Shown piece after piece: positions 1-64,000 of a DNA stretch of 64,000 bases. Position numbers and translations under genes: made by a program. The stretch covers positions 1,922,001 through 1,986,000 of the forward strand of contig JANTQA010000030.1 in assembly GCA_027625915.1 (NCBI GenBank), read 5' to 3'. Within the stretch, counting starts at the first letter, position 1. Every line of letters starts with the position of its first letter. The notes under the pieces are model-generated. The model had not been told where the DNA came from. It did no database searches and saw only the letters and a program-made list of their open reading frames with translations. The DNA comes from Anaeramoeba flamelloides (taxonomy: Eukaryota > Metamonada > Anaeramoebidae).

Positions 1-504
1 GGTAGATTTTTTAGGTCTTGGCAAGTGGTATTTTTTAGTTGAACAAAAAATTAAAACTCGAAAAAAAAACACTATTTTTCTAAAATAAGGTCAAAAATTT
101 AATTTAATATTGGGATAAAAGATAGGATTCACCTTAACCAAGAAAAAAGAATTACATTTGTGGTATGTGTTCAGAATTTATTTGTACTTTGTTCCTTTAA
201 AAATGAAATTTTTACATGAGACAAATTAACTTGTTTTACTTTTTTAAAAAAATCAATATTTATTTTAATAAGAAAAAAGGATAAAATTTGAACAATTCAT
301 TTTTTTTTTCATTTTCGAATATAAAACTTTGTTAATAATTTATCAATAAATTTCTGTTAGGATTTTGAAACTTTTGTAAAGTAATAAAAAAATTGTTTTT
401 AATTCCAATTATGAGGATTTTATATTTTCATAATTTTATAATAGAATATAAATTATCAATTTAAATTTTCAAAAATCTTAACTATTGTAATAAAATTGAG
501 ATAA

Positions 505-640
505 ATACAACCAGTATCACTTTTAAGTTATATACTTTGAATGAAATTAAGCCAAGATAAAAATTCTCAAATTCAGGCACAAAATTCAAATTCTAGTAGA
601 ATAATTTGCAGTAAATAAAATTTACAAAAATGATTATAAT
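505..640. mobile_element. Partial copy of the ~200-bp TCAGTTTCAC inverted-repeat element
   Basis: The segment begins with CCAGTATCACTTTTAAG and continues with AGGCACAAAATTCAAATTC and TAGTAGAATAATTTG, which matches the left half and centre of the complete copy at 1799-1992. The right inverted arm is not recognisable, so this is a truncated or heavily decayed copy. Boundaries are approximate. Confidence 0.5.
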
Positions 641-1798
641 TTGAAAAATGAATTTGATTAAAAATTATAATATGGGAAGAAATATATAAAAATAATTCTA
701 ATAACATTTTTGAGTTCTTCAAAACTTTTGAAAAAACCCTTTTTAATTAAAATATTTATAAAATCGATTGATAAGGGGGTTTATAGATAATACAATATCA
801 GTTAAGTAGTTTTATTATAACACTATTGACCACAATTCTGCATTACTAATTCACAAGAAAAAAAAAAACAGATAAAAAAGTGATTAATATTTGAAATATT
901 ATTTAAAATGTTTAGCTTTTTTGAAATGCCTTAAAACTTCAGAATTATTTCGAAAAAAAAAAGAAATAAAAATATAAGTTATTGGAATGTAAAATTAATT
1001 TTTAAATGAAAAAATAACCTATTCAGAACTTAAAACAAAGATTTAAGTATTTTTTTGTATTTTTCTACCTCAAAATTCTTTTGAAAGTAAAATTTTATTT
1101 TATATCTAAAAAATAATTTATTTGTGAACGTTAGATTTTTTCTTAGAGTTGATCTGTTTTTCAAAAATAAGGTTTAACATATTCATTTTTTTCTGATTTC
1201 CAGCTGAATTTTCAAATGGTATAAATAATTGATAAATTAAATATTTTTTATTGAAATATTAAAACTGAACCACTTTGACTTGAATATGTTTTATATATAA
1301 CTCTTTTTCAGCCAAAAGTCAAGAATTTTATTTAGCAAATTTAGCAATTTTGGTGTTTTGTATCAAATTGTAGTTAAATAAAATTTAATTCCAAGATTAG
1401 AATTATTCTTGTAATTTATACAAAACTTTAATTTTTTTATATATTATTATGAGTTTGATTTTATTTAATTTTTTTAGTTTGTCTTTTTTGTTCCTTTCTT
1501 TTTTTAAAAAAAGGTCAAGACTAAAATAAAATTATGAAAACCCAAATAAAATTTAAAGAAAAAATTAAGTTTTTTTAATTTCTTTTAAATTGAATACTTT
1601 TACGATTCAAAATCTTATTATAAATAATTTTAATTTCCTGAATAAATTGATAAATTTTATTTGATGTATTTTATTGTTTTAGAAAAAAATTATTTACTTT
1701 TTATTTTTTGATAATTACTAATTTACCTGTTTATTTCTTAAATGAATATAGACCATCATCTGAAGAATTTTGTCTTTCTGTTATTTTTAAACAATTAA

Positions 1799-1992
1799 AG
1801 TCAGTTTCACTTTTAAGGCACAAACTTTCAACGAAATTTAAGGCACAAAAAAAATATCAAATTAAAACACAAAATTCGGATTCTAGTAAAATAAATTGTA
1901 AAAAAAAAAATTCGAATTTTTGTGCCTTAATTTGAGATTTTTTTGTGCCTTAAATTTCGTTGAAAGTTTGTGTCTTAAAAGTGAAACTGACT
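1799..1992. mobile_element. ~194-bp fold-back MITE (TCAGTTTCAC family), near-perfect palindrome
   Basis: The left arm starts AGTCAGTTTCACTTTTAAGG and the right arm ends with its reverse complement (…CTTAAAAGTGAAACTGACT). The arms run about 70 bp each, to roughly 1870 and from roughly 1920, with very few mismatches. Inside are repeated AAGGCACAAA blocks. Diverged relatives lie at 505, 37988 and 40230. The copy at 40230 is bounded by TA on both sides, suggesting Tc1/mariner-type mobilisation; here the left flank is not a clean TA. It has no coding capacity. The high arm identity suggests that this copy is young. Confidence 0.8.
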
Positions 1993-2840
1993 GTATGGGT
2001 AGATGATTCTTGAAAAAAAAATGAATTTTTTGGTTTTAGTGTTAACCCAAGGGGTAGAATCGATTTTATTAATAAACTAAAAAAAAATCTAAATTTAGTA
2101 AAGCAAATCAAATAAAAACTGTTTACCAAATACTTTTTAAATTATTTAACGCCAAATGAACTATTTTATGAGTTTTTAATAGTAAATAAAATTTGAAATT
2201 CTTTTCATAAAAAAATTCTTTTTGAGAAAAGATCATTTCGCTTTTTTTGAATAATAAAAAAATTTTTTTATTTCTTTTGGAAATTTCAAAAATTAAAATT
2301 AAAAAAACACTAATTAAAATAAATCCTTAATACATTCACATAAGCCAAAAGCAGGACTCAACCCCCAATTTTTTACAAAAATTAGAATTTAAAATTAAAG
2401 TTTGTTAAAAATTCCAAATTCAAAAGCTAGTTGTTGTAGAAATATAATCTAAAAATTGTTGAAAAGAAGGTAGAATGGGTTCTCAATGATAATTTCATAC
2501 AATAGCTATAATTTGAGGGATCAAAGAAAAACTTTGAATTGAAGATTTTGAAAATTCAAAAAAATAAAATTTGCATTATTTTTATTGGTTGGTTTCCCTT
2601 TAGAAAATGTGATTGGGTAATATTTATTTCAAAATTATAAAAATATTTATATAATAGTAGAAAATCTAACTTCAAGACGACATTTATCTTACGAAAATAA
2701 ACACATCCAAAAAAATGAAGATTTCTTTTCTATTTGTAAAACGCTAGTAAATATCTTAAAGTTTTTCTAAAAAAAATAATAAATATAAAAAGAAAATAAA
2801 GAATGAAATAAAAAAAAAATAATAAAAGAAAAATTCCCGA

Positions 2841-4052
2841 TTAATGCTTTTGGAGGATATTGTCGAGTTTTCTTAACCGATTACCTTTCAACTCATTCGA
2901 AACCTTGGTTGAATTTTGAATTTTATGAAATTTCTTTGATTGTCTAAGAATTTTTTGTGCTTGTTTATTATCCATGGAATTACCAATCCAACCAAGGGCA
3001 AGGTATAGGTTTTTCATTGATTTGTGGATTTTTCGCATTTTTTCTGCCCACTCAAGATCAATATTTTGCTTATATTGTGATAAGAATTTTCTGTTTCCGA
3101 TCCTTTTCCCTTTTTGCAAAACTATTTCCCCTATTTTTTCATCATATTTATAATTGGTTTTTTCATTATTACCTAAGGTTTCAATAAATTCTTTGTTGTA
3201 AAATGGAGCAAATTGAAGAAAATATTCAGATTCAAAATTAAGCTTGGTGTGGCCGCTGTTCTCCATATGTTGTTACACAGCAGTCAAAGATTTGAATTTC
3301 TTTTGACAATAGCAACATGACTTTAACTTCCAGACATTGTGTGCAAGCGTTTTAAAAAAGCCAATGGGTTCTGTTAAATTTTCGAGATTTGGGATATAAA
3401 AATTATGAATAATAGTCATATGATCGATTGCTTGTTGGGTCGAGTCGCATGTGTATTGACAAAAAATACAATAACGGAATTTTGTATTGTTTAAAAAGTC
3501 TCTTTTGATTTCTTCTTTCTCTTTCTCTTCTTCGTCATCTTGTTCTTCTTGTTCTTCTTCTTTTTTTTCTTTCTCTTTTTCTTTCTCTTCTTCACCAGAA
3601 GAAGTGGAATAATCACTGCCTTCATAATTTTCATTTTCACCAATCCTTTTGTAATCAAAAGAATTCACTTTCAGTCGTTCATCCAAATCAGCGTTAATAG
3701 TAACCTCCTTCGATTTCCAATAAAGAGATCCTGTTTTCCCTTTTTCTTCCTTTTCCGATGTTTTTAACATTGACAATGCAATTTTTTCAAGCTTGGCTTC
3801 TTTTTCTTCTTCAATTGTTCGTTTTTTGTTATTTTTGGGAGTTTTTGATTTTTTCCTTTTCTTTTTTCCTTTCTGTAATTCCTCTTTTGTAGACCACATA
3901 AATTCTTCAAATTCAGTTCGCGAGTATGGTGCTTGCTTTTGTGATTTCCTGATCAGATTAAATTGATTAAGATCAGTCCGATAGTGTTTAATAAGTGAAT
4001 CACGATCGGTAAATTCAACCTGACAGGTATTACATTTGGGTATAAATGACAT
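2841..4052 (-). CDS. REI1/ZNF622-like 60S ribosome-biogenesis zinc-finger protein, interrupted by an in-frame TAA
   Basis: REI1-family proteins act in cytoplasmic maturation of the 60S ribosomal subunit. Seen: an N-terminal finger with CNTC at residues 7-10 and HYRTDL at 23-28, a Lys/Glu-rich linker (about 60-185), a second C2H2 finger (C195, C198, H211, H216), then SCCYCQKKFKSLTAV. A TAA codon at 3273-3275 follows. The same frame continues QHMENSGHTKLNFE and GKRIGNRKFLSQYKQN, which are the REI1 third-finger and C-terminal signatures. The whole frame is 403 positions, close to yeast Rei1 length. The stop lies inside the third finger, between its Cys pair and its His pair, where the family usually has Gln or Arg. 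In the first finger, the His expected in the usual DWH motif is Asn29. Together these suggest a decaying gene or a divergent paralogue. Readthrough, recoding or a base error are alternatives. The downstream ATG at 3264-3266 would give only a C-terminal fragment. Confidence 0.8.
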
Positions 4053-7000
4053 GTTAATTTTATTTTAATTCTTTTTGAATAAAAAATAAAATAAAAAATT
4101 GCACAATTTACAAAATCAAAAGTATTAGTCCACCATGATTAAAAAAAGTTACTCTTTTTAGATCTGTTAATATTTTTAAAATTTATTGTCTGACTGTTCA
4201 CTCCTAATAATCGATTATTTGGGAAAAATTTTTAAGGTTTTAAAAGCCTTTGTTAAAATCTTCAAGTTAATTTATTAGCAAAATAAAAAAACGTTTAAAC
4301 CTATCTCGAATTTCAAAACTCAGTAAAAATCTGATTACTATAAAACCAAACTTTCTTTTGATACTATTTTCAGAAATCAAATTATTGTTTTAAAAAGTTT
4401 TTATCAATTTTTTTCTCATTTTTCGAAACTTAAAACCAAACATATTTGTGGATAATTTCAAAAAAAATTATTTTATTTGAAAGAAGATTGAAACCTAATT
4501 ATATTTGTGAAAGAAGTGTTCAAAAGTATACTTTAAAAATGAAAGCTTAAAGTTCTTAAAATAACTCAATATAAAAAATCTACTTGTTTTCTAAAAAATT
4601 ACAATAATTATTTTAACTTGTAAAAACTACAATTTTTTTGATTCAAAGAACAGTTTTAATCAATTTTTTCTGTTAATTTAAATAAAAAAATATAAGAAAA
4701 AAAACCAAAATATCAAAATTAAAAATTCTCCCAAAATACTTTTTTAAAACTTGCTTAATTCATCTTAAAATCCGAAAAAATACCTTATGATTTGATTATT
4801 ATTAAATCAATGAATAACACATCTTAATTTTTTCAGTGAGTTAACAATAACCCAAAGATTGAATGTTTCAATAGACTTTATAAATATATCTCATTTTTTA
4901 AATATTTTCCAACAAATAAAATGAATTGTAAACAATAATTCTAATAAAAAATAATAATATAAATTATCTAATAACCCATTTTAATAATAACAGTTCGTTT
5001 TTTATACATTTAATATTTGAAAGAAGAATACTACCTAATCTTTTAAATTTCAAGAAATTTAATAAATAGTTATTGAATAAAATAAATGTTCAATATTTTT
5101 AGATTTTTAAGGATTCAATATATTGATTTATTTTCATTGTTTTTTTAAAAACAAGTTTGTGGTTTTCAAGGGTTTTTGTACATGCAGAATTCCATCAATT
5201 ACTCAAAGTGAGATTCCTTCAAAATAACAATTATTTGTAAAATTTTTCTTTTTCTAATTTGATCCTGATATACAAATAAAAAAGGATCAGGATATTTTGA
5301 CTGAAAATATAATTGGATAAAAGGAAATCTGTATAAAACGATAATTCATCTTTCTAAAGTTGATAAATGAAATTTTTCTTAGGGTGTTTAATTGGATCTT
5401 TGTTTAATTAATTGCTCTATTACCATGTAAAAAAAAAATAAAATAAAAATCGCTAATTCCTTATGACTATTTGAGATTTATGAAATTTCTCTATCATCAA
5501 TGTGTGTTGTAATGGGATTTAAAGGGTATTTGCTGTGTAAACGCTTCAAAAAAACTCCATAATTTCTATTCTAAATATTATTGAACAATAAATTCTTGGA
5601 TTTTTTTAATCATGGATTCATCTAAAAAATTATCAATTATTGAAATTGTATTTTGATTCCTTTTACAAATCAAAAAATGGAAACAATAATAACAATAATA
5701 TTAAATTATTTAATAAATTCTAGAGAACAAACATAGGATACTTTTATTTTCATTTTTTAAAAAATTTCAAGATTTGAATAATAATTATCAACCTAAAAAT
5801 TGATTATTTTTTGATTCATTTTTATTAAACTATTTTTATTTTCAAAAAATTTTATTATTGTCGAAAAATAATTTATTAAAATAATATCCGAGTTAATTTT
5901 TTTTTTGTTTAAAAAAAGGAGATTGTTTTTAATAAACTATTCATCTTTATGGAACAATATTAAGAAAGGTATTTTAAACTGTCAAGTCAGAGTATTGATG
6001 AGTCAATCTTTAAATAGTCAAGAAATATAGGGTTTTTTTCTAAAATTCTTGATGATTTTTATTACTAAGGATAATTTTTTTTTCTAATGAGTTTAAATTG
6101 TAGTATTTTTTTACAGAATGGATTTTTAGAGAGATTTTAAATATGGAAAACTAATTTTCTTTAACATTGAATAACAAAATACTATAATTTTTGACTTTCT
6201 AGAAGAAATTAATTTCCTCTCTTCCAAAAAAAATAAAAAAAATTGTACAAACAATAATCAAAAAAAAAAAAAAAAAAAAAAAACCTAATCATAGATGAAC
6301 TGATTTAACTAAATAAAAACCGTAATTTTTTTTCTTTTTACTATACCACATCTAGTTTACTCCTAAATAATATATCTATCTTCTAATACCTTTTGAAAAT
6401 AAATTCCTTGATTTTTAAAGTACATATTTAGGTAAGAATAAAATACCTTTAATTTTTTTTTTATTTATTTATCATATTTTTTTTCATTTAAAATTCCTCC
6501 AATTTTTAGTATTTTTGATGTTTTTAATGTTTTTTTGATAATAATTTTCTTCGAAAATTATCAAAATTGATCCTAGAAACTGTTAACAATTTTATCATTA
6601 TTTTTTAAAATATTCATTTTTAATAAAAAGGGAATTTAAGAAAATAATGCCATATATTTCGCTTATTTAACTGATTAATTTCCAGGTATTTATACATAAA
6701 AAATAATTATTTATTTTGAAACTTTCATAAAATAAGTTTACTTGGATTTTAATAATGGTAATTGTAAAAGTACAAGTTATTATTAAAAAATTAGTAGTTT
6801 TATTTTCAATGTTAAAGTTTAAATTGAATACAAATGACAAATTCTATCAATAGCTTCTATCGTTGGGGTTGCCTTACCAAATAAGGTCAATAAATATAAA
6901 CTAATGTTAAAAAAAAATTTTTTTGAAACATAATTAACAAAAAATGAAAAAAATATAAACCACAAATAATATTTTTTTTAGAACATCAAAATTCAATTTT

Positions 7001-7395
7001 TGAAAAAAAAAATCTTATTTTATTAAATTCCAGAAGAAATACCAAATTAGAAACATTCACTTATTGGATTCTTAACAATTGTTTAATATTTTCAATACTC
7101 GCAAAACGAAAAAATAAATAATTTTCAATACAAATAAATCCGGTCTGTATCTCAAAGATTTAAGTGAGAACAAAACAAAAAAAATGCATTAGTAAATTTG
7201 AGAAATTTCATTAAAAATTTATTAATCGATCAAAAGTTCAATACCATCAACAAATTTTATTTAAGTTATTCTCTTTAAATTTTGTCAACTTTCCGATAAT
7301 ATGAATGGTTCAATAAAACATGTTTGTTCGAAAGATATAGGTTCGGTAATTCAAAAAATGAAATGTAATAAAAAAACAAGATGAAAGAAAAAATC

Positions 7396-7570
7396 AAAAA
7401 ATGAAAAAAAAAATGACTAAATGAGAAAAAATGATTTTGATATAAAAATTGAAATTTTATATTGAGAAGAATATTTAATTTATCCGTTATAATGTATTCT
7501 ACTTCTTAAATAAATCCTGAGCCCCTTTGATTGAAAAATGGTTTATATTTTTCAAAAAAACAATTTTTTT
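7396..7570. repeat. Dispersed repeat, copy related to 55780-55960
   Basis: The blocks AAAAATGATTTTGAT, ATTGAGAAGAATA and CCCCTTTGATTGAAAAA recur in the same order and orientation at 55826-55945 (there TTTTGAGAAGAATAATG and CCCCTTTGACTGAAAAA). Both are preceded by A/G-rich tracts. No terminal inverted repeat or transposase was recognised, so the element class is unknown. Boundaries are approximate. Confidence 0.55.
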
Positions 7571-9182
7571 TTACATAAATAATTTGAAGAGCAATCAAAG
7601 TTGGAAAATACAAGAATACTTCAAAATTATTAAAAATGAAAATATTAACTTTAAAATAAAAAATTATCTACAATTTAAATCAGGTACCACACTTCTCAAA
7701 TTTAGAACTTTGGGAAAGCTAATAAATAGATATCCATGTGTCTTAAAAAATAAATATGAATATAGTATATTTAAAAAAAAATGAAATATGTAAAAAATGT
7801 GTTTACTGAACTCCATATAATCAAAATATAAATCATTTTCTATCTTATGGTGAAAGAAATAAATTAAACAGAATCAAATGAAAAAAATTATTGTCAAAAA
7901 TTCTAGATTTAAAAAGGTTTTGAAAAAGTTATACTTTGAATTTTTGCAAATATACTCTTTAATATGATTAATCAAAATTTTGAAATTCATTAGCATTGTC
8001 GGGAATTTTTCATCAAAGCTCGCATGATTAGAAAATTTAATGTAAAAAAGGAAGGATAATAATAAAAAATTGAAAACTAAAAATTTTGTAATAGTAAAAA
8101 ATATTTTTTTTTAAAGTTGGGTAAATATTACCACCATTCTGAGAGGTAGTGTCTAGGTTTTGTTTTTTTTTTTTTTTTTTTGATTTAAAAGAATTGAGTA
8201 AAATCTCATATTTTACTCAATACTTTCAAATTACAATTAAAAAAGAACAACAGTATAATATCAATTATTAATTACATAGTATGGATTTTTTTATCTGTAA
8301 CCGATGATCTTACTATCGGGTTTTGATTCTTCAGTGAATTATAGGGGAGTATTATCAAATGTCGTCAATAACCTAGGTTTTCTTGAAGTTTCTGTTTATT
8401 TGCACAATCAACAGATTTTCGTTAGGTTTTTTTTTACTTTTAGAAATAAACTGAAAATTTATTAAAATTTTCTGTTTCTTTCAAAAAGTAAAAAAAACCT
8501 TAAACACTTTATATATAAAACAGAAAACTGAAGTAAACCTAAAGAATAATTTCATGTTTTTTTTATTAATATGGTTATGAAATGGTATTATTATTTTTCA
8601 TTGATATTTTAATTATTTTTCTTCTTCTCTTTTTTGTTATTTAATTTAATTTTCTTCGATTACACCTTTTTTTCTAAATAAATAAATAAATATAAATAAA
8701 ATTTCATCTCATCAAATTCGTTAGACTTTTGAATTCTGTGGTTGTTAGTAGTGCTACAATATTGAAAAAGTCCTTTGTCAAGAAAAAAAAGGTGTTTTTT
8801 GGGGGGGTCGTAAATTTTAAATAAGTTTATGAATTTTAGTTAAATTCAACTTTGAGATATTATATTGAATATATATAGATCTAGTGTTTTGAAAATACTT
8901 TGTTTATATAATAAAACTGAAATAACAAAAAAAAAAAAAATCCTTCATAATCAATAATGAGCATGTTTTAGGTTTTAGAGAATTTAAACGAGTTGAGGAT
9001 AATCTCTGAATATTTTCTATTCTTATGAATTCTTGAAAACCTAACACAATAATTAAAAAACATTTTTTTTTTCAATTTCCATTGATAAATAATTCTTTTA
9101 TAATCAAAATAATTGAATCTACATTTGAAAAATGTATATTAAATTTAAAATTCTTTTAAATCATAAACTTATAACCACTTAA

Positions 9183-9740
9183 GGTTTACAATCCCTGAAA
9201 TCTGAAAAAAGATTATCTTATGTAAGGGTGTTAGTAACTTGTTAATTTGATTCTTAGCTGATCAATCATGTGCTTGGTATGGGTTTGAATAGTGGTTCAA
9301 AATGGTAGTTTTTGAACATTTATTTTTTTTTTTTCTGAAATCCAAATTGAAGAGTTTAAGGTTAATAAATTGGGAGGTGTTTAAGAATAAATTTTGGTTT
9401 TTGGGTTGGGGAAAAAAATTTTCATTTACTTTTGTGTCAATTAACTAAATGAAAAAAAATTGTTTTTTAAAAGCTCCAAATAAAACCAGAGCTTAGTAAA
9501 AATTTCAATCAAAAAGCCCACAGAAAAATTATTTTTATAACTTACCTTCCAATAAATTATTTTTTTCACTCTTCAATTTGGAATTCGGAAAAAAAATAAA
9601 TAAATGTTCAAAAACTACCATTTTGAACCACTATTCAAACCCATACCAAGCACATGATTGATCAGCTAAGAATCAAATTAACAAGTTACTAACACCCTTA
9701 CATAAGATAATCTTTTTTCAAATTACAGGGATTGTAAACC
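9183..9740. mobile_element. 558-bp TTAA-flanked fold-back MITE with ~170-bp terminal inverted repeats
   Basis: TTAA stands immediately outside both ends (9179-9182 and 9741-9744). The left end GGTTTACAATCCCTG is mirrored by CAGGGATTGTAAACC on the right, and the arms stay nearly identical for about 170 bp (to about 9355, and from about 9567), with only a few mismatches. TTAA target duplication is the hallmark of piggyBac-type transposition, so a non-autonomous piggyBac-like element is the likeliest class; the ends themselves do not prove it. No coding frame. An older copy of nearly identical length lies at 46779-47337. The near-identical arms indicate recent insertion or arm homogenisation. 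Confidence 0.85.
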
Positions 9741-10251
9741 TTAATATTACACGAATAAAAAATTCGAAAAGCACAATCATTTTTTTTGAAGCTAAAAATC
9801 TGTTATTTTCAAACAATTAATCTATAATATTGAGGAGAAACATTTTTCAAACCTTATTGAAAAAGTATTACATGAAAAACCAAATAAATTGAACCAAATT
9901 TATACAATATTCTTTATTTGATCAAAAAAGGAAAAAAAAACAAACTTAATTTTTTAAGTTCTTTTCCAAATTTATGATTATTTCAAGACAATTTCAATGT
10001 TAATTAGACCCAATTTGAATTGATTTCTCAGAAGAACTCAAAAAGTAAAGAATTTCTAACTCAAAAATTAAGTTATTTTAGATTCTTGATAAAAAAATAA
10101 AATAATTCAAAGTCTCAGATCAGAAACTGATAATGTCAGGGTTAATTATCAAAATCGTGATTTGATTAATCAAGTTCTGTGAAAACTTTTCATTTTTTTA
10201 TAAACAGTTTTTGTCAAATTTTTCAAAACTGCAACTTTGAAAAAATACGAT

Positions 10252-13200
10252 ATGGATCTATTTCAAATAATTGAACAAAATGATTTGGAATTGCTTAAAA
10301 AATATAGGCCAACTTTAGAGGAATTAAAGGCAAGGGATCAGGAAGGTTGGACTGCTTTTTTAAGATCCTTTCAAGATTCTAAAAAAGAAGAACTCCAGAA
10401 TTATTTGTTAGAGAACAAATTATTTCTGCCAAGTTTAAATGACATTGTGTCAATTTCAAAAGCAAAAGAAAATGAAAAAGAAAAAGAAGTTCAAAATGAG
10501 AAAAAAAAAAAACAACAAAAACAAAAAAAAAAAACAGGTGGCACTTATTTGGATGAAGCACGGTACTCTGTTTACATTCCGAATAAATTAAATTACAATT
10601 TGTTGAACACAAGCCTCAAAGAAGGTATTTCACAAAAGATTGTATCCAAATTGAAGACGATGGGTTTCAATTTGAATGATTCAATTAACAACGAATCTCT
10701 TTTTGGATTTACTACTTTGCACTTGGCGATTTTGGATGGTGTATCAATTGAAAGCTTACAAAGCACATTCGAGCAAGAATTTGCAAATTTCAAAACCTCG
10801 GTTTTCCAAAGGGATACTCGAGGAAGAATCTATTGGACCCCAGATTTGCTTTCAACGTATTTAATGAGGAACAAAATTGGAAAAGAGGAATTGGACTGCG
10901 AAGCGATGAAAGTGTTATACTCTTTGGAAAAACAGCGCCTTCACAAAACAAAAAAAGAATTAAAAAAGGAAATTGGCGTTATTTCGACACAGACAGGAAG
11001 AAACATGATCTCCTTGTACGCAATCCAGCCGGTTCATTATGCTGTCAGCAATGGGTGCGGTGTGAAGATTTTAAAGCAATTAAAGGAGTTTGGATTGGAT
11101 TTGGCCAAAGCAGATAGCGGGGGCAACAATGCACTTCATTATGCATGCAATTATCAAAGCGTTCAAGTTGAGACTCTCCAATTTTTAATTGCAAATGGGT
11201 GCGATCTTAATCAAGTTAACAAATTAAAGGTTTTACCGCTTCACTTTGCATGTTATTCAAATTGCTCACTCGGGGTTCTCAAATATTTACTTGAGCACAC
11301 AAAGGATCCGAATGTGAAAACTAGCCAAAATTTGAAAAAAATCTCCAAATATTATAACTATTCCAAAATGAAGCAAGAGAAATTAGACAATTCAACTTGC
11401 CTACATTATTTGTTATCCAACGGATCAAGATTAACAATGGAGAAAGTGAAATTGTTCCTTGAAAACGAAAAGTTTCAAATAGATAATAATTTCAAAAACT
11501 ATAAAGGGGAAAATTGTTTATACATTGGCTGTAAAAACGGGATTTCAATTGAAATTTTAAAATTCTTAATTGAAAAGGGATTAGACGATATTAAGCAAGT
11601 ATTACCAAAAAGGGGGAACAATTTATTATTGTTAATTTGTTCAAAAAATTGTGGATTAATTAAAAATAAATTACAGATGATAAATTTCCTATTGTCTCGC
11701 GGGTTGAATTATAAAATTAAAAACAATGAGGAGAAAAATGTTTTACATTTATTAATTGAAAAGGGTCTGTATCTTGGTGATGAGAATACGGGCGATAGCC
11801 GGGCGGGGAAAGAACAAGAAGAACAGAATATGCAATTAATTAAATTACTGATAAATAAAGGAGTTGATCCAGATGATCAAGATATAAATGGATTTACTCC
11901 GTTATCTTATGCCTGTAAAAATTTTTATAATCTAAATATTATTAAATTATTAATTACAGAATTTAATATCAATATTGGACTAAACAACCAAACACCATTA
12001 ACTTTGTATTTAAAAAACATTATCAATAACAGAAATTCAAAAGAAAAAGAGAAGAAATATAATGGGATCAAATTTTTAATAAATTCTGGTTCTGAAATTA
12101 ACATTCTTGATCAAAAGAATAAAAATAATTTATTACATTTGGCTATTTTATCAAAATCAAGCTACAGCGTTATTCAGAAATTAATTAAATTGGGTGCAAA
12201 TATAAATCATACAAATAACAATAATGAAACACCAATTCATTTGTTTTTAGATATCAACAATTATCAAAACAATAATGATAATCAAGGCACTGCTACCACC
12301 ACGAATACTAAAATTAGTAGTAATAATAATGATGATGATAATGATGATGATGAAAGTATTCAAGGCAATTATTCAAGGAGTTATTCTATGACTAATGAAG
12401 AAATTTATCAAATATTTTTATTATTAGCAAGCCACCTCAACATCAATGTGTACTCAACAAAAAATAAATGTAGAAAGGGCAATGGTAAAACTTTTAGATA
12501 TTTAGATAAACGATCCATTAATTTGCATTATAGGACATTTAGTTATGTTAATAGGAACTTTGAAAAGGAATTATTTAATCCACATTTAAAGGATGAGGAA
12601 AGCAAAGAAAATCAGCAAAAAGAGAATCCGAACAAGCCAAATATTGGGGAATTGCCATTACATTTAATTTGTAAGAATTTCAAAAATAAGCCAGATTTAC
12701 AATTAAAGCTAATTAAGGAAATATTAAACAGAAATCCAAAATTGATTAATACTAGGGACATGAATTCAGAAACACCGTTACATTTACTCTGTAGCTACCC
12801 CCTCGGCGATTTTGAAACAATACAATATTTAATTAAAAAAGGAGCCGATATCAACGCAAAAAATGATGACAATTCCATACCATTGCATTTAGCTTCACAA
12901 TATCGCGTATTTACAAAATTGGGTTATCAAAAGCTTCGAAACGAGTTTTTATTTATTAATAATAACCAAGAAAAATTTTTCAATCAAGATAATAAAAAAA
13001 GGGCGGAACATTATAAGATCGTCAAATGTTTAATTGAATGCGGTTCTGATATTAATTGTTTAAATTCAAAAATAGATTTACCATTACATTTTGCGTGCAG
13101 AGGAGATACGTCTGTAGAGGTTGTTGATTTATTGATCTCCAAAATAAATATTAATGTGTTAAGTAAGTTTGATGATGGGAGGAAAAGAACTGATCAAAGA

Positions 13201-16200
13201 AATTATTGGTACAATCGTACTCAAGATGAAAAATCGTTAATCACGGGCCTGTCGCGAATTCAGCCAGATGTGGATAAGGGGTTTTCACCATTGCACTTAG
13301 CCTGCTATCATTGTACCGACAACCGAGTCATAAAATTATTAATAGACAAAGGAGCTGATCTCGGAGTTCTGGATCAGTATTTGGAAACGCCCCTTTTTGA
13401 TTCAATCTCAAGAAACAATGAAGGCGCGACATTGTTACTATTAAATAATAAAAAGGAAAGCCTTAACTGTAATCAACGGAATAATGAAGGCGAAACGATA
13501 TTACATTTGGGATTAAAAATGGGAATCTCGATCAAAATTATCAAATTAATTTTGAAAAGGGGTATCAATTTATTTATAAGAGACCGCCACGATAATACAA
13601 TATTGCATACCCTATTTAGAACAGAATTTGGAAAGAATAGCTCTTGGTATGAATATTATACTCATTACAATTTTACCAAATATCAATTTGAAATTTGCAA
13701 ATTGATATTAAAATCAGAACACAATCTGATTAATTTAAAAAGTGATTTCGATCAAAGTGACAGTGCATTTTCAATTGAAATTACTAGAGAGGAATTAAGA
13801 AAGGTGGAAACAAGAAGAAAGCATTTAGATCGGCTTCATGAGGAATCACTGTTAAATTCTGAATTGACCTTTACCCAAATTCAACGCCAGCAACAAATAG
13901 AAGACGAAGACGAAGAATTTACGAATAGCCAACTAACCATTTTAAAAGACGGCATTGGTCCCACAGCCATGCAGCTTGCCTTAAGATATAATGTTAATCA
14001 TAAAATAATTCAGTTATTGATTGAGAACAATTGTGATTTAAATTTAACTGATTTTCAGGGGAAATCCGTTTTACACTATGCCGTTTATTATTTAATCGAT
14101 TTAGATTCGATACCATTGATATTCGATATATTGAAGGAACAAAAAGTAAATATTAATCAAATAGATAAATTAGGCAGAACTCCTTTACATTATTTATTTT
14201 TAAAGAAAAAATCAAAATTTAAGAATTATGATCAAAATATTAAATATACCCTAAATTTAATTAATTTATTTTGCCAATATGGTGCCAATATTAATTATAC
14301 TGATAATTTTGATGAAACACCTTTACACTATGCCTTTAAATTAAACGTGCCGTTCCCCATAATAAACCAATTAATTAACAAAGGCGCAGACCCTTCTTTG
14401 CAAAATAATGTTGGAATTACTAGTTTTCATTTATTTTTTAAAATCAAATACATCAACTTTAACCAATTTGAATTGCTGGTAAAATCCGTTTGTTTAAATA
14501 AGAATAAGAATAATTTAGTCTTGGAAAATAATGAAGGAACAACAATTGAAGATTTAATTTATAAATTATTAAGAAAATATCCTGAATTTTGGAAATTGGA
14601 TTTAATTAAATTAATAATTAAGAGTGGATTTAATATTTTGAAAGAATTCCAATTTTTTAGAAATGAGTCAAATAATTTATTATTTTTAGCTTTAAGACAA
14701 TGCTTTGATTTGGATATTATTAATTATTTGATTAAAAAGCAATTAGAATTGACAAAGAATAAAAAGAAGACTGGAAATGTTGAAAATGAAGAAAAGGGAA
14801 AGGAAAAGGAAAAGGAAAAGGAAACCGAAACAGAAAAGGATAAGGAAACAGAAAAAGATAATAAAAAAAATGATAATATTTTTAAAGATGATATCAATAA
14901 CAATGGAGAAAATGCTTTACATTTAATTTGTTCCAAACCAATTTTTAATACTTTTATTGAAAAAAAACAATTGAAAAATATCCAGAAAAATTGGGGAAAA
15001 ATAAAAATTATAAAATTAGAAATTATAAAATTAATTTTAAAATACAACCCAGATATAAATATAATGAAAATCTCTTGTGAAGGTAAAGCGCCAATTCACT
15101 ATGCTTGTGAAAATAACTTGGGATTGGAAATTATTAAATTCTTGGTTGGCAATGGTAGCTTGGTTAGTTTTGATTTAAACAATAAGAAATTCAGAGATTT
15201 AATTCTACAGCCAATTCATTCTGCAATGTACAGCAAACCACTAAACTTTGATATCATTAATTATTTGATCGAAAAGGGTGCCGATATTAACTCTGAAGAT
15301 TTCCATGAAAAGACACCATTGTATCAAGCATTACTCAATGGGTGTACATTAGAGGAAATCAAATTTCTCGTGAAAAAGGGATCGAAAATTAATGTAAGGC
15401 CAAAAAGTAGAAAAATTCCGTTAAAGGTAGCCATACGATTGTATTTTAATTTAAAGATTATAAATTTTTTAATTGATCAGGGTGCAAATACAAAATTTCT
15501 CGATTCCCATAAGAACACATTAATTCATTTCGCAGCAAGATACTCGCAGCCAATGCTAATTAATATTTTAGTCAAAAACGGTGTCGATATTAATGCCCTC
15601 AATGACAAAAATTTATCCGCATTACATTTGATCGTCAGGTTTCCTGAGTGCGATTATGATACCGTCAAGGCTCTCGTCGATAATGGCGCAGACGTTAATT
15701 TGCAGCATGACATTTGCTATTCGACACCTTTACATTATGCGACAAAAAAGAATAATAAAAGAATTTTGAATTTGTTATTACAAAAAAATCCTAATTGGGG
15801 ATTGTTTGACGAAACTTTCAAAACACCTATTGAGCTCATATCTTTGCATGAAAACTCTAATGAAATAATACCCCGGATTTTAAATTCAAACCCAGATATT
15901 GCAAATTTTGTTGTTCAAAAATGCCTCACAATTTGTAAAGAAAAAATTGAAACACAAAAGTATTTTTTACAATTTAATAATTTGCAAAAAATTTTTGAAC
16001 AATTTTTAATTAGACAAGAATTGGCTGATTTAATAAACGTTGAGAATAATATTAAAATACATTCCTTTATTTTTAAAATGAGATTTGGTAATGATTTGGA
16101 TTACAATAAAATTTTTAAAAAAATATGCAAAATCAAAGATAAAAATTTAATTCAAAAATTGTTATTGTACGTATATACTGGTAATATCTTATTTGAGGTG

Positions 16201-16773
16201 CCAGTTTATGAAGACAAAAGAAAGGTTTCTAATTTTCTATTAACACAGTATGCTCAGTATTATCTTAGAATGCATGAAACTTCCATCTCGAATTTTGAAA
16301 AATTGAAAAGAAATAAATATAAAGAAGAAAACGAAATTTTCCAACTATTGGTTAATTTGGGGCTAATTAAGAATAATTTTAAGAATTTTAGATATACAAT
16401 AGGTAGAAACGCTTTAATACACGATTTGTCAAAAATGTTGAACAATGCAGAATCAATGAATTTTACAATGTTTGTAGATAATAAACCAATCAAATTGCAT
16501 AAAGAAATTTTAATCATTAGATCAGATTTGTATAGAAACATGTTTATTTCAATAAATGATGAGACAAACGAAATAAAAGACTTTTCTGGGATAAGCTATA
16601 AGGCAATGAAAGTTTTAATACATTTTTTTTATACAGAAAGTATCTCAAAAGACATACAATTATCAATAATAGATGAATTGTTAGATCGAATTGATTATTT
16701 CCAATTAAACGAAAACACTAGCTTTGAAGAAAAATTAAAAGAAAAAACAATGGATTTATTAAAAAAAAAATAA
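10252..16773 (+). CDS. Giant ankyrin-repeat protein with two C-terminal BTB-like domains (2173 aa)
   Basis: I place the start at the ATG at 10252 (MDLFQIIEQNDLELL), because the open frame upstream reaches only a TTG. It is a single exon. Ankyrin motifs of the TPLHLA / LLIEKGADIN type recur from about residue 153 (GFTTLHLAILDG) to about 1823 (STPLHYATKKNN), dozens in all, interrupted by low-complexity inserts: Lys/Gln-rich about 73-95, Asn/Asp-rich about 687-703, Glu/Lys-rich about 1513-1540. The C-terminus has a degenerate BTB/POZ-like block (about 1924-2040, including LLLYVYTGN) and a clearer one from about 2069 (FTMFVDNKPIKLHKEIL … VLIHFFYTE). BTB domains commonly dimerise and can bind cullin-3, and ankyrin arrays bind proteins, so a scaffold or ubiquitin-ligase adaptor role is plausible but inferred. 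No signal peptide or membrane segment is visible. Its length is far beyond usual ankyrin-BTB proteins. Confidence 0.93.
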   Translation: MDLFQIIEQNDLELLKKYRPTLEELKARDQEGWTAFLRSFQDSKKEELQNYLLENKLFLPSLNDIVSISKAKENEKEKEVQNEKKKKQQKQKKKTGGTYLDEARYSVYIPNKLNYNLLNTSLKEGISQKIVSKLKTMGFNLNDSINNESLFGFTTLHLAILDGVSIESLQSTFEQEFANFKTSVFQRDTRGRIYWTPDLLSTYLMRNKIGKEELDCEAMKVLYSLEKQRLHKTKKELKKEIGVISTQTGRNMISLYAIQPVHYAVSNGCGVKILKQLKEFGLDLAKADSGGNNALHYACNYQSVQVETLQFLIANGCDLNQVNKLKVLPLHFACYSNCSLGVLKYLLEHTKDPNVKTSQNLKKISKYYNYSKMKQEKLDNSTCLHYLLSNGSRLTMEKVKLFLENEKFQIDNNFKNYKGENCLYIGCKNGISIEILKFLIEKGLDDIKQVLPKRGNNLLLLICSKNCGLIKNKLQMINFLLSRGLNYKIKNNEEKNVLHLLIEKGLYLGDENTGDSRAGKEQEEQNMQLIKLLINKGVDPDDQDINGFTPLSYACKNFYNLNIIKLLITEFNINIGLNNQTPLTLYLKNIINNRNSKEKEKKYNGIKFLINSGSEINILDQKNKNNLLHLAILSKSSYSVIQKLIKLGANINHTNNNNETPIHLFLDINNYQNNNDNQGTATTTNTKISSNNNDDDNDDDESIQGNYSRSYSMTNEEIYQIFLLLASHLNINVYSTKNKCRKGNGKTFRYLDKRSINLHYRTFSYVNRNFEKELFNPHLKDEESKENQQKENPNKPNIGELPLHLICKNFKNKPDLQLKLIKEILNRNPKLINTRDMNSETPLHLLCSYPLGDFETIQYLIKKGADINAKNDDNSIPLHLASQYRVFTKLGYQKLRNEFLFINNNQEKFFNQDNKKRAEHYKIVKCLIECGSDINCLNSKIDLPLHFACRGDTSVEVVDLLISKININVLSKFDDGRKRTDQRNYWYNRTQDEKSLITGLSRIQPDVDKGFSPLHLACYHCTDNRVIKLLIDKGADLGVLDQYLETPLFDSISRNNEGATLLLLNNKKESLNCNQRNNEGETILHLGLKMGISIKIIKLILKRGINLFIRDRHDNTILHTLFRTEFGKNSSWYEYYTHYNFTKYQFEICKLILKSEHNLINLKSDFDQSDSAFSIEITREELRKVETRRKHLDRLHEESLLNSELTFTQIQRQQQIEDEDEEFTNSQLTILKDGIGPTAMQLALRYNVNHKIIQLLIENNCDLNLTDFQGKSVLHYAVYYLIDLDSIPLIFDILKEQKVNINQIDKLGRTPLHYLFLKKKSKFKNYDQNIKYTLNLINLFCQYGANINYTDNFDETPLHYAFKLNVPFPIINQLINKGADPSLQNNVGITSFHLFFKIKYINFNQFELLVKSVCLNKNKNNLVLENNEGTTIEDLIYKLLRKYPEFWKLDLIKLIIKSGFNILKEFQFFRNESNNLLFLALRQCFDLDIINYLIKKQLELTKNKKKTGNVENEEKGKEKEKEKETETEKDKETEKDNKKNDNIFKDDINNNGENALHLICSKPIFNTFIEKKQLKNIQKNWGKIKIIKLEIIKLILKYNPDINIMKISCEGKAPIHYACENNLGLEIIKFLVGNGSLVSFDLNNKKFRDLILQPIHSAMYSKPLNFDIINYLIEKGADINSEDFHEKTPLYQALLNGCTLEEIKFLVKKGSKINVRPKSRKIPLKVAIRLYFNLKIINFLIDQGANTKFLDSHKNTLIHFAARYSQPMLINILVKNGVDINALNDKNLSALHLIVRFPECDYDTVKALVDNGADVNLQHDICYSTPLHYATKKNNKRILNLLLQKNPNWGLFDETFKTPIELISLHENSNEIIPRILNSNPDIANFVVQKCLTICKEKIETQKYFLQFNNLQKIFEQFLIRQELADLINVENNIKIHSFIFKMRFGNDLDYNKIFKKICKIKDKNLIQKLLLYVYTGNILFEVPVYEDKRKVSNFLLTQYAQYYLRMHETSISNFEKLKRNKYKEENEIFQLLVNLGLIKNNFKNFRYTIGRNALIHDLSKMLNNAESMNFTMFVDNKPIKLHKEILIIRSDLYRNMFISINDETNEIKDFSGISYKAMKVLIHFFYTESISKDIQLSIIDELLDRIDYFQLNENTSFEEKLKEKTMDLLKKK

Positions 16774-18155
16774 CAATTCAATATATATATTTCATATGTC
16801 GCTACATGTTTTTTAAAATAATAAAATTCTTTTTTTTTTTTACTATTTTTTTTTTTATTTTTTATTAAGTCTTTTAATGTTCTATGTTATTTTAGTTAAA
16901 TATATACAAATTTAAACAGGTTATTAGAGAAATTGTTTTCAAAAATAAGTAAACGCGAATCAAAAATTATTTTTTGAGAAAAAAATAGATAGATTTTTAA
17001 TCGATTAATTGAAGAAAAAAATAAAATTATTATCCTTGGTTGATTAAAGATTAACAAGTATTTTTCATGTATAATTTACTCTTGCAAACAATCAAAACTT
17101 GGTTCCCATTCCAGATCACTTTTATGGCTATCAAAATATTTTTTATTCAGGAATTTTGTGTCAAGGTATCTTGTAAAATGATAAGATTGAAGTTTTTTTT
17201 TCAAATATTTATTGTTTGTAAAATCTATTTTATACTTTATAGAATTTAATTTTTATATTGAAAGATTCAAAAACAAAAAAAAACATTGCTACTTGTCGTA
17301 TTTAAAATTATTTTTAATCATAATATATTTTTCGGACAAGTAAACAAATACACAAAAATAATTTGTATCGTTTTAGCAAAATTATCAAACAAAAATCAAT
17401 TTTTAATTTGTTTTGTTGATTACTAAAAATTTTTGATTTATTTAATTCTTTAATTTACTTTAAATTTTAAAATATAAGCTAATATCTTGACTTTCATTTG
17501 ATTTGATTTCTTTTTCGTCATTTTTATGAAATTAGGGTACTAAAGTCAAATATATATGTTGTATTAAATAGAAATGTTTCAGAATTATTGAAATTGTGAT
17601 TTTTAAAATAATAATTATTTTTTTTTAATATAATTGGTTTTTTATATTTACATACCCTTATTGTTTGTATATAGTGCGTCCTCAATTTTCATTTTGTTTT
17701 ATGATTTTAAATGATTGTATTTTCCAATTAATAGATAAATTTCATTATTTCAGTCTCCATTCATCTTATTAACTATTTATTGAAATCTCAAAATATATTC
17801 CCAAAATCAATTATAAATAATCTTGTAAGAAATGTAACCAAGTATATATCTTTTAAAGTTTTGATATAAAATTTGAATTGTTTGATTTTTTTTAATAATC
17901 CTTGAATTTTTGATTTTTAATATTTCTAAATTTTTTTATATTTTTTTTTATTGAAAATACAATTTGTGATAAAAAGGAAATGGGAAAGTATTTATCGTGT
18001 CAGTCCAATTTTGAAAGGGGGCAAATTAAAAATATGAAAGGTTATTATTTAGGGATGTGGGTAGTTTTTTAGTTGGTCGTATAAATATTATTATTATTTT
18101 CCTAATATTAATCATCGATTGTTTTTTCTTTCTTTCTTTTTTTTTTTTTTTCTTA

Positions 18156-18340
18156 TTGATAAATTTTCTTTAATTTAAACAATTCTCACTATAAGTAAAT
18201 AAATAATTTTTTATTATATTTTCAAAACAATGAATTAATTATATATTTTTTCATTTAAATAATCAGAAATTATCAGAAATGGTTTACCTTAATTTATTTA
18301 CTTATAGTGAGAATTGTTTAAATTAAAGAAAAATTATCAA
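18156..18340. repeat. Inverted repeat, ~48-bp arms around a ~90-bp loop
   Basis: The left arm (about 18156-18203) contains TTTAAACAATTCTCACTATA and continues AGTAAATAAAT. The right arm (about 18293-18340) is its reverse complement, with very few mismatches. Weaker inverted similarity continues outward to about 18080 and 18400 (TTATTATTTT blocks on both sides), so this may be the core of a larger fold-back element. No coding content. Confidence 0.75.
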
Positions 18341-20608
18341 AAAGGAAAAAAATGAAAGAAAAGGTAATCAAGGTTCAATAATAGTGAAAAAATAATAACA
18401 TTTGCGTTTACAGGTTAAAATATATATAAATACTGAATTGGGGGGGTGGGGGGTAAAAAACTCCATAGAAAGATTATCATTAGAGATAAAAATCAAGAAA
18501 CTTATGTTTAATTATTGGTATTGTACTGTATTTGGGTTATTTTTTTATTTTTGAAAAAATTGGGAAAAATATTTAATTTTATATAATTCATAGTAATTTT
18601 AAAAAGGTTGAAGTTTCTAATCCAGGGTGGGGAACTGGGTCTCTGAATTTATATATTTTTTACTGTATTAAATATTTTTTGTTTTTATTTTTTTATTATT
18701 GCCTTTTCTTTATTACCTCAAGTAAAATGTAATAAAAATGAAACAAAGTGGCTATCAGTAAAAATCATGTAAAATTTATTTTTTTTTAATTCAATAATTT
18801 ATTGAATTTCTTAAATTTCCTAGGAATATTCTTTTCTAGTATTAAGAATAGAAATAAAGAAATATAATAATAATAATAAGATTATTAGATACTCTTTTGT
18901 ATTTTAAATAAAAATTTGATCCATTTTTAAAATTTTTTTCAATATTTTTCAGTAGATATATATCATTAATAATAAATAATTATAAAGTATTTTCTTTTCA
19001 TTTCTCTTTATGGGGGTGGTGTAAAAAAAGATACCTTAAAAATTAAACCAATATTTTTTAAAATATTACAGTCTAAAAAAGTCTTTATAACAAAAAAAAT
19101 ATAATAATTATTTTAAATTTGAAACAAAATATAATTTTTTGATTAAAATGGAAGTTGAAATGTTTTTTTTTTTTTATTTTACTGAACAAATTAATATGAG
19201 AAAAAAACAATCATCAAATTAAAATTATTCTTTTTGATATTTTTTAAAAAAGTTGTGAAATTCAACTTGAATTTTAATGGAATAATTTTGAAATTGATTA
19301 TTTTTCTGTAATTATTAATAACCCGATCCCCGTTGTTTTAGGTGAAAATAATTGTGTAAAGGTTAGATTTATCAATATATTTTTTTATTTATTTCTTAAT
19401 CTTTTAAACATTTTAAAAAAAAATAGTTAATTTAAATTAATAATTATAATACAAAATTGAACTTAGATATTTTCAAATAATTTATTGAAATGTTAAAAGT
19501 TAGATTTTTAACCATTTATATTTGAAAGGGAATGTTTCCTAATCGTTTAAATTTCAAGAAATTTAATTAATATTTATTGAATAAGATAAATGAACATGTT
19601 ATTATGATCTTAAAAAATTAAATATTTGTATTGTTTTTTTTTATTTTACTTACAAAAGATTAAATTTACATGGCTTATTGGTTAAAAAAATATTAAAAAT
19701 TACTTTATGTGAAATTTTTTAAAATATTTATATTTGGTAATATTTTTTTGTTTTTGTTTTTCAAATACAATAATCTAAACAATTTGAAAAAAGTTCTTTT
19801 GATAGTGTGTTGATTGGATAAAAAACAAAGTTTTTAGAAATGATAACTCATTCCAATAAATTTAATAAAAGATTTTCTTCCAAAATTTTGATTGTATGTC
19901 CGTTGAAAAAAGTTTATATTACCTGGGGGGGCGGGGGGGTAGCTATTGCCTATATAAAAGTGGTTTCAATCCCAGAAGAATGTAAAAAAAAAAGAAACAG
20001 AATATTTTATATTAGATATGTGTAAATGTTCTTTTTGTTCTTGGCTGGTTGGTGATTGATCAATCTGGTTTTTATGACTTGATAAACAATGTCATTGTAT
20101 AACAAAAATTACTGTTTTAAATAATATACATGATTACTTTTTAACTGGTGTTTCAAAATAAAAAAAGGTATTTCTCTTTGGTGTAGAAGGAATTTGCATA
20201 AGAATATCAAATAAAACTTAGGCTCGGCTATTAGTAAATTGGGTGTTTTTTTTGTAGATTACCCTTTATATAAAAGAAATTCTACAGATAAAAAATTAAA
20301 AGTGATTATTATTTCAAAATAATAATTAGTTTGTTTTCAGAGATTTCATAAATCCAAAATCAAAAATAAAAAATTCTATCTAAAAAAAAAAAATGGTAAA
20401 TTGCACAAAATATTATACAAAATCGATCCATACTTTAAAATTAGCTTAAAATGTCAAGAGATTGGCTTGAAAATGATTTGAGCTTGGTCCTGGTGTTGGG
20501 TACTAAATTATATATTTTATTGAAACAAAAATAATAAAACATACAATTTTTTGTTGAAACACTGTTACATGATAGTGGGGAGTTTTTTTTTTTTAGTCGC
20601 ATAATTAA

Positions 20609-20610
<2 letters not shown>

Positions 20611-20646
<36 letters not shown>
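20611..20646. repeat. (AT)n microsatellite
   Basis: An uninterrupted run of AT dinucleotides about 36 bases long. A similar (AT)n tract lies at about 27462-27489 downstream of the DENN gene. Confidence 0.95.
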
Positions 20647-20650
<4 letters not shown>

Positions 20651-20875
20651 TCAAACAGAAGTGTTTAGCTCTTATTTCAAAAGAAATCGTAGTTTTCTGA
20701 TATTTACTACATAAATGGATAAAATTTTGATTTTATTTTACTTATTTTTAATTTTAATGATTGTTTTCAAAGACATAGATCATAATTTGTTTTTTTCATT
20801 GAAAATGGAAAATGAAAAAGAATCAATTTTTTTTCTGGTTTATTAAGTAAATGGCAGTAAAATTAATACTAAGTT

Positions 20876-20945
20876 AATGATCGATCAGCTAAGAACCAAA
20901 ATAACAATACCTTACACCGAACACAAGAACCTTTCTTTCATTGTT
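20876..20945. mobile_element. Fragment related to the 558-bp TTAA-flanked MITE family
   Basis: GATCAGCTAAGAACCAAAAT followed by AACAATACCTTACACCGAAC resembles the inner part of the right arms of the complete copies (GATCAGCTAAGAATCAAATT at 9660 and GATCAGCTAAAAACCAAAAT at 47262). A weak inverted counterpart (TTCTTGGCTGGTTGGTGAT) occurs near 20039, but the element outline is not clear. Confidence 0.4.
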
Positions 20946-22224
20946 AAGGGGTGGTAAAACATTAAGAAGATAAAAGTGATACATATTTCATACTTAAGGG
21001 TTAGATTTACAGGTGAAAAAAGTGAACTTGTTGATATTAAAAACTCTTGAAAGCGTTTCATGTTCTCAGATAAATTTATCAACTGTCGATTTCTTTTACA
21101 AAAAATCTAACATTTTTCACAATTTCCACAATTTTCATATCTTGGATCTGGCGGAAATTTTTAATTCAATAGTTCGTTATTTCCATTTTAAATATTTAAA
21201 CATATAACAATTTCCAAAGCTGTTCGGGCATTTTTTTTGGTTTAACCACTTCAAGTTTGGAATGTTTACAAATTTGGAATTGTACTTGAAAATCCCTAAA
21301 AGTCATTTTTTTTTTGTATTTTCATCAAAAATCTATTTGAAAAATTATTTTTTTTTAGGTCTTTTTAACTTTGAAATTACTAAATTTTATATTTGTTTTT
21401 AACTAACAAAATTAGTAATTTTTAGTTGTCTTTCTTCAGAGAAAAAATTATTTTTGAGAATGGATGTAAAATAACACATCAATCAAACAATCTCATTGGT
21501 TGGAATGTCGTCTTTAAATTTCAAATTGTTTTCATTTTTTTATTTTTATTCAACAATGATAACAAAGACAGAAATAATAGTTTACAGTCTTTTATTTAGA
21601 TTTTATTCTAAAGAAAATATTTTTTTTATAATTGATGATCTGAAACAAAAATATCATGAAATTGATTTAGTATTTTTCAACAACTCTTCTTATTGGATGT
21701 GTTTTATCGAAAAAAACAGTACATTTCCTCGAAAATCCCAATTTTTTCAAGAAAAAAAAGCACTTATTAACTAAAAAAATGTTTTTTGTTCTCAAACAAA
21801 GACAATGTCCGTGAATTAATAGAGTTCTTTGTAAACAAGTAACTAGATCATGAAATTATACACAAACAGATGGAAAGCTCTAATAAATATTTGGTGGTGA
21901 ATCTCATCTTTGAAATGATCACAAGCGGAAGATGGAGTAGAAGGGGCAGGGTGGGGTGGGGTGTGATGATGGAGAAGAAGAAGAAGAACAACAAGAAGAA
22001 TGACAATTAGAGTCATTTATATCTAAAGTAGAGTTTCAAAAAAAATTAATAAATTATTAAATATTTATTTGTAAAAAAATTGTTCTCAATTTCAAGAACC
22101 TATTGTTTTTATGGAATTAAATTAATATTAAAAATCAATCATAATAATTGAGAATTGGAGAGAATAAAAAAGGATTTGAAAAAAAGTTATTCCAAACAGT
22201 GTATTATTGAAAATAGTATTTGAT

Positions 22225-23313
22225 TTATAATATAATACAACAACCTTTACCATTATCTGTTTTGGTGCTATCTTTCTTTTCGTTTTTTGGTTGCCTGTGT
22301 TTCCTGATTTCTTTTACGCATTCTTGGAAAGCCTCTTTAGTGTTTTTACCAGTTTTTGCAGAGGTCTCAAAAAATTTGACATTTCCCCAGTCTTTTGCTA
22401 ATTGCTTACCGTCTTCGGTTGAAACATCCCTGCTATCTTCAAGATCACTTTTGTTTCCAACGAGCACAAATGGGACATCTTCGCTACTTCGTGCCCTATG
22501 GATTTGACCTCGAAGTTTGGAAACAAATTGGAAACTGTTTTGGTTTGTAATCGAGTATACAATCAAAAACCCATCACCAACAGTTAGATGCTAATTGTTT
22601 TGTGTTTTGGAAGAATTAAAAAAAATTGATAAAAAAAAAAAAAAGATTTGTTGGTTTTTTGTTGAAAAAAAAAATTTCATTTATTAAAAAAAAAAAAAAA
22701 TAGAAAAGGAAAAAGAAAAAGAAAAGGAAAAAGAAAAAGAAAAAGAATAAGAAAAAGAAAAAATTTTTAATTTTCAAACAGTATCACGAAGAACTTGAAA
22801 TTCCTCTTGTCCCGCTGTATCAACAATATCAATTTGACAAGCTTTTTTGTCAATTACCCTAAAGAAATTAAGATCCAAAAAAGGTTGATAACAAAAAAAA
22901 ATAAAAAAAAAAAATTAAAATAAATAAAAATAAAAATAAAGGCTTAGCGCAACAAGTAGGGAATCTTTTTCTCTTGGGAATAAAATTTACGTTTGTGTCC
23001 TAAAAGCCTCCTCTTTTGGTAGTGATTTGTTTCAGTGTTATTAATTTTGGGATCGAACGTATGACAACAAAGTTCATCAAAGATAAAGAAGGAAAATAAA
23101 AAATTCAAAAAAAAAGAAAAAATTTTGGAAAAAAAAATTAATTTAGCAAGCAAAAGAATATCCTCAAAGATCGAAAACGGTAACCAAACCAAGTGTAGGG
23201 TTGTATTCTTCTCTAAATTCATCACAAACAAAACGAAGTGTAAGACACGATTTCCCAACACCACCATCCCCAACAACTACAATTTCAACATTGTCTACGT
23301 TTTCTGATGTCAT
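22225..23313 (-). CDS. Ras-family small GTPase, four exons including a 22-nt micro-exon
   Basis: Exons on the minus strand: 23313-23190, 23012-22991, 22858-22780 and 22590-22225. Phases join exactly to 196 residues. Seen: P-loop GDGGVGKS (15-22), effector loop YNPTLEEAF (37-45), DTAGQEEF (62-69), NKSD (121-124), ETSAK (150-154) and a C-terminal CIIL CAAX box, whose final Leu favours geranylgeranylation. The residues matching human Gly12, Gly13 and Gln61 are intact, so normal GTP switching is expected. The effector loop differs from the classical IEDSY by E-A-F. The 22-nt exon (AG acceptor, GTAAAT donor) restores both reading phase and the exact number of residues between switch I and the VID strand. 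Introns are 177, 132 and 189 nt; the third has a long GAAAAA-type tract. The protein should act at membranes as a signalling switch. Confidence 0.93.
22991..23012 (-). other. 22-nt micro-exon of the Ras gene
   Basis: It supplies E-A-F-R-T-Q plus split codons on either side. The preceding exon ends in phase 1 and the next begins with a single codon-completing base, so an exon of length 1 mod 3 is required, and 22 nt fits. The resulting segment [14 protein letters not shown] aligns without gaps to PTIEDSYRKQVVID of Ras. A 19-nt alternative (about 22953-22971) fits phase but gives a poor Ras alignment. Confidence 0.8.
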
Positions 23314-24219
23314 CTGTTTTTAAGTCTATTGAGTAATAAAAAGAAGCAAGCTTTCTAAATTGAGTCAAATAAATTTTAAAATAAATTTTACAAAAAATAG
23401 AAAAATTAATCTTTTGAGTTTTTTCAAGATAATTTTTATTTTTTGAAAAGGTAGATTTTTCCGAAAAAGCCAAATAATTAAAAACTTGACAAGTCGTATT
23501 CTTGAAAGAAGGTTAGAAATTAATAATAATTTTCCTTTTTTACAAGAAAAAAATTGACATATTAAAAATCACTTTTAAACTGAGTTTTACTTTTCAAAAC
23601 TATTGTGATTGAAGTACGCGTTATCGAATAAGAGGAAATCTTTTAAAGGTTATATTTGGAAATATGTTCAAATCGCTTTTTCTTCACATCTTTAAAGTGA
23701 ACAAAAGATCTCACAGGTGGAATTTCGGGGTTTGTGTTTTACACTATTTCCAAAGTTTGGTAGAGAAAATTTGAATTAAAAAATCTTGCAAAAACGTTAT
23801 TTATTTTTCCTTTTGAAATAATTTCTAAGGAATATTGTGTTTGTTCTTCTCCTTTTTTAACATCCGTTTTTTTTCCATTTATCAACAATTGTATAAATTT
23901 GCTCAAAAACAATTACTTTGTTTGAAGATTTAAAAAAACCTTACCTGGTGCTTTTCAAGCAAAAAAAAAATCAATAATTCAAAATTCTCTAAGGGCTTGT
24001 CTCCTGAAGGGAAGTTGGTGAGTAGAGATAATCAGAAAAAAATTTAACTTATTCTGAGGTTGCCTAAAAAACTAATTAGATTTCCTGAGTTCGAATGTAA
24101 GAAATAGTTGTATTGACTACACGAATCGCGAACATTTGGAAAAGTAAAAAAGAATAGGATATTAAAATTCAATAAACCATGATTATGAAAAGTACTTATA
24201 TATCCCAAAAAATTTCAGA

Positions 24220-25115
24220 AAATTTCTAATTCAATTTCCCATTTTAACAAATTAGAACCCTACTTTTTAAATACTTCAAGAGAAAGAAACTTTTGAAACA
24301 CGGCCAATTTAACAAAGTTTTTAAACATTTAACGAAATAAAATACTTTTTTCAAAACAAAAGCAAAGAATTAAAAAATTCCTAAAAAGGATAGGTTAAGT
24401 AAAAATTTTCAGATATTTATTTGAATTTAACCGTATAAAACCAAAGTAATTAAAAGTGAAACTCAAATTGTTGTAAACTTGCGATTTAGATCAATTGAAT
24501 TTTCAACAAACAAAGCTTTTATATATATTTTTTTCACAACCCTGTTATTGTGAAAGATTTGCATTTTTTCAATTCTTGAGGAGAAATTACAGATTATGAT
24601 AAAAATATATTTAGATTGTTGATTCTTCTTACCAATTTTGATTGTCTTAGTTATTACAAAACTGGATTATTCAACTGATGACTTGAAAGGAATACTCGAA
24701 TGTTTTTAGAAATACGAGAGTGGATATATCCTAGTATATTATATTTATATAAATTAAAAAAATAGAAATCAAAATAAATGAAAAGATGGATTAAGAAAAA
24801 ATAAAAAAGAATTATTTCTTTCTTGAATTCATCTGGTGGATTTAGGTCTATTACCCCCCTTTTTCATTAGTATTCTTTTTAATTCTTCATGGAAACTTAA
24901 ATTACTGATAAATTTATATAAATATCTGGAAATTTTTACTTCATTTTCCATTTTACAAATTGTTTTGCACATGCACTAAAGTTAGAATTTTATTCTTTTA
25001 AATGTTAAAAAACTTTGTTAAATTGGCCGTGTTTCAAAAGTTTCTTTCTCTTGAGTTGTTTTAAAAGTTGAGATATCAGATTGACAAAATGGGAAATTGA
25101 ACTAAAAATTTTTAA
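24220..25115. repeat. Large imperfect inverted repeat, ~230-bp arms
   Basis: The left arm (about 24220-24450) includes AGAGAAAGAAACTTTTGAAA, CACGGCCAATTTAACAAAG and TTTTCAGATATTTATTTGAA. The right arm (about 24890-25115) carries the reverse complements (CTTTGTTAAATTGGCCGTG, TTTCAAAAGTTTCTTTCTCT, and a diverged AGATATTTAT block). A third, direct-oriented partial copy lies at about 35400-35610. This is probably a fold-back transposon derivative; target duplication and class were not resolved. Confidence 0.7.
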
Positions 25116-25839
25116 AATATATTTGAATTTATCAGTAGTAAATTTTTGGAAAATTACTTCCCATTAAAACTGGTCTTCGAGTTATAAATGGGTAAAAATT
25201 TGCATCTGAATATCAATTTCCTTTTTTATAGAGCTACATACAACCTATCTCCTAGAGAAGTCTATAAAAAAAAAGAAAAATTTTGAAAAGGAAGTGAAAA
25301 TTTATCCCGGTTAATAATTCCTCTAATAGCCAAGAATTTTGAAAATGAATCCCTAATTCCAATTTTCGTTTAATCTGCCGAATTCTAATTTTGGTTCAGA
25401 AAATAGGATATTTTTTGTTAAATTCTCCTCCAGAAAAAAGATTTATTGGGCGAATTTGTTTAATTTTATATTAATTTATTTACCTATTAAATTGAACTCA
25501 AATATTAATGAATCTTCCCTGAACCTTTTTTAACAATATTTTCGTTTTATTTGGGTTGAATTTTTTGTAGTTATATTTCGATTTAGATAATTCAACCTTT
25601 TACTTTGATACAAAGGTAATATTTGCTAATTTAAAATTATTTGTAAAAGAAATTTGAAAACAAATTTGTGAAAAAAGTGTTCGGTTAAAGAATAATAAAT
25701 AGTAATGTGGTGAATAATTCCTTGGTTATAAATTGTTTGGATTAATCGAAATTTAAGAAGACAAAGAAGATACTAATTTTAGAAAATATACTTTGGTTAA
25801 TTTTTTATTTTTCATTCTTGACTTCAACAAATTTATCTG

Positions 25840-26210
25840 GAATGGTGATCTTTCTTGTTTGGTCTTCTAAAAGAAAATAATTGTTTAAAATACACACCTT
25901 CTCAGATCTTTTTTTTTTTTTTTGGTTTATTCAAGGATTAATTTCAAGGATTCCTATAACCACAAATCTAGATCCAAAAACCAAATTTCATAAAATCAAA
26001 AATTTAATCAAAAAAAAATTTGATAAACATCGTAAGAATAAAGATTTAACTATAATAAACTTTTGATCCTTTTAACATTAATATTTTAATAAAATAAGAT
26101 TGTGATTTAAAATTTTCAATATTTCATGACACTCCAAAAAAAATTTTTCCCTCAGGTTGTTACAATTAAAAATTTTCAAATGAGTATAATATACACACTT
26201 CCTTAACCAA
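25840..26210. repeat. Dispersed ~370-bp repeat, copy 1 (second copy 48574-48930)
   Basis: Shared blocks in the same order as at 48574-48930: GGTGATCTTTCTT, a T-run followed by GGTTTA, GATCCAAAAACCAAATT, CACTCCAAAAAAAATTTTT (CACTCAAAAAAAATTTTTC in the other copy) and a final ACAATTAAAA block. A short inverted match to the start of this repeat lies at 54780-54900. Element class unknown. Confidence 0.6.
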
Positions 26211-27461
26211 AACTTATTTAGACAAATTAAATGAAAATAAGAATTAATATATATTTTTAATAATTCTAGAAAAATAATAGGTAGGGAATTGAAAAAAATT
26301 CTTCTATATCAAAATAATACCAGAGATGATTTTTATTTGTAAATATTAGGAAAATTGCATTGTGATTGCTTAATATTTAAAATCAAACCCCTTTTTTAAC
26401 TACCATATTTTGAAAAATATAACCCACCCCTTGTTAGAATCAGGATTAATGAAATTTTACTTGTTCAAAATAATCTCCAACCAATTAAAAAAAAGAAACA
26501 AAAATTCTCGTTTTCCAAATCCTTATAAACCCCTATAAAACTCTATTTTTTTTAAAAATCTATAGAATTACTTTGGTTATCAAATGATAAATGAGTAAAA
26601 TTCTATCGATTTCCTGAATTAAAGAACTTTATACATGTTGATCACGGAGTTCATAAAAAACTTATTTAGTTCATAAAAATGATTTGATTTTAAAATTTCT
26701 TAATATTAACAATTCAAAACTTGCCTTATATTAACAATAGAAAATGTTGTCAGGGTATTTTTTTTTCATGTCCAGTTATTTTTTTCAATTTTTGAAATTG
26801 TCAAAATTTAGGTTTTTGGACAATTTAAAATAAGAAAAATAGTGTATTTTTTTTTAATGATATAGTATTAATTACCAGAAAAAAAAACCATAACATAGAT
26901 TATTTTTTCCTTATTCTTTTTAAAAGTACAATTTGATAATCTTTTAAATATCCTTTTTAGAAGCCAAGTAAATCATTGTAATTGGAAAAAAAATCGAAAA
27001 AAAAAAAAAAAAAAACAGGTCAGTGATTACAACCTTAACCTAATCTCCACAATGATAGAAAATGAACTTTTCTACAAACACCAATGCTAAACATGGATTA
27101 TAAAGAAAGTAATTTTTCGAATATCCACATCATAAATAATCCTATTTTTATAATTCTTTGGAAAACTTTTTATTTTTATTTGAAATTCAAAAGATTAAGA
27201 ACCAACAGCTAAAATTCCCATTCTTATACAAAACTTATTATTTAAAACAAACTACAAAAATATGAAAAACAAATTTATATGATTATAAATTAAAAAGAGT
27301 TTTTATTTTTTGAAAAAAAAAAAAAATGGAAAAAAAAGCCACACATAATAAAATGTATAAAATGTATAAAATATTGAATTATTTTCAAATCTCATTTCAA
27401 TTCCGAATATTAAATAAATAACAAATAATGATAACAAATATAAAATAATCATTAATCCTGT

Positions 27462-27550
27462 AATATATATATATATATATATATATATTTAATAACAATA
27501 TTTATAATCATTAATCTCTATTTACAACAACAACAACAACAATAATAATT
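27462..27550. repeat. (AT)n and (ACA)n microsatellites
   Basis: An (AT)n tract at about 27462-27489 and an (ACA)n/(ATA)n tract at about 27524-27550 lie just beyond the stop codon of the DENN gene, in its 3' flank. Confidence 0.9.
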
Positions 27551-27578
27551 ATAAACTTTTAAAAAACATTATTAATTG

Positions 27579-28745
27579 TTAAAATTTTTTAATTTCAGAA
27601 ATAATTCTTGATTGCCCAGTTTTATTTCTTTTATAAGCAATTGTGAATCTACGGTTTCTTTTTTGATGTTTTTGATAATCATCAACATAATCCTTAAGAA
27701 AGGAATTGGAAGAAGATGTAGTGGTGTGTGAGAAAGTTTGTCGTGTTTTTGCTCGATCTTCTTTACCATTTTGAAGATTCTTCTTTTTAGAGTTTGTGTT
27801 TTTTTTTCTTTCGCTCTTTTTCATTACTTTTGTATTTATTTTTTTTTTCCAAAATTTTAAAAATCTTTTTTTTTTGTTTTTAGTATTTACACGTGGTGTT
27901 GTATTTGTACTTGTATTTGTGCTTGTAGGTGTACTTGTATTTGTATTTGTATTTGTATTTCCACTTCCCAAATCATTTGATAATAAAAATTCTTTCCAAT
28001 CAAATGTATTACCCGATATTTCAATTTGATCCTTGATAGAATTATTTCCGCCCGAGTTCCTCTTAATTATTGGTACCGTTTCGGGTTTATCTTTAGTGAT
28101 TTTTTTTCTTACATTTTTATTTATATTCAAATGATTTATTAAATCAGAATTTATATTTTTATTTTCGATTTTTTTTGATTTTGTTTTGTTAACATTTTTA
28201 ATTTCTTCGTCTTTAAGGATTGTTTCCGATTCAACCAGAAAATCAAAAATCCCTAATTCATAACCACCAACTTCTTCCTTTTTCTCTTCAATTTGTTTTT
28301 CCTTTTTTTTCTTTTTAAATTTGAAGACATTTGCTTTACTATTAATGTTTTTCATTTTTGATTCACGATAGGATTTTTTTAGAGTCGAGGAATTGCTTTC
28401 ATGTTTGTTATCTGATTGGTTTAATATGATCATTGATTGATACCCATTTTTTAAAGTGGATTCCTGCCCTATCAAATCCGTTATTTTCTTTCTTTCCTGA
28501 TATCTAATAAAATCCAATTCCAAAGAATTAATTTTTTTATTAAGTAAATGATTATTATCTTTTCTTTTCAAAAGATTGTCTTCAACTTTATGAATGAATT
28601 TATTCCACATTTGGGATTTTCTCAAAGTTTGGAAAAAAATAAGGATCTTTACTTTTTTAAGTTTTTCATTGCAAAAAGATTCTTCATCAAATATAATTTT
28701 TGTTTCTTTATTTTCTTTTGTATTTTTATTTTCAATTCCTATTAG

Positions 28746-28785
<40 letters not shown>

Positions 28786-29511
28786 TTATTGGTGGTGGTT
28801 GTACTACCAGTTCCAGTTTCTATTTGCCGGAAATACAGTAAAAAATCAGCAAGTAAATCATTAAAAAAATTATAAAAATATTTGTGGATTTTTTGAGTAA
28901 TTATTAGTTTCTCTATTATCTCTCCTAAATGTATTTTGTTGAATAATTTTTTTAATTTTTTATGTAACACAGACATTAAATCTTTCGGCACCAAATCAAA
29001 ATCATCTATATCATATGCAACATAGTCGTTATCTAAATCCACATAAACAATATCTTCTAATTCTAATTCTTCAATCTTTGGGATCAGTGAAGAATGTACA
29101 CCAATTAAATAGGGCAATGGCGATGAACATACATCGAGTAACGATAATGGCAAAACACTAATAAAAATTCCCTGCCACGACAGTGGCTCCAAAAGTGTAT
29201 TGCAGGCCATGATTGAATACGTTAACTTTTCTAACGAGGCCGATGAAAAGAGAATTTTTCTTTCACAAAAAATTGATACAAATATACATAACACTCTTTT
29301 CCAATTCAAATTTTCAAATAAAATAGATAAATGTTGATATGATTCCCTTTTAAATTTCTGTTTCCCCATTCCAATTTCTAGTATCAAATCTTCATTATTC
29401 TTGGGCATAATACTCTCTTCAATAGATAAAAAAAAATTGCTTAAATAAATTGTATTATCAATTTTTTCTTCAATAAATTCAATTAATGATCTAAATAATG
29501 TAAAATATTGA
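27579..29511 (-). CDS. DENN-domain protein, 3' exon (643 aa), 5' exon(s) not found
   Basis: DENN proteins are usually guanine-nucleotide exchange factors for Rab GTPases. The open frame has an ATG at 29408, but the frame continues upstream as QYFTLFRSLIEFIEEKIDN, typical of the start of a cDENN module, to an acceptor ending TTATAG at 29512; I therefore extend the exon to 29511. Seen: SIFCERKILFSSASLEKLT, ACNTLLEPLSWQGIFISVLP, SSPLPYLIGVHSS and DIVYVDLDND (cDENN core), then a likely dDENN helix region, then a long disordered tail with poly-Asn (about 250), Lys-rich blocks and a Thr/Asn/Ser repeat encoded by a TTTGTACTTG-like tandem. The uDENN module and start codon are missing; they must lie upstream, possibly beyond the inserted element at 29688-30883. 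The basic C-terminus has no obvious targeting motif. Confidence 0.85.
27897..27961 (-). repeat. Minisatellite encoding the Asn/Thr/Ser-rich tract of the DENN protein
   Basis: Six-base units of the kind TGTATT / TGTACT repeat about ten times and encode alternating Asn-Thr, Ser-Thr and Pro-Thr. The tract stays in frame with the DENN open reading frame. It is likely to be length-polymorphic. Confidence 0.75.
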
Positions 29512-29687
29512 CTATAATCAATTCAAAAAAAAAACAAATATTTTTTTTATTTGATAGGAATGTTTTTTTGTTTTATTTATTTTTTTTTTTGGTGTGATAA
29601 ATATTAAGATTATTAGTTTAATTATAAAATACTGAAAAAGAATTTTTTTTTTTATTTTTTTTTTTATTTTTTTTTGTGGATTTAATA

Positions 29688-30883
29688 GAGGTTTTGATGA
29701 TAACATGCTTAATTCACGATAAAGTTACAAAAATCGCGATAATTTCAATCAAATCGCGATATATCAGAAAATCGCGATAATTATTCTAAAATTGTAATAA
29801 ATGCCAAAATATCGAGATTAAAAAGCAATCGCGATATACTAGTTGATAGGTTTTTGGGCTAGTTGAGAAATATTTTTTAAAAGAAATTTTTTTTGATCAA
29901 AATACAGTTTAGGTGAAATAAAAGTTATTCTTTGAAAAAGCAACAAAAAAAGACACTTGATTCAATCAAGGATCAGATCAAAGAGTTTTATTATGTTTTC
30001 ATTTGGTTTGATTAACAACCCTATCGATCCTTTAAGATTTACAACAATAATAACTAAAGATAAATAAATATTATCTCAGTTAATTGTGGTGTTCGAAATT
30101 GTCTTGAATAAAAGATCTTGTAAAACAACCAAACCCTCGTCTGTTCTTTAAAGAATGTTTTCTTGGGTTAAAACATTTTCAATATTCTCAGAAAGCTAAA
30201 AGGAGTTGGATAACTTTTCAAAAGCTTTCACAACATCCTTGGCAGATGATCACCAATTATTATGATTTTTTATACAATTTTTATCTTCTTCTTATTATTC
30301 TTCTTTAAGTATCTTGGTATTGGACCGAAAACACAATTAGAGCTTAGAGGCTTTTGTTTGATCGATCACCAATAAGAAGGAAAATTATTCTCTTTTCTTT
30401 TTGGTTATTAAACTTGTGAAGGTAATAATTCCATTTTAAAAAAACACATCTATTTTATATTCAAGTGTAATGTTGAAATGGATTATTATTAGTTTGATCA
30501 TATAATTCGTTTGAGATTTTATATTTTGTTAAAAAATAAAAAAATGAAAAGAAAAAATTTTTTTCCACTACAAACAAACTCATTGTGCTTATAAAAGTTT
30601 TCTGTTTTTCAAAACTTTCAAACACTTGAAAACAATTCACAACATTCGCAAACGCTTTCTTACATTTTTAAAGGGGAAAAGTGTTGTAAAAGTCTCAAGA
30701 CTTTGTACAAGCTTTTGAATTTTTGTAAAGTGATTTCAAAAAAATATTTTTCATTTTTTCACAATAATAATTTTCTCGTGATTTTATGATTTTTGCGATA
30801 AAGTTGGACTAATCGCGATTTTTTTAATACTATCACGATTTTATTGTTAATATCATGATAATATATGTTATCATCAAAACCTC
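29688..30883. mobile_element. 1196-bp TA-flanked element with identical 19-bp termini and TCGCGAT-rich arms
   Basis: Both ends carry GAGGTTTTGATGATAACAT in inverted orientation (29688-29706 and 30865-30883), bordered by TA on each side (29686-29687, 30884-30885), as expected for Tc1/mariner-type insertion. Behind the ends are subterminal TCGCGAT motifs: four exact in the left arm (about 29732-29840), one exact plus near-matches (TTGCGATAA, ATCACGAT, CTCGTGAT) in the right arm. CpG-rich words like this stand out sharply in such AT-rich DNA and could be transposase binding sites (inference). No transposase frame is visible, so the element appears non-autonomous. It lies about 180 bp upstream of the DENN 3' exon, probably inside an intron of that gene. 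Confidence 0.85.
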
Positions 30884-32479
30884 TAATATTGCAAAAAATC
30901 CAAGATGAATACTTTCGATTTAATTAAAGAGGACGTGTTCCAACCATAATAATTTAATTACACAAATACACATATACATATTCGGGTTAAGTATTTGGAT
31001 AAAAAATAATATTTTGGGTTTTATATTAAGTTTTTTTTTTTTTTTTTTTTTTTTTTTGAATTTGAGAAATAAAAATAAATTTAAGAATTTTCTTTTTATT
31101 TATTATGGTTTCTACCCCCCCTACAAAATAAAAATAAAAACCGAGTTTGATCAGAAACGCAAAAAAAAGATTTTGCTTAATAGTACGTTTTTAGAAAGAA
31201 AATAGTATTTTTAAAATAGAATTGATTATTTTTAGAAATAATACTTTAGACAAATTCAAATTTTTGAACTGATTATTCATATTACAAAAATATTATTTAT
31301 TAATCTTTATAAGCTTGTAGCCAACTTTAAAAATGTGTAAACAAGTTGGATTTTTTTCCCCGAAACTTTAAAAAAAAACTTTTTTTAGAATTTTAAGTTC
31401 GTACTTTTCCATTTTATTTTCAGTAAAAATATTTTATTTTTTTTATTTCTCTGTTACCATCATTTTTGCTAGATATTTAAGAAGTTTTTTTTTTTTAAAT
31501 TCAAAATCGATTTTAATCACAAAAATTCGCTTTTTATGATAGAATAATATTTTTATATATGTTTATTTTGATTAAATCTAGAGATTAAAATAACTGCAAA
31601 TCATCAAAAATTGAGTTTAGTTTTTTTTTAAATTTGAGACATATCTATTTGTTGAAAGAGAGAGGCCAAATAAAGAAAAAAATCATCAAAATCAAAAATG
31701 ATGTACAGAGAAAAACCATTACAATAAATAATAACAATAATATCATTGATCTGACAAAATAAAAAAAAAATATTTATTATTCCATAATAAAAAAATTATT
31801 TTGATAACATGTGATAAGTATTCATTTTTGTATTTTTTTTAAACACAAATTTTTTGTTGCTGAAATTTTAAATAATTTTTGGATCAAAACAGATAAGAAA
31901 GGGATTATCTCAAAAAAGTTTAGTATATTACTGTAGTTACTATGGAAAGATTTTGGAAATCTTTTAATTATTAGGCAAAGTTTGAAAATTTTCAGATCTT
32001 CTTATTTTCAAATTCTAATTGGGTGAAATAATTTGTATTTTAGAAATAATATTTGACTTTTAAAATTTTATTTAAAGTTGTTTTAGAAGACTTTAACTTC
32101 TTTTTAGGGGGTTTTAACTGGTAATCCATAAAGATTCGCTAATATCTCAATTTATAATAATCCGAATATGTATTTTGGTTCAAGGAACAAGAATATTTGT
32201 TAAAATAGAAATAAAAAAAAAAAGTGCTTCATTTTTCGTGGAATATTTGTAAAATTGAGCAAATTTCATTTCTTTTTTTGAAAATAATACCTAAATCCAA
32301 TTTTTTTTTTTTTGTTTTTGTTTGGAAAAAAACTAACCCCATTTACAAAAACCAAAAAATAAAATTATATTTGTCTCTTTTTCCTTTTCAAAAAAGAGAA
32401 AACAGACCAAATTTTAGAGGTTTATCAAAAGGAGAAATATGAAAATTAAAAAAAAAAAAAAGAAAACATTGTTTTTTTA

Positions 32480-33305
32480 GGTATCACATCAAGGAAAATT
32501 TTCGAGGAATATTCATAATTATTCACAGTTAATAACAACCAATAGATGCATATGAGATTTTATATTTGAAAGTTTTCGGATATTTTTTGATAAATGGGAA
32601 ATAAAAGGGGAATAGATTCCATTGAAAAAATAGACGATCAAGTTTGTCTCTTGGGGAATTTAAACGAAAATTTGTCTTGGATTTGATCAATTTAACATTT
32701 AACTTTAATACTTCCAATAATCCAGCTTGGAGAAAAGGGTACCTTGAAGTATAAGTTCTTCAAAGTACCTAAAAAAATGACAAATTAGATTTTTATTTGT
32801 ATTTATTTGTTTGTTCTTTATTGTGCCAAGTTAGATACCGAGTTCCAATAATAAATAGCGCCCCATATTGTTTGATTTGTTCAAAAATCACCTTTTATAA
32901 TTCTTTGCTTTGGGAATATACTTTGTTATTCAAAATAATAATATTTTTATGGTGCTAAGATGATATTGTAGAGTTCGAAGAACAGCGATTGATATCATCG
33001 TATATAACTTTGAACAACATCATTATTTTCGTTTTTCCAGACCAAACCCAAATTATAACAAGGGGATTGTTTCCAAATCAAAACAATAAAATCAGATAAA
33101 AATTGAGAAAAATTACAAAAGATTTTAAATAAATTCTGTTTATAATTTAAAATTTTGTGAAAACATCAAGAATTTAACCTTCAAAATTGATTTGGTATGT
33201 AGGTATACTATTTCGTAATGAATTAGATGTTGTATTTGAACAAGAATAAAAAAACAAACACGGGTTTTATTTGGAATACAAGAGTTCTATAATCTAGGAC
33301 ACTGT
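32480..33305 (-). mobile_element. Decayed Tc1/mariner-like transposon (minus orientation)
   Basis: On the minus strand the end near 33305 reads CAGTGTCCTAGATTATAG, followed by CCGTGTTTG and ACGAAATAGTATACCTAC, matching the ends of the elements at 34922 and 58221. Further in, about 32822-32880, the minus strand encodes TNQTIWGAIYYWNSVSNLA, which resembles the WG-[AC]-I/F-[ST]-Y-x-G core of Tc1/IS630 transposases. The frame is broken by several stops. The open frame at 32529-32717 (-) lies in the same relic; its identity is uncertain. The far end was not located. Confidence 0.55.
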
Positions 33306-34921
33306 TTTTTTGATGATTACAATCACAAAATTTTATAAAACTGTAGATGATGTATTTATGTTTTTTTTGAAAAAAAAATGAATACAGTTTGTTAAATAAC
33401 CCGTCGAAGTTTTAATATGTTTGTGTTTTTGAAAATTGTTTGTGTTGTTTTTTGAAATCAGTGTTAATTTTTTTTTTTTAAAAGGTTGTTTTTTTTTCAA
33501 TGACTGTTGTTTTCGATTTGTAAACTAATTTTCATAATAAATGCCCCAATTTTTTTTTACTTTTTTTTATTTTTATTTTTTAGATGAAAAACAAACATTT
33601 CTAGTGTCTAGAACTGAATATTAAAATAGTAATTTTTTTATTATAAAAGATAACTTCAATTTATAAAAATATTTATTTTCAAAATTTGATTTTTAAGGGG
33701 CCAATGATTTTGAAATATAGTTTATTTAGTGTTTTACGAAAATTTAGTGTTTTATGGAAAATAAAATTCAATTGAACAATAATTTTAAATCAAACAATAT
33801 TTACAATAGATCATACTGTTATTTGATTTTTAAATGGAAAATAATTTTCTCTTCATTTTCATAATTTCCTTTTTCAAACAAAGCCACAAATTACAACCTA
33901 CTTCTTTAGAAAACTCTATTAATAAAAAAAAAAATCCGGAAAGGGAAGCGAATATTCTTTCCCTTTTATAATTCAAATACCAGTATTATCCAAGTGTTTT
34001 TCTACAACCCTAAAGGCCAATCTCCTGATAAAGGAGATCTAATTCATCCAAATTTAAACAAAACAACACCAAAATTGACAACAAACAAATCTATCAATTT
34101 GAATAAATATAAAAAAAATCAATAAAAAGGATAAAAAAGAGTTTCTTAAAAACTTTTTTAATGGTATTTCCGCATGTTGACAAAATGAGATATTAATTTT
34201 TCAAAGTCTATTGAAAAAGAAAAGAAAAAAATTTCATTTCATTTTCCTTTTTTCCTTCAGCCTATCGTCTTCAATTGATATCTTGTAATTTGTTGGCTTT
34301 ATTTATTCGGTTCTTTTTTGTGATATCTATATTGGATGAGATAAGAATCCTCAATGAAACAATATTCCATATTGAATCAAAAGTATATTAGCCGATATTT
34401 TATCTGATTAAAATTCTACAAGAGCATACTCAATGGCCAAATTATTTAAAAACCAATTCATTTTCAAAAAGGTTAATAATGAGAGCAAATTGAAGCTCTA
34501 AAAAGATCAATTTTCATTGACTATATCAAGATCTTTCAATTTTTCTTTCAAAATAGAAGAAATAATATTTTGCAAAACTCTAAATATAATTTCAATTATG
34601 ACTTAGAGAAACATAGTATTATTTTCAAGAGAGACTTCCTTTTTAAAAATAAACACACTCTTGAAAATTTTTTATTTTAATAATTGATAAAAAACGAAAA
34701 CAACTGAAAAAAGTTGGAAAACAACAGTTAAAGACACATTTTTCAAAAAACAACAGTAAAAGTTTGAAAAAAAATATAAAAGTCAATACGGGTTCTTTAA
34801 CACACTGTATAAATTTGTTTTGCTGTCATCTTACAGTCCACACCGTTTTTAGCACACATAAAAATATCGTAAATAAGGCACAAAATACCGATAAATTCAA
34901 ATAAATTTAATAAAATTTTTA

Positions 34922-35396
34922 CAGTGATTAAAATAATGCGTGCCCAAAAACTATAATCCGTGTTTCAAAAGATTATCCGTGCTTTTTTTTCTTCTTGTAC
35001 CAAGGCAACATCCAATCTACTGACCAAATAGTATACCTAAGTTCAAATCAATTTTGAAAGTAAACATCTGAAATTTTAAATAAAATTTAAATTATTCATG
35101 CAATTAGTCGAATATTTTTCATAATATTCTCAATTTTTTTGAATTTTTTTGTTTTTTTGATTGATAAAATTTTCAAAATTTTACTCTATTTTTTGAGATA
35201 AATTTTACAATTTGATCCTTCATTTTTAGAATTTCTTTTTAAATAATAGAACTTTAAGAAACCAACACCATATTTTTTTAGGCTTTATTATCAGTTTCTT
35301 TGATCGGTTAATGTATTGGTCAACTATAACAAAAAAACATCCTTTTTATTTTGAAACACACATTAAATTTTTTTGCATGCTTTATTTGGACTACAG
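34922..35396. mobile_element. 475-bp non-autonomous Tc1/mariner derivative, TA-flanked
   Basis: The left end CAGTGATTAAAATAATGCG and the reverse complement of the right end (CTGTAGTCCAAATAAAGCAT) are imperfect inverted repeats about 45 bp long, each bordered by TA (34920-34921, 35397-35398). The CAGT…AAAATAA pattern is typical of Tc1-like ends. Copies at 58221-59217 (longer) and about 59219-59540 (decayed) share the interior: ATAGTATACCTAAGTT, AAATCAATTTTGAAA, CTCTATTTTTTGAGATAAAT and GTTTATTATCAGTTTCTTTG-like blocks. No coding frame remains. Confidence 0.8.
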
Positions 35397-35399
35397 TAG

Positions 35400-35610
35400 T
35401 TCAATTTCCGATTTTATAATCTCGTCTCTCAACTTTTAAAACAACTCAAGAGAAAGAATATTTTTGAAGTACATTCTATTTTACAAAGTTTTTTTCACAC
35501 TTAAACCAATTGAATGCTTTATTCAAATTGTTGTAAAAAAATTTGTAAAAAGGAAAATGAAGTTAAAAATTTTCAGATATTTATTTGAATTTATCAGTAA
35601 TCAAAATAAG
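35400..35610 (+). repeat. Partial copy of the 24220-25115 repeat
   Basis: AACTCAAGAGAAAGAATATT, then TTTACAAAGTTTTTTTCACA and AAATTTTCAGATATTTATTT, correspond in order to the left arm of the inverted repeat at 24220. Only one arm is present. It directly abuts the Tc1 derivative ending at 35396. Confidence 0.6.
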
Positions 35611-36370
35611 GAACAAAAAAAACCTAAGAGTACACAAAAAAAGATCGGTCAGAATAACATTTGATTTATTTTTTTTATTCAACAGAACAATAATCAAAAA
35701 AAAAAAATTATGTGCTTTGTATTTGATAATTGTGCCTGAAAAAAAATTTTTTTTTACCTTATTTGAATCATTAGGGTACATGTTAAAAAATACAAGGTAC
35801 TGTTGCGTATGATTTAAGGGATATTTTTCTTTTCAATTCCCATTAATAGTCTTTTATAGCTTATTGAAAAAGCACAACACTTTGATGAAAAAATACAGGA
35901 TCAGGTCAAACCAATTTAAAAAAAATATTTCAGATTGTGAATTTTTGTTCTTTGTTATTGGGTTTTGGGATCAAATTTGATTATTTTTGTTGGGCATTTA
36001 ACATCAAGAATTTTTTTTTCAGAGATTTTGGGTTTGATTTTTAGAATGAGTTTGTTTGTTTATACGAGAATTATTTTTCAAATTATCTGAATAGTTTTGA
36101 TAAAAAAAAAAAAGAAATCAAGCAAAACTCTCAAAAAAAAAAAAAAAAAAAGAGATTCTTACTATTTTGAAATTAACACAAAAAATTTATGTTTTCCAGA
36201 TGTCTTAAAAATTCTGTGTGCGACTACAAAAAGTTGGTTCCTTTCTGAGGTTGTTAAAATAAAAGTAATAAAATCACTAATGATAAGAGGTAAAAGGGTT
36301 TATAAAAAGATAACAAGGATTTGAGTAGACAAGAAATGATCAGAGGTAGCTATTTGTTGGATTTTATTAC

Positions 36371-36567
36371 CTTTTTTGTTGTCTTTTTATTTCAGGTATT
36401 TCATTCTCAATAAAAAGAAATGGCTTAACGCTTTTTATAAGAGGGTCAGAATTGATTTGTGGGTTGGAAAATATCAATTGAAATTCGTTATATTCGTTGA
36501 TCTTTGTTTTACTTGTTAATTTTGGCTTGATGGCAAAGAAAAAAAATCTTTCGAAAATACTTGTCAT
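36371..36567 (-). CDS. Possible first exon of a small unrecognised gene
   Basis: The ATG at 36565-36567 opens 65 codons (MTSIFERFFFFAIKPKL … FIENEIPEIKRQQK) with more balanced codon use than the surroundings, ending at a plausible donor AG|GTAATA. A plausible acceptor (AACCTCAG) follows about 130 nt downstream, an intron length like those of the Ras gene. Joining there in phase gives a short tail (KEPTFCSRTQNF) and a stop. In another frame the same downstream stretch reads RNQLFVVAHRIFKTSGKH, which also looks coding but does not fit the phase. I recognise no family. It may equally be chance. Confidence 0.25.
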
Positions 36568-37987
36568 TTAGATAAAAATAAAATTTAAATCGGAGTTTTT
36601 TCACAACCCAAAAGTGGATTAACTCGAAAAAAAAACCTTCACGATAATCAGTATTATGTAGTTCTGTTTTTCAGATTCCTGATTTATGAAATTAAAAGAT
36701 AATTAAAAAAATCAATTTTATTTTGTTGATTTTTTCAAAAAGATTTGTCTCTATTTTCTTTTGAGGTGATCAATTTAATCAGAGCTTTTTCTCTAAGTAC
36801 AAAATAATAGGATAACAATTATTATTCCGTTTTCTCAAAAAATAGCAGACTAATGATTGAAGGAAATTCTCAAAAATCATCAATTATAAAATGTACGTAA
36901 TTACAAAAACCTGTTTAGGAAATGAAAAAATTTTAATTTAGCTTTTATCTTCTAAAGCTTTTTTTGTGAAAAGCTCAAGGAAAAATTTAATTCCATTAAT
37001 TATTGAACAAATAATAACTGGAGAAACCATTTAAATCTTTTGATGAACAATTCACTTTCAATTCTCACAAAGCGATGATTAAGGTACAAAAACTTTTACC
37101 AAAAAATAACAAGTGTAATTGAATTCCTGACTATACGAGCTTATGTTCTGTGAATACTAATTATATCCCAATTAAGAACAGTTTTGTTTTCTTCAAAAAT
37201 TATTGAGTCAAGAGAAACTGTTAAAATATAAAATTTCGATTTTTTTTTGTTCAAAATATCAAATGGGTAAAAATCATTTTTCACTTTCAAAAATGAAAAT
37301 AAATTTCAAATTTGAAAATCTAAAATTTCATGTATCGAGTTTTATCCAAATTATTGACAACTTTCATCTAATTGTCTTCGGATATATCAATATATTTGTT
37401 AACAATTTTAGTTAGATCCAATAACAATATCAAAAAAATCGATTTTAAATTAACCATTGTTTTTTTTGAATAATTATCAAGTTTTTTGATTGAATAAAAT
37501 TTCGCTTAAGGAAGTAAGTACATATTACAAATTTTGATTACCCAGTTTTTACAAAAATGAATTATTCAAATCTCATCTTAAACGAAATAATTAAATATTT
37601 TAATCAACAAAAGAGTGGGATATGTTCCAATATAATATATTTATGGACAAAATTTAAAAATTGAAACAAATGAAATGATTAAAACTTTATCAAGCAAAAA
37701 TAAATAAAAATCATTTTTATTTTGGGATCTTATCGATAAAATTTGGTACCATTTCATCTTTTGTTTCTGGTTTCAATTTTTATTCTAAATGAAAAAAGTT
37801 TTGTTTGATAAATTTTTGAAAATGAATTACTTCTTATTTATAAAGAATTTTATAAAATGAATTTATAATTTCAATTTTCTTTTAATTTATCTAATTCTTG
37901 TTTTGGTTAACAAAAGGGGGTATTTTTTGAATCTAAAATCAGAAATAAAGATTTATTGGAAGTAGTTTTTTGATTATTGGATTATTT

Positions 37988-38184
37988 GTCACCCGTAACA
38001 CTTTTAAAATATAAACCTTCAACGATAACAAAGACACAAAAAAATTTAAATTTAAAGTATAGAATTTGAATTCTAGTCAAATAATTTGTTTTTTGAAAAA
38101 AATTCCAAAAAATGTTTAATTTAAAATTATTTTATCCCTTAAATTTTGTCCAAGGTCACCCTAAAAGTGAAACTGGTTATAGTG
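37988..38184. mobile_element. Diverged copy of the ~200-bp TCAGTTTCAC fold-back element
   Basis: The left end reads CACCCGTAACACTTTTAAAA and the right end CCTAAAAGTGAAACTGGTTA, imperfect inverted repeats. The centre AATTTGAATTCTAGTCAAAT matches the centre of the copies at 1799 and 40230. The arms have diverged considerably, so this copy is older than the one at 1799. Confidence 0.65.
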
Positions 38185-39029
38185 ATATATATTTATAAGC
38201 TTTTATGATTAAATTAGGGCAAATTTATTTTAAAATATATATTTTAAAATCAATCTTCAAAAAAGTATTTAAATATACTAAATCATTAACTACCATTTAT
38301 ACATTCTTGGTAATAATAAAACTTGGTTCTTAGTATTGTATTATATAAATAAAAGATATTAAATTTTCTGATCTCGATTTTATCTGATATTTTATATAGG
38401 TGAAAATTGACATTTATTATTTTCTTTTTGATTGAAAAAAACAGTTTCATAACTTTTTTAATCTCAACAAAATTTCAAATAGAATGGAAAACATATAATT
38501 GAATTTTATTGTTTTAAAAAATCATTTGCACTGGTTCCATATTTCCAGTTTTTTATTGAAATTGGTCCAACATTGATTCACCAAAAAAAGTGATTTTTTT
38601 TTTTCATTCATTTTTTGAAAATATTTCATCAAACATATTTTGGAATAAATACCCCCGCCACTTATACAATCGGTATTAATATTAAACTAAATTTGGTATT
38701 GTCAATTAATGAATACTTTCACCAACAAGGACGATTTTTTATGAGATGTAAAAAAAAATACCCTATTTTATTGGAAATACCTTATATTTCAATAAGAAAT
38801 ATTCAATATTCTAAATTTTAAAATTATTGAAAATAATTGGATAGATTTAATATTTTTGTTTTCAATAAATAATTATGATTTTTTATGATTGTGAAATATT
38901 TTTGAACCTTCCTATAAGTAAAATTCAACAAATTATAAAAATAATATCATTTTTATACTTGTAAATCATCAAATTATGTTAATTTTCGCATTAATTATTT
39001 GATTTGATAGCCTATTTGAAAATTATGAC

Positions 39030-39600
39030 CCACCATAAATAATAAATTAGAAAAAAAAACTGTTTAGTATTGAAGAACATCTACTATATATATCTGATTT
39101 GTAATTCACTTTTAAGTCATTCTAAATATATAAAAGCCTGATATATTAAAAATTAAATTAAAATAAAAATCAAAAATTAAATAAAAGTTAATCACAAATT
39201 TTGTATGAGTATTTCGGATTTTTTATTATTGAACTATGACTGAAAAAAAGCAAACAACAAGATTTTTTACTGATAATTGATCTTCATCGTAAAATATATT
39301 ACATAGTCATAATTTTCTGAATGATAGTTTATGTTTTTAAGTGTATTTTGTTTTTTCCAATTGATCTTTCACAAAAAAAAAATGGGAAAAAAAAAAGAAA
39401 AAGAAAAACAAAAAAAAAAAAAGAAAAAGAAAAATTTGAAAAAGTAAAATAAAATTTGGCCAAATTAGATACAATAATGTTGATCTAACCCTTGAAATAA
39501 AAATTTAATAATAACGTGTGACATAACCCTCAGAACAGCTTCCATTAAAATTATAAAGCGAGTCATAATTTTTGAAAAATACTTTTTCAATTTTTCATGA
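39030..39600 (+). repeat. Dispersed direct repeat, copy 1 (copy 2 at 41635-42245)
   Basis: It shares with 41635-42245, in the same order and orientation: AAATAATAAATT, TTGTAATTC plus TCTTTTAAGTCATTC-like block, TCTAAATATATAAAAGCCTG, ATATATTAAAAATTAA, a central A/G-rich tract, and ATTATAAAGCGAGTCA followed by AATTTTTGAAAAAT. Identity is high in blocks. No terminal repeat or coding frame was recognised. The centre-to-centre distance is about 2.6 kb. Confidence 0.75.
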
Positions 39601-40229
39601 GAAAATTTATTTCTATTTTCAATTTTTTTTAGAATTTGAAATTATTTTTTTTAAGTAAAATATAAAAATTTTAAAATTAAAATCCAGTTTTTTTAATAAA
39701 AATTAATTTATTTCAATACCCCAATAAATGTATTAATCAAACAATTTCAACATTTTTGAGATTTTATTTTATAATCAAGGTATTACCAAAAAAAAAAAAA
39801 AAACAGACATTTTTTTAAATACTTTAAAAAAACTCTTGTTTTTTAGTGTGATATTCTAAAATTGATAATATGGAATTTAATGAAATATTTATACTGATCG
39901 GATTAATACAAATGATATTTATTTAAAAATATAATAATTAAATTTTTCCCAAAAAAAGAAAAACAAATTGCACTTTTTTGCAGAAAACAATGTACAACCA
40001 ATTTCGATAAAAAACTAGAAATATGGAAAGGTTATTAATAGTTTTTAAAACAATAACATTTAATAAGTAACCTTTTATATTTTTATTTTTGGAAAAATGA
40101 ACTGTATTTTAAAAAAAACCTTTTAGAATCTAAAAAAAGAATATAATTAACACTTTAATTATCACCCCTGAAAAATTATCAAAAAAATCGAGATCAGATT
40201 TTTTATTACTTTTTATTTATGTGAATATA

Positions 40230-40429
40230 CAGCCAGTTCCACTTTTAAGGCACAAAATTCGAACGGAATTTAAGGCAAAATAAAAATCTCAAATTAAGGC
40301 AAAAAATTCGGAATCTAGTAAAACAAATTGTAAAAAAAAGAAATTACAAATTTTGTGCCATAATTTGGGATTTTTTTGTTTTTTGACTTAATTTCCGTTG
40401 AAAATTTTCCTTATAAGAGGAATTTGCTG
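40230..40429. mobile_element. 200-bp TA-flanked copy of the TCAGTTTCAC fold-back element
   Basis: TA borders both ends (40228-40229, 40430-40431). The left end CAGCCAGTTCCACTTTTAAG and the right end AGGAATTTGCTG form imperfect inverted arms. The interior carries AAGGCACAAAATTCG, TCTAGTAAAACAAATTGTAA and the inverted TTTTGTGCCATAATTTG. This copy best defines the family's boundary and its TA target site. Confidence 0.75.
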
Positions 40430-41634
40430 TATTATACTAACTTAAAAAATTGAATTGATTTTATAAATCAATAAATGATCAATAATAATCTTCTAATTTA
40501 AATAATAAACCCCAATTCACAAATTTGGACACACCCAAAATCAAAACTATCAAAAAAAAAAAAAAAACTCAAATTATTATATGCCCCCACAACCCAAATA
40601 ACACTAAAAAAAGGGAAAACTGATCAAATACCTACCATTAAAAAAATTAAAAAAACAAAATGAAATAATAAAAATAAATAAAGTTTCAATTTAACTATTT
40701 CTTGAAAACATTTTTTTGCCAAAATGATTGAATTCAAAGTTGAAAAAAATGTATATTTTATATAGAATATCTTGTTTAAACTCATTTACTAAAACAAATT
40801 TCTAAATTATGGAAAGTTTATTTTCAATAAAGGGAAAAATTGGTCTTCAAATATTTTTTTTTATTTTCAAATGGTAAAATTTAAAAAAAAAGTTATTGAA
40901 ATAAGATAAACTCTCTGGAAAAGTATTCTAATTTAATATATTAGCTTATTCTTTGATTTCAAAATTTTCTCAACCCCAATTTTTCAAAATAAAATGAAAA
41001 ATTGCACACTAATTTCAAAAAATATTTTCGATATACAAAAGTTGAGACTATTTTTATTCTAAAAAAAATTATCACAGTGGTTAATTGAATTAAGTTATCA
41101 GGTTAGATTTCGAAAAATATTAATCAGAAAAAAATAGTACTTAATTTTATTAAGGACATATTTTTCCAAACGCAATGTAAAATCATATTAAAGTTACGAA
41201 GTATTCATGGCTTTTATAAGTAATCATTTTCGCCCAAATAATATAAAAAATAACATAAAAAAAAATTGGTGTGTCCAAAATAATGAAACGGGAAGAACAA
41301 AAAATGTATTGATAAATTTGTAAAAATTTCACCAAACAATTGTTGTTTGATCAAATGAAAAGATACAATCAGCCAATTGTATATGATTTTTCTATTTAAA
41401 AAACGCAACACTGTCCTTCTATCAACCATCTAAAAAAATTCCAGATCCAATGAAACAGATTAAGTAACTACAAAAAAACGAAATGGAAATAAAACAAAAA
41501 AGAAAAAAAAATAAAATTGTTTGTAAAATCAAAATTATTCCCATAATGAATGTAAAGATTAATATTATTATTCTTTCAACCTTTTAAAATGTATCCCAAT
41601 TTTTGGAATATAAACTCTTTTTCAAAAAGTGTGA

Positions 41635-41987
41635 CTCACCTGAAATAATAAATTGAAAAAAAAAAAAAATTATCCTTTAGTATTCAAGAACAATTAATAA
41701 CTAAATATGATTTGTAATTCTCTTTTAAGTCATTCTAAATATATAAAAGCCTGATATATTAAAAATTAAAAAAAATATAACCAAAAACAAAAAAAAAGAG
41801 TCACAATTTTTGAAATGAGCATTAAGGCTTTTTTATTGCTGAACTTATACTTAAAAAAAGTTGAACAACTAGATTTTTTATGAATAATTAAATCCATTTT
41901 CAAAGACATTACATGGTCTCAATTTTCATAGTGATTATTTGTCTTTTCGAAGATCTCTTTTTTTTTTCCAGATGATATTTTTATATG

Positions 41988-42041
<54 letters not shown>

Positions 42042-42245
42042 AAGAAAAAAAGAAAAAAGAAATCAAAAAAAAAGAAAAAGAAAAAGAAAAACAAAAGAAA
42101 AACAAAAATTTGAAAAAGGAAAAAATTTGCAAAATTAGAAAAAATGATTCTGATCTAAAAATTTGAAAATATTTTTTGTTAAGAATACTGGAATAAACGC
42201 CCAAAACTGCTCCCATTAACATTATAAAGCGAGTCAAAATTTTTG
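41635..42245 (+). repeat. Dispersed direct repeat, copy 2, with a 52-base A run
   Basis: Second copy of the repeat at 39030-39600; see there for shared blocks. It differs mainly in an expanded central purine tract, where 52 consecutive A residues occupy 41988-42039, followed by (GAAAAA)-type units. The two copies are separated by the fold-back element at 40230 and other AT-rich sequence. Confidence 0.75.
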
Positions 42246-43073
42246 AAAAATAGTTTAGTTTATATGTCTTACGTTACAATGTCAGTACTATTTTATTTTT
42301 TTTTTCTTTTGGGTATTTTGTTCAATAAAGCATTCCTTCAATTTTTAAATGAAGTGCTTTACGTTTTTCAAAAATATTTTTTTCCAAAATACCAACTTTG
42401 TGGTATGTAATTTTTTTTCTCGTAAAAAAAATTGTAAGCTGATCAGTTTTAAAACAAAAGTGATATAATTTGATGAGGAATGAATGGAATGGGACTTATT
42501 TTTGAAAATTAAAGAAATAAATTTCAAAATTATTTTTAAAATGTGATTTGAATCCGGTGATAATGTACTAAAATTAGCTATTGTTTTAGCAATAATTAAA
42601 AAAATTCAAGAAGTAAAGGGTATCTATTGATTCTTTTTAAATGAAAATGAAGAAATAATGAGTCTTGAAGTTGTAATACTTTATGTATTTCGGGTTGATT
42701 AGAGGACTTTTCTTTTTCTAAAAATGGATTATGAAATTTTAGGTTACATTTACAGTTCTTGAAAGATGAGAGCACCCACTTTTTTTTTTTTTTTATCATT
42801 GGGTGTGTGCAACCCACTCTGTACTAAAGCGAAATAAGAGTCTAAAAAAAAATAAAATGAGAAATGGTGAATAAAATTTATTTTTGTAGTGGGTGGTAAA
42901 CTTGATCAATGAAAACATTTTTTATCTTTACCTTCTTTCTGGTTCTATTAACTTGATCTTCCCAATCATTTAAACAAACAACTTAGCTCTACTAAATATT
43001 GCTATTTTTTGATTATGAATCAATTTTAATATTTGGGCAAAGAGTACATTATCCCCGGATTCTAAGTCATATA

Positions 43074-44573
43074 TCCTTTAGCACCCCAAATAACCTAAAA
43101 ACATTTCAAACAAAAATTTTAATTTGAAATGTTATCAAAGGATAATAAGGTATATAATTAATAAAAAATTATCTTAGAAAGAAAATTTTATAATTAAAAA
43201 TTGTATAGTTACTTAAAATAAAAAAATAACTTGAAAAAAATTTTTCAACATTGGGAATTTTTTTTTTGGTTATTGTGATTTTATTATTTTTTTCAAATTT
43301 TGTCAAAATAAATTTTTTTTTTTTTTTTGAAAAGTTTGTCTAGACATCAAAAACCTCTTATTTTTAACATTTAAAATACATCATACTTTACTGGAAATTT
43401 TTTGGGGCCCTTTGCACCCCAAAATTGCCTAAAATGCTTGATTAAATAATTTATTCATTATAAAAGTTATTATAATATCACATAGAAAATTTGTTTTATC
43501 TACTGATTACGATTCAATATCAATATCTATATTAGATTCTAAATAATTTAAAAATAAAAAAAAATATAAATTAATTTAGTAAAAAAAAATCAAATTTTTT
43601 TTCATTGCAAAATTTTGAAATTTTTTCAACAAGATTTTTTTTCAATTTTAACTGATTTGGACAATAGTTCAAGTCAGATAAATAATTGATTTTTTTTTTA
43701 TTTTTTACAATTTTTTAATTTTTGACTTTTTAAAATCTAGACATAAAATAAACAATTTTGTTGAATTAGAGACCATATGTCAGAACTTATTTAACAAGAT
43801 CTGGATTAATTTATTAAGGAAAAATCCAAATATCGCAAATATATTATTCAAATTTTTACCAATAACAAAATGTAATAAAAAAATTTGGTTTTAGATATTA
43901 TTTTATTATATTGGAATAATATTTAAGAGTTATATTTTTTATTTTATTTTATATTTAGGTATTTATATTTTCTCGATTAAAAAGTAATTTATATTTGTTT
44001 TATTCCAATTTAATAAATTGAAATTATTTTACAATTTTTTTTTTTTTTTTTGATTTTCAATTATTATCTATTGCTTAAATAAAAGTTTTAGAAAATTAAT
44101 CATATTAAAAATTTAATTTTGGCCTAAAGAAATAAATTTCATTTTTCTCTTAATTGGATATTTATTGAATTTTTTTCTAGAAAAAAAAAAATTAAATTTC
44201 AAAGTAATTTATTTTTTTATTTATTTTTTTTATCATAAAATTAGCAAAATTGTTTGGTGGTTATTATTAATAAATTAATGTGTTGAGTTTTGAATTATTA
44301 TTAATGTAATAAAATTTTTGATTTAAAAAAATAAATTAAAAATAAAAATCTTAAAAAAAAATGTAAAAATGAATAATTATTATTTTTTTTTTCAATTTCA
44401 AAAAAACAATAAATAACTTAACTACTTTATGTTTGAACTATTTTGACTTTTCATTATAATTCAAACCTGGATTAAAGATAAATAAGAAAATTACTATCTT
44501 AGTAGATCAATATCATTTTAAATATAATTTAAAAAACTTGATGAAATTTAGGCAAATCCGGGGTGCTAAGGGA
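43074..44573. mobile_element. 1500-bp TA-flanked element with TTAGCACCCC termini
   Basis: The left end TCCTTTAGCACCCCAAATAA and the reverse complement of the right end (TCCCTTAGCACCCCGGATTT) form inverted repeats of about 30 bp, continuing into CCTAAA blocks, and TA lies outside each (43072-43073, 44574-44575). An internal, direct copy of the terminal sequence (CCCTTTGCACCCCAAAATTG) occurs at about 43409, suggesting nested or partly duplicated ends. The interior is extremely AT-rich with no coding frame, so the element appears non-autonomous or fully decayed. Confidence 0.7.
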
Positions 44574-44699
44574 TATAGATATATATATATATATATGATT
44601 ATTATTTTTTATTTTTTTATAAATAAACACTTGTCTTTAAGTAGCAATTACGAACAGTATAGATTTAAGGCAAATTATTAAATTCAAAATAGTTAGTAA

Positions 44700-45112
44700 A
44701 ACTTGGACACGATATACTGGCTAAACTCAAAAAAAAACTATAAAAATAAATATATTTTTAGAATATCTGTAAACACTTGGTAAGTACACTAATAAAGTTG
44801 AACAAAAAATAATATTGAAAAATTCACCAATAAATATCTTTTCTTGTAAAACGAAAGATTTAAATCTTTCATTAAAAAATCGTATTCACATTTGCTTATG
44901 ATAAGGAACGAATCTGTAATGTAGATTCAGAATTCATTTCAAGTGAAATTAATTGGGTTTATCAAGAATTTAAATATTTTTTTTTGACTTGACATTAGGA
45001 ATGTTCTATGGTTTTTATCTTTTTTTTGGTATTCAAAACGGCAGGTAAACTACATAAAAACACTCTTATAAATATATTTATTTTATTAGTTTTTTTAGTT
45101 TAGTCGCAAGCT
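44700..45112. repeat. Imperfect inverted repeat, ~45-bp arms
   Basis: GGCTAAACTCAAAAAAAAAC and AAAAATAAATATATTTTTAG on the left (about 44722-44764) are mirrored by the reverse complement of ATAAATATATTTATTTTATT … AGTTTAGTCG on the right (about 45068-45108). The arms are AT-rich, so some of the match could be chance; the shared CTAAACT core argues against it. Confidence 0.45.
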
Positions 45113-45823
45113 TGTAAATATTTCCTAATTACATTCTAAAATTAATTTTTTTTACAATGAATTATTACAACTCTCAATAACTGCCCTGTAATAATAGGTA
45201 TTTATATAAAAGAACAAAAAATAAAATCCAAAAAAACCTGGATTTTTTGAAAACAAAAAAACAATAAAAATAGTCTTAGTCTGTGAATAAAAGATCATAT
45301 TCACCGTAAAAAATCATTAATTTGTGACATTTGTATTGTCTACTTGGATTTCATTTGATACGAACCTTCCTAAATAAACACAAATAGGTTTTTAGTGTGC
45401 TATAAATTATGGGTTTCTAAGGCGTCCCCAGAATTAATAAAACGTAAAAAATTGCCTTTTGCAAAAAAGAAATTAAAAATTTTATGAAAATTCACAAGTG
45501 CAGAGAAAAACGAATAAAAATATAAAAACAAAGTATTGATCTGAGAAATTTTTATTGATAAATATTAAGAGCAAATTGAATTGTTTAGTGCTTGTTTTTC
45601 TTGAATAAACTTTTTAAGATACTCTGTTTGCTTGTGGTTTCAGGAAAAGTCTGTCATTTGATTTAAGAAATTTCCTTCATAAAAGCCAGAACATTTCACA
45701 AAATTAGTTTAAAAGAAAATTAGCAAAAAAGAACCTTTCATCATCCATTCCTTCCTATGATTTAAAATCTAAAATCATTGGGTGAGAAATTAACTGTTGT
45801 GGTTTCTTTTCTTACGATAGTTT

Positions 45824-46042
45824 TTAGTCATTTTTACTTTCTTTTGGATCGATGATTTGATCATTTTTGATTTGTTTTTTTTTGATAAGGTTTTGTTTTT
45901 CTGTTTCTTGGGTGTTATTTGTTGTCAATTGGGTATTGCTTTTTTGGTTGCAAGAAAGGTTTTCGTATTTGTCTTTAGCAGATTTAGAACCACAGCAGAA
46001 CGAAAAGAGAAGCAAAGCTCCTCCTATTAATACTCATGCCAT
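45824..46042 (-). CDS. Possible small membrane protein with in-frame TGA at codon 3
   Basis: From the ATG at 46040-46042 the frame reads M-A-(TGA)-VLIGGALLLFSFCCGSKS, then a polar tail rich in Asn, Lys, Gln and Thr ending KESKND and a stop; 73 codon positions including the TGA and the terminal stop. The hydrophobic N-terminal stretch followed by CC and a charged tail looks like a small signal-anchored or acylated membrane protein. No ATG other than the one before the TGA opens this frame. An upstream exon spliced at ATTAATAG|GAGGAGC is possible, but I found no partner exon starting with ATG. I recognise no family. It may be a decayed gene, a spliced gene with an unseen exon, or chance. Confidence 0.3.
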
Positions 46043-46778
46043 TTTGTATAAGTTTTAGTTTTAATAAAAATAATAAATAAAGTTTAAAGTGAAAAAAAAT
46101 GAAAAGAAAAATCTTTCCAAATTATTCAAAGGGAAATAGAACAAGGTTTGAATTTGTAGTATTCCTTCTTTTTAACATTACCAGGCTCCCACAATTTTTT
46201 TAAAGTCTTATTTAATCCAACAATTTATTTATTTTAAATGATTTTTGGAGAATAAATTGGGAAAAATTTTCACCTGATTTTTTATTTTTCATTACTAATA
46301 GAGTTTTCAAAGAAGTTGGATACAATTTATGATCTCACTTTTTAAAGGGGAAAATGAAAATCGACTAATAATTTTTTCCCAATTAAAAAAACAAGCAAAG
46401 TAATATTTTACAAAATCTGGTAATAAGACAGAAACGAAGAGAACAATTTTTAATCTAACTCGTTTACAATTTATAAGTCTTGGCTTTTCCAATTGTTAAA
46501 AAAAACAGTTATATTTCTAATTCCCAATTATTTGTTAATATTGAGCTGAAAAAACAACAAAGTACAGAACAAAGAAGATTAGAAACAATGTTTTGAAAGT
46601 ACTTAAGAAGTTTCCTACTTGAACTATTGTAGAATTTTTGTTAACAACTATTTGAATATTAATGGAAATAAACAAGATCTGTATTCTCTAGTAACATTCT
46701 CTAAGAAAATCAATTAAATAGGAAATCAACATATGTTTTTCAATTCACGAATATTTTATTCAAGAAAATTGATTTTAA

Positions 46779-47337
46779 GGTTATAAATCTCTCAAAATTC
46801 AAAAGGTATTATCTTGTATTGTGTGCGGTAACTTGTTATTTTGACTTTTAGATGATCGATCTATGACTTAGTATGGATTTTAATAGTGGATTAAAAAGTC
46901 AAGAGTTTGACAATAAATTTCTTTTTTCTGAAATCTCAAATTTATGAGTATAAGATTAATTTACTGATTGAAAGGCAAGTTCTAAAAATGAAAATGGGAG
47001 TTTTTGGGGTTTCAATTGAAATTTTGATTTAGGTTTCCTTTTGTTTGGATTTTTTAAAAGAGCTTTTTCGATATTGATTTCTTTTTTGGTCATAAAGTAA
47101 AGGGGAATAACAATCGCAATTTACAACCCAAAAATCAATTGTTGTTAGAAAATACCAACTAACCAATCTAATCGATTCATAAATTTGGATTTGTGAAAAA
47201 TAAATTATCAGAAATTGCCTTCTTGTAACTGTAAGACAATTTCTACCAAACCGAACATGGATCAGCTAAAAACCAAAATAACAAATCACCGCACCCAATA
47301 CAAGATATTTTTTTTTCAAATATCAGGAATTTGAGGC
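46779..47337. mobile_element. 559-bp TTAA-flanked fold-back MITE, older copy
   Basis: TTAA flanks both ends (46775-46778, 47338-47341). The arms are diverged inverted repeats sharing TATCTTGTATTG, GTGCGGT, TTGTTATTTTG and TTTTAG-TGATC blocks. The length of 559 bp is almost the same as the 558 bp of the young copy at 9183-9740, and the arms match that copy at corresponding positions. No coding frame. Arm divergence implies an older insertion. Confidence 0.75.
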
Positions 47338-47830
47338 TTAAGGGTTGAGTCATTACTCTTAAAAATAATTTTTCAAATTAAAAAATAATTAATTGTAATT
47401 TTTATATGTACCAAATAAACATTAAAAACCAATCAACAAGTAATATATGATCGATTTCTTAAAATCAATAATGAAAAATGAAGACTGTTAAAGAAAAAAG
47501 GCACAAATGGTGAACCCAATGTTCTTTTTTCAATTGTTTTGAGGAATCATTTTGATAACAATTGTGTTTGTTCTAAAGTGTCCTACTTTAGCCTTTTTGC
47601 GATTTCTTTGATTTTTTTTTTTCTTTTTTTGATTTCTCAAATGAGTTATTTTTATCATAAAAATATTATAAAACCTTTAAACTGTCAAATTTAGAGTACT
47701 TTCAGATTATCTATAATTGGATTAAATCAGATAAACTTGATACTATAAAGAAAACAATTTGTTTAAAATTGAAGAAATTTAGCTCTTTAGAAAATTTAAA
47801 AAGGGAAAAAAATAAATTTTAAAATTGAAT
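47338..47830 (+). repeat. Dispersed ~490-bp direct repeat, copy 1 (copy 2 at 51177-51670)
   Basis: It begins TTAAGGGTTGAGTCATTAC, matching TTAAGGGTCGAGCCATTAC at 51177. Further shared blocks in order: AATTGTAATTTTTAT-type, TGATCGAT, AACAATTGTGTTTGTTCTA against AACAACTGTGTTAGTTTTG, GATTTCTCAAATGAGTTATT against CATTTCTCAACAGAGTTATT, and AAGAAAACAATTTG. No terminal repeats or coding frames identified. Confidence 0.65.
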
Positions 47831-48573
47831 TTTAGTATGAGAATAACTAGTGTGTAATTTGCACTTCTTCAATGATAGTGAGATAGAAATTAATTTTGTT
47901 TTGAAATTTCAATTTTTATAAATTGAAATCCCTGTAAACTTGTTTTTTTTTTATTTTTAAGGAAATCTATTGATTTAATTAGTTTTATTTAAGGAGGGTA
48001 TCAACTATTCTTTGATTTTTATTAATCAACTTATTTCTTATTTATTCTTTAAACAGTCAATTAAAAAAAATATTTAATATTTGAAAAAAATATTGAGCTA
48101 CTTTGACCTAAACAAAGTTAAATTATTGTTAATTTAAAATGTCATATATATTTCAAATTTAAAAGTTCGTTGTAAACTTTTTTATTTATATTTTTTTCTT
48201 TTTTCATTTGTCTTTCAAAAAATAAAATAATCAAACTATATTTTTATTTATTAATCTATACAAGCTCTTATCTCGAAAAATTTTAGTAAAATATAATATT
48301 ATTCAAAAAAAAAAAAAAATAAACAAATTTTTTTCTTATGAAAAATCTTTCACTATTTTTAAAATTGAGCTTAATTTATAGAATTTATTTGATTTGATTT
48401 TATTAATATTGGAATTAAAAAGAAGTAAAATTTATAATATTGGGCAGTTTAAGGAGATAATTCATATCTAAATTTAGATCAAGCTGGTCGAATTTTCAAA
48501 CAAAAAGGAAATATTAATCAGATCTTGAAAATTTTTTTCATTCATTCTCTTTTTAAACAAGTTTCTTTGTTAA

Positions 48574-48930
48574 GGTGATCTTTCTTTTTTATTAGCCCAC
48601 AAGAAAAAACACATTTTAGAATAGACTACTTCTTAGTCTTTTTTTTTTTGGTTTACTGTTTGGTTGATTTATAATAATAATTCACATTTCAAGATCCAAA
48701 AACCAAATTAATTAAACCAAATTAATTAAACCAAAAATTCAATCATACAAGCATAAAATGAAAGATTGAAATCTGAATTCCTTTGGGTTCGTTTTCTTTT
48801 CACAAATAGAGTATTTAATGATATTTTGAATTTCAAAATATTAATCTCTGGCACTCAAAAAAAATTTTTCCAGTGAGTGTTCACACAATTAAAATTTTTC
48901 CAAATGCTAAAATATACTTTTATCCCGATA
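48574..48930 (+). repeat. Dispersed ~370-bp repeat, copy 2 (copy 1 at 25840-26210)
   Basis: It starts AGGTGATCTTTCTTTTTTAT and carries AAGATCCAAAAACCAAATTA and GGCACTCAAAAAAAATTTTT, as in copy 1. Just upstream, ATCTTGAAAATTTTTTTCAT to AAGGTGATC has an inverted match at about 54825-54897 inside the DERA intron. It includes a short tandem of AATTAAACCAAATT at about 48704-48740. Confidence 0.6.
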
Positions 48931-49131
48931 GAACTTTATCTTTTTTCTGACAATTTTCAAACATTTAGATTTTTAGTAAAATATTTAAAATATGAATTGC
49001 AAAGAGATAAAATTGTTGCATTTTGAACCAAAAACCAAGATTTTCAAAACGAAACTGAGAAATAAAAGAGATTTTGAAAAAATGGATTTGAATACATTTT
49101 ATCATTTTTTTATTATTACTGATAAATTTAA

Positions 49132-49656
49132 ATGTCTGAAGAAAAAAAAACAGATCGAAGAAGAAGAAGACGAAGGCGTAAAAAAGAAGGAGAAGAAGGT
49201 GGCGAAAAAAAAGAAGGTGGTGAAGAAGTAAAAATTGAAGGCGGAGAAGAAAAAAAAGAAGGCGGAAGAAGAAGACACAGAAGACGTAAAAAAGAAGGAG
49301 AAGTAGGTGGCGAAAAAAAAGAAGGTGGTGAAAAGAAAAAAAAACCACGTTTTGTTGTGAAAAAATGGAACGCAGTTGCTCTTTGGTCTTGGGGTAAGTT
49401 TTTTTGTTATTTCTCATTTTTTCTCACTTCAATGTTTTTTTTTTTTAAGATTTTTACTTTTTTTTATTTTTTTTTTTTTTTTTATTTTTTTTTAAATCTC
49501 TTTGAATGATTTCTTAAACAGATCTCAAGGTTGATACTTGTGCTATTTGTAGAAATCAATTAATGGATCTCTGTATTGAATGCCAGGCTAATCCAAATTC
49601 TTCCACAACCGAAGAATGTAATGTTGCATGGGGTGTTTGTAATCGTAAGTTACCTT

Positions 49657-49689
<33 letters not shown>

Positions 49690-49915
49690 CTTTCCTTTTC
49701 CTTTCTTTCTTGTAAATAATCAAAATTTTTTTTATTTAATCCTAAAATTTGTGGTTCTTTTCAACTATTTAAAATTAATGTTACCAAACCTCTCAATTAT
49801 AATTAATTTAACTTGAATAGATGCTTTTCATTTCCATTGTATCACCCGTTGGTTAAAAACTCGTTCTGTTTGTCCTTTGTGTAATCGAGATGTAAATTAT
49901 TTTCTTTTCTGTTAA
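49132..49915 (+). CDS. RBX1: RBX1/ROC1 RING-H2 subunit of cullin-RING ubiquitin ligases, three exons
   Basis: RBX1 binds the cullin C-terminus and recruits the E2 for ubiquitin or NEDD8 transfer. Exons: 49132-49393, 49522-49644 and 49821-49915; donors GTAAGT, acceptors AACAG and AATAG; 159 residues. Seen: the cullin-binding strand [11 protein letters not shown] (77-87), then CAIC (94-97), CIEC (105-108), [20 protein letters not shown] (124-143) and CPLCNRDV (146-153). The seven other zinc ligands are in place. The last ligand is Cys149, as in RBX2/SAG, where RBX1 has Asp, and the tail YFLFC replaces the usual tryptophan-containing end. The N-terminus is extended by about 50 residues relative to the ~108-residue family: a run of eight Arg and two copies of a [19 protein letters not shown] unit, encoded by duplicated DNA. 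The overall sequence is closest to RBX1 despite the RBX2-like Cys. Confidence 0.95.
49158..49340 (+). repeat. Duplicated Arg/Lys/Glu/Gly-coding unit in RBX1 exon 1
   Basis: GCGTAAAAAAGAAGGAGAAG and GGTGGCGAAAAAAAAGAAGG followed by TGGTGAA occur twice (about 49169-49228 and 49277-49336), about 108 bp apart and in frame. The duplication accounts for most of the N-terminal extension of this RBX1 protein. Confidence 0.85.
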
Positions 49916-50539
49916 TTTTTTATTCTTTTTTTTGTGTTTGTTTTTTATTTTCTTTTTCAACTTTTTCTAATTTTTTATTTGTTTTGTTTGTTTTTTTTTT
50001 TTTTTTTACTCCTTTAAATTTAATACTTATTTCTTTCAAAAACTTTTAACAATAGTGGGAGTTCCAAAGGATTGGAAATTAATATGTTTTATTACAATTA
50101 CAAATCAGTATTTAATTTTAAATCTCTACTATTTGATCTTTGGTTTTGCTTAATACTCACAACTTGTAATCGTGATAAATAAAACTATTTAATCACTTTA
50201 TTTTTTTTTTTATATGAATTTCTTTTCTTTTCATTTTTTTTTTTATTTTATTATTTTTTGGGAATTTACCTCTATTTTTATTTCTTTTTAAAAAAACAAA
50301 AATTAGCCTAAATGGTTTTAATTTTAAATAACAGTCCCACCACAGAGAAACCAACATTCAAATCTTGTTCCTACTGATTTTTTAAAAGAAAATTTGATTT
50401 TTTGTATTTTCCAATTATTATCAAAATAATTAAACAATCGATTATCACATAAAAATTCTCATAGAAAATATTTTTACTATGATAATCCAATTAAAAAATG
50501 AAAATTTTTTGTTCACATCCCAAAATATTTTTCTAGTTT

Positions 50540-50720
50540 ATAAGTTGTAGAAAATCCAAAGGTCTTGACAACATCTTTTAGAAATGATATTTTTAGACAA
50601 TAAATTAAACTTCCTTAGTTAACTCTGATACAAAATTTTTACTCTGCTAATTTGATTGTAACAGTAATAATTAATATTCATTTTGGAAATTGAAATAAAA
50701 ATTTTCATTTATTAATTGGA
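50540..50720. repeat. Decayed dispersed repeat related to 63480-63640
   Basis: Corresponding blocks: AAATCCAAAGGTCTTGACAA / AAACCAAAGATCTTCACAAA, GAAATGATATTTTTAGA / AATAATATTTTTCGAGA, AAACTTCCTTAGTTAACT / AGGCTTCCTTATTGAACT and ATACAAAATTTTTACT / AGATAAAATTTTCATT. The order and spacing are conserved although identity is moderate. Element class unknown. Confidence 0.5.
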
Positions 50721-51176
50721 AAATAACAGTAAATTATTTGAAATTAAATACAATATTGTTATTATTGAGAAAAAAGTGAAAATTACACTCAGTGAATGCC
50801 TTTATACTTAAATTTCTGAAAGGAAATATAAGTGTAAAATCATTGATTTCACGATTATTAATTAACCAAAATAACCTTCAACTATCAAAATTAAATATTG
50901 TTATATTATTTGATTACAAACCCAAATAATAACGATTAATTGGAGGTATATGTGGTTACCAACAAGAATGGTGTACTTTATAAAAAATTTACTTTTCTTT
51001 TGAGTTTTAAAATAATAACTTTAATAACTGTGCTGTCAATGCCAAATTTTGTATAAAAACAAAATTTGAAAAAAAAAAAAAGTAAAAAAACTAATTCTTT
51101 ATATAATAAATGGAATTTTTTTTTGCAAATTCGTAAAATTTCAAAATGTTAAAAAAAAAAATTTTATAAATGCTCA

Positions 51177-51670
51177 TTAAGGGTCGAGCCATTACATCAT
51201 AAAATAATTTTCTGAAATAGAAAAAAAAATTTTTTGTAATTTTTATGATTGCCTAACGACAATCAAAAACTAACCAACATGTGAAGTGTGATCGATCTCC
51301 AAAAAATCAACAATCAAAAAAGAGGAGATTTTTAGAAAAAAGTTAAAAAGGGTCACATGCAATTTCCTATTAGAATGGTAAGAATAGACAATTCTGAAAA
51401 CAACTGTGTTAGTTTTGGAGTGTCGATCTTTGGCGCTTTTTGAGATCTTGGAAGATTTTCTTTTTCATTTTTATCATTTCTCAACAGAGTTATTTTTTTC
51501 GAAAGAATGTTATAAAAACCTTACTCTCTCAAATAGAGAGGGTTACAATCTAAGCACAAAATAGATTTTTGAATTGAATTGATTGTATACTTAAAGAAAA
51601 CAATTTTTTTTAAATTCAAGAAATTTAACCCTTTGGAAAATTTAAAAAAAGAAACAAGATGAATTTTTTT
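51177..51670 (+). repeat. Dispersed ~490-bp direct repeat, copy 2
   Basis: See the copy at 47338-47830. This copy starts TTAAGGGTCGAGCCATTACA and includes CAACTGTGTTAGTTTTGGAG, TTTCTCAACAGAGTTATTTT and TTAAAGAAAACAATTTTTTT. The copies are about 3.8 kb apart on either side of the RBX1 gene. Confidence 0.65.
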
Positions 51671-52875
51671 TTTAAAATTTGATTTTTTGAAATTGAATAA
51701 TGTAAAAATTTTTTTTAAAATTTGGAATTTTTGGAATTGAGAAGACCTTTAAACTTTTTTTTTTGAATTGTATTTTTTGACAATTGAGAGATACTAAGAA
51801 AACTTTTTTATTTGTTATTTAAAGTTTGACAATCAAAAGAAGGGCTATGTCAAAATACCCTTTTTGGGTTTCAAGTCGCTCCTTGAGTATGGAACAAATC
51901 CATGGTAATTAACTAGAGCCTTAAGTAGATTGAATATGTTTATAACACCCGAAATTGAGATGAAAAAGAAAAAGTAAAAACACCAATTTTCATACCTAGA
52001 AAAATATCATAGAAAATCAAGATCAGAAATTTTGATATCTTTTATTCAATCAATATCATACTAACAAACAAATTTGAATTTTTATTAAGAATTGAGGAAT
52101 GATTATTAATGATTTTGTATATTTAAATTATCTTTTGAAGATTGAGTTTAATAAATATATTTAGAAATAATTTTGCCCCATTTGTTTGGAAATATTTTAT
52201 AATCTCATACTAATCTATATAATTTTCCAACAACCATTATCACACTTTTTCAATAACATTAAAATAACACGTTTTTACCAGAGATGAGTATCGATAGTGC
52301 AATAAAAAAAAAAATTGTCAAAGAATTAAGTGTCAAAAAAAATCGAAAAAACAAAATGTGAAAAAGGGATTTCAATTTTGAAATTTCCAAAATAAATTTT
52401 TTCTTCGAATCTCAATTCAAATCCTTTAAACACATGTAATTCACTCTATCATACAACTGAAATCTTTGGCAGGAAAATGGTTTAATTAAATAATGTGGTT
52501 TAAATTGAAATCGAAATGTTTAAATACTTTTGAAATATCCAAAATAAAAATAAAAAAATTGATAGTTGAATGAATTTTTTTATTTTTACTAAAAATAACA
52601 CTACTTAAAAGTTTTTTATGTTAAGAAATTTTATACTAATTTTTTGGTTTATAGAACTTAGAATATTTGTCTTGTAAATTTCTCGTTTTTTTTTTTTTTT
52701 TTTAATTTTTTTGATTATGGAATTCTAATTATTGATGTTAGTTTACTAAAAAGTATATTTAAAGTATTAATCAATATAAATTAATATTAAACCTTTTCAT
52801 TTCCGTTTTTTAGTTTTCTTAAGATTAACCAAGAAAAATAAATCAAAAATAACTAAAAATTTCAATAATTTTTAA

Positions 52876-55800
52876 TTATTTTTTCAATTTTGTTAGCAAA
52901 TGTCCTGCAATAAATCCACCTGTTGCACCCAATCCAATCATATATAGAATATCCTTTGTATTGGGGTCATCTTTCTTTTCTTGTTTTGTTTCTTTCTTTT
53001 TTTTTTCCTGTGGCTTTTCTATCACAATTTTAGGCTTCCTTAATTGTGGATTTCTTTCTTGATCAACAATTTGAACACCTTTACTTGCACCAATTCTTGT
53101 TGCCCCGTTTTGAATCATTTCCGAAGCCGAATTAAAGTTTCTAATTCCGCCTGATGCTTTAACTTCCCTCTTTATTGGTTTACAATTATTTTTTAGATCA
53201 AAAGAGAAAATAAAGTAATGGTTTAATTATTTTATAGCTACATATAAATATTAAAAATAAATTCGTTTGATTAATATTAAAAATTGGGTATTTTTTTTTA
53301 TTTATTTATTTTTTTCAAATCTTTATTTCTTTCACATAACCAATTTATTAAAAATAAATTTTGTTTGTGATTTTGTTTGAGAAAATTTTTGAATTGTTTT
53401 TTAAATTTTATTGGATTTGACTAAAAAAATAATCAATTAAAAATTAATTTTATGTTTTTAATTTTGAAAAACAAAAAAATATTAAAACGAGATTAACCAT
53501 TTTATTCAAAAAAGGATAAAATTTATTCGTTTAAAAAAAAAAAATAATAAAGAATATATATTCTCTGTCATAAATAGTTACTAAAAAAGTTTTTAAAGAA
53601 TTCAATTTTTTTTTCTTTATTTGAATCTTGATGAATTTACCATAATTCGTGATTTGAAATAATTAATTTGATTTTTTAAATTATCTTTTTTTAAAAAAGA
53701 AAATTAAGAGAAAAAAAAACAATTTCATATTAGGGAAAAAAAAAAAAAAGTTTAATTTTTTGATAATGTACAAAAACAAACCCTGGATCATATTTTTCTT
53801 TTTTTGGAATTTTAATAAATATAATAATGTTTTTTAAAAAAATCCGATACTAAAATGATAAATGATTGTAAAAAAAAATTTGTTTTGAAACCTAGAACTT
53901 AATTTTTAAAAATATATTTTATTTTATGTGGTCATTTTAAAAATTGTGACAAACAAATTCATAAAACAACTACTATTATGAAACTGTATCTTCAATTCCC
54001 AGCCTTGTAAAAATCAAAAAATAAACAATTTCAAAGTAATAATGAAATAAATACTTTTAACTATCTGTGATTTCTGTGATTTCTGTGATTTCGATGATTT
54101 CTTTTATTTTGAAATTCAATTTTTGAATTTGTTTATTGAAAAAATAAATTTTTTCGTATGATTCAACAGAAATAGAAATTTTTCTTTGATGGGATTCGGA
54201 ACTGAATTTTATATTTCATAAAATAAAATATAAGAAGAGAAAATAATGTCTATGTATAGTAAAAAATTGAGGTGCTGTTACTGTAAATCTAATATCAAAA
54301 TAATTCCATTTTGTTTGTCTTAAAATTATAATTAGGAGAAAATTGGATTTATTCCCAATTAACTTGAAATATCTGAGATATATTTTAATTTTCTTTTAAT
54401 ACATATTTTTTTTCTTTTTATAAAACTCTCTGAAGATTGTTAAATTTGTTTCTTGGAACGAATTGCTTTAATTGGTAATTTTTATTTTAAATAAAGTTTG
54501 AACATTTTCCAATTTAAAAAATTTTAATTCTGAGAACATTTCTGAAATTTTTTTTTTGAGGGCCACATATATTGAAGCTTTGTAATCAAAAGAGCCTTAA
54601 TTACTTTATTTGTGAAAAAAAAAAACAAAGTAAATCAGAATGGATTTGCTAAAATTTTCGATTTTTTGAATAATTTTTTTCGATTAAATTTTTTGAGTTT
54701 TATTAAATTCTGTTTTGATCTTGAAATTTTTTTTGGTGGATACTTGAAATTAATCATAGAACAAACCAAAAAAATAGAACTAGGAAGGTGTGTATTTTAA
54801 ACAAATCTTTTCTTTTTAAGTACCAAAAAAGAAAGATCACCTTTCCAAAGAAACTTGTTCAAAACAAGAACGAATGAAAAAATTTTTTTCAAGACCACAG
54901 TATATTTTCGAAGATATTTTGACTTCTTTATACTATTAATTTGAATTAACCTAAGCAAGAGATTACCCTGAAACTCTCGTACCATTCCTATTAATTGTTT
55001 TTTTAGAAAAAATATTTCGATACAAATTTATTTTCAAGAATTCTTTCTTTACATATTGTTATTAAACTAAGCCAATACAAAGAATATTGCTTCGAAGGTT
55101 AAACTAAAGGGATTAAGAATTCTCGAAATCAAAAAAACATCAAAAAGGTTCAACCCAAACTCAAAGAAAAAGAGAATATGGTAAAAATTAAAATCTTGAT
55201 TCAGAATTATTTTTAGTTTTTTAATTGTTTTTGAAAATAAATAATTATAAAATCAAACAAATTTGTCAAATAAATCTTTATTTCTGAAGAGGAATTCAAA
55301 AAAATATCCTATTTTCTTGAACCAAGATAAAATTAGATGAATTGAATGAAAATTGGAAATGAAAATTCATTTTGGAAAATTCTTTTGAAATTGAAAGTAA
55401 ACTTCAATTGACTCAAAGTAGTTGAGCCAAAAATGAAAAATTCACTTTTATTTAAGAATCAACCAAACGAAGATTGTTTAGAAATTAGAGAAATAATAGT
55501 CTTGATATTAGAGTTGAGATTCATAAAAGAAATACCTGAACAAACCATAAATTTCAAAAAAAAAAAACAATGTTAAAAAAATTTTTGGTCCCATTTCATT
55601 GGAGCACCTTTGTGTAAAATCTCTCAATTGCTTTAGAAAATTAAAATTGTTGACAATAAGATTTTTTAATTGTAAGTGATGGTTTTTATAAGAAAACACA
55701 AAGTCTCAATTGTCTTAAAGTTAATTGGAGTTTTATAGGAATTGTTTTTTTCTCTCTTGTAAAAAAAAGAAATAAAAAAGAAAAAAAGCAAAATAAAAAA

Positions 55801-57910
55801 AAAAAAAAAATTAATATCAACGTATAAAAAATGATTTTGATTTAAAAATTTTAAATTTATTTTGAGAAGAATAATGAATTAAACTCAGAGAATAGGTTGT
55901 ATTACTTCAATAAAACTGGGCCCCTTTGACTGAAAAAGAGTTTAATTTGTTTCTCAAAAAAATTTCGAATAAAAGTTTTTCCGTTCAGAATTAAAAATAA
56001 AACTGAGTAAAGAATAAGTAATCACCAAAGGACACATAAAAGATCAATAAATAAATCTGATTTTATTTTTTTTTCTGGATCAATTTTTTAATTATTTCGA
56101 TTTCCATTATTTAATTGGTATATAAATATATTATACAAGAATATCTTCCACTTCATTATTTATTAAAATATTAAAGTATTTGGTTAAAAAAATGATTTTA
56201 ATAATTCAGTTTTGCATAAATGATGGCACTCAAAATTGGTAAAATGTACCTACTTCTCAAATTGAAATATCCAAAAAGAAAAAACAATTTGTGTTATTAT
56301 ATAACCGTTGGGGACAAAAAGTTTTACAAGAAAAAAAGTTCAACACGATTTTTAATGGTAAACCTTAATAGGCCACAGAAACCTGAAAATGAAAAGCGAA
56401 ATCAATTAATAAAAGAAAAAAACAATGAAAGACAAAATGGAGGTGTTCAACACAATAACGGTTTTTTTAATACCATCTTTTGATGTGGATTTTTTCTTTG
56501 ATTGATCAATTATCAAAAATTTGTTCAAAAAATTGACTATTTTTTATATCTCCAAAACCACATTTTGTATTTCGATAATCAAGCAGATTTTAAAGTGAAT
56601 TTGTAGATTTGGTTGATAATAATATAAGGGATTATTCTTAAAAGTTAATTTATTTCTTCTTTTTATCGATTTTCCTTTTCGTTTTTTGTTTTTGTGTTCC
56701 ATTAAGGTACCCAATTAAAAACTCTTTTGGTCTTTTTTTAATCGTTTTACTTTTTTTCAAGAAGGGTAAATATACAAACTAACTAAAAAAAGCGAAAAAA
56801 AAAAAAAATAACTGCTTTTTGAGAAAGAATAAAAGATAAAATTCAGAAACAATTGGAATACCTCTTCACCAACAACAAGCTTCATTAAGCGAATGTCTTC
56901 GCTTTTTGCACCGCCTGTACTAAACCCAGTTGAAGTTTTGACAAAATGAGCATCTGCGAGCACACTAAGGATAGATGCGTCAATGATTTCAATTTCATCG
57001 AGCAAAGCTGTTTCAAGAATGACCTTTGTAGAAGCGCCACAGTCCACAATTGATTTGATATCATTTAAGACATATTTATAATCCAAGTCTTTTAATTTGC
57101 CAACGTTAATGACCATATCGATCTCTGTGGCTCCAGAGTTTATTGCAAATTCTGTTTCATTGACCTTTGTTGAAGTGCTTGTTGCACCAAGATGGAAACC
57201 AACGACACTTGCTATCTTGACATCTGTTCCTCTGAGATTATTTACTGCTTCTGGTACACGTGACGAATTCACACAAACAGAATAGAACTTTAATTATTGT
57301 AACAAAAATCAAAAGAGTTTTTTTTTTTTTTTTTTTTTTTTTATGAATATTTGATTGTTAAACCATTGAACAGAAATGTTCAACAAAAAAAAAGAAATTC
57401 GATTTGAAATAGTTTTAGTTTTTGCTATTTTTTTTTGTTTTTTCAGCAAAACGGTTGAAAAGCAAGTCGATTTTAAAAAAGTTTGACAAAAAATATTTTA
57501 ACGTAGATCTGAAGTAAAAAACATTTCAATTGGAGTTTGGTCAACGTTATTTTTCTCTCTAGACTTTTGAGAATTTTTTTCTTTTCACCTTTTTGAAAAT
57601 AAGATGAAAAAAAGCCAGTAAAACAAAAGCAAAAATAAAAAGAAAAAAAAAATATGAAAGTTTTTACATTATAATCAATGGCTTCATTGCACAACTTTTT
57701 AATATCTTTGCTTGTTGCATGTGAATGTAAATTTGTATGATCAATAAATCGCTCTAAATGATTAGGCTCTGAAATCTCTAATTTATCCTTGTTTAGATGA
57801 TTGAAGTGTTTTAATATTTCTTCTTTTTGAAGGCCAAGTTGCTTAGCAACAAAGTTAATTCTTGAACGAATTAAATTTTTGGTTTTTTGATCAAATACAA
57901 GACTTCTCAT
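52876..57910 (-). CDS. DERA: Deoxyribose-phosphate aldolase with a C-terminal membrane tail, three exons
   Basis: DERA cleaves 2-deoxyribose-5-phosphate to glyceraldehyde-3-phosphate and acetaldehyde. Exons (-): 57910-57668, 57287-56862 and 53169-52876; all joins are phase 0, giving 320 residues. Joins rebuild family motifs: [17 protein letters not shown] and [17 protein letters not shown]. Key residues seen: Asp138 in EIDMVIN, the Schiff-base Lys198 in VKTSTGF and Lys227 in VKASGGIR. The aldolase ends with [14 protein letters not shown] (about 245-258). The last exon adds 62 residues: a Lys/Glu-rich linker and one hydrophobic segment, [19 protein letters not shown] (297-315), followed by TKLKK. 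This looks like a tail anchor, placing the enzyme on the cytosolic face of an organelle; that is inference and unusual for DERA. Introns are 380 nt and about 3692 nt, the second exceptionally long here and full of repeats. Acceptors end TAAAG with no pyrimidine tract. Confidence 0.93.
54064..54100. repeat. 9-bp tandem repeat (TTCTGTGAT)
   Basis: Three consecutive TTCTGTGAT-type units plus a variant (TTCGATGAT), inside the long DERA intron. Confidence 0.85.
55780..55960. repeat. Dispersed repeat, copy related to 7396-7570
   Basis: AAAAAATGATTTTGATTTAA, TTTTGAGAAGAATAATGAAT and CCCCTTTGACTGAAAAAGAG are in the same order and spacing as in the copy at 7396-7570. An A/G-rich tract precedes both. 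The copy lies inside the long DERA intron. Confidence 0.55.
56220..56483 (+). CDS. Unrecognised 87-aa frame antisense inside the DERA intron
   Basis: It starts with a true ATG and encodes a basic protein ([20 protein letters not shown] … [17 protein letters not shown]). It has no recognised domain, signal peptide or membrane segment. The C-terminal third is polar (Asn, Glu, Lys, Arg, Gln). The composition is more protein-like than most chance frames here, but its position inside an intron, downstream of a dispersed repeat, means that chance or a transposon remnant is at least as likely. Confidence 0.2.
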   Translation: MMALKIGKMYLLLKLKYPKRKNNLCYYITVGDKKFYKKKSSTRFLMVNLNRPQKPENEKRNQLIKEKNNERQNGGVQHNNGFFNTIF

Positions 57911-58220
57911 TTTGTTTATGGTGGGAATAATAAAGAAAATGAAAGAATAATTTTCATCTTTTGGAATCTAAAGTGAAACAGGTGTTTGAAATTTCTGAAA
58001 TTCAGTCTGATAGTTATTACTTTTTCAATGAGCTTGAATTTATCTCTTCTTCATGAAAAGATTTTTCCTTTGAATAAGGAATTTTATGAATTTTTTTAAC
58101 AAAACCAAGTTTTATTTTGCCAACATATGGACAGTTTCAATTTGATTTGAAATTCTGACTTTTTTTCTCTTCAGTTCATAACAATTTAAAAAGCCCCAAA
58201 ATACCCTTGCCCAGAGTATA

Positions 58221-59217
58221 CAGTGATCAAAATAATGGTTTGCATAAGGACTTTAATCTGTGGTTCCAAATAGTATCCGTGCTTTTTTTTCTTATTGTTC
58301 CAATGTAACACCCAATTGACTACCCAATAGTATACTTAAGTTGAAATCAATTTTGAAAAGAAAAGTCTATATGTTTTCAGTAAAATTCAAATTAGGAATT
58401 GTAATTTGTTGAAAATTTTTCATAATAAACTATCTTTCATAATAATTGGCCCATTCAAAATCAAATTTTAAATAAAAATATTTTTAATAATTGAAGTTAT
58501 CTATTATAATATAAAAATTTAGATTTTAATATTCAATACTATACTCAAGAGATATTTATTTTTTGTCTAAAAATAAAAGAAAGAAAAATAAAAAAAATTG
58601 TTAAAAATAATTGGGACATTTATTTTGAATGAAGCATTACATGAAAAATAGACAATTTAAAAAAGTAAAAAACCCCGTTTATCGATTCTCCTTCGATTTG
58701 AATAACTAAATCTAATCTCTTTTTCATATTTGAAACGAAATTTTTCATTAATTCATCTGTTACTTCTTTCCAAATTTTTCATTTTCATTTTCCATTTTAA
58801 CAAAACACTGCGGAAAAAATAAAAAAGAGAAAAAATGATTTATTTGCAAACTTTTCATTGTGAGAGGAAAAACTTCAAAACGATACAAAAGTAATTCATT
58901 ATTTAAATGTTAGGTGGGCCATTTATTATGAAATTTAGTATATATTCAATTGTTTTGAATTTTTTTGTTTTTTATAAGATTAAAGATTTTTTATGAATTT
59001 ACTCTATTTTTTGAGATGAATTTTGCAGATTTGATCCTTTATGAATTTTAAGATTTTCTTTTTAAATAATAGTACTTCAAGAAATCAAAACCATATTTAA
59101 TTAGGGTTTATTATCAGTTTCTTTGATAGATTTATGTAAAGGCCTTCTATAAAAAAAAACACAATTTTTATTTTGAGGCACAGATTAAATTGTTTTGCAT
59201 GTTTATTTTGATTATAG
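58221..59217. mobile_element. 997-bp Tc1/mariner element, decayed, retaining a transposase 3' end
   Basis: TA flanks both ends (58219-58220, 59218-59219). The left end CAGTGATCAAAATAATGG and interior match the 475-bp derivative at 34922-35396, but here about 500 bp of extra sequence (about 58430-58950) intervenes. The extra part begins TTTCATAATAATTGGCCCAT and ends TGGGCCATTTATTATGAAAT, itself an inverted repeat, so it is either a nested insertion or the internal portion lost by the shorter copy. It contains the transposase fragment at 58620-58781. Confidence 0.75.
58620..58781 (-). pseudogene. C-terminal fragment of a Tc1/IS630-type transposase
   Basis: The minus strand encodes KIWKEVTDELMKNFVSNMKK, then RLDLVIQIEGESINGVFY, and a stop after a short tail. 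It resembles the end of Tc1-like transposases (W-x-x-I … L-x-x-S-M-P-x-R-h-x-x-V-I-x-x-x-G-G-x-T-x-Y): the Trp, the SNMKKRL block and VIQIEGE align in order and spacing. A stop precedes the first codon shown, and no DDE catalytic region is recognisable nearby, so the gene is a relic. Confidence 0.6.
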
Positions 59218-59218
59218 T

Positions 59219-59540
59219 AAAACCTGTACTTTAAAATAAAATCCATTTTTTTTTAATTTATTGTTCCAATAAAATATCTAATCAATCATCCAATCGAATA
59301 TCAAAGTTCACAGCATTTTACGGGGTTAAACTTTTTATCTTTTAAGAATATTTTAAATTCTGAATTGAATTTGTTCAATATTTTTCTTAATTTTCTCAAT
59401 TTTTTCTCAATTTTTTAATTTTTTGAGAAGTAGTATTTTATCATAAATTAACTCTATTTTTTACTCTTAGAAATTTTCAAATTTGATCTTTTATTTTTAG
59501 TATTGCGTTTAATTGTCACTTGATGAAAACAAGGCCATGC
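59219..59540. mobile_element. Decayed relative of the 475-bp Tc1/mariner derivative
   Basis: Starting at the right boundary of the 58221 element, TTGTTCCAATAAAATATC … ATCAAAGTTCA, AACTCTATTTTTTACTC and CAAATTTGATCTTTTATTTT follow the order of blocks in the 34922 copy. The ends are not resolved. The head-to-tail position next to another copy may reflect tandem insertion. Confidence 0.45.
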
Positions 59541-62136
59541 TAACTTATTCTGATTTTGTTGATTATTTAATATTCAGGCTTTTTATAAAAAAAGAAAAAT
59601 GAGTTTTATCGGAGAACTATTATAAAATAGGTTATGACTGTTATTATTATAACAGTATAGATAATTTTGTAAAAAAATTTAATATTAAATATTTTGGAAT
59701 AGATATTTTTTTAGCACTTGGAATTTTAGTTTCCAAGTTGATTGGAATATATAAGTTGATAAATAAAAGCCATTTAAAAGATTATGTGTTAAAGGAAATT
59801 CTAAATTATTCAAATTTTGTTTTGTTATTTCAGATTTTACCCATTATATTTCATCAACTTTTTTTCTTTTGAAAATTCTTTTTATTATTTTTCTATTTAA
59901 AATAAATAACTTCAATAATATAATTTGCTTAATGCTGAATGACATCTAAATTTCTTCGAGTAATTATTTGAGCTTCTACATCCATATAATTGTGCTTCCA
60001 TTTACACTTTTAGAATACTTTCACACTTTACGAAAATCAACATTGAAAAACAGAAAAGTTTATAAATAGTCCTCTCCATTTTTTGGTGAATTTTATATAT
60101 AATAATAAAATTATGAGAGTTATCCTTTTTAATAAGTTTTTGCAATTTATTTAAATTTATTTTATTTATTTGCTTTTTCAATAAGGAATCCTATAAACAA
60201 GAAATTATTAGCTAATCAAAGTTTTTAAATTTGAATTTGTTGAAAAATTCAAGTGATAAAGTATTTTTAAGAATATATATATTAATTTTTAGAATGATAT
60301 TTTATATTATTAAATTTAAAAAGATGGTTTTAAAAATAATTAGTGAATGTATTTACTCACTTTTTTAATGTTAAATTAAACAATCAAATGTAATTAAAAA
60401 CGAAATTGATGAATAAAATTACAATTAAGGAAGGTGTTGATGATACAATATATCATCACTGTATTAGTATTTATTTAAATTTTTATACAATATCGAGATG
60501 CTATAAAAATAATCACACTTTTTTAAAAGTTAAACCTTGATTGAAAAAGATATCAATAAAAACATACTATATTTTAACTAATGCTTATTATTGTATATAA
60601 CAAATAGACACACAAAATAAAAGAAAAAAAACTCAAAATTTTCAATTTTTCTCTAATTCTAATCCTGAAATTTCAAAATTTTTTATTTTATTATCTCAAG
60701 AAGAAAAATTACAAATTTAAACAATAGCCACTTTATATTTTTAGTTAAAACATAACCTATATCACTTATAATATAAATGAAATCATTTAATACCGTTTTT
60801 AGATTTTATTTACTTAATTATATGTTTTGTGGTTAAATTAATTTTTTACACTTTTTGACAGACTTTGTTAATTTTTCATCAAAATAAATTCTTAAAACAC
60901 CAGAAAGAAATTTAAATTTTCAAGAAAAAAAACCCTACATTCAGTAATTCGTATCACAATATATTTTTCTATGATCAAATTATGTTAGAATTCGGTATAA
61001 ATGATATTAGTCTACCATAACCCAAATAGCTCGAAAAAATCTATTATAAATCTTATTGCTGAATAAATTATTACATTTTTTACTTGATGATCAAAATAAA
61101 AAATTTTCATTTTTGGAAATTGTCATTTGTTAATTCCCTAACTCAAATATAAAAATAGAACCCCAAAAAAGGATTCCAGTAGATAATAATTCATCTTTAG
61201 AACATTCCAAAAGTAATTATTTTTTAATTTTTTTAATTTCAAAGATTAACTCAATAACCATCAACATAAAAACCCAAAGACTGATTAGTTTTGTTTCATT
61301 TTTATATATCTAATTGTAACATCGATATATTTACAAATATTTCAGAAAATAATTGGTCAAAAAAATATATTGGTTAATTATTTAATTTATAAAAAAAATT
61401 GATTTTTTGAGGAACTAATTTACATTTTACCACAAATTTAATAAAAATATTTTGCAACTTTGATGTTTGACCATTGATAATTCAACCTGTAAATTTGTTA
61501 AAAGACAGATTTGTTAATGAAATTGTTGGGTTTTTTATTAAAACAAAGATCATTTTTAATTGATTGGATCAACAAATATTACTACTTGACTAATCGATTT
61601 TTTAGAGACAAATAAACCATGTAACACTAATGTGGTTAGGTCCAATAACAACATACTTTTATCTTAGGCTTCTCCTTGGTAAACGTTAATCCGTTAAGAT
61701 AACAATATGGTGATTGATTTAATTTTTAATCTCCTTTTCAATGAATTACTTTATGAATTGTTGCAAATTCTTTAAATTAATAATTTTTAGAAATTTTTTC
61801 TCAAAAATTTTTATTTAATTCATACTAAATAACTTTCTATATTTCATATTTTTTTTCTATAAACACTTGGTTATTTTAATGAATTACAAATTTCATTAAA
61901 ATTTATCGTAAAAATTAGTAAATAAATTATAAAATCTCTTAAAATCATCTTTTTTTAAAAAAACATTGCTGGAATCAATTTTTTTTATTTTCTCGAAAAT
62001 ACTTTTATAATTGTATTCTCATTTTGAAGCTCAAAAGAAAGAAAGAGAAGAAAAAGAAAAAAAAGAAAGGAAGAAAGAAAGAAAAAAATGATAAAAATTA
62101 AATTTGTTAATATGATCAAATAATAATTTAAACTTA

Positions 62137-62245
62137 TTATATAAAATCACGAGTAAGTGTTGGATATACTACTTCTGATTGAACACCACAATTATTATCC
62201 TTCATGCTCATTTTTACATAACCTTGATCACCCCAATTTATTGAC
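62137..62245 (-). CDS. Last exon of a papain-family (cathepsin L-like) cysteine protease
   Basis: After an acceptor ending TTAATAG the minus strand reads (x)SINWGDQGYVKMSMKDNNCGV, then QSEVVYPTLTRDFI and a stop. This is the C-terminal signature of C1A proteases (N-S-W-G-x-x-W-G-x-x-G-Y-h-x-h … N-x-C-G-I … YP). The exon covers only the final 36 residues. The catalytic Cys, His and Asn lie in upstream exons, which I could not find between 62246 and 64000, so the preceding intron either exceeds 1.7 kb or carries exons too short to see. C1A enzymes act in lysosomal or secreted proteolysis. The gene is incomplete in this window. Confidence 0.85.
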
Positions 62246-64000
62246 CTATTAAATTAAAGTATAATTAAATAAGAAAAAAAATAAATCAATGTTTTAAGAA
62301 CAATGTAAAGGTATAAAAGAAAAAAAAAAAATGAATGATAAAAAAAAAAGAATAATTGAAATAATTTAATTGCTTTTTGCTCGATTTATCTGTTTTTTTA
62401 TTAAAAATGATAGTGATTGTAATAAAAATTTGATTAAAACTTGAGTGATAAAAAGCGATTTTAAAAGAACAAAAAAATCAATTTTTAAAATAAGAAGCAA
62501 TTTTACTTGATATTGGTAATACTTGTGAAATTTCAAACATTTTTTTTTTTTTCAGTTTTATTTTCTTTTCTTCAATCACCATTATCAAAACTTTTTTAGT
62601 ATTACTTTTGAAAATTACCCATTTTGAAAGAAATTTTCAATAAACAATTCCAAGATCGTGATTAGTACTTATAAAACATTGGTATCTTTACTTGTGTTTG
62701 AATAAAAAAGGGGGAAAAATTTTTCACTTGATCATTTCCCTGTTTTTTTTTTTGTAAGAAAAGAGTTTTCAAAGAAAAAGATTGTAATTTGTGATCTCTA
62801 TTTATTTGTTGGATAAGCCCTTTTTATGATATTTATTGGGTAAAACTAAAAATTCTAAATCAAAGTATTTTTCCATAATTGAAAAGCTTAGTGAGGTGAA
62901 ATTAAATTCCGTTTAAATTTCAAATATCAGTACCAAAGCACACATTTATTCAAATAAAATTTCTCCCCGCACTCTTAAATTTGGGTCTTTAATTTCCTTT
63001 TAAATCTTGAACATTAACAAAAATTCATTATTCGGGGTTGTTAAAAAAATAGTTTATTCACATGAAGGACTTTTTTTTTTTCTACTGCCAATATCCGATT
63101 AATAAATGAAAATTTTTATTTCAATTTCCAAAATAGTTTTACCAGTAATTTATTGGATGATGGTAATTTTTGTAAAATGGAGATATTCGTAGATTCTCAA
63201 AATTTGAAGATTTTTTCAGGGCGGTAATTTGACTCTAAAACACCTGGCCTAAGTCCGATTTTCACATTGACCATTTATTATTTGAGAAAATTTATGGAAA
63301 ATTAAAAATAATATACATTTACTTTGAAAATATCAGCCATTTTAAAGCGTAATTAAAAATAAGTTATAATAAGTGAATTGTCTCGCTTCACTCAAACAAT
63401 ATTTATCATTTTCGAGCTGATTGTGAAAAAAAAAATTGTTGTCTATAAATGCCAAGAATCTACAAATATCCTACATTTTACAAAAATCCCCAATTTGTTC
63501 GTTAAAAAAACCAAAGATCTTCACAAAATCAACTATTAATAATATTTTTCGAGATTTAATTAGGCTTCCTTATTGAACTTTCAGATAAAATTTTCATTAT
63601 TATAATAAACTTTAACAGAAATAAAAAGATCAAGTCATTTTCATTTTTTTATTTGACAGACAAAGCTACCTAAGAAGCAGATTGAAATTTGTGATCTCGT
63701 TTGTTTTCGGTAAGTCCTTTTTAGGGTTTGTATTGTTATATTTTGGGTGAACTAAAAATACTAAACGAAAGTCAGATTTCAGAAAATTGAAAAAAGATAT
63801 AGAGATAAATATTTGATCCCATTTAAATTACAAATAAGGGTATTGGAGAAAAAGTCTTTTTAGATTGTTTATAAAGTGCTGATAATATACAACTCTATGA
63901 AAAAAAAAAAACATTCCGCTATTTAATTAGAAATAAATTAACAATTAAATGGTAATCTATATACTTCGTTCTCATTTGATTACACTAGAATTAATGATAG
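62246..64000 (-). other. Probable intron or upstream region of the cysteine protease gene; repeats
   Basis: No coding exon recognised. Two direct copies of a short repeat lie at about 62755-62945 and 63665-63850 (TTGTAATTTGTGATCTC against TTGAAATTTGTGATCTC, then AAGCCCTTTTTATG against AAGTCCTTTTTAGG, then GTAAAACTAAAAATTCTAAA against GTGAACTAAAAATACTAAAC). A third block near 63480-63640 is related to 50540-50720. Confidence 0.5.

Follow-up and report, generated by a model that had tools for sequence, protein, structure and literature searches.

Deoxyribose-phosphate aldolase (DERA), an enzyme of nucleoside breakdown, is usually regarded as soluble. The DERA gene in the window, which is the whole stretch of 64,000 nucleotides of Anaeramoeba flamelloides analysed here (contig JANTQA010000030.1, positions 1,922,001 to 1,986,000), raises the question of why its product ends in a hydrophobic segment and where in the cell such a segment would place the enzyme. 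The gene has three GT-AG exons on the minus strand, which join in one frame of 320 amino acids plus stop, as the first-pass annotation had claimed (Table 1). The Lys/Glu linker and the glycine-rich hydrophobic segment at residues 297-315, ending in TKLKK, which the same annotation had described, are also present, in the exon that carries K227.

Table 1. Features of the DERA gene, with positions in the window
Feature	Positions	Strand	Description
Exon 1	57668..57910	-	residues 1-81
Intron 1	57288..57667	-	380 bp, GT-AG, phase 0; position common to six loci
Exon 2	56862..57287	-	residues 82-223; D138 at 57117-57119, K198 at 56937-56939; TIGR00126 match
Intron 2	53170..56861	-	3692 bp, GT-AG, phase 0; position common to six loci
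Exon 3	52876..53169	-	residues 224-320 + stop; K227 at 53158-53160
Charged linker	52954..53064	-	residues 259-295; dN/dS 0.20-0.42
Predicted tail-anchor segment	52894..52950	-	residues 297-315; hydropathy, modelled helix, selection
Basic C-terminal element TKLKK	52879..52893	-	residues 316-320; K317 invariant in six paralogs

The window protein is a bacterial-type class I DERA, matching TIGR00126 with an E-value of 4e-73 and 245.3 bits, against a curated equivalog cut-off of 117.3. In the E. coli enzyme, Lys167 is the Schiff-base lysine, and Asp102 and Lys201 are catalytic, as given in PMC8403123. The aldolase residues that had been called intact, D138, K198 (motif VKTSTG) and K227 (motif VKASGG), are all found by motif in the window DERA and also in four other copies of groups A and B of the same genome, whereas the remaining copy, C48, keeps D138 and K198 and has Q at position 227; with the loss of K227, catalysis was probably lost too. 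Residues 1-50 form an N-terminal extension, as in some bacterial relatives, 10 of 80 bacterial rows aligning from residue 17 or earlier of the window protein. Because this extension has counterparts in those 10 bacterial rows, no presequence is needed to account for it, and an N-terminal presequence was rejected as a targeting signal.

The most hydrophobic 19-mer of the window protein lies in the tail segment, with KD 1.57 against at most 1.39 elsewhere, and the tail is the sole favourable region by the Wimley-White octanol scale (-2.1, the aldolase part reaching at best +5.1). When the 62 residues of the tail were shuffled 20,000 times, a 19-mer as hydrophobic arose once. Judged by sequence, it is, as in C-tail-anchored proteins, a lone segment (297-315 of 320) at the extreme C-terminus, following a soluble barrel. 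A model of exon 3 alone, built from the single sequence, gives a helix at residues 292-318 (mean pLDDT 66, pTM 0.23). The flat sum of Hessa values for the segment is unfavourable (+2.8; the Trichomonas anchor TA4 gives +2.75 on the same sum), and the segment would therefore be a weak, glycine-rich anchor.

Six DERA loci are detectable in the host genome (254 Mb), with both intron positions common to all and intron 2 ranging from 153 to 5680 bp. The first-pass annotation had named close relatives uniformly without the tail as the observation that would count against its reading; instead, in all six loci the aldolase is followed by a charged linker, then a moderately hydrophobic segment and finally a basic terminus, and the 254 Mb yielded no DERA without a tail. 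The tail is thus beyond chance. Across the six copies the segment has KD 1.43-1.61 and a C-terminal net charge of +3 to +8, with flat Hessa sums of +2.1 to +5.0, and D296, G302 and K317 are invariant across the three diverged groups. The segment is weaker in some members: on the octanol scale the corresponding window of copy B2 gives +0.2, and in C48 a 19-mer of the aldolase part (KD 1.68) exceeds the tail (KD 1.43). C48 retains its tail despite the loss of K227, which points to an anchor that may persist after the catalytic site is gone.

Searched with the window tail, the genome returned 10 matches. Four of them are DERA loci, namely the three of group A and C48 (E 0.3), and the other six are weak (E 0.6-8). 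Of the four weak matches that were read, three resemble chance matches rich in Lys and Glu, and one, C43, is a separate tail-anchor-like protein; on these four, a tail common to unrelated proteins was rejected.

In four close pairs of copies, dN/dS was 0.00, 0.124, 0.080 and 0.097 for the anchor, against 0.395, 0.224, 0.199 and 0.422 for the linker, with one-sided Fisher p values of 0.0025, 0.00097, 4e-5 and 0.041 for pairs that overlap with one another and cover 22-25 codons. These substitution patterns indicate that the predicted anchor segment is under purifying selection in the close pairs, while the linker drifts. They also bear on whether the tail could be an annotation artefact, with the reading frame running on into an intron or untranslated region. 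Such an artefact might be suspected from the length and AT-richness of intron 2, but the tail lies within the same open exon as K227, the stop comes after the anchor in all six loci, and synonymous changes exceed non-synonymous ones; read-through was rejected on these grounds as a highly improbable explanation.

Within the same genome, the anchors of Miro (three of three genes) have KD 1.56-2.14 and Lys-rich ends, and the seven SNARE anchors that were read have KD 3.12-3.58; the DERA tail is more like the genome's own Miro anchors than its SNARE anchors. For published hydrogenosomal anchors of Trichomonas, GRAVY values of 1.63, 1.41 and 1.68 are listed in Table 5 of PMC7446849, and PMC3174187 gives 2-7 basic residues at the end. 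The moderate hydropathy and basic end of mitochondrial and hydrogenosomal anchors are found in the DERA tails as well, within the range of TA4, TA7 and TA10. This likeness to Miro and to the Trichomonas anchors speaks for a mitochondrion-related organelle rather than the endomembrane system. The destination is not fixed by features of this kind, however, since TA4, reported to be hydrogenosomal and the closest in hydropathy, reaches the ER in inverted topology when expressed in yeast (PMC7446849).

Insertion of the tail into a membrane is likely, the octanol scale being favourable and the flat Hessa sum unfavourable, and the alternatives concern mainly which membrane would receive it. For the ER or another endomembrane, including any symbiont-surrounding membrane that the host may have, the yeast results in PMC7446849 can be cited, as anchors of hydrogenosomal proteins with similar hydropathy end up in the ER there and the feature rules therefore overlap; the genome's own SNARE anchors are nevertheless far more hydrophobic than the DERA tails, and this destination is improbable. 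A peroxisome or peroxisome-derived vesicle, with insertion via Pex19, is unlikely, though slightly less so. The genome has a match to the Pex19 C-terminal domain (E 2.9e-9, 49 bits against a cut-off of 22.2), which keeps peroxisomes among the candidate destinations, PMC7446849 states that tail-anchored proteins are directed there when they combine a basic end with low hydrophobicity, and anaerobic peroxisomes have been described in Entamoeba and Pelomyxa. The search for Pex3 gave no match here, but it gave none anywhere and is hence uninformative; in Monocercomonoides, according to PMC10703272, a divergent Pex19 persists although Pex3 is not discernible, and that Pex19 is considered there to serve another process. 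The selected helix might also not enter a bilayer at all, serving instead for oligomerisation or partner binding in a soluble enzyme. The spacing of G304, G308 and G312 could pack helices and the bilayer insertion energy is marginal, yet this spacing is lost in C48, and the extreme C-terminal position, the length of about 19 residues, the basic end and the apolar substitutions suit an anchor; a helix of this kind is rather unlikely.

Here it is proposed that tail anchors hold the DERA family of this genome to a membrane, most likely the outer membrane of the hydrogenosome on its cytosolic face, a reading with about an even chance of being right. We infer the hydrogenosome from analogy with the anchors above; matches to [FeFe]-hydrogenase number 48 in the host genome. 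In this view an anaerobic protist would have duplicated a class I DERA of bacterial type, and all copies detected there would be C-tail-anchored. Once translated, the helix, which is short, glycine-rich, moderately hydrophobic and followed by a basic end, would enter a hydrogenosome-type outer membrane, and the charged linker may act as a flexible stalk. The barrel would then face the cytosol, where its predicted activity would convert deoxyribose-5-phosphate to glyceraldehyde-3-phosphate and acetaldehyde; a possible benefit is the release of these products beside the organelle. The first-pass annotation had seen an active enzyme given a new location by a tail anchor on an organelle surface. 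The selected anchor-like segment and the catalytic residues agree with this, and the likeness to Miro and Trichomonas anchors narrows the surface towards a mitochondrion-related organelle; the organelle itself is a putative one with Pex19 present, every DERA locus detected in the genome is tailed, and one of these copies seems to have lost catalysis.

Among the closest bacterial relatives kept, 0 of 80 has an anchor-like C-terminus, and the two relatives found among 44 stretches of viral contigs both end without an anchor. In a tree of 86 rows, the six eukaryotic rows need two changes (one change in 32% of 200 bootstrap trees), with an extreme branch for C48; in a quick tree without C48 and the four bacterial rows L010, L023, L024 and L058, the five rows of groups A and B come together in a single clade (SH-aLRT 99). 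We infer that DERA was acquired from bacteria. More tentatively, and with the full sequence of events somewhat doubtful, the deoxyribose step may have moved whole to the hydrogenosome surface: a bacterial DERA would have been gained, its C-terminus, often Tyr in bacteria, given up and an anchor fixed before duplication, with no soluble copy kept and a tailed pseudoenzyme evolving, which may partner the active copies in structure or regulation. With a selected anchor on every detected copy, the tethering of nucleoside catabolism to hydrogen-producing organelles in anaerobic protists becomes testable.

Compared with known systems, the barrel (residues 52-259) resembles the bacterial class I DERA (DeoC) of Thermotoga maritima (3r12, E 3e-65). 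The C-terminal Tyr is catalytic in E. coli DERA, and 51 of the 80 bacterial class I DERAs, one of them (L046) a fusion, end in Tyr, whereas the tailed DERAs do not; 79 of the 80 have 1-24 residues beyond the fold. A Pfam scan of the six proteins gave only sub-cut-off matches outside DeoC, and a known domain in the tail was rejected. One such match, weak, at window residues 275-317, is to DUF543 (PF04418), which we take to be Mic10, also with a glycine-rich membrane segment; it scores 13.4 bits against a gathering cut-off of 24.1, and at E up to 1 only two of the six members match. The Miro proteins of this genome are like the DERA tails in having a C-terminal anchor that is moderate in hydropathy and Lys-rich at its end, a likeness that covers anchor properties only, Miro being an unrelated GTPase. 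TA4, TA7 and TA10 of Trichomonas vaginalis have, like the DERA tails, a single C-terminal segment of about 20 residues with a basic end (GRAVY 1.41-1.68; PMC7446849), again a likeness of anchor properties. The genes of the first-listed Trichomonas hydrogenosomal C-tail-anchored proteins are annotated as hypothetical and described as without significant homology elsewhere (PMC3174187), whereas DERA is a defined metabolic enzyme, which makes a tail of this kind on it potentially informative.

The deoxyribose-phosphate aldolase (DERA) gene model of the first-pass annotation, at 57910-52876 on the reverse strand, holds as three exons in frame with 320 codons and a stop; both introns (380 and 3692 bp) are GT-AG and in phase 0. 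Judged by sequence, the encoded protein is a class I DERA, matching TIGR00126 over residues 52-258 (245 bits against a cut-off of 117), and its top solved-structure match is chain 3r12 (residues 52-259, E 3e-65), which we take to be the Thermotoga maritima enzyme. The catalytic residues D138, K198 and K227, previously described as intact, are present, equated by motif with E. coli Asp102, Lys167 and Lys201, whose catalytic roles are given in PMC8403123. Other frames in the window, named by eye, are exons of an RBX1-like RING-box protein whose long N-terminal extension is rich in Arg, Lys, Glu and Gly (49132-49712, +), Ras-family-like GTPase exons ending in CIIL (22228-23319, -), an ankyrin-repeat-like frame of 2189 codons (10204-16773, +) and a DENN-like frame (27579-29522, -).

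Features of the DERA gene, its C-terminal tail and two other loci of the genome
Feature	Position	Strand	Remark
Exon 1	57910-57668	-	in-frame join
Exon 2	57287-56862	-	in-frame join
Exon 3	53169-52876	-	in-frame join, then stop
Charged linker	residues 259-295		directly after aldolase fold
Apolar 19-mer	residues 297-315		Kyte-Doolittle 1.57
TKLKK	C-terminal end		after apolar 19-mer
Sixth DERA locus (L102)	C48:11099748-11100862		highly diverged
Pex19 C-terminal-domain match (L157)	C30:2263663-2263896

On the octanol scale, the apolar segment is the top membrane candidate in the protein (-2.1, against +5.1 for the best of the aldolase part), and shuffling the tail 20,000 times gave an equally hydrophobic 19-mer once. 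When four other DERA tails were shuffled (20,000 times each), the observed value was reached 0, 0, 3 and 11 times. The flat Hessa values are unfavourable (+2.8), and the segment would therefore be a weak anchor if judged by ER standards. A structure model of exon 3 alone, of low overall confidence, has a helix at 292-318.

Searching the host genome (254 Mb, 76 contigs) with the TIGR00126 profile gave 17 exon matches at E up to 1, which form six loci by position, on contigs C30 (the window), C1, C13, C9, C51 and C48. Both intron positions are common to all six, with intron 2 ranging from 153 to 5680 bp, and in every protein the tail runs from a charged linker through an apolar segment to a basic C-terminus, with D296, G302 and K317 invariant in the tail; no DERA without the tail was detected by this search of the 254 Mb. 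Identity to the window protein is 98% for C1, 89% for C13, 57% for C9 and C51, and 34% for C48. Rather than independent paralogs, C30 and C1 could represent homeologues or diverged haplotypes, because each has a PNP-family gene at a distance of about 250 kb or less (C30, about 1.73-1.98 Mb; C1, about 5.92-6.17 Mb), a pairing that suggests segmental duplication, homeologues or diverged haplotypes. Elsewhere, two PNP-family match pairs on contig C57 (4626667-4631196 and 4789031-4793642) have identical scores and face opposite ways, an arrangement like that of an inverted duplication. The genome's A+T richness and expanded gene families, traits described in PMC11550330, would fit Anaeramoeba as the host.

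The C48 copy retains D138 and K198, has Q at 227 and shows altered motifs around both lysines; all three exons remain open and the tail persists, so that it is probably a tailed pseudoenzyme. Its aldolase part contains a 19-mer of higher Kyte-Doolittle hydropathy (KD) than the tail (1.68 against 1.43); on the octanol scale the tail is distinct (-6.4, against +2.1 in the aldolase part).

Selection was estimated as Nei-Gojobori dN/dS, on the anchor with its basic end in pairs among C30, C1 and C13 and on the anchor alone for C9-C51. For C30-C1, C30-C13, C1-C13 and C9-C51, respectively, dN/dS was 0.00, 0.124, 0.080 and 0.097 in the anchor, against 0.395, 0.224, 0.199 and 0.422 in the linker, the same direction in all four (one-sided Fisher p 0.0025, 0.00097, 4e-5 and 0.041), in pairs that overlap one another and cover just 22-25 codons; the aldolase part of the same pairs had 0.05-0.10.

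The C-termini were measured in all of the best 80 of at least 526 confirmed bacterial relatives; 79 have 1-24 residues beyond the fold and one (L046) is a fusion with a further 354 residues, and no stretch of testable length in these 80 exceeds KD 1.1. Tyr is the final residue in 51 of the 80, the fusion counted, and in E. coli this residue takes part in catalysis (PMC8403123). It is absent from the tailed DERAs and also from the other 29 relatives, so activity of the tailed enzymes need not be lost. In a reduced tree, the five copies other than C48 form one clade (SH-aLRT 99); in the full tree including C48 the eukaryotic copies do not come out as one clade, so a single origin is drawn mainly from their shared introns.

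Synaptobrevin and Miro matches served as same-genome controls. The Synaptobrevin search gave 24 matches, 20 with loci, 17 of which were taken for analysis (L144, L152 and L153 were left out): in seven the open frame holds a membrane segment of KD 3.12-3.58, while four lack such a segment and finish in a short Cys-rich stretch. Five more have no convincing segment in open frame (KD 0.24-1.99) and may run on into another exon; L138 was skipped. All three Miro matches have a C-terminal segment of KD 1.56-2.14 and a Lys-rich end, Miro-type domains being confirmed in the one checked. The six DERA anchors have KD 1.43-1.61 and a net charge of +3 to +8 after the segment. The hydrogenosomal tail anchors of Trichomonas vaginalis have GRAVY values of 1.63 (TA4), 1.41 (TA7) and 1.68 (TA10) (PMC7446849 Table 5) and segments of 19-23 residues followed by 2-7 basic residues (PMC3174187). 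A small open frame on contig C43 (1277473-1277628), with a Lys-rich linker, an apolar segment of KD 2.41 and a very basic end, is a candidate for another tail-anchored protein.

Membrane anchoring of the tailed DERAs is thus likely from their sequences, and the hydrogenosome is the best candidate destination. The [FeFe]-hydrogenase family (PF02906) is strongly expanded: the genome has 48 matches, and 26 cover almost the full model with E under 1e-78. Part of the set may consist of relatives that serve other functions; a hydrogenosome-type organelle would be expected from these matches. However, Pex19 is present and the same physical rule suits peroxisomes; Pex3 had no match in a genome search that is unable to show absence. 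In yeast, hydrogenosomal anchors partly mis-sort, TA4 to the ER (PMC7446849). The hydrogenosome is, on these grounds, not the sole candidate.

No publication joining deoxyribose-phosphate aldolase with 'tail-anchored' or 'Trichomonas' was found in a search confined largely to open-access literature, joining DERA with 'transmembrane' gave no title on a membrane-bound DERA, and passages of PMC8887013 and PMC10703272 do not mention deoxyribose. In one anaerobic protist, all the DERAs detected bear a selected C-terminal anchor-like tail. This is not surprising in kind, because both components, the tail anchor and the DERA, are well known; the surprise lies in the completeness of the tailing and in the probable tailed pseudoenzyme.
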